Positions 1 to 64,000 of a stretch of 64,000 nt of DNA are shown in pieces. The DNA is from Alicyclobacillus mali NBRC 102425 (GTDB lineage: Bacteria > Bacillota > Bacilli > Alicyclobacillales > Alicyclobacillaceae): NCBI RefSeq assembly GCF_001570745.1, contig NZ_BCSG01000020.1, forward strand, positions 1-64,000, in the 5' to 3' direction. Every line of letters starts with the position of its first letter. The first letter of the stretch is position 1. The notes under the pieces were generated by a model. The model was not told the origin of the DNA and did no database searches. It was given only the letters and a program-made list of their open reading frames with translations. The position numbers were made by a program, and so were the translations under genes.

Positions 1-122
1 GGGGGCTGGAAGGACGGTTGCGGGATTCTTGGAGAATGTGCTAAGCTATGCGAGGTTCATCACGCAGAAGCCCGCGCATGAGGCTTCCTTTCCGTACAAT
101 TTCAAGGAACGGAGGTGCTCGA

Positions 123-314
123 ATGGCTCGCCGTTGTGAAGTGTGTGGCCGGGGCCCGCAAGTCGGGAACAAGATCAGCCACTCCCACATTCTGACGAAG
201 CGGCGCTGGTACCCGAACCTGCAGACCGTGCGTGCTGAAGTGAACGGCTCCGTGAAGCGCATCCGCGTCTGCACGCGATGCCTTAAGGCAGGTAAGGTGA
301 AGCGCGCCATCTGA
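123..314 (+). CDS. rpmB: 50S ribosomal protein L28
   Basis: Large-subunit ribosomal protein of 63 residues, the usual family length. The start [20 protein letters not shown] is typical of bacterial L28. Two CxxC pairs (C5/C8 and C50/C53) form the zinc-ribbon version of the protein. The ATG at 123 is preceded by AACGGAGGTG, a good ribosome-binding site, so the in-frame upstream ATGs are not needed. It is one of the few plus-strand genes and is convergent with spoVM, as in Bacillus. The 122 bases upstream hold no gene and no clear promoter. Confidence 0.97.
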
Positions 315-315
315 G

Positions 316-350
316 AAAGAAAAAAGCACCGTTCAGGTGCTTTTTTCTTT
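316..350 (+). terminator. rpmB terminator, probably bidirectional
   Basis: A 15-bp perfect stem, AAAGAAAAAAGCACC / GGTGCTTTTTTCTTT, with loop GTTCA, directly follows the rpmB stop codon. It has a T-run on the plus strand and an A-run before the stem, so it can work in both directions. On the minus strand it would end the transcript leaving spoVM. Confidence 0.92.
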
Positions 351-389
351 GTATCGATGGCTGTCTCACGCGTGCTGGTTGAACTCGCC

Positions 390-473
390 TCACTCGTCCT
401 TGGTGAACGTGCTGAGCACAGCTTTCACAATTCCTCCCAGGAAGCGCGGCAACTTGATGGTGTAGACCTTCAC
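390..473 (-). CDS. spoVM: Stage V sporulation protein M (27 aa)
   Basis: Tiny membrane-curvature-sensing peptide that marks the outer forespore membrane and anchors SpoIVA for coat assembly. The frame encodes 27 residues from a GTG start and contains KVYTIKLPRFLGGIVKA. This is nearly the amphipathic helix of the 26-residue B. subtilis protein, including the key proline after KL. A GAGGGGGG ribosome-binding site lies about 8 bases upstream. The position, between rpe and convergent rpmB, is the same as in Bacillus, although thiN, which normally lies between rpe and spoVM, is absent. It is easily missed because of its size and GTG start. Confidence 0.95.
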   Translation of the reverse strand: MKVYTIKLPRFLGGIVKAVLSTFTKDE

Positions 474-575
474 GACCTCTACCCCCCTCGAACAACCTGC
501 GCCATTGTCGGAGCGGAGTCTGACCCGCCGCAAGTCCCGCTCTGCCTCCAGGGCATAGGCGTCTGTCGCTAGCTA

Positions 576-601
576 TGTATATGCGCCCACTGTAGAAATG
601 T
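576..601 (-). promoter_or_regulatory. Possible sigma-E-like promoter of spoVM
   Basis: On the minus strand, ACATTT (596-601) is followed after 12 bases by CATATACA (576-583), resembling the mother-cell sigma-E pattern (ATATT-like -35, CATACAAT-like -10). The spacing is slightly short. spoVM is a sigma-E gene in B. subtilis, which makes the match plausible but does not prove it. The rest of 474-626 shows nothing else recognisable. Confidence 0.3.
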
Positions 602-626
602 GCCAGGACGAGCTCAGAAATTCATC

Positions 627-1292
627 TCAACTGTCAAGCGCCCGACGCAGGGCCTCAATGGCTTTGGCGCGGTCCAGTTCATCAAACACGGCCGATCCCG
701 CCACAAACACGTCGGCGCCGGCACTCCTCGCTCGGCGGATGGTCCCGGCGTGGATGCCTCCATCCACCTCGACGTGGACGTCCTGCCGCCCCGCGTCGTC
801 CAGCATTCGGCGAACCTCGGCGACCTTTGCGAGCGTGCTTGGAATGAGCGATTGACCCCCGTAACCCGGATTCACGGTCATGACAAGGACGAGATCGACG
901 TCAGAGACCAGATACGACAAACCATCGGGAGGCGTACCGGGATTCAGCGCCAAGCCCGCCTTGAGGCCCGCCTCGCGGATCATCTGCAGTGCGCGATGCA
1001 CGTGCGGCGTCGCTTCGTAGTGCACCGTCAGAATGTCAGCTCCTGCATCCACAAACGCCGGAATCCAGCGCTCTGGACACTCGACCATGAGGTGCACGTC
1101 CAACGTCGCTTCGACGTGCCGCCGCAGCGCCTTGACGATGGGAGGCCCCAACGTGAGGTTCGGCACAAAGTGACCGTCCATCACATCGATGTGAATCCAG
1201 TCGCACCCGGCCCGGATGACCTCGTCGACCTCTTCTTTCAACCTGGCGAAATCGGACGACAGAATGGAAGGAGCAATGACTGGTGTCTTCAT
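627..1292 (-). CDS. rpe: Ribulose-phosphate 3-epimerase
   Basis: Interconverts ribulose 5-phosphate and xylulose 5-phosphate in the cytosolic pentose phosphate pathway. The 221-residue TIM-barrel protein has the expected family length. The metal and catalytic motif IHIDVMDGHFVPN spans residues 33-45 (H34, D36, H41). MTVNPGYGGQ and the second catalytic aspartate in VEVDGGI are also present. Its ATG overlaps the rsgA stop by one base (TGATG), so the two are translationally coupled. The order prpC-prkC-rsgA-rpe is conserved in Firmicutes. Confidence 0.97.
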   Translation of the reverse strand: MKTPVIAPSILSSDFARLKEEVDEVIRAGCDWIHIDVMDGHFVPNLTLGPPIVKALRRHVEATLDVHLMVECPERWIPAFVDAGADILTVHYEATPHVHRALQMIREAGLKAGLALNPGTPPDGLSYLVSDVDLVLVMTVNPGYGGQSLIPSTLAKVAEVRRMLDDAGRQDVHVEVDGGIHAGTIRRARSAGADVFVAGSAVFDELDRAKAIEALRRALDS

Positions 1293-2167
1293 CAGTACGC
1301 GTTCAACTCCTGTTCCCGCGCTTCCTCATACAGCTGCTTGTACGACATATAGCGACTGGCCGGAATTCGCCCTTCCTCCACAGCGGATTTAACGGAACAT
1401 CCATCTTCATCTAAATGGAGGCAATCCCGGTAGGTGCACCGCTGCGCCCACGGTAGAAACTCGCGAAAATGAAACTTCACCTCACGAGATGCCACGTACA
1501 CGTGGAGCTGACTGAACCCTGGGGCGTCCGCCAGCCACGTGGCATCGTCCAACCGAACCAGTTCCACATGGCGCGTGGTCTGCCGCCCTCTCCCGATCTT
1601 CTCACTCACCTCGCCGGTCTTGAACGAGATGCCTGGCGCCAGGGCGTTGGCGAGCGTGGATTTGCCCGCGCCGGACGGTCCCGCAAGAACGGTCACATGT
1701 CCCTTGAGCCGCCACCGCAATCGATCCAGACCCTCTCCCTGCCTGACCGACACGGCGACGGCTTCGTATCCAACGCGGCGGTATGTGTCCACCGCGGCGT
1801 CGGACTCAGCTTGCTCGACCAAATCGGCCTTCGTGAACACAATGGTCGGTTCGACGCCCGCCACGCTCACCTGCAGCAAGGTCTTGTCGAGCATGTAGAA
1901 GCTGAGATCGGGCGTCACAAAGGAACACGCGACAACGACGTGATCGACGTTGGCGATCGGGGGCCGGACAAGCTCCGTCCGCCGCGGAAGCACCTCGCGA
2001 ATGATGCCCTCCTGCGCCCCGACAGGCTCATACCGGACGAAATCCCCCACCAGCACCGTTGTGCCTTTGACTTTAAACACGCCTCGCGCTCGGCAACGCC
2101 GAATGTGGCCATCGTCGAACACGTCAAAGAAGCCGCCGATGGCGCGAATGACACGCCCTTCTCTCAC
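1292..2167 (-). CDS. rsgA: Ribosome small-subunit-dependent GTPase A
   Basis: Circularly permuted GTPase that assists late 30S assembly. An N-terminal OB fold precedes the G motifs in permuted order: G4 in FTKADLVE, then the P-loop GPSGAGKSTLANAL, then G3 DAPGF. A C-terminal zinc site has the spacing C-x4-C-x-H-x5-C in CTYRDCLHLDEDGC. The GTG at 2167 is preferred because GAGGAGGAGC lies just upstream; an in-frame TTG at 2182 would overlap that ribosome-binding site. The product is about 291 residues. It follows prkC, which ends at 2179, and precedes rpe. Confidence 0.95.
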   Translation of the reverse strand: MREGRVIRAIGGFFDVFDDGHIRRCRARGVFKVKGTTVLVGDFVRYEPVGAQEGIIREVLPRRTELVRPPIANVDHVVVACSFVTPDLSFYMLDKTLLQVSVAGVEPTIVFTKADLVEQAESDAAVDTYRRVGYEAVAVSVRQGEGLDRLRWRLKGHVTVLAGPSGAGKSTLANALAPGISFKTGEVSEKIGRGRQTTRHVELVRLDDATWLADAPGFSQLHVYVASREVKFHFREFLPWAQRCTYRDCLHLDEDGCSVKSAVEEGRIPASRYMSYKQLYEEAREQELNAY

Positions 2168-2178
2168 CGCGCTCCTCC

Positions 2179-4125
2179 TCAATGCCCTTTGTGCTTCAGT
2201 TGACCGGGCGCCGACTTGCCGGGCGGCTGCGGTGCGGGCGCAGGCTGAGCCGTGGGCTGGGTGGCGTTGCCGGCGGGCCCAACGGAATTGCCGCCGGCCG
2301 CGCTGTTCGCACCACCATTGTCCGCCCCCGCCGCGTTGCCCGAGCCGTTCTGCGTCCCGCCGCTCGTCCCGTTGCCGGTGTCGTTGCCCGTTCCATTGGA
2401 CGGCGGGAGAGACGCGGGATTTGGCACCACATACAGATTGATGGTCGATCCCGCCGGCACGCGATCCCCTTGGATGTACGGGTACGCGTAGGAGACGAGC
2501 GGATTTTGGTCGGCGAGATCGCTCGGCGTCACCGTGCCCAAGGTGAGGCCAGCAGCCTGAATGGCTGCCTCCGCCTGCTGAAGCGTGAGGCCGACGAGCT
2601 TCGGCACCGTGACGTATTGCTGCTGACTCACCGTCAGCGTGATCTTCGATGTGATGGGGACCTGGGTGCCTGGCGCCGGATCGCTCGAAATCACGTCACC
2701 CGACGGCACCGACGTGCTGGTCTCCGTTTGGACGGCGATGTTGTTGGCCGAGAAGCCAGCGCTCGTGAGAGCCTGCTTTGCCTGATCCAACGGCTCATTC
2801 GTCACGTCCGGCACGGCCACCTTCGGCGCACCCTGACTGACGTAGAGCGTGATATCCCGGGTCTTCTTCACCTGCGTGTTGCCTGCAGGAGACTGCTGAT
2901 ACACAATCCCGGACGCGGCCTTCACATTTGGCTCGAACTTCTCCTGAATCTGCTGCCTGGAAAAGCCCGCGGCCTCCAGGGTCGCGACGGCCGCTGCCGC
3001 CGGTTTACCGACGACGGAGGGCAGTTCGACGTTGGGTACGGTGAGGAGCCTCGTCACGAGCACAATGGCCGCATACCCGCCGAGGCCGATCGCGGCGAGC
3101 GACAATACCACGATGCCCGTGATGAGGCTCGCACGTTTCCAGCGCGCCATGGGGCGCTTCGCCGATGCCGGCGCGTCGGATGCGCCTTCCTCACCCGTCA
3201 CCTCCGCAGACTTGAGCGCCTCGCTCAGGCGCTCACCCATCGCCGGCACCACGATGGTCTTTCCGTCCAAGCCGCTCGAAGGTACAAACTTTGGCTCGTT
3301 CGGGCGCTGAAGCGCAGCGTCGAGATCGGCCATGACCGCGGCCATATCGGGATAGCGCCCCTCTGGCTCCTTGACCAGACAGCGCAGGACGATGTTCTCC
3401 ACGCTCTGCGGGATATCCCTGTTCAGCTGGCGCGGCTCGACAAACGGCTCTCTCAGGTGTTTCAGCGCGACACTGACCGGCGAGTCTCCCTCAAATGGGA
3501 GTTTGCCCGTCAGCATCTCGTACATCACGACGCCGAGCGAGTAAATGTCGCTCTTGGCATCGGTCGGACCGCCTCGCGCCTGTTCAGGCGAAAAATAGTG
3601 GACCGATCCCAACACCGTCGTCGCCTGGCGATGGGCAATGGTTTGACCCGTGGCGGCTCTCGCGATGCCGAAATCAGCCACCTTGACCTGGCCGCTCTTC
3701 GTCATGAGAATATTGTGCGGCTTGATGTCGCGGTGAACCACGTGCAACTCGTGCGCGTGCTGTAAGGCCGAGCAGATTTGCCTGCTGATCCGGATCACTT
3801 CCTCGACCGGAAGCGGTGCGCGCTCGACAATCACGTCCTTCAACGTGGGCCCATCCACATACTCCATCACGATGTACTGCTGGCCGTCCTCCACGCCCAC
3901 GTCGTACACGTTGACGATGTTCGGATGGGAGAGGCGCGCAGCGGCCTGCGCTTCTTGGCGGAAGCGGCGAACGAACTCCTCGTCTTCCGCGTACTGGTTG
4001 CGCAGCATCTTCACGGCCACCGTGCGATCGAGCAGCGTATCCATGGCGCGATACACTTCCGCCATGCCGCCTTCGCCAATTTTCTGCTCGAGACGGTACC
4101 GACCCCCGAGCGCGCGCGCCGTCAT
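2179..4125 (-). CDS. prkC: Serine/threonine protein kinase with PASTA repeats
   Basis: Membrane Hanks-type kinase of 648 residues that senses muropeptides; in Bacillus PrkC controls germination and wall homeostasis. The kinase domain (about 9-270) has the glycine loop GEGGMAEVY, K39, HRDIKPHN with D133, and DFG at 151. A single membrane span covers about 332-360. Three extracellular PASTA repeats follow (about 363-430, 435-500 and 503-568). The last 75 residues are a Gly/Asn/Pro-rich low-complexity tail. The ATG at 4125 overlaps the prpC stop (ATGA) and has GAGGAGG upstream. Pairing with its phosphatase PrpC is the rule. Confidence 0.96.
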   Translation of the reverse strand: MTARALGGRYRLEQKIGEGGMAEVYRAMDTLLDRTVAVKMLRNQYAEDEEFVRRFRQEAQAAARLSHPNIVNVYDVGVEDGQQYIVMEYVDGPTLKDVIVERAPLPVEEVIRISRQICSALQHAHELHVVHRDIKPHNILMTKSGQVKVADFGIARAATGQTIAHRQATTVLGSVHYFSPEQARGGPTDAKSDIYSLGVVMYEMLTGKLPFEGDSPVSVALKHLREPFVEPRQLNRDIPQSVENIVLRCLVKEPEGRYPDMAAVMADLDAALQRPNEPKFVPSSGLDGKTIVVPAMGERLSEALKSAEVTGEEGASDAPASAKRPMARWKRASLITGIVVLSLAAIGLGGYAAIVLVTRLLTVPNVELPSVVGKPAAAAVATLEAAGFSRQQIQEKFEPNVKAASGIVYQQSPAGNTQVKKTRDITLYVSQGAPKVAVPDVTNEPLDQAKQALTSAGFSANNIAVQTETSTSVPSGDVISSDPAPGTQVPITSKITLTVSQQQYVTVPKLVGLTLQQAEAAIQAAGLTLGTVTPSDLADQNPLVSYAYPYIQGDRVPAGSTINLYVVPNPASLPPSNGTGNDTGNGTSGGTQNGSGNAAGADNGGANSAAGGNSVGPAGNATQPTAQPAPAPQPPGKSAPGQLKHKGH

Positions 4126-4883
4126 CCGTTGTTGTCCTCCTCTCGATGCACCGCGACGAGTGCGGTGACGTTGTCCGTGCCGCCCCGTTCGAGCGCCAGT
4201 TGGATCATGGCGTCCACCGCCGCAGACACGTCTTGTGTGGTGCATGCACCGCGTGCCTGCTCCAAAAACAGCCTCAGTTCCTCGTCCTCGACCAGATTCG
4301 ACAGCCCGTCCGAGCACAGGAGCAGGACATCGCCCTCCTCCCACGACAGCTCCGTCAGGTCTGGAATGCTCACGGGCTCGGTTCCGAGCGATCTCGTCAC
4401 AATGTTGCGCTGCGGGTGATGCCTGGCTTCCGAAGCGGAGAGATGGCCGCGGCGAACCAACTCCGCCACGAGGCTGTGATCCTCCGTGACCTGGCGAAAT
4501 TCTCCTCCGGTCAACGCGTACGCCCGGCTGTCCCCAACGTGAGCCACCACCATCCTGTCCGCGAGCGCGAGCGCGCACACGATGGTGGTCCCCATGCCAG
4601 CGTATGCCGGCACCGCCTCCGCCTGTCTGTAAATCGCTTCGTTCGCGTCCGCGATAGCCGCTGCCACAACCTCTCTGGGACTGGCGTCCGCTGACAGATG
4701 GCGCCCCACATACTCGGTCACTCGTTGCACGGCGATCCGGCTGGCCACGTCCCCGGCCTGAGGTCCTCCCATGCCGTCGGCGACCACGAACAGAACGCCG
4801 ACCGGCAAGTCGTCCACGACCGCGTAGCCGTCCTGATTCATGGAGCGCACCAGCCCGATATCGGACTTCGCCGCGTAAATCAT
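4122..4883 (-). CDS. prpC: PP2C-type serine/threonine phosphatase
   Basis: Metal-dependent phosphatase that reverses PrkC phosphorylation. Metal-binding aspartates are visible in NQD (D18), VADGMGG (D36) and near the C-terminus in GGTDN. The product is 253 residues, close to B. subtilis PrpC. The ATG at 4883 is chosen because GAGGTG lies upstream and the resulting N-terminus MIYAAKSDIGLVR matches the family. An in-frame GTG at 4919, next to the rlmN stop, is less likely. Its stop overlaps the prkC start. Confidence 0.95.
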   Translation of the reverse strand: MIYAAKSDIGLVRSMNQDGYAVVDDLPVGVLFVVADGMGGPQAGDVASRIAVQRVTEYVGRHLSADASPREVVAAAIADANEAIYRQAEAVPAYAGMGTTIVCALALADRMVVAHVGDSRAYALTGGEFRQVTEDHSLVAELVRRGHLSASEARHHPQRNIVTRSLGTEPVSIPDLTELSWEEGDVLLLCSDGLSNLVEDEELRLFLEQARGACTTQDVSAAVDAMIQLALERGGTDNVTALVAVHREEDNNG

Positions 4884-4919
4884 CTCAACACCTCGACTCT
4901 CGAACCGGCGAACACCCAC

Positions 4920-5966
4920 TCAGGCTTGCCGGTTCGCGTACTGGGCGCGAAGCTGTCCACACGCCGCCGCGATGTCGTGCCCCATCTCGCGGCGGATGGT
5001 GGCGTTCACGCCTGCGTCCAACAGCGCGCGCCAAAATGCAAAGATCTGTTTCTTGTCCGTGCGGCGATAACCGCGTTCAGGCACGTAATTCACCGGGATC
5101 AGGTTCACGTGGCACGGCAAGCCCTTCAACAAATCCGCCAGTTCCTCGGCGCACTCAAGGCTGTCGTTCTCGCCCGCCACCAGCGCGTATTCGAACGAAA
5201 TCCGGCGTCCCGTTTTTCGATAGTAATCATGACATGCCTCCATCAACTTGGCAATCGGGTACGCCTTGTTGACAGGCATCATGCGTCCGCGAATCGCATC
5301 GTTCGGCGCGTGCAGGGATACTGCCAGCGTGATCTGACGACCTTCTTCTGCAAGGCGGCGAATGCCGGGGACAAGTCCCACTGTCGACACGGTGATGTGT
5401 CTCTGCCCGATGTTCAGCCCGTGCTCGTTCGTGATGATGTCGATGAATCGCATCACCTGATCGTAGTTGTCCATCGGCTCACCCGAGCCCATGACCACGA
5501 CGGACGACACGCGCTGCCCCACTTCGTCCAACAGCGCCTGGCTGTGCATCAACTGCTCAACCATCTCCCCCGCGGTCATGTGGCGGATCATGCCGCCCAG
5601 CGTGGACGCGCAGAACGTGCAACCCATCTTGCAGCCAACCTGGGACGACACGCACACGCTGTTTCCGTAGTCGTGACGCATGAGCACCGACTCGACCGTG
5701 ACGCCGTCCGGCCAGGCGAGCAAGAACTTGCTGGTCGGATCCACCTTGGAATCCTGACGCACGACCTGCTTGGCGGATCGCAGGTACGCCACCTCGTTCA
5801 GGCGCTGGCGGAGCGCCTTCGGCAGACTCGTCATATCGTCGAACGACTTGGCCCGCTGCTGGTACATCCACTCGTAAAGCTGAACGGCGCGAAATGGCCG
5901 CTCTCCGAGTTCGCGCACCACCCAGTCGCGCAGTTCATCGAGTGTGAAGTCGTACAAATGGATCAT
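4920..5966 (-). CDS. rlmN: 23S rRNA (A2503-C2)/tRNA (A37) methyltransferase, radical SAM
   Basis: Radical-SAM enzyme that methylates C2 of A2503 in 23S rRNA and A37 in some tRNAs. The cluster motif CKMGCTFC supplies C112, C116 and C119. The second catalytic cysteine, which forms the methylene-protein intermediate, is C336 in the HDIAAACGQL tail. At 348 residues it is normal length. The ATG has GGGAGGTGAG in front. It sits between rsmB and prpC as in Bacillus (yloN). Confidence 0.97.
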   Translation of the reverse strand: MIHLYDFTLDELRDWVVRELGERPFRAVQLYEWMYQQRAKSFDDMTSLPKALRQRLNEVAYLRSAKQVVRQDSKVDPTSKFLLAWPDGVTVESVLMRHDYGNSVCVSSQVGCKMGCTFCASTLGGMIRHMTAGEMVEQLMHSQALLDEVGQRVSSVVVMGSGEPMDNYDQVMRFIDIITNEHGLNIGQRHITVSTVGLVPGIRRLAEEGRQITLAVSLHAPNDAIRGRMMPVNKAYPIAKLMEACHDYYRKTGRRISFEYALVAGENDSLECAEELADLLKGLPCHVNLIPVNYVPERGYRRTDKKQIFAFWRALLDAGVNATIRREMGHDIAAACGQLRAQYANRQA

Positions 5967-5987
5967 GGTCTCACCTCCCGGCGAAGC

Positions 5988-7343
5988 TCAAATTCGGCGC
6001 AGGCGCGCCATGAAAAATCCGTCCGTCTCGTACCAGTCCGGCCAAAGCAGGAAACCGGCCGTGCGCTCTCCAACCCTCGCCGCGAGGTTCGGCGTCAGCT
6101 CGCCGCCGATGTCTTCGATGCGGACGCCCACGGACGGATCGGACGCCACCTCACGCACGACAGACTCGTTCTCCTCCTTCAACAGTGTGCACGTCGAGTA
6201 CACGACGCAGCCGCCGGATCGGACGATGGCGCACGCTCGGCGCAGCAAGGACCTCTGAAGCTGCGCCAATTGCGCGACGTCCTCCGGGCGCCGCCGATAT
6301 CGCAGATCCGGCCGGCGGCGCATGACGCCAAGGCCCGTGCAGGGTGCGTCCACGAGCGCCGCGTCGTACAGCGCCCCAGGTTCCACCTGCCGGCCGTCGC
6401 CGAGTCTCGGATGAACGCTTTGCACGCCGAGCCGCTCCGCCTGTTGCCGGACGGCGCGGACCTTCGCCATCGCGACGTCGTAAGCGTCGATCTCGCCGCG
6501 ATCGTTCATCAACTCGGCCAAATGGGTCGTCTTGCCACCCGGCGCGGCGCACAGGTCCACCACGCGCATGCCGGGCTCCGGCCGAAGAAGAGGCGCGACG
6601 AGCATCGCCCCCTCGTCCTGAATCGTCACCCATCCGTCCCGGTACGCCTGAAGGCGCGTCACATCGATCTGCCCCTGCACGCGCACGCCGTCATCCGCGA
6701 GCGCGCCGGACCTTGCCTCGACGCCCTCCTCTGCCAGCCGAGCGATGACCTCCTCCCGGGATCCGCGCAGGCGATTGGCGCGGAGCGACATCGGCGCCGG
6801 CTCATTCATCGAGGCGAGGGCCGCGAGGACTCGATCCGCTCCGTGGTCCGCCACGAGCCGCTCCACAATCCAGGCCGGCACACTGTACATGACCGACCAG
6901 CGCTCGAGGTCCCGCGCCCCTGCGAGGGCCTTCTTGAGCAAACTCTCCCACTCTTGCGCCCGCTCGGCGTACCGGCGCAGGACCGCGTTCACGAGGGCCG
7001 CGGCCTGTGGCCGATGCCGCTTGGCGAGTTCGACCCCGTCGTTCGCCGCCGCGTACGCCGGAACGCGGTCGAGCCAAGTCATCTGGTACGCGCTCATCCG
7101 CAGGATCACGCGCACCTCGGGATCCAGTTTCGCCAAGGGGCGGCGCAAGAGCGGCGAAAGCAGTCGGTCGAGCGTGATCTGCCGGCGCAGCGTCCCATAG
7201 GCGATCTCGGTGGCCAAGGCCCGATCCCGCTCGTCCACCTTTCCGCCCGCGAGCGCCCCTTGGAGGGCGACGTTGAGATACGCCGCGTCCCGTTCAACCC
7301 GGATGAGCGCCTGATACGCGCGCCGCCTGCCTTCAGCGATCAT
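5988..7343 (-). CDS. rsmB: 16S rRNA (cytosine-967-C5) methyltransferase
   Basis: Methylates C967 of 16S rRNA. The 451-residue protein has an N-terminal NusB-like RNA-binding domain (about 1-150) followed by a Rossmann methyltransferase domain. The SAM motif is DLCAAPGGKTTHL. Two catalytic cysteines are visible, in DAPCTGLGV and in YSTCTLLKEENE. Its start overlaps the end of fmt by 11 bases, indicating translational coupling in the def-fmt-rsmB-rlmN operon. Confidence 0.97.
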   Translation of the reverse strand: MIAEGRRRAYQALIRVERDAAYLNVALQGALAGGKVDERDRALATEIAYGTLRRQITLDRLLSPLLRRPLAKLDPEVRVILRMSAYQMTWLDRVPAYAAANDGVELAKRHRPQAAALVNAVLRRYAERAQEWESLLKKALAGARDLERWSVMYSVPAWIVERLVADHGADRVLAALASMNEPAPMSLRANRLRGSREEVIARLAEEGVEARSGALADDGVRVQGQIDVTRLQAYRDGWVTIQDEGAMLVAPLLRPEPGMRVVDLCAAPGGKTTHLAELMNDRGEIDAYDVAMAKVRAVRQQAERLGVQSVHPRLGDGRQVEPGALYDAALVDAPCTGLGVMRRRPDLRYRRRPEDVAQLAQLQRSLLRRACAIVRSGGCVVYSTCTLLKEENESVVREVASDPSVGVRIEDIGGELTPNLAARVGERTAGFLLWPDWYETDGFFMARLRRI

Positions 7344-8277
7344 CGCTCGCGTTCCCCCTCATGCGCACGCCTTCCCCGCGCAGCCCGCGCCAAAACGCGC
7401 CCGCTGGCATCGCGCGGCGACCACTCGGCTTCAGCTCGAAGATCTCGTAGATGCCCGCGCCGCACGACACCCAGAGCGCATCGCCGCGCGGTTTGACCTC
7501 GCCGGGATCGCCGAAGGGCCCCATGTCCATCGGCCTCCCCGCCAGCACCTTCATCTCGTCACCGGTGCTGAGCGCGGCACTCGCCCCCGGCACTGGCGCG
7601 AGCGCCCGCACCTGCCTGTCGATCTCGGCCGCGCTTCTTGTCCAGTCGATCCACTCGTCCTCGCGCGCCAACTTCTCGGCGTACGTGACCCCTTCAGCCG
7701 GCTGGGGCACGGGTACAAGCTCGCCGGCGACATAAAGCGGCAGATACCGCTCGCACACCTCGCCGCCGAGCCGAGCCAATTTGTCGTGCAGCGATCCGGC
7801 CGTGTCCGTCGGCTCGATGACTGCGCGCTCCTGCGCCAAAATGGGCCCCGCGTCGAGATCGCGCACCATTTCCATCAGCGTGATGCCGGTTTCCGCGTCG
7901 CCGGCCCAGATGGCGCGCTGGATGGGCGCCGCGCCGCGCCAACGGGGCAGAAGGGACGCGTGCACGTTGACCGATCCGACGCGCGGAAGCCGCAGCAGCG
8001 CCTCGCTCAGGATCTTGCCGTACGCGGCCGTGACGATGAGATCCGGCGCAAATCGCCGGATGTCCTCCATCGCGTCTCGCAGGCGCTCGGGCTGCCAGAC
8101 CGGAAGGCCGAGTTCCAGCGCGCGCACTTTGACCGGCGGCGGCGCCAGCGTCCGGGATCGCCCGCGGGGCCTGTCTGGCTGCGTGATGACGACCACCTCG
8201 TAGCCCAGGCGGCAGAGCGCATCGAGGCTCGGCACCGCAAAATCCGGCGTCCCGCAAAACAGCGCGCGAACCGTCAT
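7333..8277 (-). CDS. fmt: Methionyl-tRNA formyltransferase
   Basis: Transfers a formyl group from 10-formyl-THF to initiator Met-tRNA. Its 314 residues match the family. FCGTPDFAVP lies at the N-terminus and the active-site motif NVHASLLPRWRGAAPIQRAI contains the catalytic Asn and His. A C-terminal OB-type domain follows. The ATG overlaps the def stop (ATGA), so removal and addition of the formyl group are encoded as a coupled pair. Confidence 0.97.
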   Translation of the reverse strand: MTVRALFCGTPDFAVPSLDALCRLGYEVVVITQPDRPRGRSRTLAPPPVKVRALELGLPVWQPERLRDAMEDIRRFAPDLIVTAAYGKILSEALLRLPRVGSVNVHASLLPRWRGAAPIQRAIWAGDAETGITLMEMVRDLDAGPILAQERAVIEPTDTAGSLHDKLARLGGEVCERYLPLYVAGELVPVPQPAEGVTYAEKLAREDEWIDWTRSAAEIDRQVRALAPVPGASAALSTGDEMKVLAGRPMDMGPFGDPGEVKPRGDALWVSCGAGIYEIFELKPSGRRAMPAGAFWRGLRGEGVRMRGNASDDR

Positions 8278-8777
8278 CGCGACGACTCTCCGACCGGCTG
8301 GCGCTCGATCTCCTCGGGCCGCAGGTAGTCCGTGAACAGGATGCCGTCCAGGTGATCGATCTCGTGCTGCAGGCAGCGGGCCAGCAGATCGCGGCCCTCC
8401 ATCTCAAAGAACTCGCCATACCGGTTCTGCGCCCGCACCCGCACGTAGGCGGCGCGCTCCACCACGCCGGAGAGCCCGGGCAGAGAGAGACACGCCTCGC
8501 GCTCCCGCTGCACGCCGCTCCGCTCCACAATCTCCGGGTTGACGAGTTCAATCCAGGCGCGCTTCTGAAAGCTGTCCTCCTTCGGCTGCACGTCGATCAC
8601 GACGAGACGCTTCAGAATCCCAATCTGATTGGCTGCAAGGCCAATCCCGTCGGCGTCATACATGGTTTCCGCCATGTCGTCGAGGAGCCGGTGAATCGCC
8701 GGGGTGAACTGCGTCACGACATGCGCCTTCTGCCGCAGCACTGGATCCTCTCCCTTGCGAATGATGCGAATGGCCAT
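8274..8777 (-). CDS. def: Peptide deformylase
   Basis: Metalloenzyme that removes the N-formyl group from nascent proteins. All three signature motifs are present in the 167-residue protein: GIGLAANQIG (44-53), EACLSLPG (94-101, metal ligand C96) and QHEIDHLDG (metal ligands H138 and H142, catalytic E139). The ATG at 8777 has GGGAGGGGATG upstream. It lies between priA and fmt as in other Firmicutes. Confidence 0.97.
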   Translation of the reverse strand: MAIRIIRKGEDPVLRQKAHVVTQFTPAIHRLLDDMAETMYDADGIGLAANQIGILKRLVVIDVQPKEDSFQKRAWIELVNPEIVERSGVQREREACLSLPGLSGVVERAAYVRVRAQNRYGEFFEMEGRDLLARCLQHEIDHLDGILFTDYLRPEEIERQPVGESSR

Positions 8778-8798
8778 CGTTCATCCCCTCCCTGTATG

Positions 8799-11213
8799 TC
8801 AACCGATCCGCTGGGCATTGACGTCGAGCACGGCGGAGCCGCCCAGCCGATTCATCTTCTCTTTCACCAATCGGTACGCGCGCACGACGTCCTCTTTCAC
8901 ATCCTGCCACGCCGCGTACTTCATCACAACCTGGTACCGATACACGTTGTCGATCCGCCGAATGCCACTTGGCCCCGCCGGCAGCACGGTCAAGGACGCC
9001 GCGGAGGGCGAACGCGCGAGCTCCCGCTCGAACCTCGCCGCCGCGCCGCGCGCCAGCCGCTCCTCCGAATGCGAGGCGAGAAACACCGCCAGTTCACAAA
9101 AGGGCGGATATCGAAAGAATTCGCGGCTCTCCCGCTCGCGTTCGTAGAACATGCGGTAGTCGTGGGACTTCGCCGCTTCGATGGCGCGATGACCGGGCTG
9201 ATACGTCTGGATGAGCGTAATGCCATCCGTGTCTGCGCGCCCGGCCCGTCCCGCCACCTGCGTGAGCAATTGGAATGCGCGCTCGTTGGCTCGATAATCC
9301 GGGAGCGTGAGCATCGCATCCGCCGCCACGACCCCCACCAGCCGGACGCGCGGAAAATCGAGTCCCTTCGCGATCATCTGCGTGCCCACGAGCACGTCCG
9401 CGTCGCCCCGCTGAAATCGGTCGATGATGCTCTCGAGCGCCCCCTTGCGCCGCGTGGTGTCCAGATCCATGCGGAGGACCCTCATCTCGGGCCAAGTGCG
9501 CAGCAGGTGCTGCTCCACCTGCTCGGTTCCGAGGCCATATGGGACAAGCGCATCCTCGCCGCAGGCAGGGCAACGGCGCACGAGCGGCTCCTCGTGCCCG
9601 CAATAGTGGCACAAAAGGACGTGCCCGTCCGCACGCCGGTGAACCGTCAGGTGAATGTCGCAGCGCGGACACTCCATGCTGTGCCCGCACGCCCGGCACA
9701 ACGCCGCGTGCGCGAAACCGCGGCGATTCAGAAACAGGATGGCCTGCATGCCCTCCGACACCGTGCGCTCCAGTTCCGCCGCGAGCCTGCGGCTGAAAAT
9801 CGACCGGTTTCCCGCGCGCAACTCCTCGCGCATGTCGATCACGTCCACGGGCGGCAGCGGCCGTCGATTTGCCCGAACCGGCAGGGAGACAAGCCTCGCG
9901 CCGCCTCGTTCCACCCGAAACATGGACGCGAGCGACGGCGTCGCCGATCCCAAGACTACGAGCGCCCCGGCCTCCCGCGCGCGCCACATGGCCACTTCGC
10001 GCGCGTCGTAGTGGGGCGCATCCTCTTGCTTGTACGACGGCTCGTGTTCCTCATCGATCACGACCAGCCGAAGCTTGCGCATCGGCGCAAAGACCGCCGA
10101 TCTCGCCCCGATGACCACGCTCGCCTCCCCTTCGAGGACCCGCGTCCATTCCTCGCGCCGCTCGCCGAGCGACAGCCCGGAGTGAAGGACCGCAATCTGA
10201 TCTCCGAACCTTCGCTCGAACCTCTGCACGAGCTGGGGTGTCAGGGCGATTTCCGGTACCAATACGAGCGCCTGTCCGCCCTCGTCGACGGCCGCGCGAA
10301 TCAGGTGCATGTACACTTCCGTCTTGCCGCTGCCGGTCACACCGTGCAGCAGCGCCACGCCATGGCCCCCTCGCGCCATCTCGGCCAGTGCGCGCACCGC
10401 CGAGCTCTGGTACAGCGTCAGCTCTGGCCAATCGTCCACCTCTGGCGGCGCAGATTCGCGCTTCGCGCGGCGTTCCACGGCGCCGACCAGCCCCGCCTCG
10501 ACGAGCGGCGTCACCGAAGCCGGTGGATACGCGCGCCGGTCCCAGGGCACCTCTCGCTCCGCCGCAAGTCGCAGCAAGATCTCGGCCTGGCGCCGCGCGC
10601 GGCGGCGCCGGCGTTCCGCCTCGAGGCGCAAAACATCCGCTTCCGCACACGCGACGAGGTACGCGCGCCGCTTCTCGCCGACGGCCTCGTCCACGCGGAT
10701 TTCTTCGCGAACGAACCCTGCCTCCAGCCAAATCCGAACGGTACGCTCGTCCGCCCTCGATCGCGCCCGAATCTCGCTCCACTCGGGTGCACGGTCGGCA
10801 ACGAAGGCAAAAAGCGGGGCATCTTTCACGTCGTTCGGGACGCGCCCTTCCGAATTCGGCACGACCACCTTGCGCACGCGCACGCGAAACGCGCCGGGCA
10901 GGACGGCCGATACCGCCTCCGGCAGCGTCGCCGCGTACCGATCGCACAGCCACTCCGCCATGCGCATCTGATGAGGCGTCAACACCGGGACGCGATCGAT
11001 CACCCGCGCGAGCGCGCGAAGACCTCGGGTATCGACGTCCTCCCGCACCGCCCAGACGATGCCGGATCGGACCGACTCCCGCATCGGCACCACCACCCTG
11101 GCTCCGGGCGACACATCCACGCCAGGCGGAATCACGTAATCGAACCGCTTGTCCAAGAAGAGGGCCGTCCCCTCGACCACGACCTCCGCGACGCGGGCGG
11201 TGCCTCGGGTCAT
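8799..11213 (-). CDS. priA: Primosomal replication-restart helicase
   Basis: 3'-to-5' superfamily 2 helicase that reloads the replisome at stalled forks. The 804-residue protein has the 3'BD N-terminal domain, Walker A HGVTGSGKTEVY, the DEEH Walker B box, and a cysteine-rich zinc insertion with paired CxxC motifs (CRACG, CPRC, CHYCG, CPACG). The GQMIAKG-type helicase motif appears as GTQMIAKGLDFP. Its ATG overlaps the coaBC stop (ATGA). Confidence 0.97.
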   Translation of the reverse strand: MTRGTARVAEVVVEGTALFLDKRFDYVIPPGVDVSPGARVVVPMRESVRSGIVWAVREDVDTRGLRALARVIDRVPVLTPHQMRMAEWLCDRYAATLPEAVSAVLPGAFRVRVRKVVVPNSEGRVPNDVKDAPLFAFVADRAPEWSEIRARSRADERTVRIWLEAGFVREEIRVDEAVGEKRRAYLVACAEADVLRLEAERRRRRARRQAEILLRLAAEREVPWDRRAYPPASVTPLVEAGLVGAVERRAKRESAPPEVDDWPELTLYQSSAVRALAEMARGGHGVALLHGVTGSGKTEVYMHLIRAAVDEGGQALVLVPEIALTPQLVQRFERRFGDQIAVLHSGLSLGERREEWTRVLEGEASVVIGARSAVFAPMRKLRLVVIDEEHEPSYKQEDAPHYDAREVAMWRAREAGALVVLGSATPSLASMFRVERGGARLVSLPVRANRRPLPPVDVIDMREELRAGNRSIFSRRLAAELERTVSEGMQAILFLNRRGFAHAALCRACGHSMECPRCDIHLTVHRRADGHVLLCHYCGHEEPLVRRCPACGEDALVPYGLGTEQVEQHLLRTWPEMRVLRMDLDTTRRKGALESIIDRFQRGDADVLVGTQMIAKGLDFPRVRLVGVVAADAMLTLPDYRANERAFQLLTQVAGRAGRADTDGITLIQTYQPGHRAIEAAKSHDYRMFYERERESREFFRYPPFCELAVFLASHSEERLARGAAARFERELARSPSAASLTVLPAGPSGIRRIDNVYRYQVVMKYAAWQDVKEDVVRAYRLVKEKMNRLGGSAVLDVNAQRIG

Positions 11214-12427
11214 ACGGGCCGCTCACCGTCCGACACGCGAAGGACCTGTCTCACGCGGGTCAAGATGTGATCCGCCACCCTGTGCTTTTCCATGACCGGC
11301 AGCGCCTCGGCCGATCCGTCCTTCGCGATGAGGGTCACCTGGTTGGTGTCCACCTCGAAGCCTGCACCAGGCTTCGTCACGTCGTTCACCACGATGAGGT
11401 CCAGGCCCTTTTCCGCGAGCTTGCGCCGGGCATGTTCCACCGGCGTGTCCGTCTCCGCCGCGAAGCCCACCACTACCTGACCGGGGCGCTTCGCGCGGCT
11501 CACCGTGAGCAGAATGTCGGGCGTCTCGACGAGATCCAGTTTCAACGGGCCTTGCGACTTTTTCCATTTATGATCCAGGGCACGGGCGGGGCGAAAGTCC
11601 GCCGGCGCCGCGGCGGAGATGAACGCGTCCGCCTCGGCAAAGAACTCGCTCACCGCATGCAGCATCTGTTCGGTCGAGCGGACGTAGATCATCCGCGCGC
11701 CTGGCACTGGCTTGAGGTGCGTGGGACCCGAAATGAGGGTCACCCGCGCCCCACGGCGTGCGGCCTGTTCGGCCAACGCGTATCCCATCTTGCCGCTCGA
11801 GCGATTGGTGAGGTAGCGGACGGGATCGATGTCCTCGACCGTGGGCCCCGCGGTGATGAGAATAGACAGGCCATCCAGGTCCTGCTCCTGATGGAGCACG
11901 GCTTCAATCACGTCCGCGATGTCCTCGGGTTCCGGCATGCGCCCACGGCCGGTGTAGCCGCAGGCGAGCGGCCCCTCGCCCGGATCCAGAACGAGCGTCC
12001 CCCGGCGGCGGAGAATGTCCAAGTTCTCCTGCACAGCGGGATGGTCAAACATATGAACGTTCATCGCCGGCGCCACGACCGTGGGGCAGGTCGCGGCAAG
12101 CGCGGTGGTCGTGACCATGTCGTCCGCCAGGCCGTGCGCCAGTTTGGCGATGAGGTTGGCCGTCGCAGGCGCGATGACGTACAGATCTGCGCGATCCGCC
12201 ACCGCGATATGGGCAATCTCCGACGGATTCGGCTCCGCGAACGTGTCGAAGATCACCGGGTGCTTGGTCAGGGCCTGCAGGGTGAGCGGCTGAATGAACC
12301 GGGTCGCGTGTTCGGTCATCAGCACCTGCACCTCGTAACCGCGCTTCACCAGGAGTGAACATAGATTCGCGGACTTGTACGCCGCAATGCCTCCTCCCAC
12401 CCCGACGAGGATGGTCTTTTTGTCCAT
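11210..12427 (-). CDS. coaBC: Bifunctional phosphopantothenoylcysteine decarboxylase/synthase
   Basis: Carries out two coenzyme A steps: ligation of cysteine to 4'-phosphopantothenate (CoaB) and FMN-dependent decarboxylation (CoaC). The N-terminal flavoprotein half has GVGGGIAAYKS, the PAMNVHMF active-site motif and a catalytic cysteine in ACGYTGRGRM. The C-terminal CoaB half begins near the conserved NRSSGKMGYALA. At 405 residues it is standard. AAGGGAGGG precedes the ATG. It lies between rpoZ and priA. Confidence 0.97.
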   Translation of the reverse strand: MDKKTILVGVGGGIAAYKSANLCSLLVKRGYEVQVLMTEHATRFIQPLTLQALTKHPVIFDTFAEPNPSEIAHIAVADRADLYVIAPATANLIAKLAHGLADDMVTTTALAATCPTVVAPAMNVHMFDHPAVQENLDILRRRGTLVLDPGEGPLACGYTGRGRMPEPEDIADVIEAVLHQEQDLDGLSILITAGPTVEDIDPVRYLTNRSSGKMGYALAEQAARRGARVTLISGPTHLKPVPGARMIYVRSTEQMLHAVSEFFAEADAFISAAAPADFRPARALDHKWKKSQGPLKLDLVETPDILLTVSRAKRPGQVVVGFAAETDTPVEHARRKLAEKGLDLIVVNDVTKPGAGFEVDTNQVTLIAKDGSAEALPVMEKHRVADHILTRVRQVLRVSDGERPV

Positions 12428-12463
12428 ACCGCACCCTCCCTTGGCTCCTGCCGTTCATGACAA

Positions 12464-12494
12464 GAGGCAGAACAACGCGCGGTTGTCCTGCCTC
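12464..12494 (-). other. Strong hairpin between rpoZ and coaBC
   Basis: On the minus strand, GAGGCAGGACAAC pairs with GTTGTTCTGCCTC (13 pairs including one G-U) around the loop CGCGC. No T-run follows, only TTGTC, so it is not a classical intrinsic terminator. It may weaken read-through from rpoZ into coaBC or protect a processed 3' end. Confidence 0.6.
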
Positions 12495-12516
12495 ATCGCC
12501 CGATCACGGATCTGCG

Positions 12517-12717
12517 TCATTCGCCGTACGAATTCTTGCCGCGAACGACGCCGTCGTGAATTTCCCAGAGCGCGCGGCTCACGTTCCGCGTCGTCGACGC
12601 GCCGGGCTGGTTGAGCGTCTCGTTCTGCAGCTTCCGCGCGCGCTTCGCCGCGAGCACGACGAGCGCATACTTGCTGTTGCACCGATCCAGGAGTCGATCA
12701 ATGGACGGATAGATCAA
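12517..12717 (-). CDS. rpoZ: RNA polymerase omega subunit
   Basis: Small RNA polymerase subunit that helps assemble beta-prime. The 66-residue protein starts [20 protein letters not shown] and contains the conserved AAKRARKLQ segment, both typical of Firmicutes omega. The start is TTG with GGGGTGACC upstream. In Bacillus, gmk directly precedes rpoZ; here only about 120 bases separate it from yicC, so gmk is absent from this place. Confidence 0.95.
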
Positions 12718-12837
12718 CGACGGTCACCCCATATCGAAATACCGCCTCAACGGGCGGATACGAATGCTCAAGTCTTCTCAAGTCACGCGACGCTTCCTTA
12801 CATTGTACATGGATCTTGGAGCAAAGGAAAGAGCGCA

Positions 12838-13716
12838 CTACTCCACGTTCTGCGCCTGCTCGCGCAGCTTCTCAATGAGGGCTTTCATCTCCACCACGTG
12901 TCGGCTGATCTCGGCGTCCTGCGACTTCGACGCAATGGTGTTCACCTCGCGGTGCATTTCCTGCACCAGGAAGTCGAGCCGCCTCCCAACCGGTTCCGCG
13001 CGTTCAAGATCGCTGCGCATCGCCTGAACGTGGGCCTCGAGCCGCACCAGCTCCTCGTCGATCGCGACGCGATCGGCAAACAGCGCGACTTCCTGCGCAA
13101 GTCGCGCGTCGTCGACCGAAATGCCAAGCTCCGACACCCTGGCCAGAAGTGACGCGCGATACGCAGCGACAGACGCCGGCGCACGCTGCCGGATGGCGCG
13201 AAGATGGGCCTCCACGTCGTCGAGGTAGCCGACGCACGCCCGGGCGAGATCGCCCCCTTCGCGCTCGCGCATGGCGACGAGTTTGTCGATCGCGGCATTC
13301 ACGAGATCTCCGAGGGACGAGACGGCCTCTTCCTCGGATAAGGCAGCAGGGCGCACCGAGACGGCGCCGGGAAACGTCAGCCACTGGCGGGCCGAGCGCG
13401 GATCAAACGGAACGCCGAGTTTGTGGCACAGCGTCTGATCCGCCTCGACGAGCGCGTCGACAAGCGCCCAATCGACGTACACCTGCCCCGCCGCTGCGCC
13501 CGTGCCTGCCAGTGAGACGGCGATATCGACGCGGCCGCGCTGCAACTGACCCCTGACGCGATCCCGCACGGCCACCTCGGCGAACGACCAGTCGCGCGGC
13601 AGGCGCACCGAAACCTCGAGGAAGCGATGATTCACGGACTTCGCCTCAACCACCACGTCATACGGCCCCACGCGGCCCTCCGCGCGGCCAAAACCTGTCA
13701 TGCTGCGAATGCCCAC
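12838..13716 (-). CDS. yicC: YicC/YloC-family endoribonuclease
   Basis: The family was long annotated as a stress-induced protein; YicC and YloC are now known to have endoribonuclease activity. The 292-residue protein opens with the family signature RSMTGFGRAE and contains EAKSVNHRFLEVSVRLP. It ends in a helical DUF1732 segment with LDFLVQEMHREVNTIASKS. A GTG at 13716 with AGGGGGCGGG upstream is used; the ATG at codon 6 is possible. A good housekeeping promoter lies about 35 bases upstream. Confidence 0.93.
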   Translation of the reverse strand: MGIRSMTGFGRAEGRVGPYDVVVEAKSVNHRFLEVSVRLPRDWSFAEVAVRDRVRGQLQRGRVDIAVSLAGTGAAAGQVYVDWALVDALVEADQTLCHKLGVPFDPRSARQWLTFPGAVSVRPAALSEEEAVSSLGDLVNAAIDKLVAMREREGGDLARACVGYLDDVEAHLRAIRQRAPASVAAYRASLLARVSELGISVDDARLAQEVALFADRVAIDEELVRLEAHVQAMRSDLERAEPVGRRLDFLVQEMHREVNTIASKSQDAEISRHVVEMKALIEKLREQAQNVE

Positions 13717-13751
13717 ATTCCCGCCCCCTGACCGCGTGTCATCTGGTCAGG

Positions 13752-13780
13752 ATTGTACCGATGGCGGGACGGATTGGCAA
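13752..13780 (-). promoter_or_regulatory. Sigma-A-type promoter for yicC-rpoZ operon
   Basis: Minus strand: TTGCCA (13775-13780), 17-base spacer, TACAAT (13752-13757). Each hexamer differs from consensus at one position and the spacing is ideal. It sits directly after the stop codon of the P-type ATPase gene and before yicC, so it gives the yicC block its own transcription start. Confidence 0.72.
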
Positions 13781-16501
13781 TCAAGCGGCCGCGTCCGAGC
13801 CGGATCGCTGCTGGAACTTGTGCAGCCGGTTCCGCCCCATGCGGCGCACCGAGAGCGCGAACGATGGCACGGCGGCCGCCACAAGGACCATCGCCCAATC
13901 GCCCAGGCCGAGTGGCGTCGTGTGGAACACCTCGGCCATGCGAGGCACGTACATGGTGCAGGCGAACAGCGCGACGGAGGACAGCACGGCCAAAAGCAGC
14001 CAGATGTTCTCAAGCGGGTTGCGCCGCAGGATGCCGCCCTCCAGGCTTCGGGAATCAAAGACGAGAATCAGTTGGGCCATGGTGAGGGTCGCGTACGCCA
14101 TCGTTTGCGCGTGTGCCAATTCGGCTCCTTGGTGCAGCGACCACGCAAAGACCGCAAGTGTCGCGAGGCCGATCAGCACGCCGCGGGACAAGATTTTGAC
14201 GGCCATGCCGCGCGCGAAAATGCCCTCGTGCACGTTTCTCGGCGGGCGGCTCATGATGTCGTCCTCGGGCGCATCGACGCCGAGCGCGATGGCGGGCAGT
14301 CCGTCCGTGACCAGGTTGACCCAGAGGATTTGAATCGGCGTCAGAGGCAGCGGCCAGCCGGCCAGCATGGCCAGGAACATCGTCAGAATTTCGCCCACGT
14401 TCGACGCGAGCAGGTAGCGGATGAACTTCTTGATGTTGTCGTAGATGGCGCGCCCCTCTTCCACCGCGGCCACGATGGTGGCGTAGTTGTCGTCAGCGAG
14501 GATGAGGCTGGACGCCTCCTTCGCCACATCCGTCCCGCTCTGCCCCATGGCGATGCCGATATCCGCCTGTTTGATGGCCGGAGCATCGTTCACGCCATCG
14601 CCCGTCATGGCGACAACCTCGTGATTCGCTTGGAGCGCCCGCACAATGCGCAGTTTGTGTTCCGGCGTCACCCGCGCGTAGACGTAGGTGTCGCGCACGA
14701 GATTGGACAGGCGCTTATCGTCCACGCGCTCGAGATCCGCGCCTGTGAGCACGCGCCCACCGGGAGGAAGGATGTCAAGTTGCTTCGCGATGGCGGTGGC
14801 CGTCGCCTGGTGATCGCCCGTAATCATCACCGTGCGGATGCCGGCCGACTTCGCTTTGGCAATCGCCGATTTTGCCTCGTCTCGCGGCGGATCGATCATG
14901 CCGCAGATGCCCACGAAAACGAGCTCCGACTCCCAATCCGACTGGCGCGCTTCCTCGGACGAGCGGAACCGGCGATAGGCGAAACCGAGGTTGCGCAGCG
15001 CGCGTGAGGCCATCTGGTCGTTGGCCGAGGCAATCTCCTTTCGTAACGTCTGCCCCAGGGGTTCCTCCCGATTGCCGAGCAGCACATGTGTGCATCGCTC
15101 CAAAAGGACGTCCGGCGCCCCTTTGACGAACGAGAACCAGTCTTCGCCCGAGCGGACCAGCACGCTCATCATTTTCCGATCCGCGTCAAAGGGCCGTTCG
15201 TCGACGCGCTCATAAACGCTGTCGGGGCGCGCAAAGCCAGCCTTATGAGCAAGCACGAGCAGGGCAATTTCCGTCGGATCGCCCTTGACCGTCTGCGCTG
15301 TCGCGCCGTCCGCGCCTGCCTCAAGGTGCGCTTGGTTGCATACCGCGGCGATCTCGACCAAACTTTTCAGCGCGGCCCTCCGCCCCGGTTCAATCCGGCG
15401 GCCATTCGCGACAAACTCGCCGTGCAACTGATGCCCCGATCCCGTCACATCCACGTACAGACCATCCGCGTACATCTGTGTGACGGTCATCTTGTTCTGC
15501 GTGAGCGTGCCCGTCTTATCAGAACAAATCACCGTGGCGCATCCCAGCGTTTCCACCGACGGGAGTCGGCGCACAATGGCGTTCCGCTTGATCATCCGCT
15601 GCACGCCGAGCGCGAGCGCGATGGTGACAATGGCCGGGAGCCCCTCCGGAATTGCCGCGACGGCGAGCGACACGCCCGCCAAAAACATCTCATACAGCGC
15701 GTGTCCGTGCATCACGCCCGCCACCACCACGAGCACCGTGATGCCGAGCGAGATCCAGACCAGCGTTTTCCCAAGCTGATCCAGACGCTTTTGAAGCGGC
15801 GTCTCCTGATCCTCCGATTGATCAATCAAATCCGCGATTTTCCCCATCTCCGTCTGCATTCCGATGGCCGTAACGGCGTATTCCGCCCTGCCTCGGGTCA
15901 CCATGGTGCCCATGTACACCATGTTCCGCCGATCCGCGAGCGGGCTGTCCGCTGCCACCCTGACGCGCGGATCCTTCATCACCGGCACCGATTCGCCGGT
16001 GAGCGCCGACTCCTCCACTTCGAGCGATCGCGCCCGAACGATTCGTCCGTCCGCGGGGACGCGATCGCCATCCTCCAACAGCACGATGTCTCCGGGAACC
16101 AGCTCTTTCGCGGACACCTCCACCACTGCGCCGCCGCGCCGAACCTTCGCCACAGGCGCCGTGAGCTCCTTGAGCGCCTTGAGCGAGCGCTCGGCCCGCA
16201 CTTCCTGCACAAAGCCGAGGATACCGTTCAGGAACACGATGGCGACGATGGTGATGGCATCTGTGTATTCACCCAAGAGTCCCGAAATGAGCGTGGCGGC
16301 GATGAGCACGAGCGTCATGAAGTCGCGAAACTGGTTGAAGAAGACCGTCAACAACGACACCTTGTTCCCGTCGTGCAACAGGTTCAACCCGTGCAATTCT
16401 CGCCGCCTGTCCACTTCTGCTTGGGAGAGCCCGTCGAGCGACGTCTCGAGTCCCGCGAGGCATTCGGCCTCGCTGTGCGCATGCCACGTTTGTTGTTCCA
16501 C
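13781..16501 (-). CDS. yloB: P-type cation-transporting ATPase, calcium pump (SERCA-like)
   Basis: P2A-type ATPase exporting cations, most likely calcium by similarity to B. subtilis YloB. It has the cation-site motif AIPEGLPAIV in TM4, the phosphorylated aspartate in CSDKTGTLTQNKM, the nucleotide-domain KGAPD motif, and the hinge TGDGVNDAPA. An N-terminal cation-ATPase domain, actuator motif TGES and C-terminal membrane segments are all present. The GTG at 16501 has AAGGGG eight bases upstream and gives about 906 residues; an ATG at 16537 extends the frame but lacks a ribosome-binding site. It is divergent from rqcH. Confidence 0.93.
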   Translation of the reverse strand: MEQQTWHAHSEAECLAGLETSLDGLSQAEVDRRRELHGLNLLHDGNKVSLLTVFFNQFRDFMTLVLIAATLISGLLGEYTDAITIVAIVFLNGILGFVQEVRAERSLKALKELTAPVAKVRRGGAVVEVSAKELVPGDIVLLEDGDRVPADGRIVRARSLEVEESALTGESVPVMKDPRVRVAADSPLADRRNMVYMGTMVTRGRAEYAVTAIGMQTEMGKIADLIDQSEDQETPLQKRLDQLGKTLVWISLGITVLVVVAGVMHGHALYEMFLAGVSLAVAAIPEGLPAIVTIALALGVQRMIKRNAIVRRLPSVETLGCATVICSDKTGTLTQNKMTVTQMYADGLYVDVTGSGHQLHGEFVANGRRIEPGRRAALKSLVEIAAVCNQAHLEAGADGATAQTVKGDPTEIALLVLAHKAGFARPDSVYERVDERPFDADRKMMSVLVRSGEDWFSFVKGAPDVLLERCTHVLLGNREEPLGQTLRKEIASANDQMASRALRNLGFAYRRFRSSEEARQSDWESELVFVGICGMIDPPRDEAKSAIAKAKSAGIRTVMITGDHQATATAIAKQLDILPPGGRVLTGADLERVDDKRLSNLVRDTYVYARVTPEHKLRIVRALQANHEVVAMTGDGVNDAPAIKQADIGIAMGQSGTDVAKEASSLILADDNYATIVAAVEEGRAIYDNIKKFIRYLLASNVGEILTMFLAMLAGWPLPLTPIQILWVNLVTDGLPAIALGVDAPEDDIMSRPPRNVHEGIFARGMAVKILSRGVLIGLATLAVFAWSLHQGAELAHAQTMAYATLTMAQLILVFDSRSLEGGILRRNPLENIWLLLAVLSSVALFACTMYVPRMAEVFHTTPLGLGDWAMVLVAAAVPSFALSVRRMGRNRLHKFQQRSGSDAAA

Positions 16502-16559
16502 CGAGCACACCCCTTCGTCAACTTGTCTCGTAATCATCTATGCGAAGGAAGGAGTGAAC

Positions 16560-16646
16560 ATGTCCGAGCGAGGAGCACTGGCGGACGACCTTTGTCAAGA
16601 AATCACCGCGCCGAATTGGGGAAACTGCGGTATACTGGCTTCGTGA
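16560..16646 (+). CDS. Candidate 28-residue small protein upstream of rqcH
   Basis: A short frame beginning MSERGALADDLCQEI and ending about 17 bases before the rqcH start. GGAAGGAGTGAAC precedes its ATG, a stronger ribosome-binding site than most long genes here have. No family is recognised and there is no membrane segment. Two cysteines lie at residues 12 and 24. It could be a leader peptide coupled to rqcH, or a chance frame. A TATACT at 16631 lies inside it. Confidence 0.4.
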   Translation: MSERGALADDLCQEITAPNWGNCGILAS

Positions 16647-16663
16647 AGAGAGGAGCATCGAGC

Positions 16664-18448
16664 GTGGACGGTTGGACCTTGCGCCGCCTCGCGCGCGAAC
16701 TCGACGGCGCGCTGCGAGGTGCCCGCATCGACAGGATTTATCAACCCGGCGAGCGCGATCTCGTCCTCGCCGTCCGCTCGGCACAGTTGGGGGCGCGGCG
16801 ACTGTACATGTCCGCCCACCAGCGGTTTGCGCGCGTCCACTTTCTCGCGGACGAACGCCCAGACAATCCGCCAACGCCGCCGATGTTCTGCGTCATTTTG
16901 CGCAAGCACATCGAGGGCGGTCGCATCCTTGGCGTCACTCAACCAGGTTGGGACAGGGTGCTTGAAATTGGCATTGAAGCGCTGGATGATCTCGGTGATC
17001 GCCGCACATACGCCCTCGTCTGCGAGATCATGGGGAGACACAGCAATATCGTGCTGGTTGAGGAGCGCTCGGACGACAGCCGCGTGATCATCGACAGCGC
17101 TGTGCGCGTGACGGAGGAGATGTCGCGCTATCGCGCCGTGTTGCCGGGCATCCCCTATCTCCCGCCGCCCCCGCAGGGCAAAAAGCCCGTGGAGCAGTGC
17201 GCGCCGGAAGACTTCCTCGGCGTTGATCCCTCGGCCGGTTCCTCCCGCGCCAACCAGATGGCCGTTGTGGAGAAGCTTGCTGGCACGGGTCCCGTCACGG
17301 CTCGAGAGATCCTTCATCGGGCCATCGCGAGAACGGGTTACGCTGAGGCGGCGTCCATTTATCAGGCGTCCATCGATCTCGCCGCGGTGGTCGATGAAGT
17401 GCGAGAGCCCGCCTCCGTCGGCCTCGACGACGTGGGTCGGGCAGTGGAGTGCGCGCCCTTTCGGCTCACGTGCAGGCCCAGGTTCGCCGAGTGCGACACG
17501 GTGAGCGAGGCCATTCGCCGGCTGTTCGCCGACGTCGGCGAGTCTCTCCACCAATCGCGCTTGGCTCGCGAACTGGAGCGGAGCGTCCGAGACCACATGG
17601 ATCGACTTCGCGGCAAGCTCGTCCGCCTTGAGCAGGAGTGGGAGGACGCCGAGGCGGAGGAGCAACTGCGAGTGAAGGCCGAGCTCCTCACCGCGTACGC
17701 GCACGCGGTCCCGCGCGGCGCATCGGAGGTGGAACTGCCGAACTACTACGACGACAATCAGCCGCTTCGGATTGACCTGGATCCTGCGCTCGACGCCATC
17801 GCGAACGCTCAGCGCCTTTTTCGCATGGCGGCGAAACGAAAGCGGGCCCGTCAGTGGATTGAAATGGAGCGGGAAAACACGCGGCGAGACCTGCGGTATC
17901 TGGAGGACGTGCTTCAATCGCTCGCGGACACCTCGCTTGAGAACCTCGAAGAGGTGCGCAGGGAACTGGAAGCGCAGGGCTTCTTGGCGCGGTCCCATCG
18001 CCGAGGAACTGGGAGCAAGAAGCGCTCCCGCGAGGCCGAGCCGCACGCGTTTCGCTCAAGCGACGGATTCGTCATTCGCGTCGGTCGCAACAACGCGCAG
18101 AATGATCGGCTGACGTTTCGGAGGGCTGACAAGCGCGATGTGTGGCTTCACGTGAAAGATGCGCCGGGATCGCACGTGGTCATCGAACGCGGCCAGGCGG
18201 ACGAAATTCCAGAGCGCACCGTGGAAGAGGCGGCGGTGCTTGCCGCGTATTTCAGCAAGATGCGCGATTCGGCAAACGTGCCGGTGGACGTGACCGAGAT
18301 TCGCCACGTGTGGAAGCCGAACGGCGCGCGACCTGGTTTTGCACTGTACGACCATCAGAAGACACTGTTCGTGACGCCGGAGCGTTCGCTCTTGGACAGC
18401 ATCATGTCCCGAGCGCTTGCGACGCGCGAAACGAGCGATTTCCATTGA
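16664..18448 (+). CDS. rqcH: Ribosome-associated quality-control protein RqcH (NFACT/FbpA family)
   Basis: Binds stalled 50S-peptidyl-tRNA complexes and recruits alanyl-tRNA to add C-terminal alanine tails. The protein is about 594 residues. The NFACT-N domain begins GWTLRRLARELDGALRGARI, a central coiled coil lies near 320-450, and the C-terminal NFACT-R domain contains DVWLHVKDAPGSHVVIERG. The GTG at 16664 is preferred because AGAGGAG lies nine bases upstream. It is divergent from the ATPase gene, whereas yloA and yloB are neighbours in B. subtilis. YlmH, a partner in the same pathway, is encoded at 35492. Confidence 0.94.
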   Translation: MDGWTLRRLARELDGALRGARIDRIYQPGERDLVLAVRSAQLGARRLYMSAHQRFARVHFLADERPDNPPTPPMFCVILRKHIEGGRILGVTQPGWDRVLEIGIEALDDLGDRRTYALVCEIMGRHSNIVLVEERSDDSRVIIDSAVRVTEEMSRYRAVLPGIPYLPPPPQGKKPVEQCAPEDFLGVDPSAGSSRANQMAVVEKLAGTGPVTAREILHRAIARTGYAEAASIYQASIDLAAVVDEVREPASVGLDDVGRAVECAPFRLTCRPRFAECDTVSEAIRRLFADVGESLHQSRLARELERSVRDHMDRLRGKLVRLEQEWEDAEAEEQLRVKAELLTAYAHAVPRGASEVELPNYYDDNQPLRIDLDPALDAIANAQRLFRMAAKRKRARQWIEMERENTRRDLRYLEDVLQSLADTSLENLEEVRRELEAQGFLARSHRRGTGSKKRSREAEPHAFRSSDGFVIRVGRNNAQNDRLTFRRADKRDVWLHVKDAPGSHVVIERGQADEIPERTVEEAAVLAAYFSKMRDSANVPVDVTEIRHVWKPNGARPGFALYDHQKTLFVTPERSLLDSIMSRALATRETSDFH

Positions 18449-18463
18449 AGGAGAGGTCCCACT

Positions 18464-19756
18464 ATGGCTCAGGATCAAGGAAATAAACGCCTCATCGTCG
18501 GTGCAACCAAGCCTGCGCATGACACCAACATTCTCACCAACACGCAGGCCACCATCCGCGAAGCCTTGGACCGACTTGGCTACGAAGAGGCCGTGTACGA
18601 ACTCCTCATGGAGCCGATGCGGGTGATGACCGTGCGCATCCCGGTTCGAATGGACGACGGGCACGTCGAGGTGTTCACAGGCTATCGAGCGCAACACAAC
18701 GACGCCATTGGCCCGACGAAGGGCGGCGTTCGCTTTCACCCAGATGTGACGCTCGACGAGGTCAAGGCGCTGTCCATCTGGATGTCGCTAAAGTGCGGCA
18801 TCTTCAACCTGCCCTATGGTGGCGCCAAGGGCGGCATCGTGTGTGATCCGCGCAGCATGAGCCTGTCCGAACAAGAGCGACTGGCGCGCGGCTACGTGCG
18901 AGCCATCAGCCAAATTGTCGGCCCGGCCAAGGACATCCCGGCGCCAGACGTGTACACCAACAGCCAAATCATGGCCTGGATGTACGATGAGTACAGCCGC
19001 ATCCGCGAGTTTGACTCCCCCGGCTTCATCACGGGGAAGCCGCTCGTCCTCGGCGGTTCGCGCGGACGCGAGTCCGCCACAGCGCTCGGCGTCGTGGTGG
19101 CACTTCGCGAAACCGCGGAGCGAATGGGCAAGAAGCTGTCGGAACTGCGCGTGCTTGTGCAGGGATTCGGAAACGTGGGTTCCAACGTCGCTCGAATTCT
19201 CCACGAGCTTGGCGCTACTGTGGTTGGCATCAGCGACGCGGGCGGCGGCGTATACAATGAAAATGGCCTGCCTATCCCCGAACTTATTGAAGAAAAGGAT
19301 TCGTTTGGAATGGTCACGCCGCGGCTGTCCGGCGTCATCCCGACGGAGGAGTTTCTCACCAAGCCGTGCGACGTGCTCGTCCCGGCGGCACTGGAGAACC
19401 AGATCCACGAAGGCAATGCGGATAAGATACAGGCAAGCCTCATTGTCGAAGCTGCGAACGGCCCCACCACGCCCGAGGCAGATCAAATCCTGCACGAGCG
19501 AGGCATCGTCGTCGTGCCGGATGTGCTCGCCAACGCGGGCGGAGTCACCGTGTCTTACTTCGAGTGGGTTCAGAACAACCAGGGCTTCTATTGGACCGAA
19601 GATGAAGTCAACCAACGCCTCGAGAATATGATGGTGCAGAGCGTGCACAACATCCTTGACACAGCAGAGCGTTACGACTCGCTGCCTCGCATGGCCGCGT
19701 ACATGGTGGGGATTCGCCCGTTTGCGGAGGCCATGCGCTGGCGCGGATGGGTATGA
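18464..19756 (+). CDS. gudB: NAD-type glutamate dehydrogenase
   Basis: Oxidatively deaminates glutamate to 2-oxoglutarate and ammonia. The 430-residue sequence closely follows B. subtilis GudB/RocG: GPTKGGVRFHP, the catalytic lysine region KCGIFNLPYGGAKGG, PAPDVYTNSQIMAWM, and the Rossmann motif GFGNVGSN. It ends in RWRGWV. AAGGAGAGG stands in front of the ATG. Only 15 bases separate it from rqcH, so the two are probably co-transcribed, an arrangement not seen in B. subtilis. Whether it prefers NAD or NADP is not certain from sequence alone. Confidence 0.93.
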   Translation: MAQDQGNKRLIVGATKPAHDTNILTNTQATIREALDRLGYEEAVYELLMEPMRVMTVRIPVRMDDGHVEVFTGYRAQHNDAIGPTKGGVRFHPDVTLDEVKALSIWMSLKCGIFNLPYGGAKGGIVCDPRSMSLSEQERLARGYVRAISQIVGPAKDIPAPDVYTNSQIMAWMYDEYSRIREFDSPGFITGKPLVLGGSRGRESATALGVVVALRETAERMGKKLSELRVLVQGFGNVGSNVARILHELGATVVGISDAGGGVYNENGLPIPELIEEKDSFGMVTPRLSGVIPTEEFLTKPCDVLVPAALENQIHEGNADKIQASLIVEAANGPTTPEADQILHERGIVVVPDVLANAGGVTVSYFEWVQNNQGFYWTEDEVNQRLENMMVQSVHNILDTAERYDSLPRMAAYMVGIRPFAEAMRWRGWV

Positions 19757-19786
19757 GAAATCACCGCTTTTAAGAGACTATATTCA

Positions 19787-19807
19787 GGGCGCGGCGCGGC
19801 CGCGCCC
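19787..19807 (+). other. GC-rich hairpin after gudB
   Basis: GGGCGCGG and CCGCGCCC pair around CGCGG just after the gudB stop codon. No T-run follows (TTGCGC), so it may slow or partly end transcription before the MFS gene rather than act as a full terminator. Confidence 0.5.
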
Positions 19808-19818
19808 TTGCGCTGGGG

Positions 19819-21096
19819 ATGAGCATGAGGACCGCGAGCATGAGGCCCGACGACGTGGTCACCCGCCTCGGGATGCAGATGAAGTGGAAAACGTGGTGGA
19901 ATTTCCGAATCGATTTTGGCGGTTCGGTCCTGTTCGCGCTTTTCAATGTCGTGGTCAATCAGTTTTACGTCCCGATGGCCATTCGCCACGGGGTATCCAA
20001 CCTAGGTGTGGGCCTACTGACGGCGGCGCCAGCCATCGGCATGCTATGGTCTCCCATGTGGGCGCACCTGATGCGCGGGCGTTCGACCAAGCCGTTCGTC
20101 CTGTGGCCACTTGTCGTCGGCCGGATGTCCGTCCTGTTGGCAGGCGCACTGTTGACACCCGCCGCGTTCCTCTTCACGGCGTTCATGGTGAACTTGATGA
20201 ACGGCATCCAGGCACCTGCCTATCCCGCGCTGCTCGCGCGCATGTATCCCCCTGCGCTGCGCGGACGGCTGATGGGCTACGTGCGCGTGGCGCAGGGGAC
20301 ACTCCTCATTCCCCTTGCCTACCTCGTCGGCGAGTGGAGCCAACATCAGGGCGACCGCTGGCCGCTCATTGGCGCGGCCATCATGGGGACGGTGTCTGTC
20401 ATCCTGTTCTCGCGGGTGCGAGAGGTGGAAACACCCGCACCGGAAGGCGCAGAACACACGTCCGCACGCCGAACCACGCAAATATTCGGACATTGGCAGA
20501 TAGCTCGCGCAAGCCGACCGCTCACCATCTTCCTGATGGCCACCATGGCCACAGGTTTCGGCAACCTTCTGGCGGGCCCAATCTATCAAATCTATCAGGT
20601 TCATACCTTGAACCTGTCCAATGCGCAAATTGGTGTCACGCGCGTGGCGTACTACGTCGCGCTGTTGGTGGCCTACTTCGCGGTGGGATGGATCATCGAC
20701 ACGTGGTCACCCCGCCACGCCATGTTCATCGGCATGAGTGCCTATGCCCTCGCCCCGGCACTGTACGTGCTCAGCGGATCATTCTCGGCCGTGATATCTT
20801 CCTGCGCCCTGCTCGGCGTTGGCGATGCCGTCTGGGACATCGGCTGCATGTCCTACATCTTCCGCGCCGTCCCGGGCCGAGAAGCTGAGGCGTTTGGTCT
20901 TCATTTCCTTCTGTTTGGAATTCGCGGCGCCATTGCGCCGCTGGTCAGCACGGCGATGACGCACGCGATGTCGCTTACGGATATCTTCCTCATCGCCATC
21001 GGCATCTGCGCACTTGGCATTGCCATTTTCGCCGTGCCACCCACGCCGCGGGCGCCGTCGCCCACGGTCGAAGCGCCTCAGCCCGGCGCTCCGTGA
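19819..21096 (+). CDS. Major facilitator superfamily transporter
   Basis: Membrane transporter of about 425 residues with roughly twelve hydrophobic segments. The cytoplasmic loop signature between TM2 and TM3 is degenerate (HLMRGRSTKPF), followed by YPPALRGRLMGYVRVAQG after TM4. A hydrophilic central loop (about residues 205-230) divides the two halves. The substrate cannot be told from sequence. Several ATG starts (19819, 19825, 19840) are possible. Its 3' end overlaps the convergent oxidoreductase gene by 19 bases. Confidence 0.85.
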   Translation: MSMRTASMRPDDVVTRLGMQMKWKTWWNFRIDFGGSVLFALFNVVVNQFYVPMAIRHGVSNLGVGLLTAAPAIGMLWSPMWAHLMRGRSTKPFVLWPLVVGRMSVLLAGALLTPAAFLFTAFMVNLMNGIQAPAYPALLARMYPPALRGRLMGYVRVAQGTLLIPLAYLVGEWSQHQGDRWPLIGAAIMGTVSVILFSRVREVETPAPEGAEHTSARRTTQIFGHWQIARASRPLTIFLMATMATGFGNLLAGPIYQIYQVHTLNLSNAQIGVTRVAYYVALLVAYFAVGWIIDTWSPRHAMFIGMSAYALAPALYVLSGSFSAVISSCALLGVGDAVWDIGCMSYIFRAVPGREAEAFGLHFLLFGIRGAIAPLVSTAMTHAMSLTDIFLIAIGICALGIAIFAVPPTPRAPSPTVEAPQPGAP

Positions 21097-22352
21097 GTCA
21101 TCACGGCCGACAGCCTTTTCGCGGCGCGCCGCCAAAGTGCAAACCTGTCCGGTCCGAGCACGTCGTCCTCGGGCCGGGCTTCCCCTGCCATGCGCCGCGC
21201 GATGATATCCGCCGCCACCGCGTAACAGACGGTCCCGTTTCCTCCGTAGCCAAGCGAGCAGAAGACCCGCCGAAAGCCTGGGTGCGCGCCGACGACAGGC
21301 CATCCGTCGGTTGTCGAGCCAAACGTCGAGGCCCATCGGTACGCAATGGACACGGGTCCGATGTCAGGAAGCACCTGTTGCGTCAGCCGAGCCAACTGCT
21401 CCGCGCGGACATTGAGGTCACCGTCTCGCCGGGGACCGTCCGGAACCGGCAAGTCGAGGCCGCCGACCACAAGCCGCCTGTCTCGCGTCGTCCGCATGTA
21501 CAAATACGGGCGCGCCGTCTCCCAGATCAGGACACCCTCCGGCCAAGCCGCCAAGTCCGACAGCGGTTCTGTGGCGATCGCGTAGGTACAGCCAAGCCGC
21601 GCACCCGCGAGAGGCCGCGTGTTCTGGAAGACATATCCTGTCGCGATCACGGCCGCACGCGCCCGCACGCGAAATCCAGCGTCCGTCTCCACAGCGACAT
21701 GCGCGTCATTCTCTTCCGTGCGGACGACCGCCGTGCGCTCAAAGACGCGGGCCGCGCCGCGGCGGACGAGCTCGGCCAAAAGCGCTCGGGTGAACTTCAA
21801 CGGATTGACCTCCGCATCTCCGTACGTCACGAGTGCCGCCTCGCGGTCAATCCCGAAAGCCCGCCGCAGCTCATCTCGCCCGACCACGAGATCCGCAGCA
21901 AAGCCGTGTTGCGCAAGCGCGCGGGCCTCGTCCTTCAAGCGAGGGATGTGAGCCGGAACGGACGCGTAGCAGACGCTCATGCGATCCGCAAATTCGACGT
22001 CCTCCGGAAGCTGCTTGACAATCTCCCGTATCCGTCCGACGCCTTCCCGACAACGCCGGTAGAACGCCACCGCTCGCGCACGCCCGTGCACGCGAATCAT
22101 CTCGGCGAGTGGCATGTCGTTCGCATATTGCAGAAGACCTGTGTTTCCGCGAGTCGATCCCATGCCCACGCGGTGTCGCTCCACCACGACGACCTGAAAT
22201 CCGCGTTCCGCAATTTCCCACGCAGCGATGGCTCCGCCGATGCCGCCGCCCACCACCACGACATCGCTTTGCACATCCCCATCGAGCCGGGGATAGGACT
22301 TCGGGGAGATGTCGGACTCCGACCACAGCGTGCGGCCCGTGTGAAGATCCAC
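21078..22352 (-). CDS. FAD-dependent oxidoreductase, D-amino-acid/glycine oxidase family
   Basis: Flavoenzyme of about 424 residues from the DAO superfamily. The N-terminal dinucleotide motif DVVVVGGGIGGAIAAWEIAE is followed by the flavin-contacting STRGNTG. The C-terminal WASTFGSTTDGWPVVGAHPG and GYGGNGTVCY segments bind FAD as in the family. The GTG at 22352 is chosen for GAAGGAGGGG upstream; longer frames lack such a site. The substrate is unknown: amino acid, sarcosine-like or sugar-amine oxidases are all possible. It lies about 100 bases after pyrE and could be read through from the pyr operon. Confidence 0.83.
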   Translation of the reverse strand: MDLHTGRTLWSESDISPKSYPRLDGDVQSDVVVVGGGIGGAIAAWEIAERGFQVVVVERHRVGMGSTRGNTGLLQYANDMPLAEMIRVHGRARAVAFYRRCREGVGRIREIVKQLPEDVEFADRMSVCYASVPAHIPRLKDEARALAQHGFAADLVVGRDELRRAFGIDREAALVTYGDAEVNPLKFTRALLAELVRRGAARVFERTAVVRTEENDAHVAVETDAGFRVRARAAVIATGYVFQNTRPLAGARLGCTYAIATEPLSDLAAWPEGVLIWETARPYLYMRTTRDRRLVVGGLDLPVPDGPRRDGDLNVRAEQLARLTQQVLPDIGPVSIAYRWASTFGSTTDGWPVVGAHPGFRRVFCSLGYGGNGTVCYAVAADIIARRMAGEARPEDDVLGPDRFALWRRAAKRLSAVMTHGAPG

Positions 22353-22455
22353 GTGAGCCCCTCCTTCGCCTGACGGGTAGGATATCCCGTTTGACGAGGA
22401 ACGACTCAGGCGGCCCGAAGCGCAAGTCGACAGGCCGCCTGTTGACGCCAAGCCC

Positions 22456-23115
22456 TCAGAGTCCGTACTTGTCGGGGGACTTCCGCCAGCGCATCAGCAG
22501 TGCCACATCCGACTCCTGGATATCGCCGCGCTCGAGCGCCACCTGAATGAGCACTTCGTACGGCACGAGCCGATACGCGGGGATGCCGGTGTCCTCGGCG
22601 CGCTTGGTGGCGACGTCGAAGTCGTACGACAAAATCGTGAGGATGGCCATCACGTCCACCCCCGCGTCGCGCAGGGCCTGCGCGGCTTGATAGGCGGATC
22701 GACCCGTCGACAGGGTGTCCTCAATGACGACTGCCTTCATGCCGGGGCGCGCGTAGCCTTCGATTTGTTTGCCCCGGCCATGTGCCTTGGCCTCGGAGCG
22801 CACGTACGCGCACGGCAGGCCCAGGCGATCCGCCAACATGGCGGCGTGTGGGATGCCGCCCGTCGCGGCGCCCGCGATGAGTTCCACCGCGGGAAGCTCG
22901 TAGTCGATGATCGACTCGAAGCCGGAGACGACCTGGCTGCGAAGCAGCGGATATCCGAGGATGAGGCGATTGTCGCAGTAGATGGGGGAACGCCAGCCGC
23001 TCGACCACGTGAACGGCTGATGCGGCCTCAGCTCCACCGCGCCGATCTGCAGAAGTCCCTTCGCGATGGTGTACGAAAGGTCGTCGTACTCGACGGTGAA
23101 CGTCGGTTCACTCAT
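22456..23115 (-). CDS. pyrE: Orotate phosphoribosyltransferase
   Basis: Joins orotate and PRPP to form OMP in pyrimidine synthesis. The 219-residue protein has the orotate-binding region IYCDNRLILGYP, and the PRPP loop VVIEDTLSTGRSA. GGGAGGGA precedes the ATG, which overlaps the end of pyrF by eight bases. It is the last gene of the pyr operon. Confidence 0.97.
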   Translation of the reverse strand: MSEPTFTVEYDDLSYTIAKGLLQIGAVELRPHQPFTWSSGWRSPIYCDNRLILGYPLLRSQVVSGFESIIDYELPAVELIAGAATGGIPHAAMLADRLGLPCAYVRSEAKAHGRGKQIEGYARPGMKAVVIEDTLSTGRSAYQAAQALRDAGVDVMAILTILSYDFDVATKRAEDTGIPAYRLVPYEVLIQVALERGDIQESDVALLMRWRKSPDKYGL

Positions 23116-23855
23116 GGGTCAGTCCCTCCCTCACGGAACGAAGGTAGCGCGCCAAGGCGGCGACGGGATCGTCCGCCTCCGTCACCGCTCGCCCAAGCAC
23201 CAGGCGCGTGGCTCCGTGCCGGATGGCCGCATCGGGCGACATCACGCGAGCCTGATCGTGCACCCGGTCGCCCGCGAGGCGGATGCCCGGCACGACGCGC
23301 TCGAAGGAGGGGGTGACCATCTCGCGGAGGATGTCCAACTCCTGGGCCGAGCAGACCACGCCGTCGAGCCCCGCCTGCTCCGCCATCTGCGCCAGGCGGC
23401 GCACCCACGCGGACGAAGTCGTGCCGACGCCCATCCCCTCAAGATCCGCGTCTGTCAAGCTTGTGAGCACGGTCACCCCCACGAGAAGCGGGCGATGGGG
23501 CGATCCGTCCACAGCCTCGCGCGCCGACGCGAGCATCTTGAGGCCGCCCGACGCGTGCACGTTCACCATTTCAATGGGGTACTGCGCGATGGCCCGAAGC
23601 GCGCCGGCGACGGTGTTCGGGATGTCGTGCAGCTTGACATCCAGGAACACCCGCAGATTGAGCTTCAAAAGGGACTCCACGAGGCGCATACCCGCTCGGT
23701 GAAACAGCTCCAGCCCCACCTTGTAGCCGTCCACAATCGGCGACAGGCGATCGACGAAGTCCAACGCGCGCGCCTCCGAGTCCACGTCCAGCGCGACGTA
23801 GATGCGCCTGCGCGCCTCGTCGTACGCATGCGAGGCGAGCTCCTGCAACAGCGCC

Positions 23856-23863
<8 letters not shown>
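23108..23863 (-). CDS. pyrF: Orotidine 5'-phosphate decarboxylase
   Basis: Decarboxylates OMP to UMP. The catalytic array [11 protein letters not shown] is intact, and [15 protein letters not shown] starts the barrel. The GTG at 23863 has GGGAGG eight bases upstream; the GTG at 23872 has that site directly abutting it. The product is about 251 residues. The gene overlaps carB upstream by eight bases and pyrE downstream by eight. In B. subtilis pyrK and pyrD would lie between carB and pyrF; they are missing here. Confidence 0.96.
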
Positions 23864-27096
<3,233 letters not shown>

Positions 27097-27104
<8 letters not shown>

Positions 27105-28203
27105 GCGCAAACCGCCCCTCTCTCACGCGCGTCATGAGGTCGATGAACTCGTCGAACAAGTAGCGGGCGTCGCTCGGCCCAGGTCTCGACTCCGGATGAT
27201 ACTGCACGCAGAAGACGGGTTCGTGTCGATGCACGAGCCCCTCCACCGTACCGTCGTTCAGATTGACGTGGGTGAGCTCGAGCGGCGTGCCGTGCAGCGA
27301 CTCCGCATCGACGACATACCCGTGGTTTTGCGACGTGATGTCCACGCGGCCCGTGCGAAGGTCCTTCACCGGATGGTTCGCGCCGCGATGGCCGAACTTC
27401 AGCTTGCGCGTCTTGGCGCCGCACGCGAGGGCAATGAGCTGATGCCCCAGGCAGATGCCGAAGATGGGCACCTTGCCGATGAGGCCACGAAGCGCCTCCA
27501 CCGCGTAAGGCGCGTCCTCCGGGTTGCCCGGGCCGTTCGACAGCATCACGCCGTGCGGCTTCCAGCGCAGCACGTCCTCCGCCGTCGACGTGGCTGGCAC
27601 GACAATGACATCACATCCGCGCTCCAGCAACGAACGGAGGATTCCCGCCTTCATCCCGTAATCGATGAGCACGACGCGGTGGCCAGGCCCCGGCGCCCGG
27701 TACACGGTCTGCGTGGTTACCCGGCTGACCGCATCCGGCACCAGCGCCTCGTCCATGCGCGCGAGGAGCGATTCCACCGGCACATCCTCCGTGGTGAGAA
27801 CCCCCGGCATCGCCCCCACCGTCCGGATGGCCTTCGTCAGCTCGCGCGTGTCAATCCCGGCGATCCCGACGATGTCGTGCTGCACAAGATACGATTCCAG
27901 CTTGTCCACCATCTTGTGATGAGACGGCCACTCGCACAGCGTCCGCACCGCGAACCCCCGCACGTGCGGGTGGCGGCTCTCGACATCGTCCACGTTCACA
28001 CCGTAATTGCCGATGAGCGGGTACGTCATCGTGACGATCTGCCCGTAATACGACGGATCCGTCAAAATCTCCTGATAGCCCGTCATGCCCGTGTTGAACA
28101 CGACCTCGCCGAACCGGGTGCCCGTTGCGCCAAAGTGCAGGCCCTCAAACACGAGGCCGTTCTTCAGCACCAACCGGGCCTTCCTCCGACCGTTCAGCAT
28201 CAT
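27097..28203 (-). CDS. carA: Carbamoyl-phosphate synthase, small (glutaminase) subunit
   Basis: Hydrolyses glutamine and channels ammonia to CarB. The class I amidotransferase nucleophile lies in [13 protein letters not shown], with the histidine and glutamate of the triad near [10 protein letters not shown]. About 368 residues. Two adjacent ATG codons (28203 and 28200) follow GAGAGGAGCGG; the first overlaps the pyrC stop. Confidence 0.97.
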
Positions 28204-29491
28204 GACAACCGCTCCTCTCCCTCGCGAAAGATCGCGCGCCCCGCGCGAATGGTCTCGATCACCTTGCCGACCACCGACTGTCCAGCAAACGGCGTGTTGC
28301 GGCCCTTTGTGTAAAACGCGCCAGGGTCGATGGTCCATCGCCTGCCGAGATCGACCAGCACCAGGTCCGCCCGCGCGCCCGGGCGAATCTGACCGCCTTC
28401 AAGCCCAAATAACCTGCAAGGCCGCTCGCTCATGGCCTCTACCAGCCGGCGCATCGGCACATGCCCCTCGCGCACGAGCCCCGTGTACAAGAGGGCAAAC
28501 GCCGTCTCGAGCCCCACCATGCCGAACGGGGCCTCGTCCATGCCCTTGGCTTTTTCGTCCGGGTGATGCGGCGCGTGATCGGTCGCGATCACGTCCAGCG
28601 TTCCATCCGCGAACGCGGCGAGACACGCCCTCCGGTCCTCCTCGGATGCAAGCGGCGGATTCACCTTCCAGTTGGCGTCCGCGCTCTGGATGTCCCGCTC
28701 TGACAAGAGCAGGTGATGCGGCGTCACTTCCGCCGTTACGCGGATGCCGCGACGCTTTCCAAACCGCACGAGGTCAGCCGACGCCTCGCGGCTCACGTGG
28801 CAGACGTGCAGGTGCGCGCCTGTCTCTTCCGCGAGGAGGATGTCTCGCGCGATCATCGCGGCCTCCGCGCTCCCTGGCTGCGCTGTCGTGCCGAGACGCG
28901 CGGCCGCCTGCTCATGGAGCGCCCCGCCGCGCGAGATGGATTCGTCCTCCGCATGGATCATCGCGGGTTCACCGAGGGCGGCGAGCTTGGTCAACGCCTC
29001 CCGCATTAGGCCACCGTCCTGTACACCGCGGCCGTCGTCAGAAAACCCGAGCGCGCCCGCTTTTGCGAGCGCCTGGTAATCCGTGAGTGCCTCGCCTTCC
29101 TGATCCACTGTCAGGCAGGCGATGGGATGCACCTCAGCCTTGCCGATGGCCTCTCCTCGGCGGATGATATCCTCCACGATCTCGACCCGCGCGATGGGAG
29201 GCTTGGTGTTCGGCATGCACGCCACCTGCGTAAACCCGCCGGCCGCGGCGGCTTGCAAGCCGCTCGCGAGGGTCTCCTTGTGCGTGAGGCCGGGATCGCG
29301 CAAGTGGACGTGCACGTCGACAAAGCTGGGCAACACGCACAAACCGCGGATGGAACGCACCTCTTCCGCGCGGATGGCGGACGGATGCCCAACGGCCACA
29401 ATCTCGCCCGTCTCGGTGTCGAACGCCACGCTCGCCTCCATGAAATCGCCGAGGCCCGAGTCCCACACGCGCCCGCCGTCCCATCGAATTC

Positions 29492-29495
<4 letters not shown>
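28200..29495 (-). CDS. pyrC: Dihydroorotase
   Basis: Zinc amidohydrolase that cyclises carbamoyl-aspartate to dihydroorotate. At 431 residues it is a type I enzyme like that of Bacillus. The metal motif DVHVHLRDPG, the substrate segment CMPNTKP and IATDHAPHHPDEK near the C-terminus are intact. It overlaps pyrB upstream and carA downstream by four bases each, showing tight coupling in the operon. Confidence 0.97.
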
Positions 29496-31044
<1,549 letters not shown>

Positions 31045-31095
31045 GCCCCGGAAGACGCGCTGGCCGCGCATGCTCCCAAAACGTCCGACTCCTTA

Positions 31096-31113
31096 CCAAC
31101 CTCACGGGATTGG
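31096..31113 (-). promoter_or_regulatory. PyrR-binding loop (anti-antiterminator)
   Basis: Leader RNA segment CCAATCCCGTGAGGTTGG. CCAA and TTGG close a stem, and the internal ATCCCGTGAGGTT matches the conserved PyrR recognition pattern (ARUCCNGNGAGGYU). Binding of PyrR here would hold this hairpin and free the downstream terminator to form. Confidence 0.88.
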
Positions 31114-31146
31114 TTTAAAGGCAGTGTCCGTGTTCAGTTCGAAAGT

Positions 31147-31175
31147 AGACTAACAGGTGAGGCAGGCCGTGTCAA
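31147..31175 (-). promoter_or_regulatory. pyr operon promoter
   Basis: Minus strand: perfect TTGACA (31170-31175), 17-base spacer, TAGTCT (31147-31152). The start would fall about 30 bases before the PyrR-binding loop. The -35 box lies over the stop codon of the upstream rluD-type gene. Confidence 0.75.
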
Positions 31176-32116
31176 GTTCCGATCCGCTCCTGCCGCAAGC
31201 CCTCAAGCAGCCCCGCCATGTCGAGGGGCATGTCGCTCTCAAACCGGAGGTGACGCCCGTCCGGGTGTGTAAAGCCGAGGGTCCGCGCATGAAGCGCCTG
31301 CCCATCAATGGGCAGCGTGTGGCGCGGGCCGTAGACGGGATCGCCCGCGATGGGATGACCGATGGCCGCGAGGTGGACGCGGATCTGATGCGTGCGACCC
31401 GTCTCAAGCCGCAGCCGGAGGTACGAATAGTTCGCAAACAGCTCGAGGACCTCGAAGTGCGTGACGGCGCGCTTGCCCCCTTGGCGGACGGCCATCCGCT
31501 GGCGATCCGCCGGGTCCCGCGCGATCGGCATGTCGATGGTACCCTCGCGGTGCGGCAGGCGGCCGTGCGCGATGGCCACATACTCCCGCTCGACATCGTG
31601 CGCCCGAAACGCCTCCACCAACGTGCGATAGGCCCGATCCGACTTGGCGAACACGACAAGTCCGCTCGTGTCCTTGTCGATCCGGTGGACGACGCCCGGC
31701 CTCATCGCGCCTGCGAGCGTGCAAAGCGAGACGCCGCGCGCCAAAAGGCCGTTCACCAACGTCCCCCGCATGTGCCCTGCCCCCGGGTGCACCACGACAC
31801 CGCGCGGCTTGTCCACCACAATGACATCGTCGTCTTCGTAGGCGACGACAAACGGCACGCCGTCATCCGGCACAAGCTCCAGCGGCTCCTCTTCCGGCAC
31901 GTCGACCTCGTACAGATCGCCCGCCTCCACGGGTTCGCTCGCCTTCAGCCGTCCAGGGCGCGATCGCCGAATACACCCTTCGTCAAGCCAGCGCTGCACC
32001 TGCGTCCGCGAGACCTCAATATCGTCCTCCTGCAGCCTGTCGGTCATCCATCGGTCGAGTCGCTCACCTGCATCCTCCGCACTCACCTCATATTGGACAT
32101 GGATGGCAGGTCTCAT
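31172..32116 (-). CDS. ylyB: RluD/RluA-family 23S rRNA pseudouridine synthase
   Basis: Converts uridine to pseudouridine in RNA, probably 23S. An N-terminal S4 domain (about 15-80) precedes the catalytic domain, whose aspartate lies in HRIDKDTSGLVVFAK. LETGRTHQIRVH and HPIAGDPVYG complete the signature. 314 residues; AAGGAGGACACC precedes the ATG. It keeps the Bacillus position between lspA and pyrR (ylyB). The exact uridine targets are inferred from the family only. Confidence 0.94.
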   Translation of the reverse strand: MRPAIHVQYEVSAEDAGERLDRWMTDRLQEDDIEVSRTQVQRWLDEGCIRRSRPGRLKASEPVEAGDLYEVDVPEEEPLELVPDDGVPFVVAYEDDDVIVVDKPRGVVVHPGAGHMRGTLVNGLLARGVSLCTLAGAMRPGVVHRIDKDTSGLVVFAKSDRAYRTLVEAFRAHDVEREYVAIAHGRLPHREGTIDMPIARDPADRQRMAVRQGGKRAVTHFEVLELFANYSYLRLRLETGRTHQIRVHLAAIGHPIAGDPVYGPRHTLPIDGQALHARTLGFTHPDGRHLRFESDMPLDMAGLLEGLRQERIGT

Positions 32117-32131
32117 GGTGTCCTCCTTCGA

Positions 32132-32602
32132 TTATTCGCGGGCATCGTTCCCGCCTCGAAACGTGGAGAGAATGAGGAGCACGACGCCAATGTCGATGGA
32201 GGCGTCCGCGAGGTTAAAAACGGGAAAATGGATGGTGTAGAAGTACACGTAATCGGTGACCGTGTGGGTCGGGGAAAAGACGCGATCCACCATGTTTCCG
32301 AGCGCGCCACCGAGCAAGAGACCAAGCCCCACCTGCGCCAGAGCGCCCAACTGAAAGCGCGTGTTCACCACGACCACCGCCGCCACGACTGCGATGGCCA
32401 CGAGGACAAAGAGCCAAACTTGATGCGGCAACAGGCTGAACGCGGCGCCCGGATTTTGAATGTGCGTGAACTCGACCACGCCCGGGATGACCACCACGGC
32501 GCTGCCGATGGCCAACTTCGCGCGCACCACCATTTTGATCAATTGGTCGGCGATAAGCACAACCAGGCCGACCACGTACAAGAGCCACTTCTGTTTCCCC
32601 AC
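32132..32602 (-). CDS. lspA: Lipoprotein signal peptidase II
   Basis: Aspartyl protease of the cytoplasmic membrane that cleaves prolipoproteins. About 156 residues with four hydrophobic segments. The two catalytic aspartates lie in GNMVDRV and FNLADASIDIG. The GTG at 32602 follows GGGGAGA and gives the usual start just before TM1; longer frames add an unlikely tail. It is adjacent to the ylyB homologue as in Bacillus; ileS, which normally lies upstream, is not here. Confidence 0.94.
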   Translation of the reverse strand: MGKQKWLLYVVGLVVLIADQLIKMVVRAKLAIGSAVVVIPGVVEFTHIQNPGAAFSLLPHQVWLFVLVAIAVVAAVVVVNTRFQLGALAQVGLGLLLGGALGNMVDRVFSPTHTVTDYVYFYTIHFPVFNLADASIDIGVVLLILSTFRGGNDARE

Positions 32603-32694
32603 TCGACACGTCTCCCCGCCGGCTGACAGCCTGCACCCTCGGAAGCCGCCGTCGCATACCGTGAAAAGGCGGCACGTGAAGGGGTGTGAATACG

Positions 32695-33522
32695 GTGATT
32701 GTACCAGAGGGCGGCGCCTTCTCACAATGGATTGCCCCTCCGCTCGGCGCGCGGAGTGGCAAGCCGCGCACGAGCGGAATCACGATGGTGATTGACAAGG
32801 GACTGAGCCTGGCGGAAACGGAGTCCCTCCTGTCGATGGCGGCTCCCATCATCGATGTACTGAAGCTCGGATTTGGGACGAGCGCCGTCTATCCTGAGCA
32901 CATCCTGAGGTCCAAACTCCAGCGCGCGGCGGAACAGGACGTCATGGCGTGCCCCGGTGGGACTTTGGGCGAGGTGGCGTGGACGCAGGGCGTGTTCGCC
33001 GAATACCTTCAGCGTTGCCGCGAGCTCGGGTTTCAAGCCATGGAGATTTCGGACGGCATCATCGACCTGCCTCCGGCCCATCGCGCCCGGGCCGTCGCGG
33101 CAGCCAAGCGCGTCTTTCCGGTCGTGATCACCGAAGTGGGCAAAAAGCTGAGCCACGACGTCGACCTCGCGCGCTGTGCCGAGGGCGTAATCCGCGATCT
33201 CGAAGCCGGGGCCGATTACGTGATCCTCGAGGGGCGGGAATCGGGCGAAGATGTCGGCATCTACGGTCCCGGAGGCACCGTGCTGGACGACGCGTTGAGC
33301 GCGTTCATCCAGGCGCTGCCCGCCTATGCCCGGAGCCGCGTGATCTGGGAGGCTCCCAAGAAATCACAACAAGTGGAACTCATACGCCGCTTCGGTCCGA
33401 CAGTCAATCTGGGCAACGTCCCGCCGGCCGACGCCATCGCCGTCGAGTGCCTTCGCCTCGGCCTCCGCGCGGACACCTTCGTTCTTGCACTGAGCGGTCC
33501 TGGATCTCAAGGCTCGTCGTAA
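32695..33522 (+). CDS. comA: Phosphosulfolactate synthase (ComA/YitD family)
   Basis: TIM-barrel enzyme adding sulfite to phosphoenolpyruvate to form phosphosulfolactate. In archaea this starts coenzyme M synthesis; in Bacillus the product leads to sulfolactate, abundant in spores. Family motifs seen are VIDKGLSLAE, DVLKLGFGTSAVYP, ACPGGTLGEVA and YVILEGRESG. About 275 residues. The GTG at 32695 follows GAAGGGG; another GTG lies at 32686. It is divergent from lspA and its end overlaps the next gene by 16 bases. No ComB or ComC partner is seen nearby. Confidence 0.88.
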   Translation: MIVPEGGAFSQWIAPPLGARSGKPRTSGITMVIDKGLSLAETESLLSMAAPIIDVLKLGFGTSAVYPEHILRSKLQRAAEQDVMACPGGTLGEVAWTQGVFAEYLQRCRELGFQAMEISDGIIDLPPAHRARAVAAAKRVFPVVITEVGKKLSHDVDLARCAEGVIRDLEAGADYVILEGRESGEDVGIYGPGGTVLDDALSAFIQALPAYARSRVIWEAPKKSQQVELIRRFGPTVNLGNVPPADAIAVECLRLGLRADTFVLALSGPGSQGSS

Positions 33523-34148
33523 TCGGTGAGGAGTTGAGCCGACGACGGCAACGTCCGCCGGTACGCCTCTTCCGAAAAACGCTCCACCGGATCGACGTAT
33601 CCGGCGTCGTCGTCAAGGTCGGGCTCGTCGTAGCGCGCAAGGCCATTGACCGGGCGGTCGTACCGCATGACGTCCTTTAGTGCGTCTTCCCCGTCGTATC
33701 CCGTTTCATCCGCGCCGTCGCGATCGAACTGGCCGAACGAGGGCGCCAGCACGTCCTCCTCTACGGGGCGGCGCGCTGGCGCTCTCCTGGCTTCGGCCTC
33801 CCGCTCACAGTCCACGCACCGGCGAGCGGTCGGAACCGCCTCGAGCCTCTCCGGGGGAATGGAGCGCCCGCACGACTCGCACGTGCCGTAGGTTCCTTGC
33901 CGGATGCGCGCGAGTGCGTCCTCGACATCCGCGAGCGCACGCTCGTCGCGCAACCGTTCGCCCATCGCCTGATTGCGAAGTGCGAGTTCGCTGGCGATAT
34001 CCGCAGGATGGTTGTCATACATCGCGAGTTCCGAGAATTCGTCTGGCATCGAGCTGCGAATGTCCGCAGACGTCTCGGCCCCTTGCAGTCGCGCGACGAG
34101 CCTCCTTTGCTCAGCTTCCAAACGAGATTGAAGCAAATCCGTATCCAT
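33507..34148 (-). CDS. YteA-like DksA/TraR zinc-finger protein
   Basis: Resembles the sporulation-linked YteA family. A helical N-terminal half (about 1-85) is followed by a C4 zinc finger, CESCG and CVDCE, about 21 residues apart. The C-terminal 100 residues are acidic and rich in aspartate and tyrosine, lacking clear fold. 213 residues; AAGGAGGACGG precedes the ATG. DksA-type proteins act on RNA polymerase, but a role for YteA is not established. Confidence 0.85.
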   Translation of the reverse strand: MDTDLLQSRLEAEQRRLVARLQGAETSADIRSSMPDEFSELAMYDNHPADIASELALRNQAMGERLRDERALADVEDALARIRQGTYGTCESCGRSIPPERLEAVPTARRCVDCEREAEARRAPARRPVEEDVLAPSFGQFDRDGADETGYDGEDALKDVMRYDRPVNGLARYDEPDLDDDAGYVDPVERFSEEAYRRTLPSSAQLLTDYDEP

Positions 34149-34160
34149 GTCCGTCCTCCT

Positions 34161-34475
34161 TCAATATGTGAACTCACGTGCCTTGAGTTGTCCATCCACG
34201 ATTTGAACCAAATCTGCAATCCACTTGCCAATGACGGGCAAATTGAGAAGCTCCAACTGTTGCAGAACGAGCACCACCAGCCCCGCAATGACGGTGAAGC
34301 CGAGTCCAATGCCGAGGCCGCGGAAGATGCCGCCGATGAGATTGAGCAGCGCCAATCGCCACGGCGTCTGCAACAGATCGACGTAAGCGGCGAAGTTCAC
34401 ACCTTCGAGGTACTCGGTCAGGCGGAGGAGTCCGAGATTTGTGAGCGAGTGACGTCGTTTTCGCCGAAGCCGCAT
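34161..34475 (-). CDS. DUF5665 membrane protein
   Basis: About 104 residues. A basic N-terminus (MRLRRKRRHSLTNLG) is followed by LLRLTEYLEGVNFAAYVDLL and a glycine-rich hydrophobic segment (about 45-75), as in DUF5665 proteins of spore-formers. Function unknown. The ATG at 34475 follows GGTGAGG; an upstream GTG at 34484 is less likely. It lies 12 bases upstream of the YteA-like gene and is probably transcribed with it. Confidence 0.8.
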   Translation of the reverse strand: MRLRRKRRHSLTNLGLLRLTEYLEGVNFAAYVDLLQTPWRLALLNLIGGIFRGLGIGLGFTVIAGLVVLVLQQLELLNLPVIGKWIADLVQIVDGQLKAREFTY

Positions 34476-34630
34476 GATCCTCACCGTCCCGGCTGTGGAT
34501 GGTCTGCCGGTAGTGTACCCGGCGAACCTCGATCCATGTCGGACATGTTCACCAGACTGTCATTGGTATCTCTCGCCCATCTGTGTATGATGGAGATCGG
34601 CAAGCGTTGTTTCGACTGGAGAGATGATTC

Positions 34631-34825
34631 ATGCGCAGAACGTGGCTGCTCGCCGCTTCCTGGGCCATTGTGTGGATTGGCATTACGTTGTTTGCCGCGT
34701 GCCTCCTCGCCCGCGTGTGGCTGCAACTGTCACTTCCCTACACCACCTATGTCGTAATCGACTCCTCACTCGTGGCTTTCGGCCTCGCGCTCCTTTGGTA
34801 CACCGTCCGAAGCGAAAAAAAATGA
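34631..34825 (+). CDS. Small two-span membrane protein, unknown
   Basis: A 64-residue protein with two hydrophobic stretches (about 5-30 and 38-58) and charged ends (MRRTW at the start, RSEKK at the end). GGAGAG lies seven bases before the ATG. No family recognised. It is divergent from the DUF5665 gene and convergent with divIVA, sharing its 3' end with the divIVA terminator. Real coding is likely because of the ribosome-binding site and topology. Confidence 0.65.
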   Translation: MRRTWLLAASWAIVWIGITLFAACLLARVWLQLSLPYTTYVVIDSSLVAFGLALLWYTVRSEKK

Positions 34826-34846
34826 AGCCGACCCTCGTGGATCGGC
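34815..34846 (-). terminator. divIVA terminator
   Basis: Minus strand: GCCGATCC and GGGTCGGC pair (one T-G pair) around ACGA, followed by TTCATTTTTTTT. It lies about 30 bases after the divIVA stop and closes the ylm-divIVA operon. Confidence 0.82.
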
Positions 34847-34873
34847 CCCGTCACCCGTTTGTCTACGCTTGCC

Positions 34874-35380
34874 TCACGCGAAGTCCGGCTCAGCCGCCGC
34901 GACCTCGCGCCGCGCGAGCTCCCGCTCGAACGACTCCCAGTCTCCCGACTCCATCATTTCCAGCTGCGACTGGATGAGCGACCGGAACCGCGCGCGGAAA
35001 ATCGCCGCTTGCTTCTGCATCTCCTCGACCTCAAGCGCCACTTTGCGCGCCTTGTTGAGTGCTTCGCTGATGATGCGATCCGCGTTTTTTTCCGCTTCGC
35101 GAATGATGAGCTGCGCTTCTTTCTTTGCGTTGTTTTTTAGTTCCTCCGCCGTTTCCTGCGCGACGAGGATGGATTTGCTCAGGCTCTCCTCGAGATTCTG
35201 GTAATGAGCCAGTTTCTCGTTGAGACGGGCAATTTCCTCTTCGAGCTGCTTATTCTGGCGGATCAGACCCTCGTAGTCCTGAATGACGCGTTCCAGAAAG
35301 TCATCGACTTCGTCCTCATTGTACCCGCGCAGCGAGCGCCGGAACTCTTTATTGTGAATGTCGATGGGCGACAACGGCAT
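34874..35380 (-). CDS. divIVA: Cell-division and polarity protein DivIVA
   Basis: Coiled-coil protein that binds negatively curved membrane at septa and poles and recruits Min, chromosome-anchoring and sporulation factors. The conserved N-terminal segment LSPIDIHNKEFRRSLRGYNE carries the membrane-inserting lipid-binding region, followed by long coiled coils (about 30-145). 168 residues, close to B. subtilis. GAGGGGG precedes the ATG. Confidence 0.96.
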   Translation of the reverse strand: MPLSPIDIHNKEFRRSLRGYNEDEVDDFLERVIQDYEGLIRQNKQLEEEIARLNEKLAHYQNLEESLSKSILVAQETAEELKNNAKKEAQLIIREAEKNADRIISEALNKARKVALEVEEMQKQAAIFRARFRSLIQSQLEMMESGDWESFERELARREVAAAEPDFA

Positions 35381-35491
35381 GGCGAATCCCCCTCATCTCG
35401 ACCACAGGCTTGTAGAGCCCCCTTGTTTGGGCGAAGGTTCGTCACCCTGCTATTCGACAGCAAGCGGCAAAATCCTTCACCCTAAGCGCGC

Positions 35492-36259
35492 TCACCGGCG
35501 AGATCGTAAAACACCGACGCGGATCATCCATCGGCCGCTTTTGGACTGTCCCACGGTCTCCAGGACCCGCACGCGCCCAAATCCCCTGACCGACAACACA
35601 TCGCCAGGACGCACCTCGGCGTCCGCTGGCGCTTCCGCGTGATTGAGTTCGACGCGCCCACTCGCAACGAGCGACTGGGCCTCCTTTCGGGACATCCGAC
35701 AAGCCTGTGCCACGACGGCATCCATGCGCGGCGACATGACGAAGATGTCCTTGGGCTCGTATGGGGGAGGCGGCAGTTCGGGGATATCGTCCACCTCCCG
35801 AACATGGACAACTACTCGCCCGACGCGGGACCAAGTGTCGCGAAGATAGCTGACCAACGGCTGCGCGATAAACACGTACGCCTGTGAAGGCGTGACCAGA
35901 ACGATGTCGCCCAACGAGGGGCGCTTAAGTCCAAGGCCAAGGAGCGAGCCTAGCACATCCGCGTGTGCAAACTCCCCTTGTAGCGCGGACACCTCAAGCG
36001 CCTGAATTTCGAAGTCCTCGGGGGCCACGGGCCAGGGCTCGGGCAAAAGCAGCAGCCGAACGCGTTCCGCACCGTCGAATCCACCAAAGGCCTCCGCGTG
36101 AAGTCCCGCGCCTTTCGCGACGCTCTCCGCGAGGTACTGTTCACGCGGGGTCAAAAAATCGGTCAAGTAAGGGGAGTATCTGTCCTGAACCTGTCGCACC
36201 CAGTCCGACGCGCGGCGGACCCAGGGCTGCTCCGACGCGCGGACCCATGTGTGTTTCAC
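35492..36259 (-). CDS. ylmH: S4-domain RNA-binding protein YlmH
   Basis: Cytosolic RNA-binding protein recently linked to rescue of stalled 50S subunits alongside RqcH. An N-terminal region of about 170 residues precedes an S4 domain (MSRKEAQSLVASGRVELNH, about 190-255). 255 residues. The GTG start follows GAGGAGG. It is placed between ylmG and divIVA as in Bacillus. The quality-control role is known from homologues, not shown here. Confidence 0.92.
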   Translation of the reverse strand: MKHTWVRASEQPWVRRASDWVRQVQDRYSPYLTDFLTPREQYLAESVAKGAGLHAEAFGGFDGAERVRLLLLPEPWPVAPEDFEIQALEVSALQGEFAHADVLGSLLGLGLKRPSLGDIVLVTPSQAYVFIAQPLVSYLRDTWSRVGRVVVHVREVDDIPELPPPPYEPKDIFVMSPRMDAVVAQACRMSRKEAQSLVASGRVELNHAEAPADAEVRPGDVLSVRGFGRVRVLETVGQSKSGRWMIRVGVLRSRR

Positions 36260-36272
36260 GGCGGGTGCCTCC

Positions 36273-36554
36273 TCAACTGGTTGTCAACTGTGTCAAGGTG
36301 GTGTCGACGCCCGCTTCGACCACCAAAAACACGACCATGGCCAAAATCCATGACACATCCACGGCCAGCCGCCCGATGCGCAAGGGGCGAAGATGTCGGC
36401 GAAACACCCACAGATACGGCTCACAACAGGCCGAGATCCACCGCCCGACCGGGTGATGGACCCAATCGGGCACCATCTGAACCAATGCGCCGGCCAGAAG
36501 CACCACGAAGTAGACGGCGAAGATCCATTCCACAGCGTCCGCCAGCCCGTCCAT
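36273..36554 (-). CDS. ylmG: YggT-family membrane protein (YlmG)
   Basis: A 93-residue protein with two membrane segments (about 8-28 and 65-88) and the YggT signature PVGRWISACCEPYLWVFRRH between them. The family affects membrane or chromosome organisation near division sites, but no molecular role is settled. It directly follows ylmE: the sepF gene that lies between them in Bacillus is missing. Confidence 0.9.
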   Translation of the reverse strand: MDGLADAVEWIFAVYFVVLLAGALVQMVPDWVHHPVGRWISACCEPYLWVFRRHLRPLRIGRLAVDVSWILAMVVFLVVEAGVDTTLTQLTTS

Positions 36555-36566
36555 GTGACCACCCCC

Positions 36567-37256
36567 TCACGGATTCACCAACCTGCGCCCGATACGGATC
36601 ATCGTCGCGCCCTCTTGGACCGCCACCTCGAAGTCGTCGGACATGCCCATCGAAAGCTGATCAAACGCCTCGAGTGACAGGCGCGACTGCAGGTCGTCCC
36701 TGAGAGCACGAAGCCCCGCGAACACGTGACGGACGTCCTCAGGCCGCTCGGCGATGGGCGCCATGGTCATGAGCCCTCTGACCGAGAGCCCGGGAAGTTC
36801 GCGGGCGAGGAGAATCAAATCCTCCGCGTCCTCAGGCCGGATCCCATGCTTTTGTGCCTCGCCGCTGATGTTCACCTGCACCAGCACGTTAAGAACGGCG
36901 CCGCGCCGCACGGCCTCTGCGGACAGGGCCCGCGCCAATTCAGGCCTGTCGAGCGAGTGAATCCACGAAAAACGCGGGACGACATATTTGACCTTGTTCG
37001 TTTGAAGCGCCCCGATGAAATGCCACTCGAACTGAGCTGAAGCCGGATGCGCGAGCTTGTCCCGCGCGATCTGCCACCGATTTTCGCCTGCGTCCCGGAT
37101 GCCCGCGGCGTACAGCGCGGACAATACATCGGGAGACGCCGTCTTTGTGACGGCCACCACGCGAACATCGGCCGGATGGCGGCCGGATGGACGACAGGCC
37201 ATCTCCACCCGCGCCCGAACTTCCTCGACCCGCTGACGCACAAACCCATAATCCAC
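36567..37256 (-). CDS. ylmE: YggS-family pyridoxal phosphate homeostasis protein
   Basis: PLP-binding TIM-barrel protein of 229 residues that controls vitamin B6 pools. The PLP lysine is in VVAVTKTASPDVL, and GENRWQ, WHFIGALQTNKVKY and LSMGMSDDFEVAVQEG are all conserved. A GTG start follows GGGGGACTGAGCT. It is four bases downstream of ylmD. Confidence 0.95.
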   Translation of the reverse strand: MDYGFVRQRVEEVRARVEMACRPSGRHPADVRVVAVTKTASPDVLSALYAAGIRDAGENRWQIARDKLAHPASAQFEWHFIGALQTNKVKYVVPRFSWIHSLDRPELARALSAEAVRRGAVLNVLVQVNISGEAQKHGIRPEDAEDLILLARELPGLSVRGLMTMAPIAERPEDVRHVFAGLRALRDDLQSRLSLEAFDQLSMGMSDDFEVAVQEGATMIRIGRRLVNP

Positions 37257-37259
37257 AGC

Positions 37260-38066
37260 TCAGTCCCCCATCCCAAGCGCGATGACCGCCATTTGGCGCC
37301 CCGCGCGCTCTCCCTCGCGGCGGTGGGAAAATAAGTGGCGGTTCCGACAGGATGTGCAGACGCCAGAATCGTAGATATGCTCCGGCTGAACGCCGCACGC
37401 TTCAACCGACAGGCGAATGGCGTGCGGGAGGCTGAAGACGTACTTGTCCGGGCGTCCAAACCTCGGCAACAGCGCTCGCTCAAGCCGCGCGTTTCGTGCA
37501 CGCTCGGCCACCACGTCGTCCACCTCATAGCAGCATCGGCGGATGCACGGGCCGATGGCGACGCGGAGATGGCCGGGGTCTGTCCCGTACTCGTCCCGCA
37601 TTCGCTCGATGCCGCGGGCGACAATGTGTTCAACCGTTCCCCGCCATCCCGAGTGACAGGCGCCCACGACGCGGCGGACGGGATCGTACAGAAGCACGGG
37701 CGCGCAGTCCGCGACCAAAACGGCAAGCGCCAGACCGGGGACATCTGTGATCATTCCATCGGCCTCGACAGCGGATTCCGTCGGCGCGTCGACGCGCACG
37801 ACGCGAGGGCCGTGGACCTGGCGCACCAGGCACAGCGAATCGACTCGCAGACCCACCTTGCCGAGCATCTGCCCGCGATGTTCCCGAGCTACCTCCGGGC
37901 CCGCGAGCCGCGGGGAGACATCCGCATCCGCGGGCGGGAATACGTCCAAATGGCGAAAGAAAAACATGGCTCTTACCCCCGGGTCCGCAAACGGCGGGCG
38001 AATCCCGAGGCCGCCATGTTGTCCGATCACGTCCTTCAGCAAGCGCATCCCTCCGCCATCTATCAT
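37260..38066 (-). CDS. ylmD: Multicopper/laccase-like polyphenol oxidoreductase family protein (YlmD/YfiH)
   Basis: YfiH/DUF152 protein; E. coli PgeF is reported to correct misincorporated serine in peptidoglycan precursors, and homologues act as purine nucleoside enzymes. Conserved metal residues are in QVHG, ADCAPVLLYDP, ACHSGWRGT and IGPCIRRCCYEV. About 268 residues from the ATG at 38066; the 38048 ATG is also possible, and longer frames lack support. The substrate here is unknown. Confidence 0.88.
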   Translation of the reverse strand: MIDGGGMRLLKDVIGQHGGLGIRPPFADPGVRAMFFFRHLDVFPPADADVSPRLAGPEVAREHRGQMLGKVGLRVDSLCLVRQVHGPRVVRVDAPTESAVEADGMITDVPGLALAVLVADCAPVLLYDPVRRVVGACHSGWRGTVEHIVARGIERMRDEYGTDPGHLRVAIGPCIRRCCYEVDDVVAERARNARLERALLPRFGRPDKYVFSLPHAIRLSVEACGVQPEHIYDSGVCTSCRNRHLFSHRREGERAGRQMAVIALGMGD

Positions 38067-38095
38067 ACATCCATCCGGCTTCGCGGCGCCACGCA

Positions 38096-38392
38096 TCAGT
38101 AGCCGCCCGTGCCGCGCTTGCCGGACTGCGGAGGAAGATAGTAGCCCGGTTCCCCAGGCGGGCGCAGATCCACGAGGATCACGTCCGCGCCAATTTTCAC
38201 AATCTGGCTCCACGGAATGATGTAGTCCTGCGATCCGCCCACCATGCCGAAGAACTTGGACTGGCCGGGAATGACGATGGCGCGGATCAGCCCGCTGTCC
38301 AGGTCAATCTCCAAATCTCCGATGGTGCCGAGCCGCTTGCCGTCCTCGACGTTGACCACGTCCTTCGACTGAAGCTCCGAAATGCGCACCAC
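38096..38392 (-). CDS. ylmC: YlmC/YmxH-family PRC-barrel protein
   Basis: A 98-residue PRC-barrel protein starting MVRISELQSKDVVNVEDGKR, typical of the YlmC/YmxH family found in spore-formers; function unknown. It has a GTG start behind GGGAGGCGG. The C-terminal tail (PPGEPGYYLPP) is short and proline-rich. It follows sigG as in Bacillus. Confidence 0.9.
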   Translation of the reverse strand: MVRISELQSKDVVNVEDGKRLGTIGDLEIDLDSGLIRAIVIPGQSKFFGMVGGSQDYIIPWSQIVKIGADVILVDLRPPGEPGYYLPPQSGKRGTGGY

Positions 38393-38446
38393 GCCTATCC
38401 GCCTCCCATCGGTCCTATGGTGATCATATGACCGATGGCGGATGGG

Positions 38447-39226
38447 TTACGACTGGATGTGCTTGTACATGCGATGAATGGCCGCCTTTTCGAGGCGAGA
38501 GACCTGAGCCTGCGAGATGCCGATTTCGTCCGCCACTTCCATTTGCGTCTTGCCTTCGTAAAATCGCTTCGCGAGGATCTTCTTCTCCCGGTCCGACAGC
38601 TTGCGCATCGCCTCCCGCAGCGCAATGCCCTCCACCCACGCCGAATCCTTTTCTCGCTCATCGTGGATCTGGTCCATCACGTAGATGGGATCTCCCCCAT
38701 CGTGGTAGATCGGCTCGAACATCGAAACCGGATCCTGAATGGCGTCGAGCGCGAACACAACCTCCTCCTTCGGCAGGTTCATCTCGTTGGCGATCTCGAC
38801 GATGGAAGGCTCGCGCAGATTCTTGGATGCCAGCATATCGCGGACCTGGAGGGCCTTGTACGCAATGTCGCGAAGGGAACGACTGACGCGGATGGGGTTG
38901 TTATCCCGCAGATATCTGCGGATCTCGCCGACGATCATGGGGACCGCGTAGGTGGAAAAACGCACGTTTTGGCTGAGGTCAAAATTGTCAATGGCTTTCA
39001 TCAGACCGATGCATCCAACCTGAAACAAATCATCCACATATTCTCCACGATTATTAAAACGTTGAATAACCGATAAGACCAGGCGCAGATTGCCGTTGAC
39101 CAACTTCTCACGTGCCGAGATATCCCCGGCCCGAAGCTGTTCAAACAACTCGCGCATTTGAGCGTTCGTGAGAACGGGGAGCTGAGAAGTGTTGACGCCG
39201 CAGATCTCCACCTTGTTGCGCTTCAA
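38447..39226 (-). CDS. sigG: Forespore-specific sigma factor G
   Basis: Late forespore sigma factor of about 259 residues. The N-terminus RNKVEICGVNTSQLPVL is a SigG signature, followed by region 2 (NLRLVLSVIQRFNNRGEYVD) and the region 4 helix-turn-helix (EEIGISQ-like DEIGISQAQVSRLEKAAIH). A TTG at 39226 preceded by GGGGGGAC gives the start matching other SigG proteins; an ATG at 39253 is less likely. A sigma-F/G-type promoter lies about 60 bases upstream, consistent with its known regulation. Confidence 0.96.
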   Translation of the reverse strand: MKRNKVEICGVNTSQLPVLTNAQMRELFEQLRAGDISAREKLVNGNLRLVLSVIQRFNNRGEYVDDLFQVGCIGLMKAIDNFDLSQNVRFSTYAVPMIVGEIRRYLRDNNPIRVSRSLRDIAYKALQVRDMLASKNLREPSIVEIANEMNLPKEEVVFALDAIQDPVSMFEPIYHDGGDPIYVMDQIHDEREKDSAWVEGIALREAMRKLSDREKKILAKRFYEGKTQMEVADEIGISQAQVSRLEKAAIHRMYKHIQS

Positions 39227-39286
39227 AGAAGTCCCCCCAAGTCTGCTCGTCATACACGTGTGTACACATATTCCAAAATTCGTCTT

Positions 39287-39315
39287 AAGTATGTCCGGAC
39301 TTGGGCGGGTTATGC
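39287..39315 (-). promoter_or_regulatory. Sigma-F/sigma-G-type promoter of sigG
   Basis: Minus strand: GCATA (39311-39315), then GGACATACTT (39287-39296), 14 bases apart. This fits the sigma-F pattern GywTA/GGnrAnAnTw at all but one conserved position and also resembles the sigma-G -10 CATnnTA. It places sigG under forespore control with autoregulation, as in Bacillus. Confidence 0.65.
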
Positions 39316-39335
39316 AGGTTCCGACTCACTAAGAA

Positions 39336-39358
39336 GGCGGCGCCCCAGGGGCGCCGCC
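39336..39358 (-). terminator. Hairpin after sigE
   Basis: GGCGGCGCCCC and GGGGCGCCGCC form an 11-bp GC arm pair with almost no spacer, about 25 bases after the sigE stop. The following minus-strand sequence TTCTTAG is only weakly T-rich. It separates spoIIGA-sigE transcription from the sigG promoter. Confidence 0.6.
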
Positions 39359-39383
39359 GCGAACTTCACCTGTGTCGTGTACC

Positions 39384-40133
39384 TCACATCATCTTGTTAA
39401 ATTCTCGCTGAAGCCGCTTCAAAATGCGCTTCTCCAAACGCGATATGTAGGATTGGGAAATGCCGAGAAGATCGGCGACGTCCTTTTGCGTCATCTCCTG
39501 ACCGGTCCCCAGGCCGAATCGCAGTTCCATGATGGTGCGCTCCCGTTCGCTCAACTTGTCGAGGGCGTCGTAGAGCAGTTCGCGGTCCACCTCGTCTTCG
39601 AGGTTTCGGTAGATGGTGTCGGAATCCGTTCCGAGCACGTCCGACAGGAGCAATTCGTTTCCATCCCAGTCCACGTTCAGCGGCTCGTCCAGCGACACCT
39701 CGGCGCGCAGTTTGTTGTTGCGCCGGAGGTACATCAGGATCTCGTTCTCGATGCAGCGAGACGCGTACGTCGCGAGCTTGATCTTCTTGGACGGATCGAA
39801 CGTATTCACCGCCTTGATGAGCCCGATGGTGCCGATGGAAACCAGATCTTCAATGTTGACGCCGGTGTTTTCGAACTTGCGAGCGATGTACACGACGAGG
39901 CGGAGGTTGCGTTCGATGAGCATCGACCGCACCGACGGATCACCCGAGGGCAGCCGTTCCAGAAGATATTGCTCCTCCTCCTTCGTGAGCGGCGGTGGAA
40001 GCGCCTCGCTTCCGCCAACGTAATAAACCTCATCCGGCTGACCCAGGAGGCGAACTCGCAGGCGGATGTACAGGAGGCGAAGCCGAAGGAGCGCGAGGCG
40101 GCGCTTGGTCTCGAGAAGCTGGAACGCGTACAT
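39384..40133 (-). CDS. sigE: Mother-cell sigma factor E (pro-protein)
   Basis: Early mother-cell sigma factor, made as an inactive membrane-bound precursor. The pro-sequence of about 28 residues here is basic and amphipathic ([20 protein letters not shown]), followed by the conserved [16 protein letters not shown], region 2 ([18 protein letters not shown]) and region 4 ending [10 protein letters not shown]. The ATG at 40133 with GGAGTG upstream gives about 249 residues. Its first 104 bases overlap the end of spoIIGA in another frame. Confidence 0.95.
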
Positions 40134-41049
40134 CGTCATCCACTCCATTCATGACTTCAGGGTGCAAGATGGCTTGAAACGTCCCATCCGCGCTGAGCAC
40201 GCCAGGGAAAACAGCAAACAGGCTGTCCGCACCGCGAATGCGGGCGCCATCCGCCTGCACCAGGTACACGGCCTTCGGGCGAAGGGCGACAGTCAAGCCG
40301 CGACCGGAGGCACCTTGAAACGGCACGACGGCAAACCGCGTTCTCGGCAACACCTCGATCAGAGCATCCAGCAGGTCCTCGCCGGCCGCGACCTTGTCTT
40401 GAACCTGCTTGGGAAACGCCGGCATCAGGACCTCCGCGTCCACCAGCGACACGGGCCGCTTGGACACCGGATCCATCAATCCGTTGCCCGTATCCACCAG
40501 GGCTCGACAGCGGATGACCATCCCGTCGAATTGCACCTCAAGATCAACCAACGATATCTCGACGCGCGCGTCCTTTCGCAGACGCGCGGCGAGCCGCTTG
40601 AGGCCATCCACGGCGAGCGGAAGGCCGATCATCAGGCCGAGCGTCTCACCGGAAGTTGCGAAGGCCACGCCGCGGTTGCTCCACAGGGCATGGTTGAGCG
40701 TCGTCCCTGGGAGCGCGAATCGGGCTGCCACGCTTGCTCCAGCGACCATGAACGACACGAGATAATACACGCCCACGAGGCGGGCGAGATCGAGCGCATT
40801 TCGGTGTGGCAGGGCAATCCACACCATCAGCACCGACACCAGCGCCTTTCCAGGCCACGTGGTGGTGAGGGACAGAGCAGGGACAAACAGCGCGAGCGAG
40901 TAGATGGCTCCAATCAGGGCGCCCGCCAAGAGCCGAGTCCAGCGAGCCCGGCGCTTCATCAGCCAGCCGGTCGTCCAGAGCAGGGCCAAGTCCATGATGA
41001 AGTTGACCATCCAGACGATGTCGATGTAGACAACCGGCAGGGCCTGCAC
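40030..41049 (-). CDS. spoIIGA: Sigma-E processing protease SpoIIGA
   Basis: Membrane aspartic protease that removes the SigE pro-sequence after SpoIIR signals from the forespore. Five hydrophobic segments occupy about residues 8-145; the cytoplasmic domain carries the catalytic motif ALVDTGNGL. The 339-residue protein is about 30 longer than in B. subtilis; the extra tail is proline-rich ([20 protein letters not shown]) and is read across the start of sigE. GTG start at 41049 with GAGGTG upstream. Confidence 0.93.
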
Positions 41050-41130
41050 ACCATCACCTCAGGTGGAGCACGGCGTGTCCCATCCGACGGGCGGCGCGTC
41101 CGCAAGATGACACCGCATCGTTTGGAGGAA

Positions 41131-41165
41131 AGTATAGTAGATTTGTATTACGAAGCCTGTCGGAA
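41131..41165 (-). promoter_or_regulatory. spoIIG promoter with Spo0A-box-like -35 region
   Basis: Minus strand: TATACT (41131-41136) preceded 21 bases upstream by TTCCGACA (41158-41165). B. subtilis spoIIG has an unusually long spacer and a 0A box (TTCGACA-type) over the -35 region, and this arrangement repeats that. The box here has one extra base, so the match is imperfect. Confidence 0.45.
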
Positions 41166-41260
41166 CTTGACGGGTGAGTCATAGACTTTTTTGGAGAAGT
41201 CGGTCGAGGCATGACGTGCTACAAGGGGATTGAGATGTGACATCTTCCCTGAAACGTCAA

Positions 41261-41285
41261 GGGGCCTGCCGCAACGGCAGACCCC
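41261..41285 (-). terminator. ftsZ terminator-like hairpin
   Basis: Minus strand: GGGGTCTGCCG and CGGCAGGCCCC pair (one T-G pair) around TTG, about 45 bases after the ftsZ stop. The following TTGACGTTTC is only partly T-rich. Together with the spoIIG promoter this accounts for the 280-base gap 41050-41328. Confidence 0.68.
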
Positions 41286-41328
41286 CTGCATCTCGTGGCA
41301 CCTGATTTCGACGGGCCTAGGAACGCGT

Positions 41329-42465
41329 TCACCGATCGCGCCCAAACCTGCCGTTCTGCCGGCGCATGAACGCCGGAATCTCCCACGGGTTTCCGGTGTT
41401 CGGCACGTTGACCACAGGATCCTGGGCCGAAGGATGGCGCTGGACAGTGCCTCGCACCACGTTCTCGTGCGCCTCGTGGTGGATCTGGTTCGGCCGTGGC
41501 TGCTGTTGATTGGAACCGTCGAATCCTGTCGCAATCACGGTCACGACGATCTCGTCTTCCAGATTCGGATCAATGGCCGCACCGAAAATCATGTTGACAT
41601 CTGGATCTGCCGTCATGGAAACGATATCCGCGGCCTCGTTGACTTCCCACAGGCTGAGATTTGTCCCACCGGCGACGTGCATCAAGATACCCCGGGCGCC
41701 ATCGATGGACGTCTCCAAAAGCGGCGACGAGATGGCTTTCTTCGCAGCCTCCGCGGCCCGGTTTTCGCCAGACGCGATGCCGATGCCCATCAGAGCCGAG
41801 CCGCGCTCCGTCATAATGGCCTTCACGTCCGCAAAGTCCACGTTGATAAGCGCTGGCGTCGCGATGAGGTCCGAAATGCCCGACACACCCTGCCGCAGGA
41901 CGTTGTCCGCCTCCCGGAACGCCTCGAGCACAGGCGTGTTGCGGTCCACAATCTCAAGCAGGCGGTCATTCGGGATCACGATGAGCGTGTCAACCTTCTG
42001 CTTCAACTCGTTGACACCTTGTTCCGCCTGAATCATACGTCGGCGCTGCTCAAATCGGAATGGCTTCGTGACGACGCCCACCGTGAGCGCACCTAGTTCC
42101 TTCGCAATCTCAGCGATGACCGGCGCTGCTCCCGTCCCGGTGCCGCCGCCCATCCCCGCCGTGACAAATACCATGTCCGCGCCCTTGAGCGCGTTGGCCA
42201 ACATTTCGCGGCTCTCTTCCGCCGCCTTCTTGCCAATTTCGGGATTCGCCCCCGCGCCCAAGCCGCGGGTCAGCTTTTCGCCAATCTGGAGCTTCGTCTC
42301 GGCCTTCGACAGCTTGAGCGCCTGGGCATCCGTGTTCACCACGATGAACTCCACGCCCTTGACGCCTGATTCGATCATCCGGTTCACCGCATTGCACCCG
42401 CCGCCGCCGACGCCGATCACCTTAATATTGGCAAGGGAATCAGTTTCAAAATCGAATTCAAGCAC
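41329..42465 (-). CDS. ftsZ: Cell-division GTPase FtsZ
   Basis: Tubulin-like GTPase that forms the Z-ring. 378 residues. The N-terminal [14 protein letters not shown], the tubulin signature [10 protein letters not shown] and the T7 loop ([11 protein letters not shown]) are intact. A variable linker rich in Gln, Pro and His leads to the conserved C-terminal peptide IPAFMRRQ, which binds FtsA and others. The GTG at 42465 follows GGAGG. It is the last gene of the dcw run. Confidence 0.97.
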
Positions 42466-42552
42466 TGTGGGTCCTCCTAATCTATTTGGCTCCGCACTTC
42501 CCCTGCGACAGTATGGTGTCAGCGCGCACGCGCGCGCACACACCGGCCGACA

Positions 42553-43788
42553 TCACACGAAATCGCGCAGCCAATCTTTGATTCGTGCAAATACGCCGAC
42601 GTGATTGGACGAACGAACCTGACGAGCGCCAGCGTTGTAATCCGCCGAGCTCGGCCGAAGCCCCGTGCGAGCGGCATACACAATCATGCCGACGCCGTTG
42701 ACGAACGACGGATCACGCACTCCGAGAAATTCTGGAACGGCGATGCGCACAGGCGCCTGCAGTTCTTCCCCCGCCAACTCGGCCGCGGAAGGCGTCGACA
42801 TGACGCCGCCGTGAAACACGTATCCCGCGGGCAACTCGTCGGCGTAACCCATCTTTTCTACTTCTTTTCGCACGAGGCCGAATATCTCCTGCATTCGAGG
42901 CTCGATGATCGTGGCGAGATCATACTGCGTGAACTCGGCCTCTTTGTTGCTTCCCATTCGAGGCACCCGGAACGTCTCGTGCTCGGACGCCTGCTCCACC
43001 ATCGCGCAGGCGTGGCGAAGTTTTACCTGCTCGGCTGCAACGGTGTTGGTACGCAGGCCGATGGCGATGTCCTGCGTCACGTAGTCGCCGCCGATGGGGA
43101 TGATGCTCGTGCCCATCAGCACGCCGTTCGCAAACACGCTGACCGACGTCACGCCCGCACCCACGTCCACGAGCGCGACGCCCAGTTTTCGCTCGTCCTG
43201 GGTCAGTGCAATCTGGCTCGCCGCCATCGGCGCAAGCACGAGGTTCGCGACTTCCAGCCCCGCGCGCTCTACACAGCGAACGATGTTATGAATGGCGGTG
43301 CGGCTCCCAGTGATGAGGTACGCATCCACCTCCAGTCGCACCCCGAGCATGCCCCGCGGATCCATGATGCCGCGCAGGCCGTCGACGACAAATTCCTTGG
43401 CAACCACGTCAATGACCTCGCGTTCCGGAGGCAGCGCCACGACTCGCGCTTGCTGCAAAACGCGTTCAATATCTTCATCCGTGATTTCGCGATCCGCCGA
43501 AGATACGGCGACCACCCCATGAGAGCTGTGCAACTGAATGTGCTCTCCAGAAATACCCACGTACGCGGATGGGATGCGAATGCCCACCATGCGCTCGGCG
43601 TGATCGACCGCTTCCCGGATTGAATCAACCGTTTTGTCAATATCGACAATCGCACCGTGGCGCAGTCCTTGACTCGAGGCGGAGCCCACTCCAATGATGT
43701 TCAAGTTGTTTCCTGTCGACTCTCCGATGATGACTCGCACCTTCGAAGTGCCGATGTCGAGACTGACGATGTAGTCCTCCTTGGCCAA
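42553..43788 (-). CDS. ftsA: Cell-division protein FtsA
   Basis: Actin-like ATPase that tethers FtsZ to the membrane. 411 residues with phosphate loops SLDIGTSKVRVII and VDVGAGVTSVSVF, an SHS2/1C insertion, and a C-terminal amphipathic helix (VGVFARIKDWLRDFV) for membrane binding. Start is TTG at 43788 with GGGAGGTG upstream. Since sepF is missing from its usual place, FtsA may be the main Z-ring anchor here, which is an inference. Confidence 0.96.
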   Translation of the reverse strand: MAKEDYIVSLDIGTSKVRVIIGESTGNNLNIIGVGSASSQGLRHGAIVDIDKTVDSIREAVDHAERMVGIRIPSAYVGISGEHIQLHSSHGVVAVSSADREITDEDIERVLQQARVVALPPEREVIDVVAKEFVVDGLRGIMDPRGMLGVRLEVDAYLITGSRTAIHNIVRCVERAGLEVANLVLAPMAASQIALTQDERKLGVALVDVGAGVTSVSVFANGVLMGTSIIPIGGDYVTQDIAIGLRTNTVAAEQVKLRHACAMVEQASEHETFRVPRMGSNKEAEFTQYDLATIIEPRMQEIFGLVRKEVEKMGYADELPAGYVFHGGVMSTPSAAELAGEELQAPVRIAVPEFLGVRDPSFVNGVGMIVYAARTGLRPSSADYNAGARQVRSSNHVGVFARIKDWLRDFV

Positions 43789-43837
43789 CCGAGTGGCACC
43801 TCCCTAGAGCGCCCGAGACTGCGATTCTCTATCTACT

Positions 43838-43864
43838 TCCACACGCATTTCGACAATCCTCTAA
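43838..43864 (-). promoter_or_regulatory. Candidate sigma-H promoter with Spo0A box upstream of ftsA
   Basis: Minus strand: AGAGGATTG (43856-43864), 11 bases, GTGGAAG (43838-43844), close to the sigma-H pattern RWAGGAWWT and RnnGAAT. A perfect 0A box, TGTCGAA (43851-43857), overlaps it. B. subtilis ftsAZ also has a sigma-H promoter used at sporulation onset, supporting the reading. Confidence 0.5.
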
Positions 43865-43903
43865 CGCAAGCGAAAAATCTTTGATTTCCAGCCGCCGTTT
43901 GAC

Positions 43904-44281
43904 TCAGTCCTTGGTGGAGGCCACGCGTCGTGCCACTCGTCGCTGCCGGATGAGCGTGAACACGTGCCGCCGGATGACGGCGATGTTCTGGAACAGACGG
44001 ACGCCAAAGGCCACGACCGCCGCCAGATACAGATCCACACCGAGCTGATTCCCGATGTAGGCCAACAGCGCGGCGACCAACGTGTTCGTGAAAAAGCCGG
44101 ACAGAAACACAGCGCTGTCGAACGTCTTGTCCAAGCTTGCCCGGATGCCCCCCACCACAGTGTCCAACGCCGCGAGAATGGCGATGGACAGATAGCTCGT
44201 GAACGCGACAGGGATGACGACGTTGGTCACCAGGCCAAGGCCGACGCCAACGGCCAGGCCCAAAATCGGCAGCCAATACAT
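43904..44281 (-). CDS. sbp: Small basic membrane protein Sbp (DUF1290)
   Basis: 125 residues with three hydrophobic segments and a basic C-terminus (RRHVFTLIRQRRVARR). The segment LAALDTVVGGIRASLDKTFD is the DUF1290 signature. Function unknown, but it always lies before ftsA in Bacilli. It is coupled to the upstream DUF881 gene by a one-base overlap (TGATG). A 115-base gap with the candidate sigma-H promoter separates it from ftsA. Confidence 0.9.
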   Translation of the reverse strand: MYWLPILGLAVGVGLGLVTNVVIPVAFTSYLSIAILAALDTVVGGIRASLDKTFDSAVFLSGFFTNTLVAALLAYIGNQLGVDLYLAAVVAFGVRLFQNIAVIRRHVFTLIRQRRVARRVASTKD

Positions 44282-45030
44282 CAGCCGTTTCCCTCCTTCG
44301 CGTATTGCCCAGGCAACGATCCCGCGTACGCAGGAACCGTCACGCCGCGCGGCGACGGCAGCGCGCGAATGATAAAGTCCTCGCCCATCGCCTCAAAATA
44401 TCCTTGTAAGACGTTCACGGACAGCCCAGTTTCCATCTGTTGCACGTTGCCGACAGCCTGGATGACATACGGCTCCTCGACAGGTCTGCCGTTCACGTGC
44501 ACGCTGCCGATTCCGTTCACCTCGACGAGCCGAATGGAGGACGTGCCAACCAAGCGCTGGCCATTGATAGCAATGGCCGTGGCCCCATTGGCAAACAGGA
44601 CATTGACCACCTCGTCCAACCACTGATCCGCCTGTTGAGGAAAGAGCGCCATCTGCGCCGGACTCGCGCCGAGCTTCGCGTCCGGCTGGATGGTGATGGT
44701 GATCCCAGGGCCGGTGACGGACGTGAGGCCAGCTTCAGATGCGAGCTGGCGCTCATCTCGCGCCAACACTTGTCTGAGCTCCTTCTGGCTGCCACTCGCG
44801 GCCCTGTACTCGGCGAGTTGAGCTTCAAGTTTCGAAATCTGCTGCTCGAGCAGAATGTGCTCCTGCGCCTGTTCGGAGACCTGAGTCCTTAGGTCGATGT
44901 AGCTGGTGTTACCCGACCCGACAGGCGCCTCGGCCGTCAAATCCACTGTCACCATGAAACCAAGCGCAGCCACGGTGGCCGTCGCCACCCAGATGAGACT
45001 TCGGTTGGAGCGAGCCGGCATCCGTGTCAC
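44281..45030 (-). CDS. DUF881 protein (YlxX-like)
   Basis: 249 residues: an N-terminal membrane anchor (about 10-30), a coiled coil (about 45-85) and the DUF881 domain with GPGITITIQPDA and INGQRL, ending in a segment resembling IQAVGNVQQMETGLS. It is exported or extracytoplasmic by topology. Function unknown; paired DUF881 genes next to divIB are typical of Bacilli (ylxW, ylxX). Its GTG overlaps the stop of its paralogue. Confidence 0.87.
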   Translation of the reverse strand: MTRMPARSNRSLIWVATATVAALGFMVTVDLTAEAPVGSGNTSYIDLRTQVSEQAQEHILLEQQISKLEAQLAEYRAASGSQKELRQVLARDERQLASEAGLTSVTGPGITITIQPDAKLGASPAQMALFPQQADQWLDEVVNVLFANGATAIAINGQRLVGTSSIRLVEVNGIGSVHVNGRPVEEPYVIQAVGNVQQMETGLSVNVLQGYFEAMGEDFIIRALPSPRGVTVPAYAGSLPGQYAKEGNG

Positions 45031-45731
45031 CCCTGCAGCGAATTGGTATAGGCGGGAATGTGGATATCGTTCTCCACCTCTGGCGTTGACACCTGCAGCC
45101 CCTCCTGCCGCATCGCATCGAGGATCCCGCCCTGAATCTCAAGCGCAGAGGAGAGGACGGCGGGATCGCCAATGGCAGTCACCGTGAACGGTGCGCCAAG
45201 GCGATGGCCGTTCACAGAGACGACGGGGCCTTGGCACTCGATGGACGACGTGGCAAGCACGCGGTAATCGTTGATGGCCACGGCCTCCGCACCGGCGGTG
45301 AAGAGCTCGTTGACCAGGTTGCGAAGCGTCCAATCGTGAGCGAGGATTTGCTCGACGTCATTCCCGCCCGCACTGCCGTCGTTCAGCGTGACTTGGACGC
45401 CCGGTCCGTGCACTGGCGTGAGCCCTGCCAGAATGCGTTCACCGGTCATCCGCTGCTGCAGGACCTGAACCGAACTCGTCGATCCCGCCGAAATCTGCTC
45501 ATACTGCGCGATCTCCTGCGTCAAGGAGGCCAGTTGCTGCTGCGCCTCCTGGTTCGACTGCTTCAGCTCGCTGAGTCGCTCCCCCAACTGGCGATTGACG
45601 GCCGAATTGCCGTTCACGAGCACACCCAAGGAGGCCGCGGCATGGTTCTGCCGATAACTCACCGTCAGCATGTAGCCGAGGGCCACCGCGACCACCGTGA
45701 GCGATGCAATGACGCGTCCTTGCGCGTTCAC
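45027..45731 (-). CDS. DUF881 protein (YlxW-like)
   Basis: Paralogue of the next gene: 234 residues with a membrane anchor (about 8-25), a coiled coil (about 48-80) and DUF881 motifs GPGVQVTLNDG and INDYRVLATSSI. A GTG start follows GAGGAGGGACG. The two copies share the order anchor-coiled coil-domain, so they probably arose by tandem duplication and may form a complex at the septum. That role is inferred from position. Confidence 0.87.
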   Translation of the reverse strand: MNAQGRVIASLTVVAVALGYMLTVSYRQNHAAASLGVLVNGNSAVNRQLGERLSELKQSNQEAQQQLASLTQEIAQYEQISAGSTSSVQVLQQRMTGERILAGLTPVHGPGVQVTLNDGSAGGNDVEQILAHDWTLRNLVNELFTAGAEAVAINDYRVLATSSIECQGPVVSVNGHRLGAPFTVTAIGDPAVLSSALEIQGGILDAMRQEGLQVSTPEVENDIHIPAYTNSLQG

Positions 45732-45745
45732 AACGTCCCTCCTCC

Positions 45746-46576
45746 TCAGGGATGCGATACGGCTGTAGAGCTTGTCCCGCCATTCAATGCGCCTTGACTG
45801 GAGGCGCCCGATGCCTTGGCAGTGGCGCCCGGCAGCGATGAGAACGGAGTGTAGCGGTAGGGAGGCGGCCCGGTCAGGTCAATGAGGCCGGGGCGGTATC
45901 CCTTTGCCACGAAATAGTCAACCGCCGGTCCAATGGCCGCCATCGCGCCTCGCAGGTCCGCGACGTCCGCAAGCACTTCAAAGTCGTTGTCCAGATACAG
46001 GGTGACCGTGCCGTCTCCGTTCACTTGGATTTCGGATACGTGGTTCACTTCGCTCGCAGGCACTTGAGCGAGTTGATGACAGACGGACGACACGGCAGCC
46101 GAGGCCATCTGATGCACATAAAGTACCGGCTCCTGTCCGGTCAAAATGGGATACGAAAGCCCGGCGGCAGACGCGATCTTCTGGTACACGTAGCCGTTTG
46201 ACATGAGTTCGTAGAATCCGTTTCGAGCTGCGTACACCGCGACGACGTCTCGCTCATGCACCTGAATCGACACGGTTCCCGAAGGCCACGACACGTCGAT
46301 GGCAGCCCGGTCCACCATGGGCACCTTCGCGACGACCGCCATCGCGGCGCGCCTCCGGTTCACGGCCCACAGGCTCTCGCCGTAGGCCACGCCGCTTGCA
46401 GCCACAATTTGAGCCATCGGGACGGTCGTATTGCCACTCACGCGAATGTGGCGCACGCGGGCGAGTGGCGACTCCAGCACCGCCACAAGCCCGATGAACG
46501 CGAAGAAGCTCACGACAATCCTGCGATTTCTCGCCTTTCGGCGCGCGCGCTCGTCTGCTGTTTCCTGTCGTGGCAT
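45746..46576 (-). CDS. divIB: Division protein DivIB/FtsQ
   Basis: Bitopic divisome protein that joins FtsL and DivIC. About 276 residues: a short cytoplasmic basic region, one span (about 20-40), a POTRA domain beginning VRHIRVSGNTTVPMAQIV, a beta domain and a low-complexity C-terminus rich in Ser and Gly. The ATG at 46576 with GAAAGGCG upstream is chosen; the upstream frame would overlap murA. It follows the 3' part of murA by 35 bases. Confidence 0.93.
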   Translation of the reverse strand: MPRQETADERARRKARNRRIVVSFFAFIGLVAVLESPLARVRHIRVSGNTTVPMAQIVAASGVAYGESLWAVNRRRAAMAVVAKVPMVDRAAIDVSWPSGTVSIQVHERDVVAVYAARNGFYELMSNGYVYQKIASAAGLSYPILTGQEPVLYVHQMASAAVSSVCHQLAQVPASEVNHVSEIQVNGDGTVTLYLDNDFEVLADVADLRGAMAAIGPAVDYFVAKGYRPGLIDLTGPPPYRYTPFSSLPGATAKASGASSQGALNGGTSSTAVSHP

Positions 46577-46611
46577 GCTGTCACGCCTTTCGCCGCCTGT
46601 GCGCCCCCTCT

Positions 46612-47601
46612 TCACTCGCCGCTCTGCACGCGCAAGGCGCGCGCACCGAGCGTGCGCAGCAAAGCCGTCATGTCTTCATACCCGCGGTCGATGTGCTGGA
46701 GTCCTTCGACCTCCGTGACGCCATGGGCCGCGAGACCGGCCACGACGAGCGCCGCGCCCCCGCGAAGATCCGCCGCAGCGACGCGCGCGCCGGACAGTCG
46801 CGGAACACCCCGCACAATGGCCGTGCGAAGATCGACCGAGACGTTTGCACCCATGCGCACCAGCTCATCCACGTGCTTGAAGCGGGCTTCGAACACACTT
46901 TCCTGCACGATGCTCGTGCCTCTGGCTATGGTCAAAAACGCCATGAACGGCGCCTGAAGGTCCGTCGGAAACCCTGGGTAAGGCGCAGTGCGGATATCAA
47001 CGGAAGATGGGGTCTCCTCACAGATAACAGTGATTATATCATGCTCCACCTCGGCGCGAACACCCGCATCGCGCAGTTTCTGTAAAACCACGCCCAGATG
47101 ATCCGCCCGTGCCCCCACGAGCTTCACCTCTCCGCCTGCCGCTGCGGCCATGGCCATCACGGTACCTGCCACGATGCGGTCTGGAATAACCGCATAGGTG
47201 GTCTCGGAGAGCTGGGATCTCCCGTGCACCTCAATGCGCGCCGATCCGGCCCCGCGGATCTGCGCGCCCGCCGTGTTCAGGAAGTTTGCCAAGTCTTCCA
47301 CTTCAGGCTCGCGCGCCGCGTTTTCGATAATGGTGATTCCGTCCGCCAAAACCGCCGCCATGAGCAGGTTCTCAGTCGCGCCCACCGATGGAAAATCCAA
47401 CACGATGTGCGTACCGACGAGACGCTTTGCCTGGCAACGGATGAGCCCGTGGGATTCCTCAATCCGCGCTCCCAGCGCCCTGAGCCCGCGCAGATGAAAG
47501 TCAATCGGCCGCTGGCCGATGACGCACCCTCCCGGCTTCGAGACGGTCACCTCACCGCACCGCGCCATCAGGGGCCCCATCAAGAAGATGGAAGACCCCA
47601 T
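46612..47601 (-). CDS. murA: murA, 3' segment (UDP-GlcNAc enolpyruvyl transferase split by an element)
   Basis: Encodes residues 93-419 of MurA, the first committed enzyme of peptidoglycan synthesis. It carries the catalytic cysteine in KPGGCVIGQRPID (C116 of the rejoined protein) and ends normally. The frame opens at an ATG (47601-47599) that lies within the inserted element, without a proper ribosome-binding site; real murA sequence starts at 47595. Missing are the first 92 residues, found at 50748-50473. In this arrangement no active enzyme would be made. Joining at the shared TC restores an uninterrupted 1,260-nt gene. Confidence 0.92.
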   Translation of the reverse strand: MGSSIFLMGPLMARCGEVTVSKPGGCVIGQRPIDFHLRGLRALGARIEESHGLIRCQAKRLVGTHIVLDFPSVGATENLLMAAVLADGITIIENAAREPEVEDLANFLNTAGAQIRGAGSARIEVHGRSQLSETTYAVIPDRIVAGTVMAMAAAAGGEVKLVGARADHLGVVLQKLRDAGVRAEVEHDIITVICEETPSSVDIRTAPYPGFPTDLQAPFMAFLTIARGTSIVQESVFEARFKHVDELVRMGANVSVDLRTAIVRGVPRLSGARVAAADLRGGAALVVAGLAAHGVTEVEGLQHIDRGYEDMTALLRTLGARALRVQSGE

Positions 47602-47610
47602 GCTCCGCGA
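47583..47610 (-). other. Recombination junction of the element, recombinase-proximal
   Basis: Minus strand, from inside to outside: TCGCGGAGCATGGGG, the dinucleotide TC (47594-47595), then TTC-CATCTTCT of murA. The first part is one arm of the deduced attP; the second is half of attB. GGTC is shared with the other junction at 50471-50474. Confidence 0.85.
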
Positions 47611-47625
47611 TAGATGATCTCGACA

Positions 47626-49083
47626 TCACTCGAGCCTCAGGACGAGATCGACATCCACCTCGCGCGAGCGCTTCGGGCGAAACACCCGCACCTCTCGGAC
47701 GACGGCCAGGAACAAGGCGCGCTCCAACTGTGGATCGCCAGCAAGATGGGCGCAGAGATCGTGCACCCACTTCTCCCAGCCCTCGCTAGTGGCAAGGCCC
47801 GTCATCTCGGCCTCCGCCGCGCGACACTCCTCCAACACGCGCAACAGCCGATCCTGCTCGCGCGTATACGCCTCCTCGGACACCACGCTCGACGCGTAGG
47901 CCTCGGCGATCCGCCTCAATCTCGCCAGGGCAATGCGGCGCTTGCGCTGAATCATGCGCAGCTCGTTCGACGCTGCGTTCGACTGATAGGCCGCTACCAA
48001 CGGCTCGAGTTGGGACCGAACGCGGCGGAGAAGTTCCTCCACCACCAGCCGTTCGAGCTCTTCGGCGTCCACCTGGTTTGGCGTACAGCCACCACCTGTG
48101 ACATACCGACCGCAGCGGTAAATCGGCCGCTTTTGGCGATGGTCGCCGCGTGTGGTCACCTGCCAGCCAGCGTACAAGGCGCTCTCGCAGAATCCACAAC
48201 GCGCAATGCCGGCGAGCGGGCGCTTCGAGCCTTGCGATCGCGGCGCCAACGCGCTGCGGCGCTCAAGCATGGCCTGCAGGGTTTCGAATTCCTGGCGGCT
48301 CAAGATGGCCTCGTGCGTTCCCTCGACACGAACCCACTCGGCCGGATCCCGCTCTGTTCGCCGACGCCCCTGGGTCTTTCGACGATTCCACACGGACACG
48401 CCGGCCAACGCGGGATTGGAAAACAGCGTGCGAACCGTGCGGTCGGTCCAAAGCCGTCCCGTCTTCGTCCGCACGCCGAGTGCGTTGAATTCCATCGCGA
48501 CGTCCCTCGGGCTCGCGCCGGTCAGCAAAAGGCGCGCTCCTTCGCGCACCCAGCGCGCCTCCCGCGGATCCGGGGTCAAACGGCCATTCGACAACCGATA
48601 GCCAAAGGGGGGCTTGGTGGCCAACTCACCCCGCTGCGCCATCGCCAACAGGTTTTCGTGTACGCGCTCCGCGATGATCTCTCGCTCGAACTCCGCAATG
48701 ACGGATAGCATCTGCGCCACCAGTCGCCCCATGGCTGTGGAGATCTCGAAATTCTGCCTGGTGGAACGATAAAACACGCCGTGCACGTTCATCTCTTCCA
48801 CCAGCCGCGCGAAATCGGCGACACTGCGGGTCAGACGGTCAATGCGCGTGGTCACAACCCCGACCACGAGCCCGTCGCGGATGTCGGCCCGGAGGCGGTC
48901 CATCGCCGGGCGATTCAACGACTTACCTGAGTATCCGTCATCGCAATAGAGTTGGTAGCAAGGAAAGCCTTGAACCCGCGCGTACGTCACGAGCTGCTCC
49001 TGTTGTTCCTTCAGGCTGTGCCCCGATGTCGCCTGCTCTTCGGTGGAAACGCGGATATACAGCGCCAGATGTCGCTCCTTCAC
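47626..49083 (-). CDS. Large serine recombinase (integrase/excisionase type)
   Basis: 485-residue site-specific recombinase of the same layout as B. subtilis SpoIVCA, which excises skin. The catalytic domain (about 1-140) has nucleophile Ser13 in YIRVSTEEQ and the TRIDRLTRS arginine motif; then a recombinase domain (about 160-265), a zinc ribbon (CGFC ... CGRYVTGGGC, about 290-335) and a C-terminal coiled coil (about 355-440). The start is GTG, overlapping the stop of the 52-residue gene (GTGA), so its translation is probably coupled. Its 3' end lies 32 bases from the att core. Confidence 0.95.
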   Translation of the reverse strand: MKERHLALYIRVSTEEQATSGHSLKEQQEQLVTYARVQGFPCYQLYCDDGYSGKSLNRPAMDRLRADIRDGLVVGVVTTRIDRLTRSVADFARLVEEMNVHGVFYRSTRQNFEISTAMGRLVAQMLSVIAEFEREIIAERVHENLLAMAQRGELATKPPFGYRLSNGRLTPDPREARWVREGARLLLTGASPRDVAMEFNALGVRTKTGRLWTDRTVRTLFSNPALAGVSVWNRRKTQGRRRTERDPAEWVRVEGTHEAILSRQEFETLQAMLERRSALAPRSQGSKRPLAGIARCGFCESALYAGWQVTTRGDHRQKRPIYRCGRYVTGGGCTPNQVDAEELERLVVEELLRRVRSQLEPLVAAYQSNAASNELRMIQRKRRIALARLRRIAEAYASSVVSEEAYTREQDRLLRVLEECRAAEAEMTGLATSEGWEKWVHDLCAHLAGDPQLERALFLAVVREVRVFRPKRSREVDVDLVLRLE

Positions 49084-49238
49084 GGCTCATTCACCCGCCG
49101 GCCGCGGTGCGCAAGCATGCGCTCCACAAGGGGACGGGCGACAGCCATCACGCGGTTCGCCACCTCCGCTTCGGCATCCCGCACAGGAGCCAGTTCCTCA
49201 CGCCGGGCGTCCCAGACGTAGACGGCACGAATTCGCAT
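49080..49238 (-). CDS. 52-residue protein coupled to the recombinase, unknown
   Basis: Reads MRIRAVYVWDARREELAPVR at its start and ends RRVNEP; charged (rich in Arg and Glu), predicted helical, no membrane segment, no family recognised. GGGAGGGG stands six bases before the ATG, inside a 12-bp hairpin. Its stop overlaps the recombinase GTG (GTGA). Position and size suit a directionality factor, a regulator or a leader that couples recombinase translation; none is proven. An in-frame ATG at 49244 is an alternative start. Confidence 0.75.
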   Translation of the reverse strand: MRIRAVYVWDARREELAPVRDAEAEVANRVMAVARPLVERMLAHRGRRVNEP

Positions 49239-49241
49239 GTT

Positions 49242-49278
49242 CATCCCCTCCCGTCAGACCGATATGCGGGAGGGGATG
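49242..49278 (-). promoter_or_regulatory. Hairpin sequestering the ribosome-binding site of the 52-residue gene
   Basis: Minus strand: CATCCCCTCCCG, a 13-base loop, then CGGGAGGGGATG, a perfect 12-bp inverted repeat directly before AACATG. The Shine-Dalgarno bases GGGAGGGG are entirely in the 3' arm. It is not a terminator (no T-run). It would limit translation of the 52-residue gene and the coupled recombinase unless unfolded. Confidence 0.8.
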
Positions 49279-49297
49279 GCCATCTTGCCGGACGAAC

Positions 49298-50290
49298 TCA
49301 GCTCACACGCGCGCCCGCCCTGGACGCAATGGCGTCCGCAATACAAGGCGCCTGCAGTCGGCCGTTTTCGATGAAAATGCGGTTGGCATCAAAGCCGGAC
49401 ACCACGACGCCGGCCACGTAAATGCCGGGCACGTTGGTCTCATACGTCGCCTCATCATGTACCGGAATGCCCGTCTCCGGCGCAATCTGGACGCCGAGCT
49501 TTTCGAGAAACGAAGTATCCGGGTGATAACCGGTCAGCGCCAGGACGTGGTCGCACGGCACGTCCAGCGGACCGCCAGGTGTCTCGACGCGGACGTGATC
49601 CGCGCAGATGGCCGCCACGCGCGAGCGAAAGTGACAGTCGATCGCCTGCTTGTCGATAAGGCTCTGGATGTCGGGCTTCACCCACGGCTTGATTTTGTCA
49701 GACATGGCGGCTCCTCGGTGGACCAGGGTGACCTGCGCGCCGATGCGATGGAGGTCGATGGCGGCCTCAGCCGCTGAATTGGTACCGCCGATGATGACCA
49801 CGCGCTGGCCGTAATACGGATGCGCATCGCGGTAATAGTGACTCACGTGAGGCAGATCTTCGCCCGGCACGCCGAGCATGTTGGGCTGATCGAAATACCC
49901 CGTAGCCACCACGACGGACGAGGCCATCGTTTCAAGCGTCCGCCCAGACAGCGTGCGCGAGTGGATGCGAAATCCCTGCAGCTCGCGATCTCGCTCGACC
50001 GAGATCACTTCCTCGTACTGCCGAACCGGCAACTGAAGCCGCTCAACCACGGTCCGGTAGTACGTCATCGCCTCCATTCGCGTGGGTTTGGCCCGCTCTG
50101 TGTAAAACGGGATTTCACCCAACTCCAGGCGTTCAGGGGTCGAATTGAACACCATCTGCGTCGGAAAACGGTAAATTGTAGAAACAATGCAGGATTTTTC
50201 GATCACGACGTGGGGAATGCTGCGCCGCTTCAGCTCGACCGATACGGCCAAGCCGCATGGACCGGCGCCAATGATACACGCTTCGAACAT
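49298..50290 (-). CDS. ypdA: YpdA-family FAD/NAD(P)-dependent reductase (putative bacillithiol disulfide reductase)
   Basis: 330-residue flavoprotein related to thioredoxin reductase. FAD motif ACIIGAGPCGLAVSVEL at the N-terminus, NAD(P) motif IIGGTNSAAEAAIDL at about 165-180, and the C-terminal TNVPGIYVAGVV. It lacks the CxxC redox pair of thioredoxin reductase, as YpdA (Bdr) does. In homologues it reduces bacillithiol disulfide. AGGAGCGAGG precedes the ATG. It is the first gene of the element. Why a recombinase element would carry it is unknown. Confidence 0.9.
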   Translation of the reverse strand: MFEACIIGAGPCGLAVSVELKRRSIPHVVIEKSCIVSTIYRFPTQMVFNSTPERLELGEIPFYTERAKPTRMEAMTYYRTVVERLQLPVRQYEEVISVERDRELQGFRIHSRTLSGRTLETMASSVVVATGYFDQPNMLGVPGEDLPHVSHYYRDAHPYYGQRVVIIGGTNSAAEAAIDLHRIGAQVTLVHRGAAMSDKIKPWVKPDIQSLIDKQAIDCHFRSRVAAICADHVRVETPGGPLDVPCDHVLALTGYHPDTSFLEKLGVQIAPETGIPVHDEATYETNVPGIYVAGVVVSGFDANRIFIENGRLQAPCIADAIASRAGARVS

Positions 50291-50340
50291 GGCCCTCGCT
50301 CCTAGCGAAAATCTCCGTCTGTGAATCTCTGGACTTCGTC

Positions 50341-50349
50341 ATTATACCA
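50341..50349 (-). promoter_or_regulatory. Extended -10 promoter of the element operon
   Basis: Minus strand: TGGTATAAT, a full TGnTATAAT extended -10 box, about 50 bases before ypdA. No good -35 hexamer is seen at 17 bases, which is usual for extended -10 promoters. No other promoter is evident before the recombinase, so it probably drives all three element genes. Confidence 0.65.
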
Positions 50350-50433
50350 CGGAGCGACGGACCTCTCGGCGTCCAGCGGGGATGGATCGGCATGGGACTG
50401 GGGAACAAGCGAGGTCATGCGAAGAGGGTGTCG

Positions 50434-50748
50434 TCAGGATCCAGTCATGAGCAATTCGCGCATCATGGGGGACCTCATCTTCTGCATGAGATGAGACGGA
50501 ACTTGCGTTGAAGTAAGCGACGTGGCATCGACCTTCACGGTACCAGAGGACATCGAGACCGTCGCGCCAAGACTCCTGAGGATGTCCAGCATGACACGGA
50601 CATCCTCGAGATCCGGGACGTTTTGGATGACCGAGCGCCCCGCAACCATGACGGTGGCCGCGAGAATGGGAAGGGCCGCGTTCTTTGCGCCCGCCACCCT
50701 GACCTCACCCGTCAGCGGAACGCCGCCCTCAATTCGCAGCAATTCCAT
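50434..50748 (-). CDS. murA: murA, 5' segment (interrupted)
   Basis: Encodes the first 92 residues of MurA (MELLRIEGGVPLTGEVRVAG, then AKNAALPILAATVM with the conserved KN pair), ending at KMR before reading 12 unrelated residues of the element and a stop. AGGAGGTG precedes the ATG by eight bases, the correct start. It overlaps the murB end by 20 bases. The missing catalytic part is at 46612-47595. Confidence 0.92.
   Translation of the reverse strand: MELLRIEGGVPLTGEVRVAGAKNAALPILAATVMVAGRSVIQNVPDLEDVRVMLDILRSLGATVSMSSGTVKVDATSLTSTQVPSHLMQKMRSPMMRELLMTGS
50456..50483 (-). other. Recombination junction of the element, ypdA-proximal
   Basis: Minus strand: AGAAGATG-AGG of murA, TC (50471-50472), then CCCCATGATGCGCGA of the element. 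The element arm is the inverted partner of the arm at 47596-47610 (13 of 15 bases). Confidence 0.85.
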
Positions 50749-51679
50749 CGTCCGCACCTCCTAGCAAGGGTTCGCCAAGCACCCGGACTTCGGTTTCAAG
50801 GTCAATGCCAAATCGGGCTCGAACCTCCGCCTGTGCGCGCCGAATCAGCCAGAGGACATCGCTCGCGGATGCGTTCCCCAGGTTGATGATAAAGTTGGCG
50901 TGTTTGTCGCTGATCATCGCCTGCCCGCGGCGCAATCCCTTGAGCCCTGCCTCCTCAATGAGCTTGGCCGCATGCGTGCCGTCGGGGTTGCGAAACACGG
51001 AGCCGCAGTTTGGAAAGCTGAGCGGCTGCGTCGCAATGCGGCGCTGAGACCACTCGCGCACGACGCGCCGCATCTCGTCGCGATCGCCCGGCTTCATCTG
51101 AAACTTGGCCCAGGTGACGATCCCGAAGCGATCCTTGAGGATGCTGTAGCGGTAACCAAAGCGCAGATCGCCATTGCTGAGCCGCACCACAGCGCCGGTC
51201 TCGTCCATCACTTCGGCCCACGCGAGCACCTCGCGCGTCTCACGGCCGTACGCGCCGGCGTTCATCATGACCGCTCCGCCGACCGAACCGGGGATGCCCG
51301 TGGCAAACTCCAGGCCTGAGAGACCATGGCGGATGGCCACGTTCGCGAGCGCGACGTACGAGCGACCCGCCATTGCGTAGACGGCACATTCGTCCTCTTT
51401 GACCTCGTACGACGCGAACGCGTCGTGTAGCTTGATGACGAGCCCGCGAATGCCCCCGTCCAGCACCAGTGCGTTGGATCCACGGCCAATCACGGTAATG
51501 GGTAGACCATAAGCCCTCGCAGCGCGGACGCTCACACGAAGGGCGTCGACCGAATCCGGTTCGACAAAGTAGTCGGCTGGCCCGCCGATGCGCCACGTGG
51601 TGTGCCGCTTCATCGGCTCGCCGCAGATCGCCCTCACGCCTTCATCCGCAAGGACTCTCACAAACGGATCGTCATGCAT
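50729..51679 (-). CDS. murB: UDP-N-acetylenolpyruvoylglucosamine reductase
   Basis: FAD enzyme reducing the MurA product to UDP-MurNAc. About 316 residues of the type II (MurB without the extra loop) class. FAD contacts IGRGSNALVLDGGIRG and GIPGSVGGAVMMNAGAYG are intact; the catalytic serine lies in NCGSVFRNP. The ATG at 51679 follows GGAGG. It sits directly before murA, its pathway predecessor, and overlaps it. Confidence 0.96.
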   Translation of the reverse strand: MHDDPFVRVLADEGVRAICGEPMKRHTTWRIGGPADYFVEPDSVDALRVSVRAARAYGLPITVIGRGSNALVLDGGIRGLVIKLHDAFASYEVKEDECAVYAMAGRSYVALANVAIRHGLSGLEFATGIPGSVGGAVMMNAGAYGRETREVLAWAEVMDETGAVVRLSNGDLRFGYRYSILKDRFGIVTWAKFQMKPGDRDEMRRVVREWSQRRIATQPLSFPNCGSVFRNPDGTHAAKLIEEAGLKGLRRGQAMISDKHANFIINLGNASASDVLWLIRRAQAEVRARFGIDLETEVRVLGEPLLGGADDGIAAN

Positions 51680-51764
51680 GTCAGGTCCTCCATAAGATTC
51701 CACTGGGTCACCTACCTCACCGCCGCAACCGCATCATATGCCGGGCTGGGCGAAGGGTGAGTGC

Positions 51765-52871
51765 CTACGTGCGGCGCCTGCCCGCCACTTCAAGGACGAG
51801 ATCGCCGAATCGTCTCACGGCGTCGGGGCGGCCAAAGCTCCGCGCCCGGGCTTGGATGTCGGCAAGATCTCCCTCGAGCATGTCACAGATTTCCTTCCAG
51901 AGGACATCTGGGGTCAGGTCGGCTTCCCGGAGGACGCGCGCAGCGCCGGCCCTGGCGAGCTGCATCGCGTTTTCCTCCTGATGATTCGCTGTCACGTACG
52001 GGCTTGGAACAAGGATGGACGCCACGCCGAGCGCACAGATCTCCGCGAGCGTGCTCGATCCGGCCCGGCTCACCATCAGGTCGACATGCGGAAGAAGCGC
52101 AGGCATGTCCGCAATAAAGGGATGGAGCGTCACGTTCCGAGGGAGCGGCCCCACTTGGTTTTGAATGTCCTCGAAGTGTCGCTCGCCAGTCACGAACAGA
52201 ACGCGCCAGTCGGGGCGGTCCGCAAAGCGCGAGAGCATCTCTGCCACCACCCGATTGGCGGTCTCCGAGCCTCGGCTCCCAAAGACAATGAGAATCACGC
52301 GCTGTCCACGCAGAATTCGATAATTGTCGAGTGCCCGCCGCTTGTCCGCCGCGGAGACTTCTACCACCTCGCTCCCGCGCGGATTACCTGTGAAAACGAC
52401 CCGTTTCGCTCGTGCGAAGGACGCCTCGCTCTCCGGAAAACAGACAGCCACGGCGTCCACGCGACGCATCAGGAGCTGGTTGGTCAGCCCAGGCCTCGCG
52501 TTGCCTTCCCAGATCACGGACGGAACGCCGAGCTTGGTGGCGGCGTAGATCACGGGAAGCGCCACAAAGCCGCCGGTGCCGACCGCGACATCGGGTCGGA
52601 AGTCGCGGACGACTCGGAGCGCCTCCCGATACCCGCGGTACGTGGTGGCAAGGGTGCGCACGGCGTTCAGCGACAGCTCTCGACGAAGGCCGGCCGCATG
52701 GACGGACACAAACGGAACGCCTGCTTCCGGCACCAGCCGACTTTCAAGCCCTTGCTCGGTACCTACGTACAGAACCGCCGCGTCCCCCACACGCGCCTTC
52801 AAGTGACGCCAAAGCGAAAGGGCGGGGAAGATGTGGCCGCCCGTGCCCCCACCCGTCAGCAACACCTTCAT
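51765..52871 (-). CDS. murG: Lipid II synthase MurG (UDP-GlcNAc transferase)
   Basis: Peripheral membrane glycosyltransferase that adds GlcNAc to lipid I. The N-terminal loop LLTGGGTGGHIFPAL, the GTGGF loop (VGTGGFVALPV) and the C-terminal donor site (HVDLMVSRAGSSTLAEI) are typical. 368 residues. ATG overlaps the spoVE stop (ATGA). 85 bases to murB. Confidence 0.97.
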   Translation of the reverse strand: MKVLLTGGGTGGHIFPALSLWRHLKARVGDAAVLYVGTEQGLESRLVPEAGVPFVSVHAAGLRRELSLNAVRTLATTYRGYREALRVVRDFRPDVAVGTGGFVALPVIYAATKLGVPSVIWEGNARPGLTNQLLMRRVDAVAVCFPESEASFARAKRVVFTGNPRGSEVVEVSAADKRRALDNYRILRGQRVILIVFGSRGSETANRVVAEMLSRFADRPDWRVLFVTGERHFEDIQNQVGPLPRNVTLHPFIADMPALLPHVDLMVSRAGSSTLAEICALGVASILVPSPYVTANHQEENAMQLARAGAARVLREADLTPDVLWKEICDMLEGDLADIQARARSFGRPDAVRRFGDLVLEVAGRRRT

Positions 52872-53995
52872 TCTACCATCCCCGCCTGCTTCGAAATGTT
52901 GAGGAGAATCCCGACGCCGCTCAGCAACAACGTCAACGACGATCCGCCGTAGCTGATAAACGGCAACGTGATGCCCGTCGCCGGGATGGATCCAGTCACC
53001 ACACCGATGTTGATCAGAACCTGCACGGCAATCATTCCCGTGATGCCTGTCGCCAAAAGCGTTCCGAAATCGTCCGGCGCGTACAGCGCCGTGCGGATTC
53101 CTCGCCAGATGAGCACGGCAAACAACAGGAGCACCGAGACGGTCCCGAGCAGGCCCAGTTCCTCGCCGACGATGGAAAAGATGAAGTCGGTCTGAGGTTC
53201 CGGCAGATAAAGAAATTTTTGTCTGCTATGTCCGAGGCCGAGCCCCAGGATGCCACCGGACCCGAGCGCGTAAAGGGACTGGATGATCTGATATCCCTTC
53301 CCAAGCGGGTACTTCCACGGATCCAAAAAGGCGTAAATGCGATCCATGCGGTAGGGCGCCATCGCGACGAGGCCCGCGAAGCCGACGGCGCCCGCGCCGA
53401 AGAGGGAGGCCAAATGCGACCAGCGCGTGCCCGCGACAAACAGCATGATGAGCGTGGTCCCCATGATCACGACGCTCTGGCCGAGATCGGGCTCCAGCAT
53501 GATGAGCCCCACTGCAACCAGGGCCAGTCCCATCGGTGGGACGAATCCGCGCCAGAAGGAGTGCATCCGGTCCTTCGACTCCGCGAGCAAATGAGCGAGA
53601 AACATGACGAGCCCCAGTTTTGCGAACTCGGACGGCTGAATGCCGAGCGAGCCGATGCCGAGCCACGCCTTCGATCCTCCGCGGTTCACGCCTACCACAA
53701 GCACGAGGACCAGAAGCGCATAGCTCGCAAGCGCAATCTTCGGTGCATGCTTGCGCCACACGTGGTAGTCGATACGTGAGAGCCAGATCATCAAACCGAC
53801 GCCCATTAGAGCCCAGATGAGCTGCCGCTTGGAGAAATAGAAGGCGTCCTGGAATCGCGTCGCGGAGATGACCGACGAAGCGCTGTGCACCATGGTCACG
53901 CCAAACGCGAGCAGGAGCAAGATGACGCCAATCAGCGTAACATCGGGCGACGAGCCCGGCGCCCGGTTCGAAGACGCCGACATAGACCGAAACAC
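52868..53995 (-). CDS. spoVE: SEDS peptidoglycan glycosyltransferase (SpoVE/FtsW)
   Basis: Polytopic (about ten spans) lipid II polymerase. 375 residues. The signature region NRGGSKAWLGIGSLGIQPSEFAK carries the conserved motif with a downstream catalytic aspartate in MLEPDLGQS. The C-terminal GSIPATGITLPFISYGGSS is diagnostic. Position between murD and murG matches spoVE; whether it serves vegetative division (FtsW) or spore cortex cannot be told from sequence. GTG start after GGAGGG. Confidence 0.93.
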   Translation of the reverse strand: MFRSMSASSNRAPGSSPDVTLIGVILLLLAFGVTMVHSASSVISATRFQDAFYFSKRQLIWALMGVGLMIWLSRIDYHVWRKHAPKIALASYALLVLVLVVGVNRGGSKAWLGIGSLGIQPSEFAKLGLVMFLAHLLAESKDRMHSFWRGFVPPMGLALVAVGLIMLEPDLGQSVVIMGTTLIMLFVAGTRWSHLASLFGAGAVGFAGLVAMAPYRMDRIYAFLDPWKYPLGKGYQIIQSLYALGSGGILGLGLGHSRQKFLYLPEPQTDFIFSIVGEELGLLGTVSVLLLFAVLIWRGIRTALYAPDDFGTLLATGITGMIAVQVLINIGVVTGSIPATGITLPFISYGGSSLTLLLSGVGILLNISKQAGMVE

Positions 53996-54063
53996 CGCGT
54001 TCCCTCCCCTCCCGCGCGGCCTTGCGCGGTGTGGTCCAAAGGGCGACGCCTTTGGACGCGCTG

Positions 54064-55440
54064 TTACAGTCTATGCACGGCCTCCTTGAACATGCTGCCC
54101 CGCACCTCATACGAAGGGAACATATCCCAGCTGGCGCAAGCCGGCGAGAGCAGGACGACGTCGCCCGGCTCTGCGATCCGGCTCGCCTCATGCACGGCTT
54201 CCTCCATCGACGAGACCAACACGAACGTGGGCACACCCGCTCGTGCGATCACGTCCCGAAGCTGTTCCCTGGTTTCACCGAGCAGCACCGCGGCTCGGAC
54301 GCGCCCCGAGATATCCGGCAAAAGCGGATCGAACGAAATTCCGCGGTCGAGACCGCCCGCAATCCACACGATACCGCGCTCAAACGACCGGAGCGCCTGT
54401 CGCGCGGCGTCCGGATTCGTCGCCTTCGAATCGTTGTAATATCGCACACCGGATACCTCGCGCACAAACTCGAGCCGATGCTCGACACCCTGGAACGTCG
54501 CAAGCACACGGGCCACAGCTTCCACGGACGCTCCGGCCGCGAGCGCCACCGCCGCTGCCGCCGCCGCGTTTTGCAGATTGTGCCGGCCCGGGAGGGCCAC
54601 GTGCTCCACCGGCAGGATCGCCGTGCGCTCTCGCCCGCGCACGGCGACAAGCGCGCCGTCGATCACGCCCACGCCTTCGTCAAACGGCGCGCCCTCCAGG
54701 CTGAATCCGCAGACGCGTGGTGCCAACTGACTGGCTCGATCCCGCACGAGCGCCTGATCCCAGTTGAGAATCGCGACATCGTCCGCGGTCTGATTCGCAA
54801 ACAGCTTCCACTTCGCCTGTTGATACGCCTCGTAGCTGCCGTGATAGTCGATGTGGGCGGGATAAAAATTGAGCAGCGCGCCACCTTGCGGGTGGAACGT
54901 GTGCGTGCCGTCCAGTTGAAAGCTCGACACCTCAAGGACCAACAGATCGCCGGGTTGATCCACCACGTCGCAGACCGGCGTGCCGATGTTGCCCGCGACA
55001 ATCGGGCGATATCCCGAAGCTTTCAGCATCTCGCCCACCAGCGTCGTGGTTGTGGTCTTGCCGTTGGAGCCCGTAATGGCGTAGATGGGTCTTGTCTCAA
55101 ACCACGAGGCGATCTCGACGTCCGTCACGATGACGTGCGACGCTTGAATCAACTTCGCGATGAACGCCTGATGATACGGGATGCCTGGGCTTTTGGCGAC
55201 AAACTGCCACGGGCGCGCGGCGAGCGCCTCCGGGTGCCCGCCAAGCACCAAATCGACGCCGAGGGCGGCGAGCGGCGCGACTGCCGGATCGGACGGATCG
55301 AGAGCCCGCTCGTCCGTCGCAGTCACGCGAAAGCCGCGCCGCGCAAGCAATGAGGCGACAGCCTTTCCACTTCTGCCGAGCCCGACCACCAGCGCCTCAC
55401 CTGGCGCATGTAACCAAGTTTCAGGTGTGACAAGCTTCAC
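54064..55440 (-). CDS. murD: UDP-MurNAc-L-alanine:D-glutamate ligase
   Basis: ATP-dependent ligase adding D-Glu. Motifs: N-terminal dinucleotide-like VVGLGRSGKAVASLL, P-loop AITGSNGKTTTTTLVGE, and YNDSKATNPDA in the C-terminal domain. About 458 residues from the GTG at 55440 (GAGGAGG upstream); longer frames run into mraY. Confidence 0.96.
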   Translation of the reverse strand: MKLVTPETWLHAPGEALVVGLGRSGKAVASLLARRGFRVTATDERALDPSDPAVAPLAALGVDLVLGGHPEALAARPWQFVAKSPGIPYHQAFIAKLIQASHVIVTDVEIASWFETRPIYAITGSNGKTTTTTLVGEMLKASGYRPIVAGNIGTPVCDVVDQPGDLLVLEVSSFQLDGTHTFHPQGGALLNFYPAHIDYHGSYEAYQQAKWKLFANQTADDVAILNWDQALVRDRASQLAPRVCGFSLEGAPFDEGVGVIDGALVAVRGRERTAILPVEHVALPGRHNLQNAAAAAAVALAAGASVEAVARVLATFQGVEHRLEFVREVSGVRYYNDSKATNPDAARQALRSFERGIVWIAGGLDRGISFDPLLPDISGRVRAAVLLGETREQLRDVIARAGVPTFVLVSSMEEAVHEASRIAEPGDVVLLSPACASWDMFPSYEVRGSMFKEAVHRL

Positions 55441-55453
55441 TTCGTCGGCCTCC

Positions 55454-56419
55454 TCAGTGCGACACCATCGCGAGCGTGCCAAAGGCGCAGATGAACGACG
55501 CGAGCCAGAACAGGATGACGACTTCCCACTCCGACCATCCGCCAAGCTCAAAGTGGTGGTGCAGCGGGCTCATGCGAAAGACGCGCCGTCCAAACGTCTG
55601 GTAGGAAAACACCTGAATGATGACGGACATAGCCTCGATGACAAACACCAGGCCGAACAGGATGAGCGTCAGCTCACTGTGAGTCAGAACGGCTGCCATG
55701 GCCAGTCCCCCGCCGATGGCGAGCGATCCCGTGTCGCCCATGAAAACTTTCGCCGGATGGCGATTAAATACGAGAAATGCGGCGAGCGCACCCACCATGG
55801 CCGCGCAATACAGCGCGACATCATAGCTCGTGTGCCAATACGCGTACACGGCGTACGCCGCAAACACCATGATGGCCGATCCCGACAACAGCCCGTCCAG
55901 CCCATCCGTGAGGTTGACGGCGTTGGTCGTGCCCACCAAAACCAGCATGAGAAACACGATGTAGAGGAACCCGAGTCGGACGGCTTCGTCGGTGAACGGA
56001 ATGTGCACCGACAACGCTTCCTGTCCCTGCTCCCGATACAGCAGGACAAACAGGATGACTGTCAGCACGGCCTGGAGAATCACCTTCTGCTTGGCCGTCA
56101 GCCCGAGATTCCGCTTCTTTACAATTTTAATCAGATCATCTGCAAAACCAATCAGTCCGAACCCCACCGTCGCCACCAGCATCATCACCGTGTCCAAACT
56201 GCCAAATGCGAAACGGAGGGTCGTCAGCACCACCGCTACGAGGATGATCACGCCGCCCATGGTAGGCGTTCCGGCTTTCGACTGGTGGTGCTTGGGCCCC
56301 TCTTCGCGAATCGATTGTCCGAACTTGAGTCGATGCAAAAGTGGGATGGAGATAGGCCCCAAGAGCACCCCGATGACAAACGCCGCGAGCGCCGTCAGCA
56401 AAAGCGCCTGAATGTCCAA
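55454..56419 (-). CDS. mraY: Phospho-MurNAc-pentapeptide transferase
   Basis: Integral membrane enzyme making lipid I. 321 residues with ten hydrophobic segments. Active-site motifs: KAGTPTMGGVI, the FADDLIK aspartates, NLTDGLDGLLSGS, GDTGSLAIGGGLA and SPLHHHFELGGWSEW. TTG start behind GGGGGCG. Between murE and murD as in Bacillus (murF is elsewhere, as usual). Confidence 0.97.
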   Translation of the reverse strand: MDIQALLLTALAAFVIGVLLGPISIPLLHRLKFGQSIREEGPKHHQSKAGTPTMGGVIILVAVVLTTLRFAFGSLDTVMMLVATVGFGLIGFADDLIKIVKKRNLGLTAKQKVILQAVLTVILFVLLYREQGQEALSVHIPFTDEAVRLGFLYIVFLMLVLVGTTNAVNLTDGLDGLLSGSAIMVFAAYAVYAYWHTSYDVALYCAAMVGALAAFLVFNRHPAKVFMGDTGSLAIGGGLAMAAVLTHSELTLILFGLVFVIEAMSVIIQVFSYQTFGRRVFRMSPLHHHFELGGWSEWEVVILFWLASFICAFGTLAMVSH

Positions 56420-56431
56420 CGGAAACGCCCC

Positions 56432-57928
56432 CTAGTATCGCCCGTACCGGGCCCTGATGGCTCGGCGAGCTTCTTCGCGGTCGTCAAAGTGGCGCTTCTC
56501 CGCGCCAATGATCTGATAATCTTCGTGTCCCTTGCCCGCGATCACGACGACGTCTCCCGGTTCTGCTTCCGCGATGGCCATCTCAATCGCCCGCCTGCGA
56601 TCCACTTCTTCCCGCACCTTGTTCGCATGGCTGGGTTGGACGCCAGCGCGCATATCCGCCAGGATGGCGAGCGGATCCTCGCTCCGCGGGTTGTCGCTCG
56701 TGAAAACGGCTAGATCTGCCAGCCTCACAGCCACGTCCGCCATCTTGGGCCGCTTGGTACGGTCGCGATCGCCGCCGCAGCCCACGACCACCAAGACGCG
56801 GGCAGGCGCGAACTCGCGCACAGACGCGAGCACGTTTTCGAGCCCGTCGGGCGTGTGGGCATAGTCCACAAACACCGAAAACGGCTGTCCCTCGTCGATG
56901 CGCTCCATCCTCCCAGGCACACTCGGATACGAGCGAATCCCCTCCTGGATCTCGCTTGGCGCGAGCCCCTCAACGAGCGCAATGGCGACGGCCGCGAGCG
57001 CGTTGTACACGTTGAACCTGCCGATGAGCGGCGTGTCAATCTCGAATGGACCCGCCGGGGAATCCACCGTAAACCTCGCGCCCTGCGCCGAGAGCCGCAC
57101 GTCGCGGGCTCTCACGTCCGCGGCGCGTTCGATGCCATACGTGAGGATGGGCGCGGCAGACGCCTCGGCCATCACCCAAGACCATGGATCGTCCGCGTTG
57201 ATGACCGCGTAGATGGAGCGGGCCGGATCGCTTCCGGTGCCATTGCCAAGCCGGGAAAACAAGAGCGCCTTCGCGGCTGCATACCGTTCCATCGTACCGT
57301 GAAAATCGAGGTGATCTTGTGTCAAGTTCGTGAACGCGGCGCAGGCAAATGTCACGCCGGCGGCGCGGCGCTCCACAAGCGCGTGCGACGATACCTCCAT
57401 GACCGCATGCGTCGCCCCGGCGTCCACAAAGCGGCGCAGCAAGCGGTGCACCTCCACCGCCTCAGGCGTGGTGTTTGGGAGCGACCACGATGCAGAGGCC
57501 AACTTCGCGCCGACGGTGCCGATGAGGCCCGCCCTTTTTCCAGCCGAATCGAGCAAGTGGCGCACGATGTGGGTCACGGTGGTCTTGCCGTTCGTGCCCG
57601 TCACGCCAATGACCCTGAGCTCTCGCGATGGGCTCCCGAACAGCCTGTCTGCGACCAGTGCACTCCAGTGGCGCGTGTCCGGCACCACGACTTGGGGTAT
57701 CGCCGTGGGCACGTCGGCCACGGGCTCCTCCACCATAACCGCAACCGCGCCGCGCTCCACGGCCTGGCGCGCGAAACGATGTCCATCCACCGTATGGCCG
57801 CGAACGGCCACAAACAGGCTCCCGGGCTCGACGTCCCGCGAGTCCGTGGTGATATTCAAGACGTCGGGGTTCTCCGCGTTCGTCACTTGAAAATTCATGA
57901 AAGGCTGAAACAACTGTCTCAATCGCAA
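56432..57928 (-). CDS. murE: UDP-MurNAc-tripeptide synthetase
   Basis: Adds the third residue of the stem peptide. P-loop VIGVTGTNGKTTVTHI; the specificity motif is DNPRSEDP, the DNPR form that recognises meso-diaminopimelate, so the wall is predicted A1-gamma type. 498 residues from a TTG start with GGAGGAAGG upstream. Confidence 0.96.
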   Translation of the reverse strand: MRLRQLFQPFMNFQVTNAENPDVLNITTDSRDVEPGSLFVAVRGHTVDGHRFARQAVERGAVAVMVEEPVADVPTAIPQVVVPDTRHWSALVADRLFGSPSRELRVIGVTGTNGKTTVTHIVRHLLDSAGKRAGLIGTVGAKLASASWSLPNTTPEAVEVHRLLRRFVDAGATHAVMEVSSHALVERRAAGVTFACAAFTNLTQDHLDFHGTMERYAAAKALLFSRLGNGTGSDPARSIYAVINADDPWSWVMAEASAAPILTYGIERAADVRARDVRLSAQGARFTVDSPAGPFEIDTPLIGRFNVYNALAAVAIALVEGLAPSEIQEGIRSYPSVPGRMERIDEGQPFSVFVDYAHTPDGLENVLASVREFAPARVLVVVGCGGDRDRTKRPKMADVAVRLADLAVFTSDNPRSEDPLAILADMRAGVQPSHANKVREEVDRRRAIEMAIAEAEPGDVVVIAGKGHEDYQIIGAEKRHFDDREEARRAIRARYGRY

Positions 57929-57989
57929 GGCGCCTTCCTCCCAACCACCGGCGTGCCATTCGCAAATCTAGGGCAGCCAGCGCCCGATG

Positions 57990-59960
57990 TCAACCTCCGA
58001 GCGCGAAGGCCGCCACCTGATTTCCGGATGGCGCCTTCTGCCCCCGATAGAGGCGGATGGTCGATCCCGGTTCCACCTGCGTGCCCCCAGCCGGCGCCTG
58101 CGCGATGATCACGTCCCCCTGACCGAGCAACTGCACCCTGAGGTTCGCGGAGTTCTGCAGCGCCAGGTTCTGCGCCTCCTTCATCGTGAGGCCGACGAAG
58201 TTGGGGACCGTCACCGGCGGAGCCTCGGGATACCGGTACTTCTTTTTGAGCCCCTGCGTCTGCGGAGGCACACCGAGCTCGCGCAGCCCGTCATCGAGAA
58301 TGTTGCCGACAATCGGCGCGGCAATGACGCCGCCAAATACGATTCCATGTTCCGGATGGGGGTTATCAATGGCCACGTAGCAGACGAGTGCCGGATCGTT
58401 CGCGGGCGCCATTCCGATAAAGGAGACGATGTAATGCCCGGATTCATAACGGCCGTTCTTTGCCACCTGCGCCGTGCCCGTCTTTCCGGCGATCCGATAG
58501 CCGTCGCGATAGGCCCTGCTACCGCTCCCATTTGCCACCACGCTCTCAAGCGCGGACCGCACCTCCGCGGCCACCTGAGGTGTGATGACCTGGCGTACGA
58601 CCGTCGGCTTCGTCACCGAGACCACGCGGCCCGTATCTGGGTCGATGACTTCGGACACGAGATACGGTTTCATCAACTTGCCGCCGTTCGCCACCGCCCC
58701 GACGGCCATCACCTGCTGAATCGGCGTGACCGACACGCCCTGGCCGAACGCCGTCGTGGCCAACTCCAGCGGGCCGACTTGATTCAGCTTGAACAGGATT
58801 CCGTTTCCTTCGCCAGGGAGGTCGATTCCGGTCTTCTGCCCGAACCCAAACGCGCGGATGTATGAGAACAGCGCTTCCTTCCCGAGCCGCTCGCCGAGCG
58901 CAATGAACCCGGGGTTGCACGAGTTTTCCACGACGTTGAGGAACGACTCGGATCCGTGGCCACCGGCCTTCCAACAGCGAATGCGGTGCCCAGCAACCTC
59001 GTAGTAGCCGGGATCGTAGAATCGGTCGTTCAGATTCACCTTGTTCTCCTGCAGCGCTGCGGCCAGTGTCACAATCTTGAAGGTGGACCCAGGCTCAAAC
59101 GTCTGCCAGATGGCCAGGTTGCGGTTGTAGGTCGCCGGATCGGCAGAGCGCCAGTCCGCAGGATTGAAGGTAGGGTAGTTCGCCATGGCCAGGATGGCAC
59201 CTGTCTTTGGGCTTTCGACGATCGCGGTCACGGAATCCGGGTGGTACGCCGCCACCGCCTGCTCAATCTCGCGCTCGACAAACTGCTGGATTTGAAGATT
59301 GAGGGTGGTCTTGATGTCATCTCCGTCCGTCGGCTCGACAACCGACTGTCCCTCGCCCGGGATCAGTTCCCCGTTGGCCTTGGCGTAAAACGTGATGCCT
59401 CCCTTTTTGCCGCTCAGCACGCTGTTGTACTGCTTCTCAAGCCCCGTGAGTCCGACGTTATCGTAGCCGGTGATGCCGAGCACCTGAGCGGCGAGCGATC
59501 CATACGGGTACGCTCGTTTGCCATCCTCGGTGAGATAGACCCCGGGCAACTCGAGCTTTCGAATTGCGTTGGCCTGCGCCTCTGTCATCTGGCGACCACC
59601 TGGGCGGATGTACACCATCAGCTCCCGCTGAGAGATCTGGCGCAGCACGCTGTCAACGCTCATGTGCAGGATGGGCGCGAGCTTTGCGGCGGTGCCCGCC
59701 TTGTCCTTGATCTGGCTCGGCACTGCCACAATGGTGGGTGCACTCGCCGTATACGTCAGCGGCTGCCCATTGCTCGCCAGGATGCTCCCGCGGATGCCGG
59801 ACAGGGGCACCGTTCGGTCCCACGACTGCTTGGCCAGGTTGGAGAGCCACGTGGCCTGCCAGCCCTGCACATAGGCGAGCCGGCCGATGAGCGCGCCGAT
59901 GGCCGCAAACAGCCCGAAGAGAAGCATGACCAGCCGCCGCCTCATGAGTCCAGGAGTCAC
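57990..59960 (-). CDS. spoVD: Class B penicillin-binding protein SpoVD
   Basis: Transpeptidase for spore-cortex peptidoglycan that works with SpoVE. One N-terminal span, a PBP dimer domain, a transpeptidase domain with catalytic SxxK (EPGSTFK), SxN (NSCNPGF with SCN) and KTG (GKTGTAQ), and one C-terminal PASTA domain (VPNFVGLTMKEAQNLA). The GTG at 59960 with GGGCGAGG upstream gives about 656 residues; an in-frame TTG at 59981 is possible. PASTA plus second position after pbpB identifies SpoVD. Confidence 0.93.
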   Translation of the reverse strand: MTPGLMRRRLVMLLFGLFAAIGALIGRLAYVQGWQATWLSNLAKQSWDRTVPLSGIRGSILASNGQPLTYTASAPTIVAVPSQIKDKAGTAAKLAPILHMSVDSVLRQISQRELMVYIRPGGRQMTEAQANAIRKLELPGVYLTEDGKRAYPYGSLAAQVLGITGYDNVGLTGLEKQYNSVLSGKKGGITFYAKANGELIPGEGQSVVEPTDGDDIKTTLNLQIQQFVEREIEQAVAAYHPDSVTAIVESPKTGAILAMANYPTFNPADWRSADPATYNRNLAIWQTFEPGSTFKIVTLAAALQENKVNLNDRFYDPGYYEVAGHRIRCWKAGGHGSESFLNVVENSCNPGFIALGERLGKEALFSYIRAFGFGQKTGIDLPGEGNGILFKLNQVGPLELATTAFGQGVSVTPIQQVMAVGAVANGGKLMKPYLVSEVIDPDTGRVVSVTKPTVVRQVITPQVAAEVRSALESVVANGSGSRAYRDGYRIAGKTGTAQVAKNGRYESGHYIVSFIGMAPANDPALVCYVAIDNPHPEHGIVFGGVIAAPIVGNILDDGLRELGVPPQTQGLKKKYRYPEAPPVTVPNFVGLTMKEAQNLALQNSANLRVQLLGQGDVIIAQAPAGGTQVEPGSTIRLYRGQKAPSGNQVAAFALGG

Positions 59961-60007
59961 GCGCACAGACCTCGCCCCCAACGTCGCACAGCTTGTTCGC
60001 TGAGACT

Positions 60008-60034
60008 AGCCTATGCGCGCACTCGAGGAAATAG
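60008..60034 (-). promoter_or_regulatory. Possible sigma-E-like promoter of spoVD
   Basis: Minus strand: CTATTT (60029-60034), 13 bases, CATAGGCT (60008-60015), resembling a sigma-E promoter. spoVD is sigma-E dependent in B. subtilis. The -35 box overlaps the T-rich end of the pbpB terminator, so the match may be chance. Confidence 0.33.
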
Positions 60035-60061
60035 AAGGGCCGACGCATGGCGCGTCAGCCC
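60029..60061 (-). terminator. Terminator-like hairpin between pbpB and spoVD
   Basis: Minus strand: GGGCTGACGC pairs with GCGTCGGCCC (10 pairs, one T-G) around GCCAT, followed by TTCTATTT. It overlaps the pbpB stop codon and would reduce read-through into spoVD, isolating the sporulation gene. Confidence 0.68.
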
Positions 60062-62247
60062 TCAGGTGACAGCCGAATCTCCACGGTTTCTCCGGCCTTC
60101 ACGCGCGAACCCGGCGGGATGGACTGGCCCACCACGTACCCAGACCCCGATGTGGAAACGTCGAGCCCCATCGCGGCAAGGAGGTTGGCCGCGTCTCGAA
60201 GTGTGAGACCGGTAAGATCGGGCATCGACAGGGCCGTCGCCTGATGGTTGGCGAGCAGCGCGTACAATTTCGAACCTCGCGGCACCTGCACACCAGGCGA
60301 AGGCCACTGCCGCTCGATCGCGCCGCTCGACCCGGTGAACATGCCTTGAAGGCCATTCTGCGCGAGCACCGCTCGCGCCTGCGATTGTGAGAGCCCGATG
60401 AGATTCGGCGTGTCCACATAAGTCACCTGGCCCTGGCCTGGTTCTGTCTGAAGGGACTTCACGGCGCCAGTCGGCGGAATGTGATAGTAATTCAGGCACT
60501 CCTGCATGATGGCCCGAGCAACAGGGATGGCCACCGTGCTCCCCCACGCTTCGTCGGGTGCCACCTGCGGATCGTATACCGTCACGTACACCACAACCTT
60601 GGGGTCCTGGGCAGGCACGAATCCGATAAACGACGTCTCAAACTTGTTTTGATAGTACGTGCCCGTGGCCGGATCCACAATTTGCGCCGTGCCCGTCTTC
60701 CCTGCCACCTCGTAGCCCTGAATCGCCGCGCCGGTATCGATGCCGTGCTTGGGATCCGAGACGTCGAGGACCATGGTGTCGCGCACCTGTTGGATGACGC
60801 TCTGCGGCAGAAATCCCTGGCGAATCACCGTCGGGCGATTCTCCTGAATCACCTTACCCGATGGCGAGATCACCTTGCTGATGATGTACGGCCGCAAGAG
60901 CCGGCCACCGTTCGCGATGGCGTCCATCGCCATGACCTGCTGCATCGGCGTCACGGCAATGCCTTGGCCGAATCCCGCCGTCGCGAGCTCGAGCTGCCCC
61001 CGCTGAGACGGTGGAAACAGAATGGAATTCGCCTCGTTTGGGAGATCAATCCCGGTCGGCTGCGTAAACCCAAATAGCTTCAGATACTTGTCGAGATTCG
61101 CCCATCCGAGCGCCATCGCGATTCGCGCAAATCCGACGTTCGACGATTCCTCGAGTGCCTGCTGATACGTCAGCACACCGAAACCGACGTAGTTCCAGTC
61201 GTGAATCGTGCGCCCGTCGATCGTGATCTGCCCGGACTGAAACGTGTCATACAAATTGATGGAGTGCGTCGCCAGCGCGGCAGCGAGCACAAACGGCTTG
61301 AAGGTCGATCCCGGCTCAAACGCGCTGGACACGGCCCAGTTGGAGGAAAGCGCCTCAAGGCTCGCCTTCCAATATTGGTTTGGGTCAAAATTGGGCCAGC
61401 TCGACATCGCGAGAATCGCCCCCGTCTGTGGGTCGGACACCACGATGGCCGCGTGCTGAGGGCGATACTTCTGTACGAGCGCATTCATCTGGTCTTCGAC
61501 GTACCCCTGGATGGTGTCGTCGATGGTCAGCTGCACGTTGTCACCTGGTTTGGCGGCTTTCACCACCTTCACGCTGCCCGGAATGGGTACGCCGGTGGGA
61601 TCCTGCTGATACGAAATGAGCCCGTTTTCTCCGGCCAAGTAAGAATTCATCTCGAGCTCAACGCCGCTTTCACCCACGCCCTTGACCACATATCCGATGG
61701 CGTTCGAGGCGAAATTGCCGTAGGGATACACACGCAACTCTGTCGGCGTGAATGTCACGCAGTTGGACCACGCCGTGTTGCGGTCGTCCGGCGCCCACGC
61801 GTGCGCGGCAAACGCCGCTTCGAGCTTGGATTTCACCAGGGCCTCCACGGGAGTTGGCAACTGAATCCAACTGACTTGTTTCGAGAGGAGCGCGGCGAGA
61901 TCGGCCTCGTTGGTGTTGAGGACAGGTGCGAGTATCCGCGCGGCTTCATCTGCATACGGGCGCATGGGCGCAAGTTCTATATCGACGTAATACGCTGGCA
62001 CGTCGTACGCAAGTCGATTGCCCTGCGCATCCAGGATGGACCCTCGTGGCGCCAGAAGAGGCTCGGTCACGTCCATCACTGTGGCCGCGTCGTGTTTCAG
62101 CGTTCCGCCGTACACGCGCTGCACGTCGTAAATACGCCAGACCACAGCGCCAAGCGTCGCCACCATGGCCAGCTGAAGAGCCCAGAGACGCCGTTTCGGG
62201 CGCTTCCAACTGGTCTGTCTTCCCGTTCGCCTGCCACCTCGATTCAT
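60055..62247 (-). CDS. pbpB: Class B penicillin-binding protein PBP2B (FtsI)
   Basis: Septal transpeptidase essential for division. One N-terminal span (about 20-40), a dimerisation domain and the transpeptidase with SxxK (EPGSTFK), SSN (EESSNVGF) and KTG (AGKTGTAQ). Two C-terminal PASTA repeats (VDTPNLIGLSQSQARAVLA and SMPDLTGLTLRDAANLLA). 730 residues. It starts just after ftsL. Confidence 0.95.
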   Translation of the reverse strand: MNRGGRRTGRQTSWKRPKRRLWALQLAMVATLGAVVWRIYDVQRVYGGTLKHDAATVMDVTEPLLAPRGSILDAQGNRLAYDVPAYYVDIELAPMRPYADEAARILAPVLNTNEADLAALLSKQVSWIQLPTPVEALVKSKLEAAFAAHAWAPDDRNTAWSNCVTFTPTELRVYPYGNFASNAIGYVVKGVGESGVELEMNSYLAGENGLISYQQDPTGVPIPGSVKVVKAAKPGDNVQLTIDDTIQGYVEDQMNALVQKYRPQHAAIVVSDPQTGAILAMSSWPNFDPNQYWKASLEALSSNWAVSSAFEPGSTFKPFVLAAALATHSINLYDTFQSGQITIDGRTIHDWNYVGFGVLTYQQALEESSNVGFARIAMALGWANLDKYLKLFGFTQPTGIDLPNEANSILFPPSQRGQLELATAGFGQGIAVTPMQQVMAMDAIANGGRLLRPYIISKVISPSGKVIQENRPTVIRQGFLPQSVIQQVRDTMVLDVSDPKHGIDTGAAIQGYEVAGKTGTAQIVDPATGTYYQNKFETSFIGFVPAQDPKVVVYVTVYDPQVAPDEAWGSTVAIPVARAIMQECLNYYHIPPTGAVKSLQTEPGQGQVTYVDTPNLIGLSQSQARAVLAQNGLQGMFTGSSGAIERQWPSPGVQVPRGSKLYALLANHQATALSMPDLTGLTLRDAANLLAAMGLDVSTSGSGYVVGQSIPPGSRVKAGETVEIRLSPEG

Positions 62248-62251
62248 GCCA

Positions 62252-62644
62252 TCACTCGCCGTTTCCTTGCGTCGGAATCATGACCGGATTCTTGTACACC
62301 ATGTGCAGCTTGTTGATGGCGACATTCAGGATGTGCGCCGGTTGTTCGAGCTCCGACACCTGCATCTGGAGATTGGCGTTCACCGCTTGCTGTGCCGCGA
62401 TGGCCGACTGAAGCTTCGCGTGATAATCGTTCAACTCGTAGATCTCGGCCCCCTTGGCCGCAACCCACCACACCGCGGCGAAACTCACCATGCAGCACAC
62501 GGCGAAGCTCACCCGGTTCCACAGGCGGCGGCGAGCAGCCCGGCGCTCCGCGTCGCGCACATCCCGTTCACGTCTCGGCGCCGTTTGCCCCCACGCCTCG
62601 CGACGCGGGCGAAGTTCCTGTTGCACGGCAGACATCTCACTCAT
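62252..62644 (-). CDS. ftsL: Division protein FtsL
   Basis: Bitopic divisome protein: basic cytoplasmic N-terminus (about 1-43), one span (about 45-65), then a periplasmic leucine-zipper-like coiled coil (LNDYHAKLQSAIAAQ...). 130 residues, typical. ATG overlaps the rsmH stop (ATGA). Sequence conservation in this family is low, so the call rests on layout and position. Confidence 0.9.
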   Translation of the reverse strand: MSEMSAVQQELRPRREAWGQTAPRRERDVRDAERRAARRRLWNRVSFAVCCMVSFAAVWWVAAKGAEIYELNDYHAKLQSAIAAQQAVNANLQMQVSELEQPAHILNVAINKLHMVYKNPVMIPTQGNGE

Positions 62645-63591
62645 CGCTCCCCATCATCCAGCTTTTCAAAAGCGCGCAGCTTGGCCGATCGCGCGCGCGG
62701 ATTTCGTTCCAGCTCCTCACTCGAAGGCGTCACGGGCTTGCGCGACACCATGCGCCCCAAAGGCTTACGGCCACACCGACAGACCGGGAATTCCGGCGGA
62801 CAAATGCACCCCTGGGCCCACGTCTGAAACAGGCGCTTCACCACGCGGTCCTCAAGAGAATGAAAGGTGATGATCGAAAGTCGACCACCGGGCTTCAAGG
62901 CGCGAAAAGCTGCCTCCACGCCGGACGCCAAAACCCCCAGCTCGTCGTTCACCGCGATGCGAATGGCCTGAAACGTGCGACGCGCGGGGTGCGGGCCAGC
63001 GCGTCTGGCGGCAGCCGGAATGGCACCCTTGACGATTTCTGCGAGTTCCGTCGTCGTCTCGATAGGTTTCTTCGATCTCGCCCTCGCAATGGCGCGCGCA
63101 ATCGACAGCGAAAACCTCTCCTCGCCGTACTCCCGGAGGATTCTCGCGAGTTCCCGCTCGTCCCACGTGTTGACGATCTCGCGCGCGGTGAGCGGCCGAT
63201 GCCTGTCCATGCGCATGTCGAGCGGGCCCTCATGCCAGTAACTGAATCCCCGCTCCGGGAGGTCAAACTGAGGCGAGGACACGCCGAGATCGAACAGGAC
63301 GCCGTCCACCGCCGTGACGCCAAGCGCCCGCAGGCGTTGCTCCATCTCGGCGAAATTCGCCTTGACCAGCGTGAGGCGGTCCGGATACTCCTGCTTCAGA
63401 TGTGCGGCGTGCGCGATGGCGGCTTCGTCCTGATCGAACGCAATCACCACGCCGTCAGGCGCGGACCGCTCGAGCAGGCGCGCCGTGTGCCCTGCCCCCC
63501 CAAGCGTCGCGTCCACATAGACGCCGCCTGGGCGAGGGGCCAACGCATCGACGGCCTCTTCCAACAGGACGGTCTCGTGCGCAAAGTTCAA
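62641..63591 (-). CDS. rsmH: 16S rRNA (cytosine-1402-N4) methyltransferase
   Basis: N4-methylates C1402 of 16S rRNA (MraW). 316 residues. Starts NFAHETVLLEEAVDAL; SAM site YVDATLGGAGHT; LFDLGVSSPQFD, and the C-terminal FHSLEDRVVKRLF are conserved. TTG start with GGGGGATGAG upstream. The first dcw gene after mraZ. Confidence 0.97.
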   Translation of the reverse strand: MNFAHETVLLEEAVDALAPRPGGVYVDATLGGAGHTARLLERSAPDGVVIAFDQDEAAIAHAAHLKQEYPDRLTLVKANFAEMEQRLRALGVTAVDGVLFDLGVSSPQFDLPERGFSYWHEGPLDMRMDRHRPLTAREIVNTWDERELARILREYGEERFSLSIARAIARARSKKPIETTTELAEIVKGAIPAAARRAGPHPARRTFQAIRIAVNDELGVLASGVEAAFRALKPGGRLSIITFHSLEDRVVKRLFQTWAQGCICPPEFPVCRCGRKPLGRMVSRKPVTPSSEELERNPRARSAKLRAFEKLDDGER

Positions 63592-63608
63592 CTCTCATCC
63601 CCCGCGAT

Positions 63609-64000
63609 TTAGAACGAAAAGTCGACGAGGTTTTCCGCAATCTCCGCAAACGATCGCTCCGCGTCGCTCGAATAGTGTTCCCAGACACTCGTGTTCCAAA
63701 TTTCGACCCGATTCGACACCCCGATCAGCGTGCACTCCTTTTCAAGCCTGGCGTACTCGCGCAGCTTGGGAGGCAGGAGAATGCGGCCCTGCTTGTCGAC
63801 CTCGCACTCGGACGCACCCGAAAAGAAGAAGCGCACGAATGCTCGCGCGTCCGATCGCGTCATGGGAAGAGCCTTCAGCTTTTGCTCGAGCGCGCGCCAC
63901 TCATCCAGGGGGTATGCGAACAGGCACTGGTCCAGGCCGCGGGTCACGATGAACGAATCCCCCAGCCCATCCCGAAACTTCGCCGGGATGGTCAGCCGCC
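63609..64000 (-). CDS. mraZ: Transcriptional regulator MraZ (partial, 5' end beyond the window)
   Basis: SpoVT/AbrB-type DNA-binding protein that represses the dcw operon in other bacteria. The window ends inside the first repeat ([20 protein letters not shown]); the second repeat [19 protein letters not shown] is complete. About 130 residues are seen, lacking roughly the first ten to fifteen. Its promoter and binding sites lie outside the window. Confidence 0.95.

Follow-up and report, generated by a model that had tools for sequence, protein, structure and literature searches.

A candidate directionality factor gene overlapping the recombinase gene of an element that interrupts murA in Alicyclobacillus

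Described excision systems and the murA element

In the skin element of B. subtilis, the gene for the 64-aa protein Skr is reported to overlap spoIVCA by 101 nt, and the host gene split by the element is later rejoined precisely (PMC6957869); skin is described as a prophage-like region of 48 kb with sigK as its target (PMC13141910). For SP-beta, described as an active prophage in which sprB has its own promoters, SprB (58 aa) and SprA are reported to be necessary and sufficient for excision during sporulation, the target being spsM (PMC4191935). The gin element in gerE of B. cereus is a non-phage intervening element of 28.6 kb with 31 genes and three recombinases, whose 42-aa product GirX was shown in vitro to be a recombination directionality factor (RDF), girX having come to light through deletion of a region separate from girC (PMC5595907). 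In the C. difficile skin element, which also targets sigK, the RDF CD1234 is encoded separately from the recombinase gene and is reported to limit excision to the mother cell, while the recombinase CD1231 alone integrates; the same account states that RDFs do not share significant sequence similarity (PMC5025042).

Here we describe an element in Alicyclobacillus mali NBRC 102425, located in the window, by which we mean the whole analysed stretch of 64,000 nucleotides (Table 1). The main point, absent from the preliminary description of this DNA, is an element interrupting murA: the N-terminal piece of the gene lies upstream and the remainder downstream, so that the 2,877-bp unit sits inside murA, with ypdA, a small ORF and a large serine recombinase gene between the two pieces. 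The gene belongs to a dcw cluster of the order murG-murB-(murA)-ftsQ, in which the names of murG, murB and ftsQ were given by eye; the start of the 5' piece, ATG 50748, was also picked by eye, the start in the ORF list being GTG 50757. Like skin, this element splits a host gene and has a small ORF that precedes and overlaps the gene of a large serine recombinase, and like gin it is not a phage. It differs from skin in its 2.9 kb, its three genes, its 4-nt overlap and its target, and the likeness is one of arrangement; gin, by comparison, is far larger, and in C. difficile the two genes stand apart. The SprA/SprB pair resembles the pair described here by description, with sprB not joined to sprA but at a distance from it. 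Among the papers listed in literature searches on murA, intervening elements and Alicyclobacillus with recombinases, no title or abstract reports a murA element, and the subject of an Alicyclobacillus phage paper is a sigK-integrated prophage (PMC13141910).

Table 1. Features of the murA element in the window (slashes set off the TC of the att cores; motifs are read on the strand given)
Feature	Position	Strand	Basis or remark
Whole intervening element, 2,877 bp	47596..50472		between att crossover sites
5' part of split dcw murA, to crossover	50473..50748	minus	EPSP_synthase 5.9e-16
attL core ATGAGG/TC	50471..50478	minus	crossover inferred at TC, 50472-50471
Extended -10 TGGTATAAT, likely for ypdA	50341..50349	minus	from sequence
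ypdA, putative bacillithiol disulfide reductase, element cargo	49298..50290	minus	TIGR04018
Bipartite promoter-like motif CCGGCAA-N16-CGCATA	49263..49291	minus	identical spacing in 10/10 leaders
Hairpin, arms CATCCCCTCCCG and CGGGAGGGGATG, enclosing small-ORF Shine-Dalgarno	49242..49278	minus	folding, alignment
Shine-Dalgarno GGGAGGGG of small ORF	49245..49252	minus	read from sequence
Small ORF, 52 aa, candidate RDF	49080..49238	minus	ATG 49238-49236, stop TGA 49082-49080
Large serine recombinase, 485 aa	47626..49083	minus	Resolvase + Recombinase + Zn_ribbon_recom
attR core ATGGGG/TC	47594..47601	minus	TC at 47595-47594
3' part of split dcw murA	46612..47601	minus	TIGR01072, 426 bits

Distribution, inheritance and excision of the element

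Relatives were sought in 41 genomes of the family, 15 of which belong to the genus. Recombinase orthologues at E <= 1e-90 were found in ten of the 41 (11 matches, two of them in G012), and all ten orthologous elements interrupt murA at the identical codon. Within the genus the element is present in nine genomes, G009 has a contig break at the site, and in G001, G004, G007, G008 and G013 the murA frame is open over 422-432 aa. Element sizes are 2.8-2.9 kb in seven genomes, ~7.0 kb in G005 and ~9.2 kb in G021, which belongs to another genus, while A. sacchari (G012) holds two tandem copies. As the G021 element lacks a ypdA match, the gene content common to all ten is the small ORF and the recombinase gene only. 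Ahead of the small gene, the G005 element (L075:3926-7278) contains ORFs that by eye are GGDEF-like and chemoreceptor-like, with a low-complexity repeat stretch immediately 5' of the leader, and the G021 element (L076:11429-16021) contains a 1,530-aa ORF that by eye is P-type ATPase-like.

The recombinase has the domains of a large serine recombinase, namely a Resolvase catalytic domain (3.4e-35), a Recombinase domain (1.1e-22) and a zinc ribbon (Zn_ribbon_recom, 7.6e-12), and residues S13, C296, C299, C324 and C333 are invariant in the 10-row alignment. Its best NCBIfam match is XisF, the recombinase of the fdxN element, at 160 bits; this is far below the cut-off of 375, and the protein is not a member of that equivalog. 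Viral contigs yielded four distant recombinases at 23-26% identity, and every one of the 756 phage records with a recombinase match was below 60% identity.

The cargo protein scored 441.7 bits on TIGR04018, above the YpdA cut-off of 339.9, and its gene is the sole match at E <= 1e-60 in the window genome. At this threshold ypdA occurs in 11 of the 41 genomes, nine times inside the element and elsewhere in G007 (L073:6638-7618) and G013 (L074:9181-10161), where it lies beside a thioredoxin-reductase-like gene with no recombinase among the adjoining ORFs (both by eye); G021 has no match. Because ypdA sits outside murA in these two genomes, the distribution suggests that the murA element captured it. 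The extended -10 sequence TGGTATAAT is presumably the sigma-A promoter of ypdA, and TATAAT is also present in G003, G006 and G012.

Divergence at synonymous sites in the element is near that of its flanks. Between the window genome and G002, dS is 0.83 for the recombinase gene and 0.70 for ypdA, with 0.62, 0.74 and 0.74 for flanking murB, murG and ftsQ; against G014 the values are 1.39 and 1.00, with 1.13, 1.17 and 1.22. In a MurA tree of 30 rows the element-bearing genomes of the genus and G009 form one clade (92/82), with G021 apart, and element presence takes two changes, of which G021 is the second; the recombinase tree yields matching groups, its branches to G005 and G021 being long and the order within the close group partly open. 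By these comparisons the element is vertically inherited within the genus and, together with the murA halves (dN/dS 0.04-0.13 in every pair with dN > 0), is under purifying selection. One might suppose that the split murA is a redundant paralogue, inactivated by a mobile element that is never excised, the genome having a second, intact murA. Across the clade, however, both halves remain open with strong purifying selection acting on them, and A. sacchari contains an attP junction (see below), which leaves this account very unlikely.

All ten elements carry an ATGxxx/TC att core. Joining the flanks at TC on paper gives a MurA reading frame that runs, from about residue 3, for 415-417 codons and contains KMRSSIF in every one of the ten; uninterrupted relatives have MRSS in all four checked, as RMRSSIF in three and RMRSSVF in one. 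The element therefore combines a recombinase of its own with a frame restored, on paper, by precise excision, as gene-intervening elements do. The predicted attP, GCATGGGG/TC/CCCCATG, has palindromic symmetry about TC in the window genome (ATGGGG/TC/CCCCAT) and is less symmetric in G003, G006, G012, G005 and G021; a short shared core with imperfect symmetry is what the att sites of large serine recombinases have. A further reading is that the two parts of MurA are translated independently and function as a split enzyme: the 3' half does open with an ATG in attR, but this ATG is part of the att core, and a GGAG box is found only in the window genome and G010, with nothing alike in G003, G006 and G012 (by eye). 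With no conserved ribosome-binding site, we reject this reading as hardly credible.

Two assemblies contain junctions that bear on excision. The A. sacchari locus reads attL-element-attP-element, with a repeat of 2,808 bp, a unit of 2,805 bp and a TCC core, and its inter-copy junction is exactly the predicted attP; the junction expected of the circle is thus present in the assembled sequence. Behind the attR of copy two comes an assembly gap filled with N (L014:6800-7000), and the end of the recombinase gene is repeated beyond the gap. In G009, contig C28 ends in AAGATGA, as judged from the truncated locus L065, and the first letters of contig C59 are GGGGTCTTCC, which are those of attR and not those of attB; the break is at the att core, and the assembly has no recombinase or ypdA match. 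Another contig break in G009 falls where a second intervening element joins a sigK-like gene. The attP of A. sacchari and the breaks in G009 form the pattern expected of mixed integrated and excised DNA, which is strong but indirect evidence; the former could also be a true tandem array and the latter plain assembly failure. We consider it highly probable from these sequences that the element can be excised.

The small gene and its leader

The preliminary description had reported a 52-residue ORF with a strong Shine-Dalgarno sequence and a GTGA overlap with the recombinase start, and both coordinates and sequence agree with it: the recombinase start GTG 49083-49081 shares GTGA with the end of the small ORF in the window genome. 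GGGAGGGG (49252-49245) lies 6 nt from ATG 49238 and 0 nt from an in-frame ATG at 49244, which would lengthen the ORF by two residues; given this spacing, and homologues able to start at the position matching ATG 49238, the 52-residue ORF is the better reading. The small ORF is a real gene. Among five close species its variable sites at codon positions 1, 2 and 3 number 21, 11 and 36 (51 codons), and dN/dS is 0.11-0.41 in nine of ten pairs, with dN = 0 in the tenth. Low dS for the pairs of the window genome with G002 and of G002 with G010 prompted the idea of extra synonymous constraint, which window sampling refuted (0.72 against a mean of 0.78; 24% of 814 overlapping windows were equally low).

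Homologues next to other recombinases were sought, and directly before the orthologous recombinase gene in the ten element-bearing genomes lies either a homologue (eight) or a positional counterpart (two). Across the 41 genomes, close homologues are found in G002, G010, G011 and G014 (E 2.5e-23 to 3.3e-19) and weak ones in G003, G006 and G012 (E 0.05-0.09), each of the latter directly 5' of the recombinase gene. G005 and G021 have an ORF in the same position behind the same leader motif; with the 8-member profile, these counterparts scored E 0.17 (rank 1) and E 2.3 (rank 3) among 858 ORFs, neither of them a significant sequence match. The small ORF and the recombinase gene overlap in seven of the ten genomes, by GTGA in five, by ATGA in G003 and by 11 nt in G006; the overlap is uncertain in G011 and there is none in G005 and G021. 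A third match in G012 (contig C14) lies inside a 473-aa frame with a stop, and a match in G023 (E 0.06), with no murA, ypdA or recombinase around it (L016), was taken as chance.

In a wider contig scan with the recombinase alignment, in which the best 80 of at least 534 relatives were examined, the small-family profile matched A. fructus and, twice, A. sacchari, which are two of the three Alicyclobacillus records; the remaining matches among these 80, L126 (E 5.7) and L086 (E 9.2), were taken as chance. Outside A. fructus and A. sacchari, the loci of these best 80 of at least 534 relatives had no murA, ypdA, murB or murG matches, and no homologues of the small protein were found outside the one recombinase lineage. 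Searches of Pfam, NCBIfam, PHROGs, PDB and phages gave no significant family match for the 52-aa ORF, the sub-significant ones being one PDB chain at E 0.23 and a best E of 0.1 in another library search. The predicted fold consists of two strands followed by one long helix (mean pLDDT 83, pTM 0.47), for which the best Foldseek match had E 6.7, so that neither DNA-binding nor other structures matched significantly. The family, PDB, phage and fold searches showed no resemblance to known RDFs in sequence or fold. Eight of the ten members are basic.

The preliminary description had offered two functions for this gene, a directionality factor or a leader controlling recombinase translation. The first has gained from the homologue or counterpart before the recombinase gene in all ten genomes and from the need for the element to leave if murA is to be intact; the activity itself we infer. 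As a small protein encoded within the element near the integrase, it is placed as RDFs are, and since only the small ORF and the recombinase gene recur in all elements, it is best explained as the RDF of the recombinase whose gene it overlaps, a reading to which our analysis gives a probability of about 0.7. By analogy with Skr, SprB, GirX and CD1234, it would most likely turn the recombinase towards attL x attR. Counting against it, the serine recombinases of SCC cassettes are said to excise without a factor (as told in PMC5595907). The second function has been weakened because the amino-acid sequence is conserved. The overlap in seven genomes and, in the window genome, a ribosome-binding site within a hairpin would suit an ORF that mainly brings ribosomes to the recombinase start while its protein is functionless, and the overlap may well couple translation; however, the dN/dS values, the coding pattern of variable sites and the retention of the ORF in G005 and G021 despite zero overlap render a mere coupling role improbable.

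The leader of the small gene is conserved in its own right, its 60 noncoding nucleotides having an identity of 0.90 among five close species, comparable to the best-conserved coding stretches, versus 0.27-0.31 for the noncoding stretch after attL. All ten leaders contain CCGGMAA-N16-CGCATA with exact spacing. The hairpin stands out from shuffled sequences in the window genome only (z -3.4), with z of -1.1 to -1.9 in G002, G010, G011 and G014 and of -0.5 to +0.6 in G003, G006, G012, G005 and G021. It has one mismatch in G014. In G003, G006 and G012, where the loop is 4 nt shorter, the arms remain paired although both carry changes; because the leader alignment is out of register between clades in the 3' arm, this pairing was judged by eye, and we claim no covariation statistic. 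If transcription is assumed to start after CGCATA, the cost of opening the ribosome-binding site is greater in read-through than in internally started RNA in nine of ten genomes at 37 C (the exception being G006) and in all ten at 60 C. Rfam gave six matches, with E up to 5 and all below the gathering score, one of them on the other strand of the hairpin.

The dyad formed by the hairpin DNA could alternatively be a site at which the small protein acts as a repressor or autoregulator 5' of its own gene, keeping the recombinase off. The conserved upstream box, a noncoding leader about as conserved as the best coding stretches and the mostly basic proteins would all fit, but the predicted fold has no significant DNA-binding or other structural match and the 3' arm of the hairpin is accounted for by the Shine-Dalgarno sequence itself; we regard such a repressor as decidedly improbable.

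The idea that the leader motif is a genus-wide sigma promoter was not borne out by a scan of its own genome, which gave six matches (leader included) against nine in the control; the sole other exact match in that genome lies within spoIIIAA. CGCATA is common to the leader motif and to the sigK and spoIVA promoters, which are conserved genus-wide, and spoIIID and spoIIIAA have GCATAC...CATATACA. The upstream box of the leader differs from the spoIIID, spoIIIAA and spoIVA footprints and from the -35 of sigK and spoIVA, and no sigma-K 'AC' was seen in the motif. Since this box fits no compared promoter, a sporulation promoter is a guess with one matching half.

A proposed excision cycle and its setting

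We propose that, with the small protein present, the recombinase would join attL and attR at the TC of ATGAGG/TC, releasing a circle that carries attP and leaving an intact, in-frame murA, whereas the recombinase without the small protein would only integrate or stay idle. During ordinary growth the factor would be low because its Shine-Dalgarno sequence is locked in the hairpin on mRNA reading through from ypdA; a transcript starting inside the hairpin, after CCGGMAA-N16-CGCATA, would free it, and the GTGA overlap would then couple translation of the recombinase to that of the small ORF. For such silencing of the ribosome-binding site on read-through mRNA we see even odds. The likeliest setting would be the mother cell during sporulation, where murA would be needed again for engulfment or cortex peptidoglycan and where loss of the element would not be inherited; a tie to sporulation is, on balance, the probable one.

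Excision might instead follow another cue, such as cell-envelope stress with an ECF sigma factor as mediator, or occur by random phase variation. The 16-nt spacing from GGMAA to CGCATA recalls ECF promoters, and MurA is an enzyme of the envelope. On the other side, the element is retained in all nine clade members whose site is assembled (a contig end interrupts the tenth), a circle with no obvious replication origin would presumably often be lost if excised in dividing cells, and the second intervening element, present genus-wide, sits in a sigK-like sigma gene. We judge another cue unlikely, though worth keeping in view.

A setting in sporulation can be compared with the gene complement of the genus. 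The genes spoIVA, spoIIID and spoIIIAA are present in all 15 genomes of the genus, and the second, intact murA lies beside a spoIID-like gene (named by eye) near spoIIID, a neighbourhood that we compared with what we take to be the murAA gene order of B. subtilis. On PRK12830, which we assume to stand for MurAB, the uninterrupted dcw murA orthologue of G007 scored 492.2 bits against a cut-off of 552; the dcw murA is accordingly not assigned to that NCBIfam equivalog, and only its role may be alike. The MurAB of B. subtilis, a non-essential second MurA, is described as providing precursors for engulfment and cortex (PMC9600426, PMC12251134). G005 has a third murA-like gene (G005:C27:146-1099).

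The second compact element (~2.4 kb) splits the sigK-like sigma gene at L212:2690-5140 (G000:C19) and in L213-L224, pieces of the split gene being listed in all 15 genomes of the genus. In L212 and L217 this element contains, by eye, a DedA-like gene and the gene of a large serine recombinase other than that of the murA element. One G009 contig ends at its junction (L226) and another starts there (L225); read in succession they resemble the rejoined gene. G007, G013, G004 and G008 (L221-L224) have the sigK-like gene in three pieces, a pattern suggestive of another insertion. About 105 kb interrupt the main sigK of G013 (G013:C1:3019504-3125428), perhaps a sigK-integrated prophage.

Taken jointly, our tentative reading, for which the chances fall slightly short of even, is that of an ancient, domesticated three-gene element that would keep a murA paralogue off in vegetative cells and leave it whole only in the terminal mother cell, with a new family of ~52-aa RDFs whose mRNA would silence itself when made by read-through and be opened only from an internal promoter within the hairpin. 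Retained as it is through the whole clade, the unit points to a rearrangement that is probably useful to the host. If this holds, the pair would offer a compact integrase and RDF from a thermophile, with overlapping genes in a single operon and with att sites that are defined, useful in tests of RDF reversal, together with a candidate RNA switch that silences such a pair inside a transcribed operon. A core peptidoglycan enzyme would join the few genes rebuilt by programmed excision, through a very small unit of 2.9 kb comprising a recombinase, its factor and one cargo gene, and the genus would hold at least two compact switches, in murA and in a sigK paralogue. Programmed rearrangement would then act on peptidoglycan supply, beyond sporulation regulators and genes of the spore coat and envelope.
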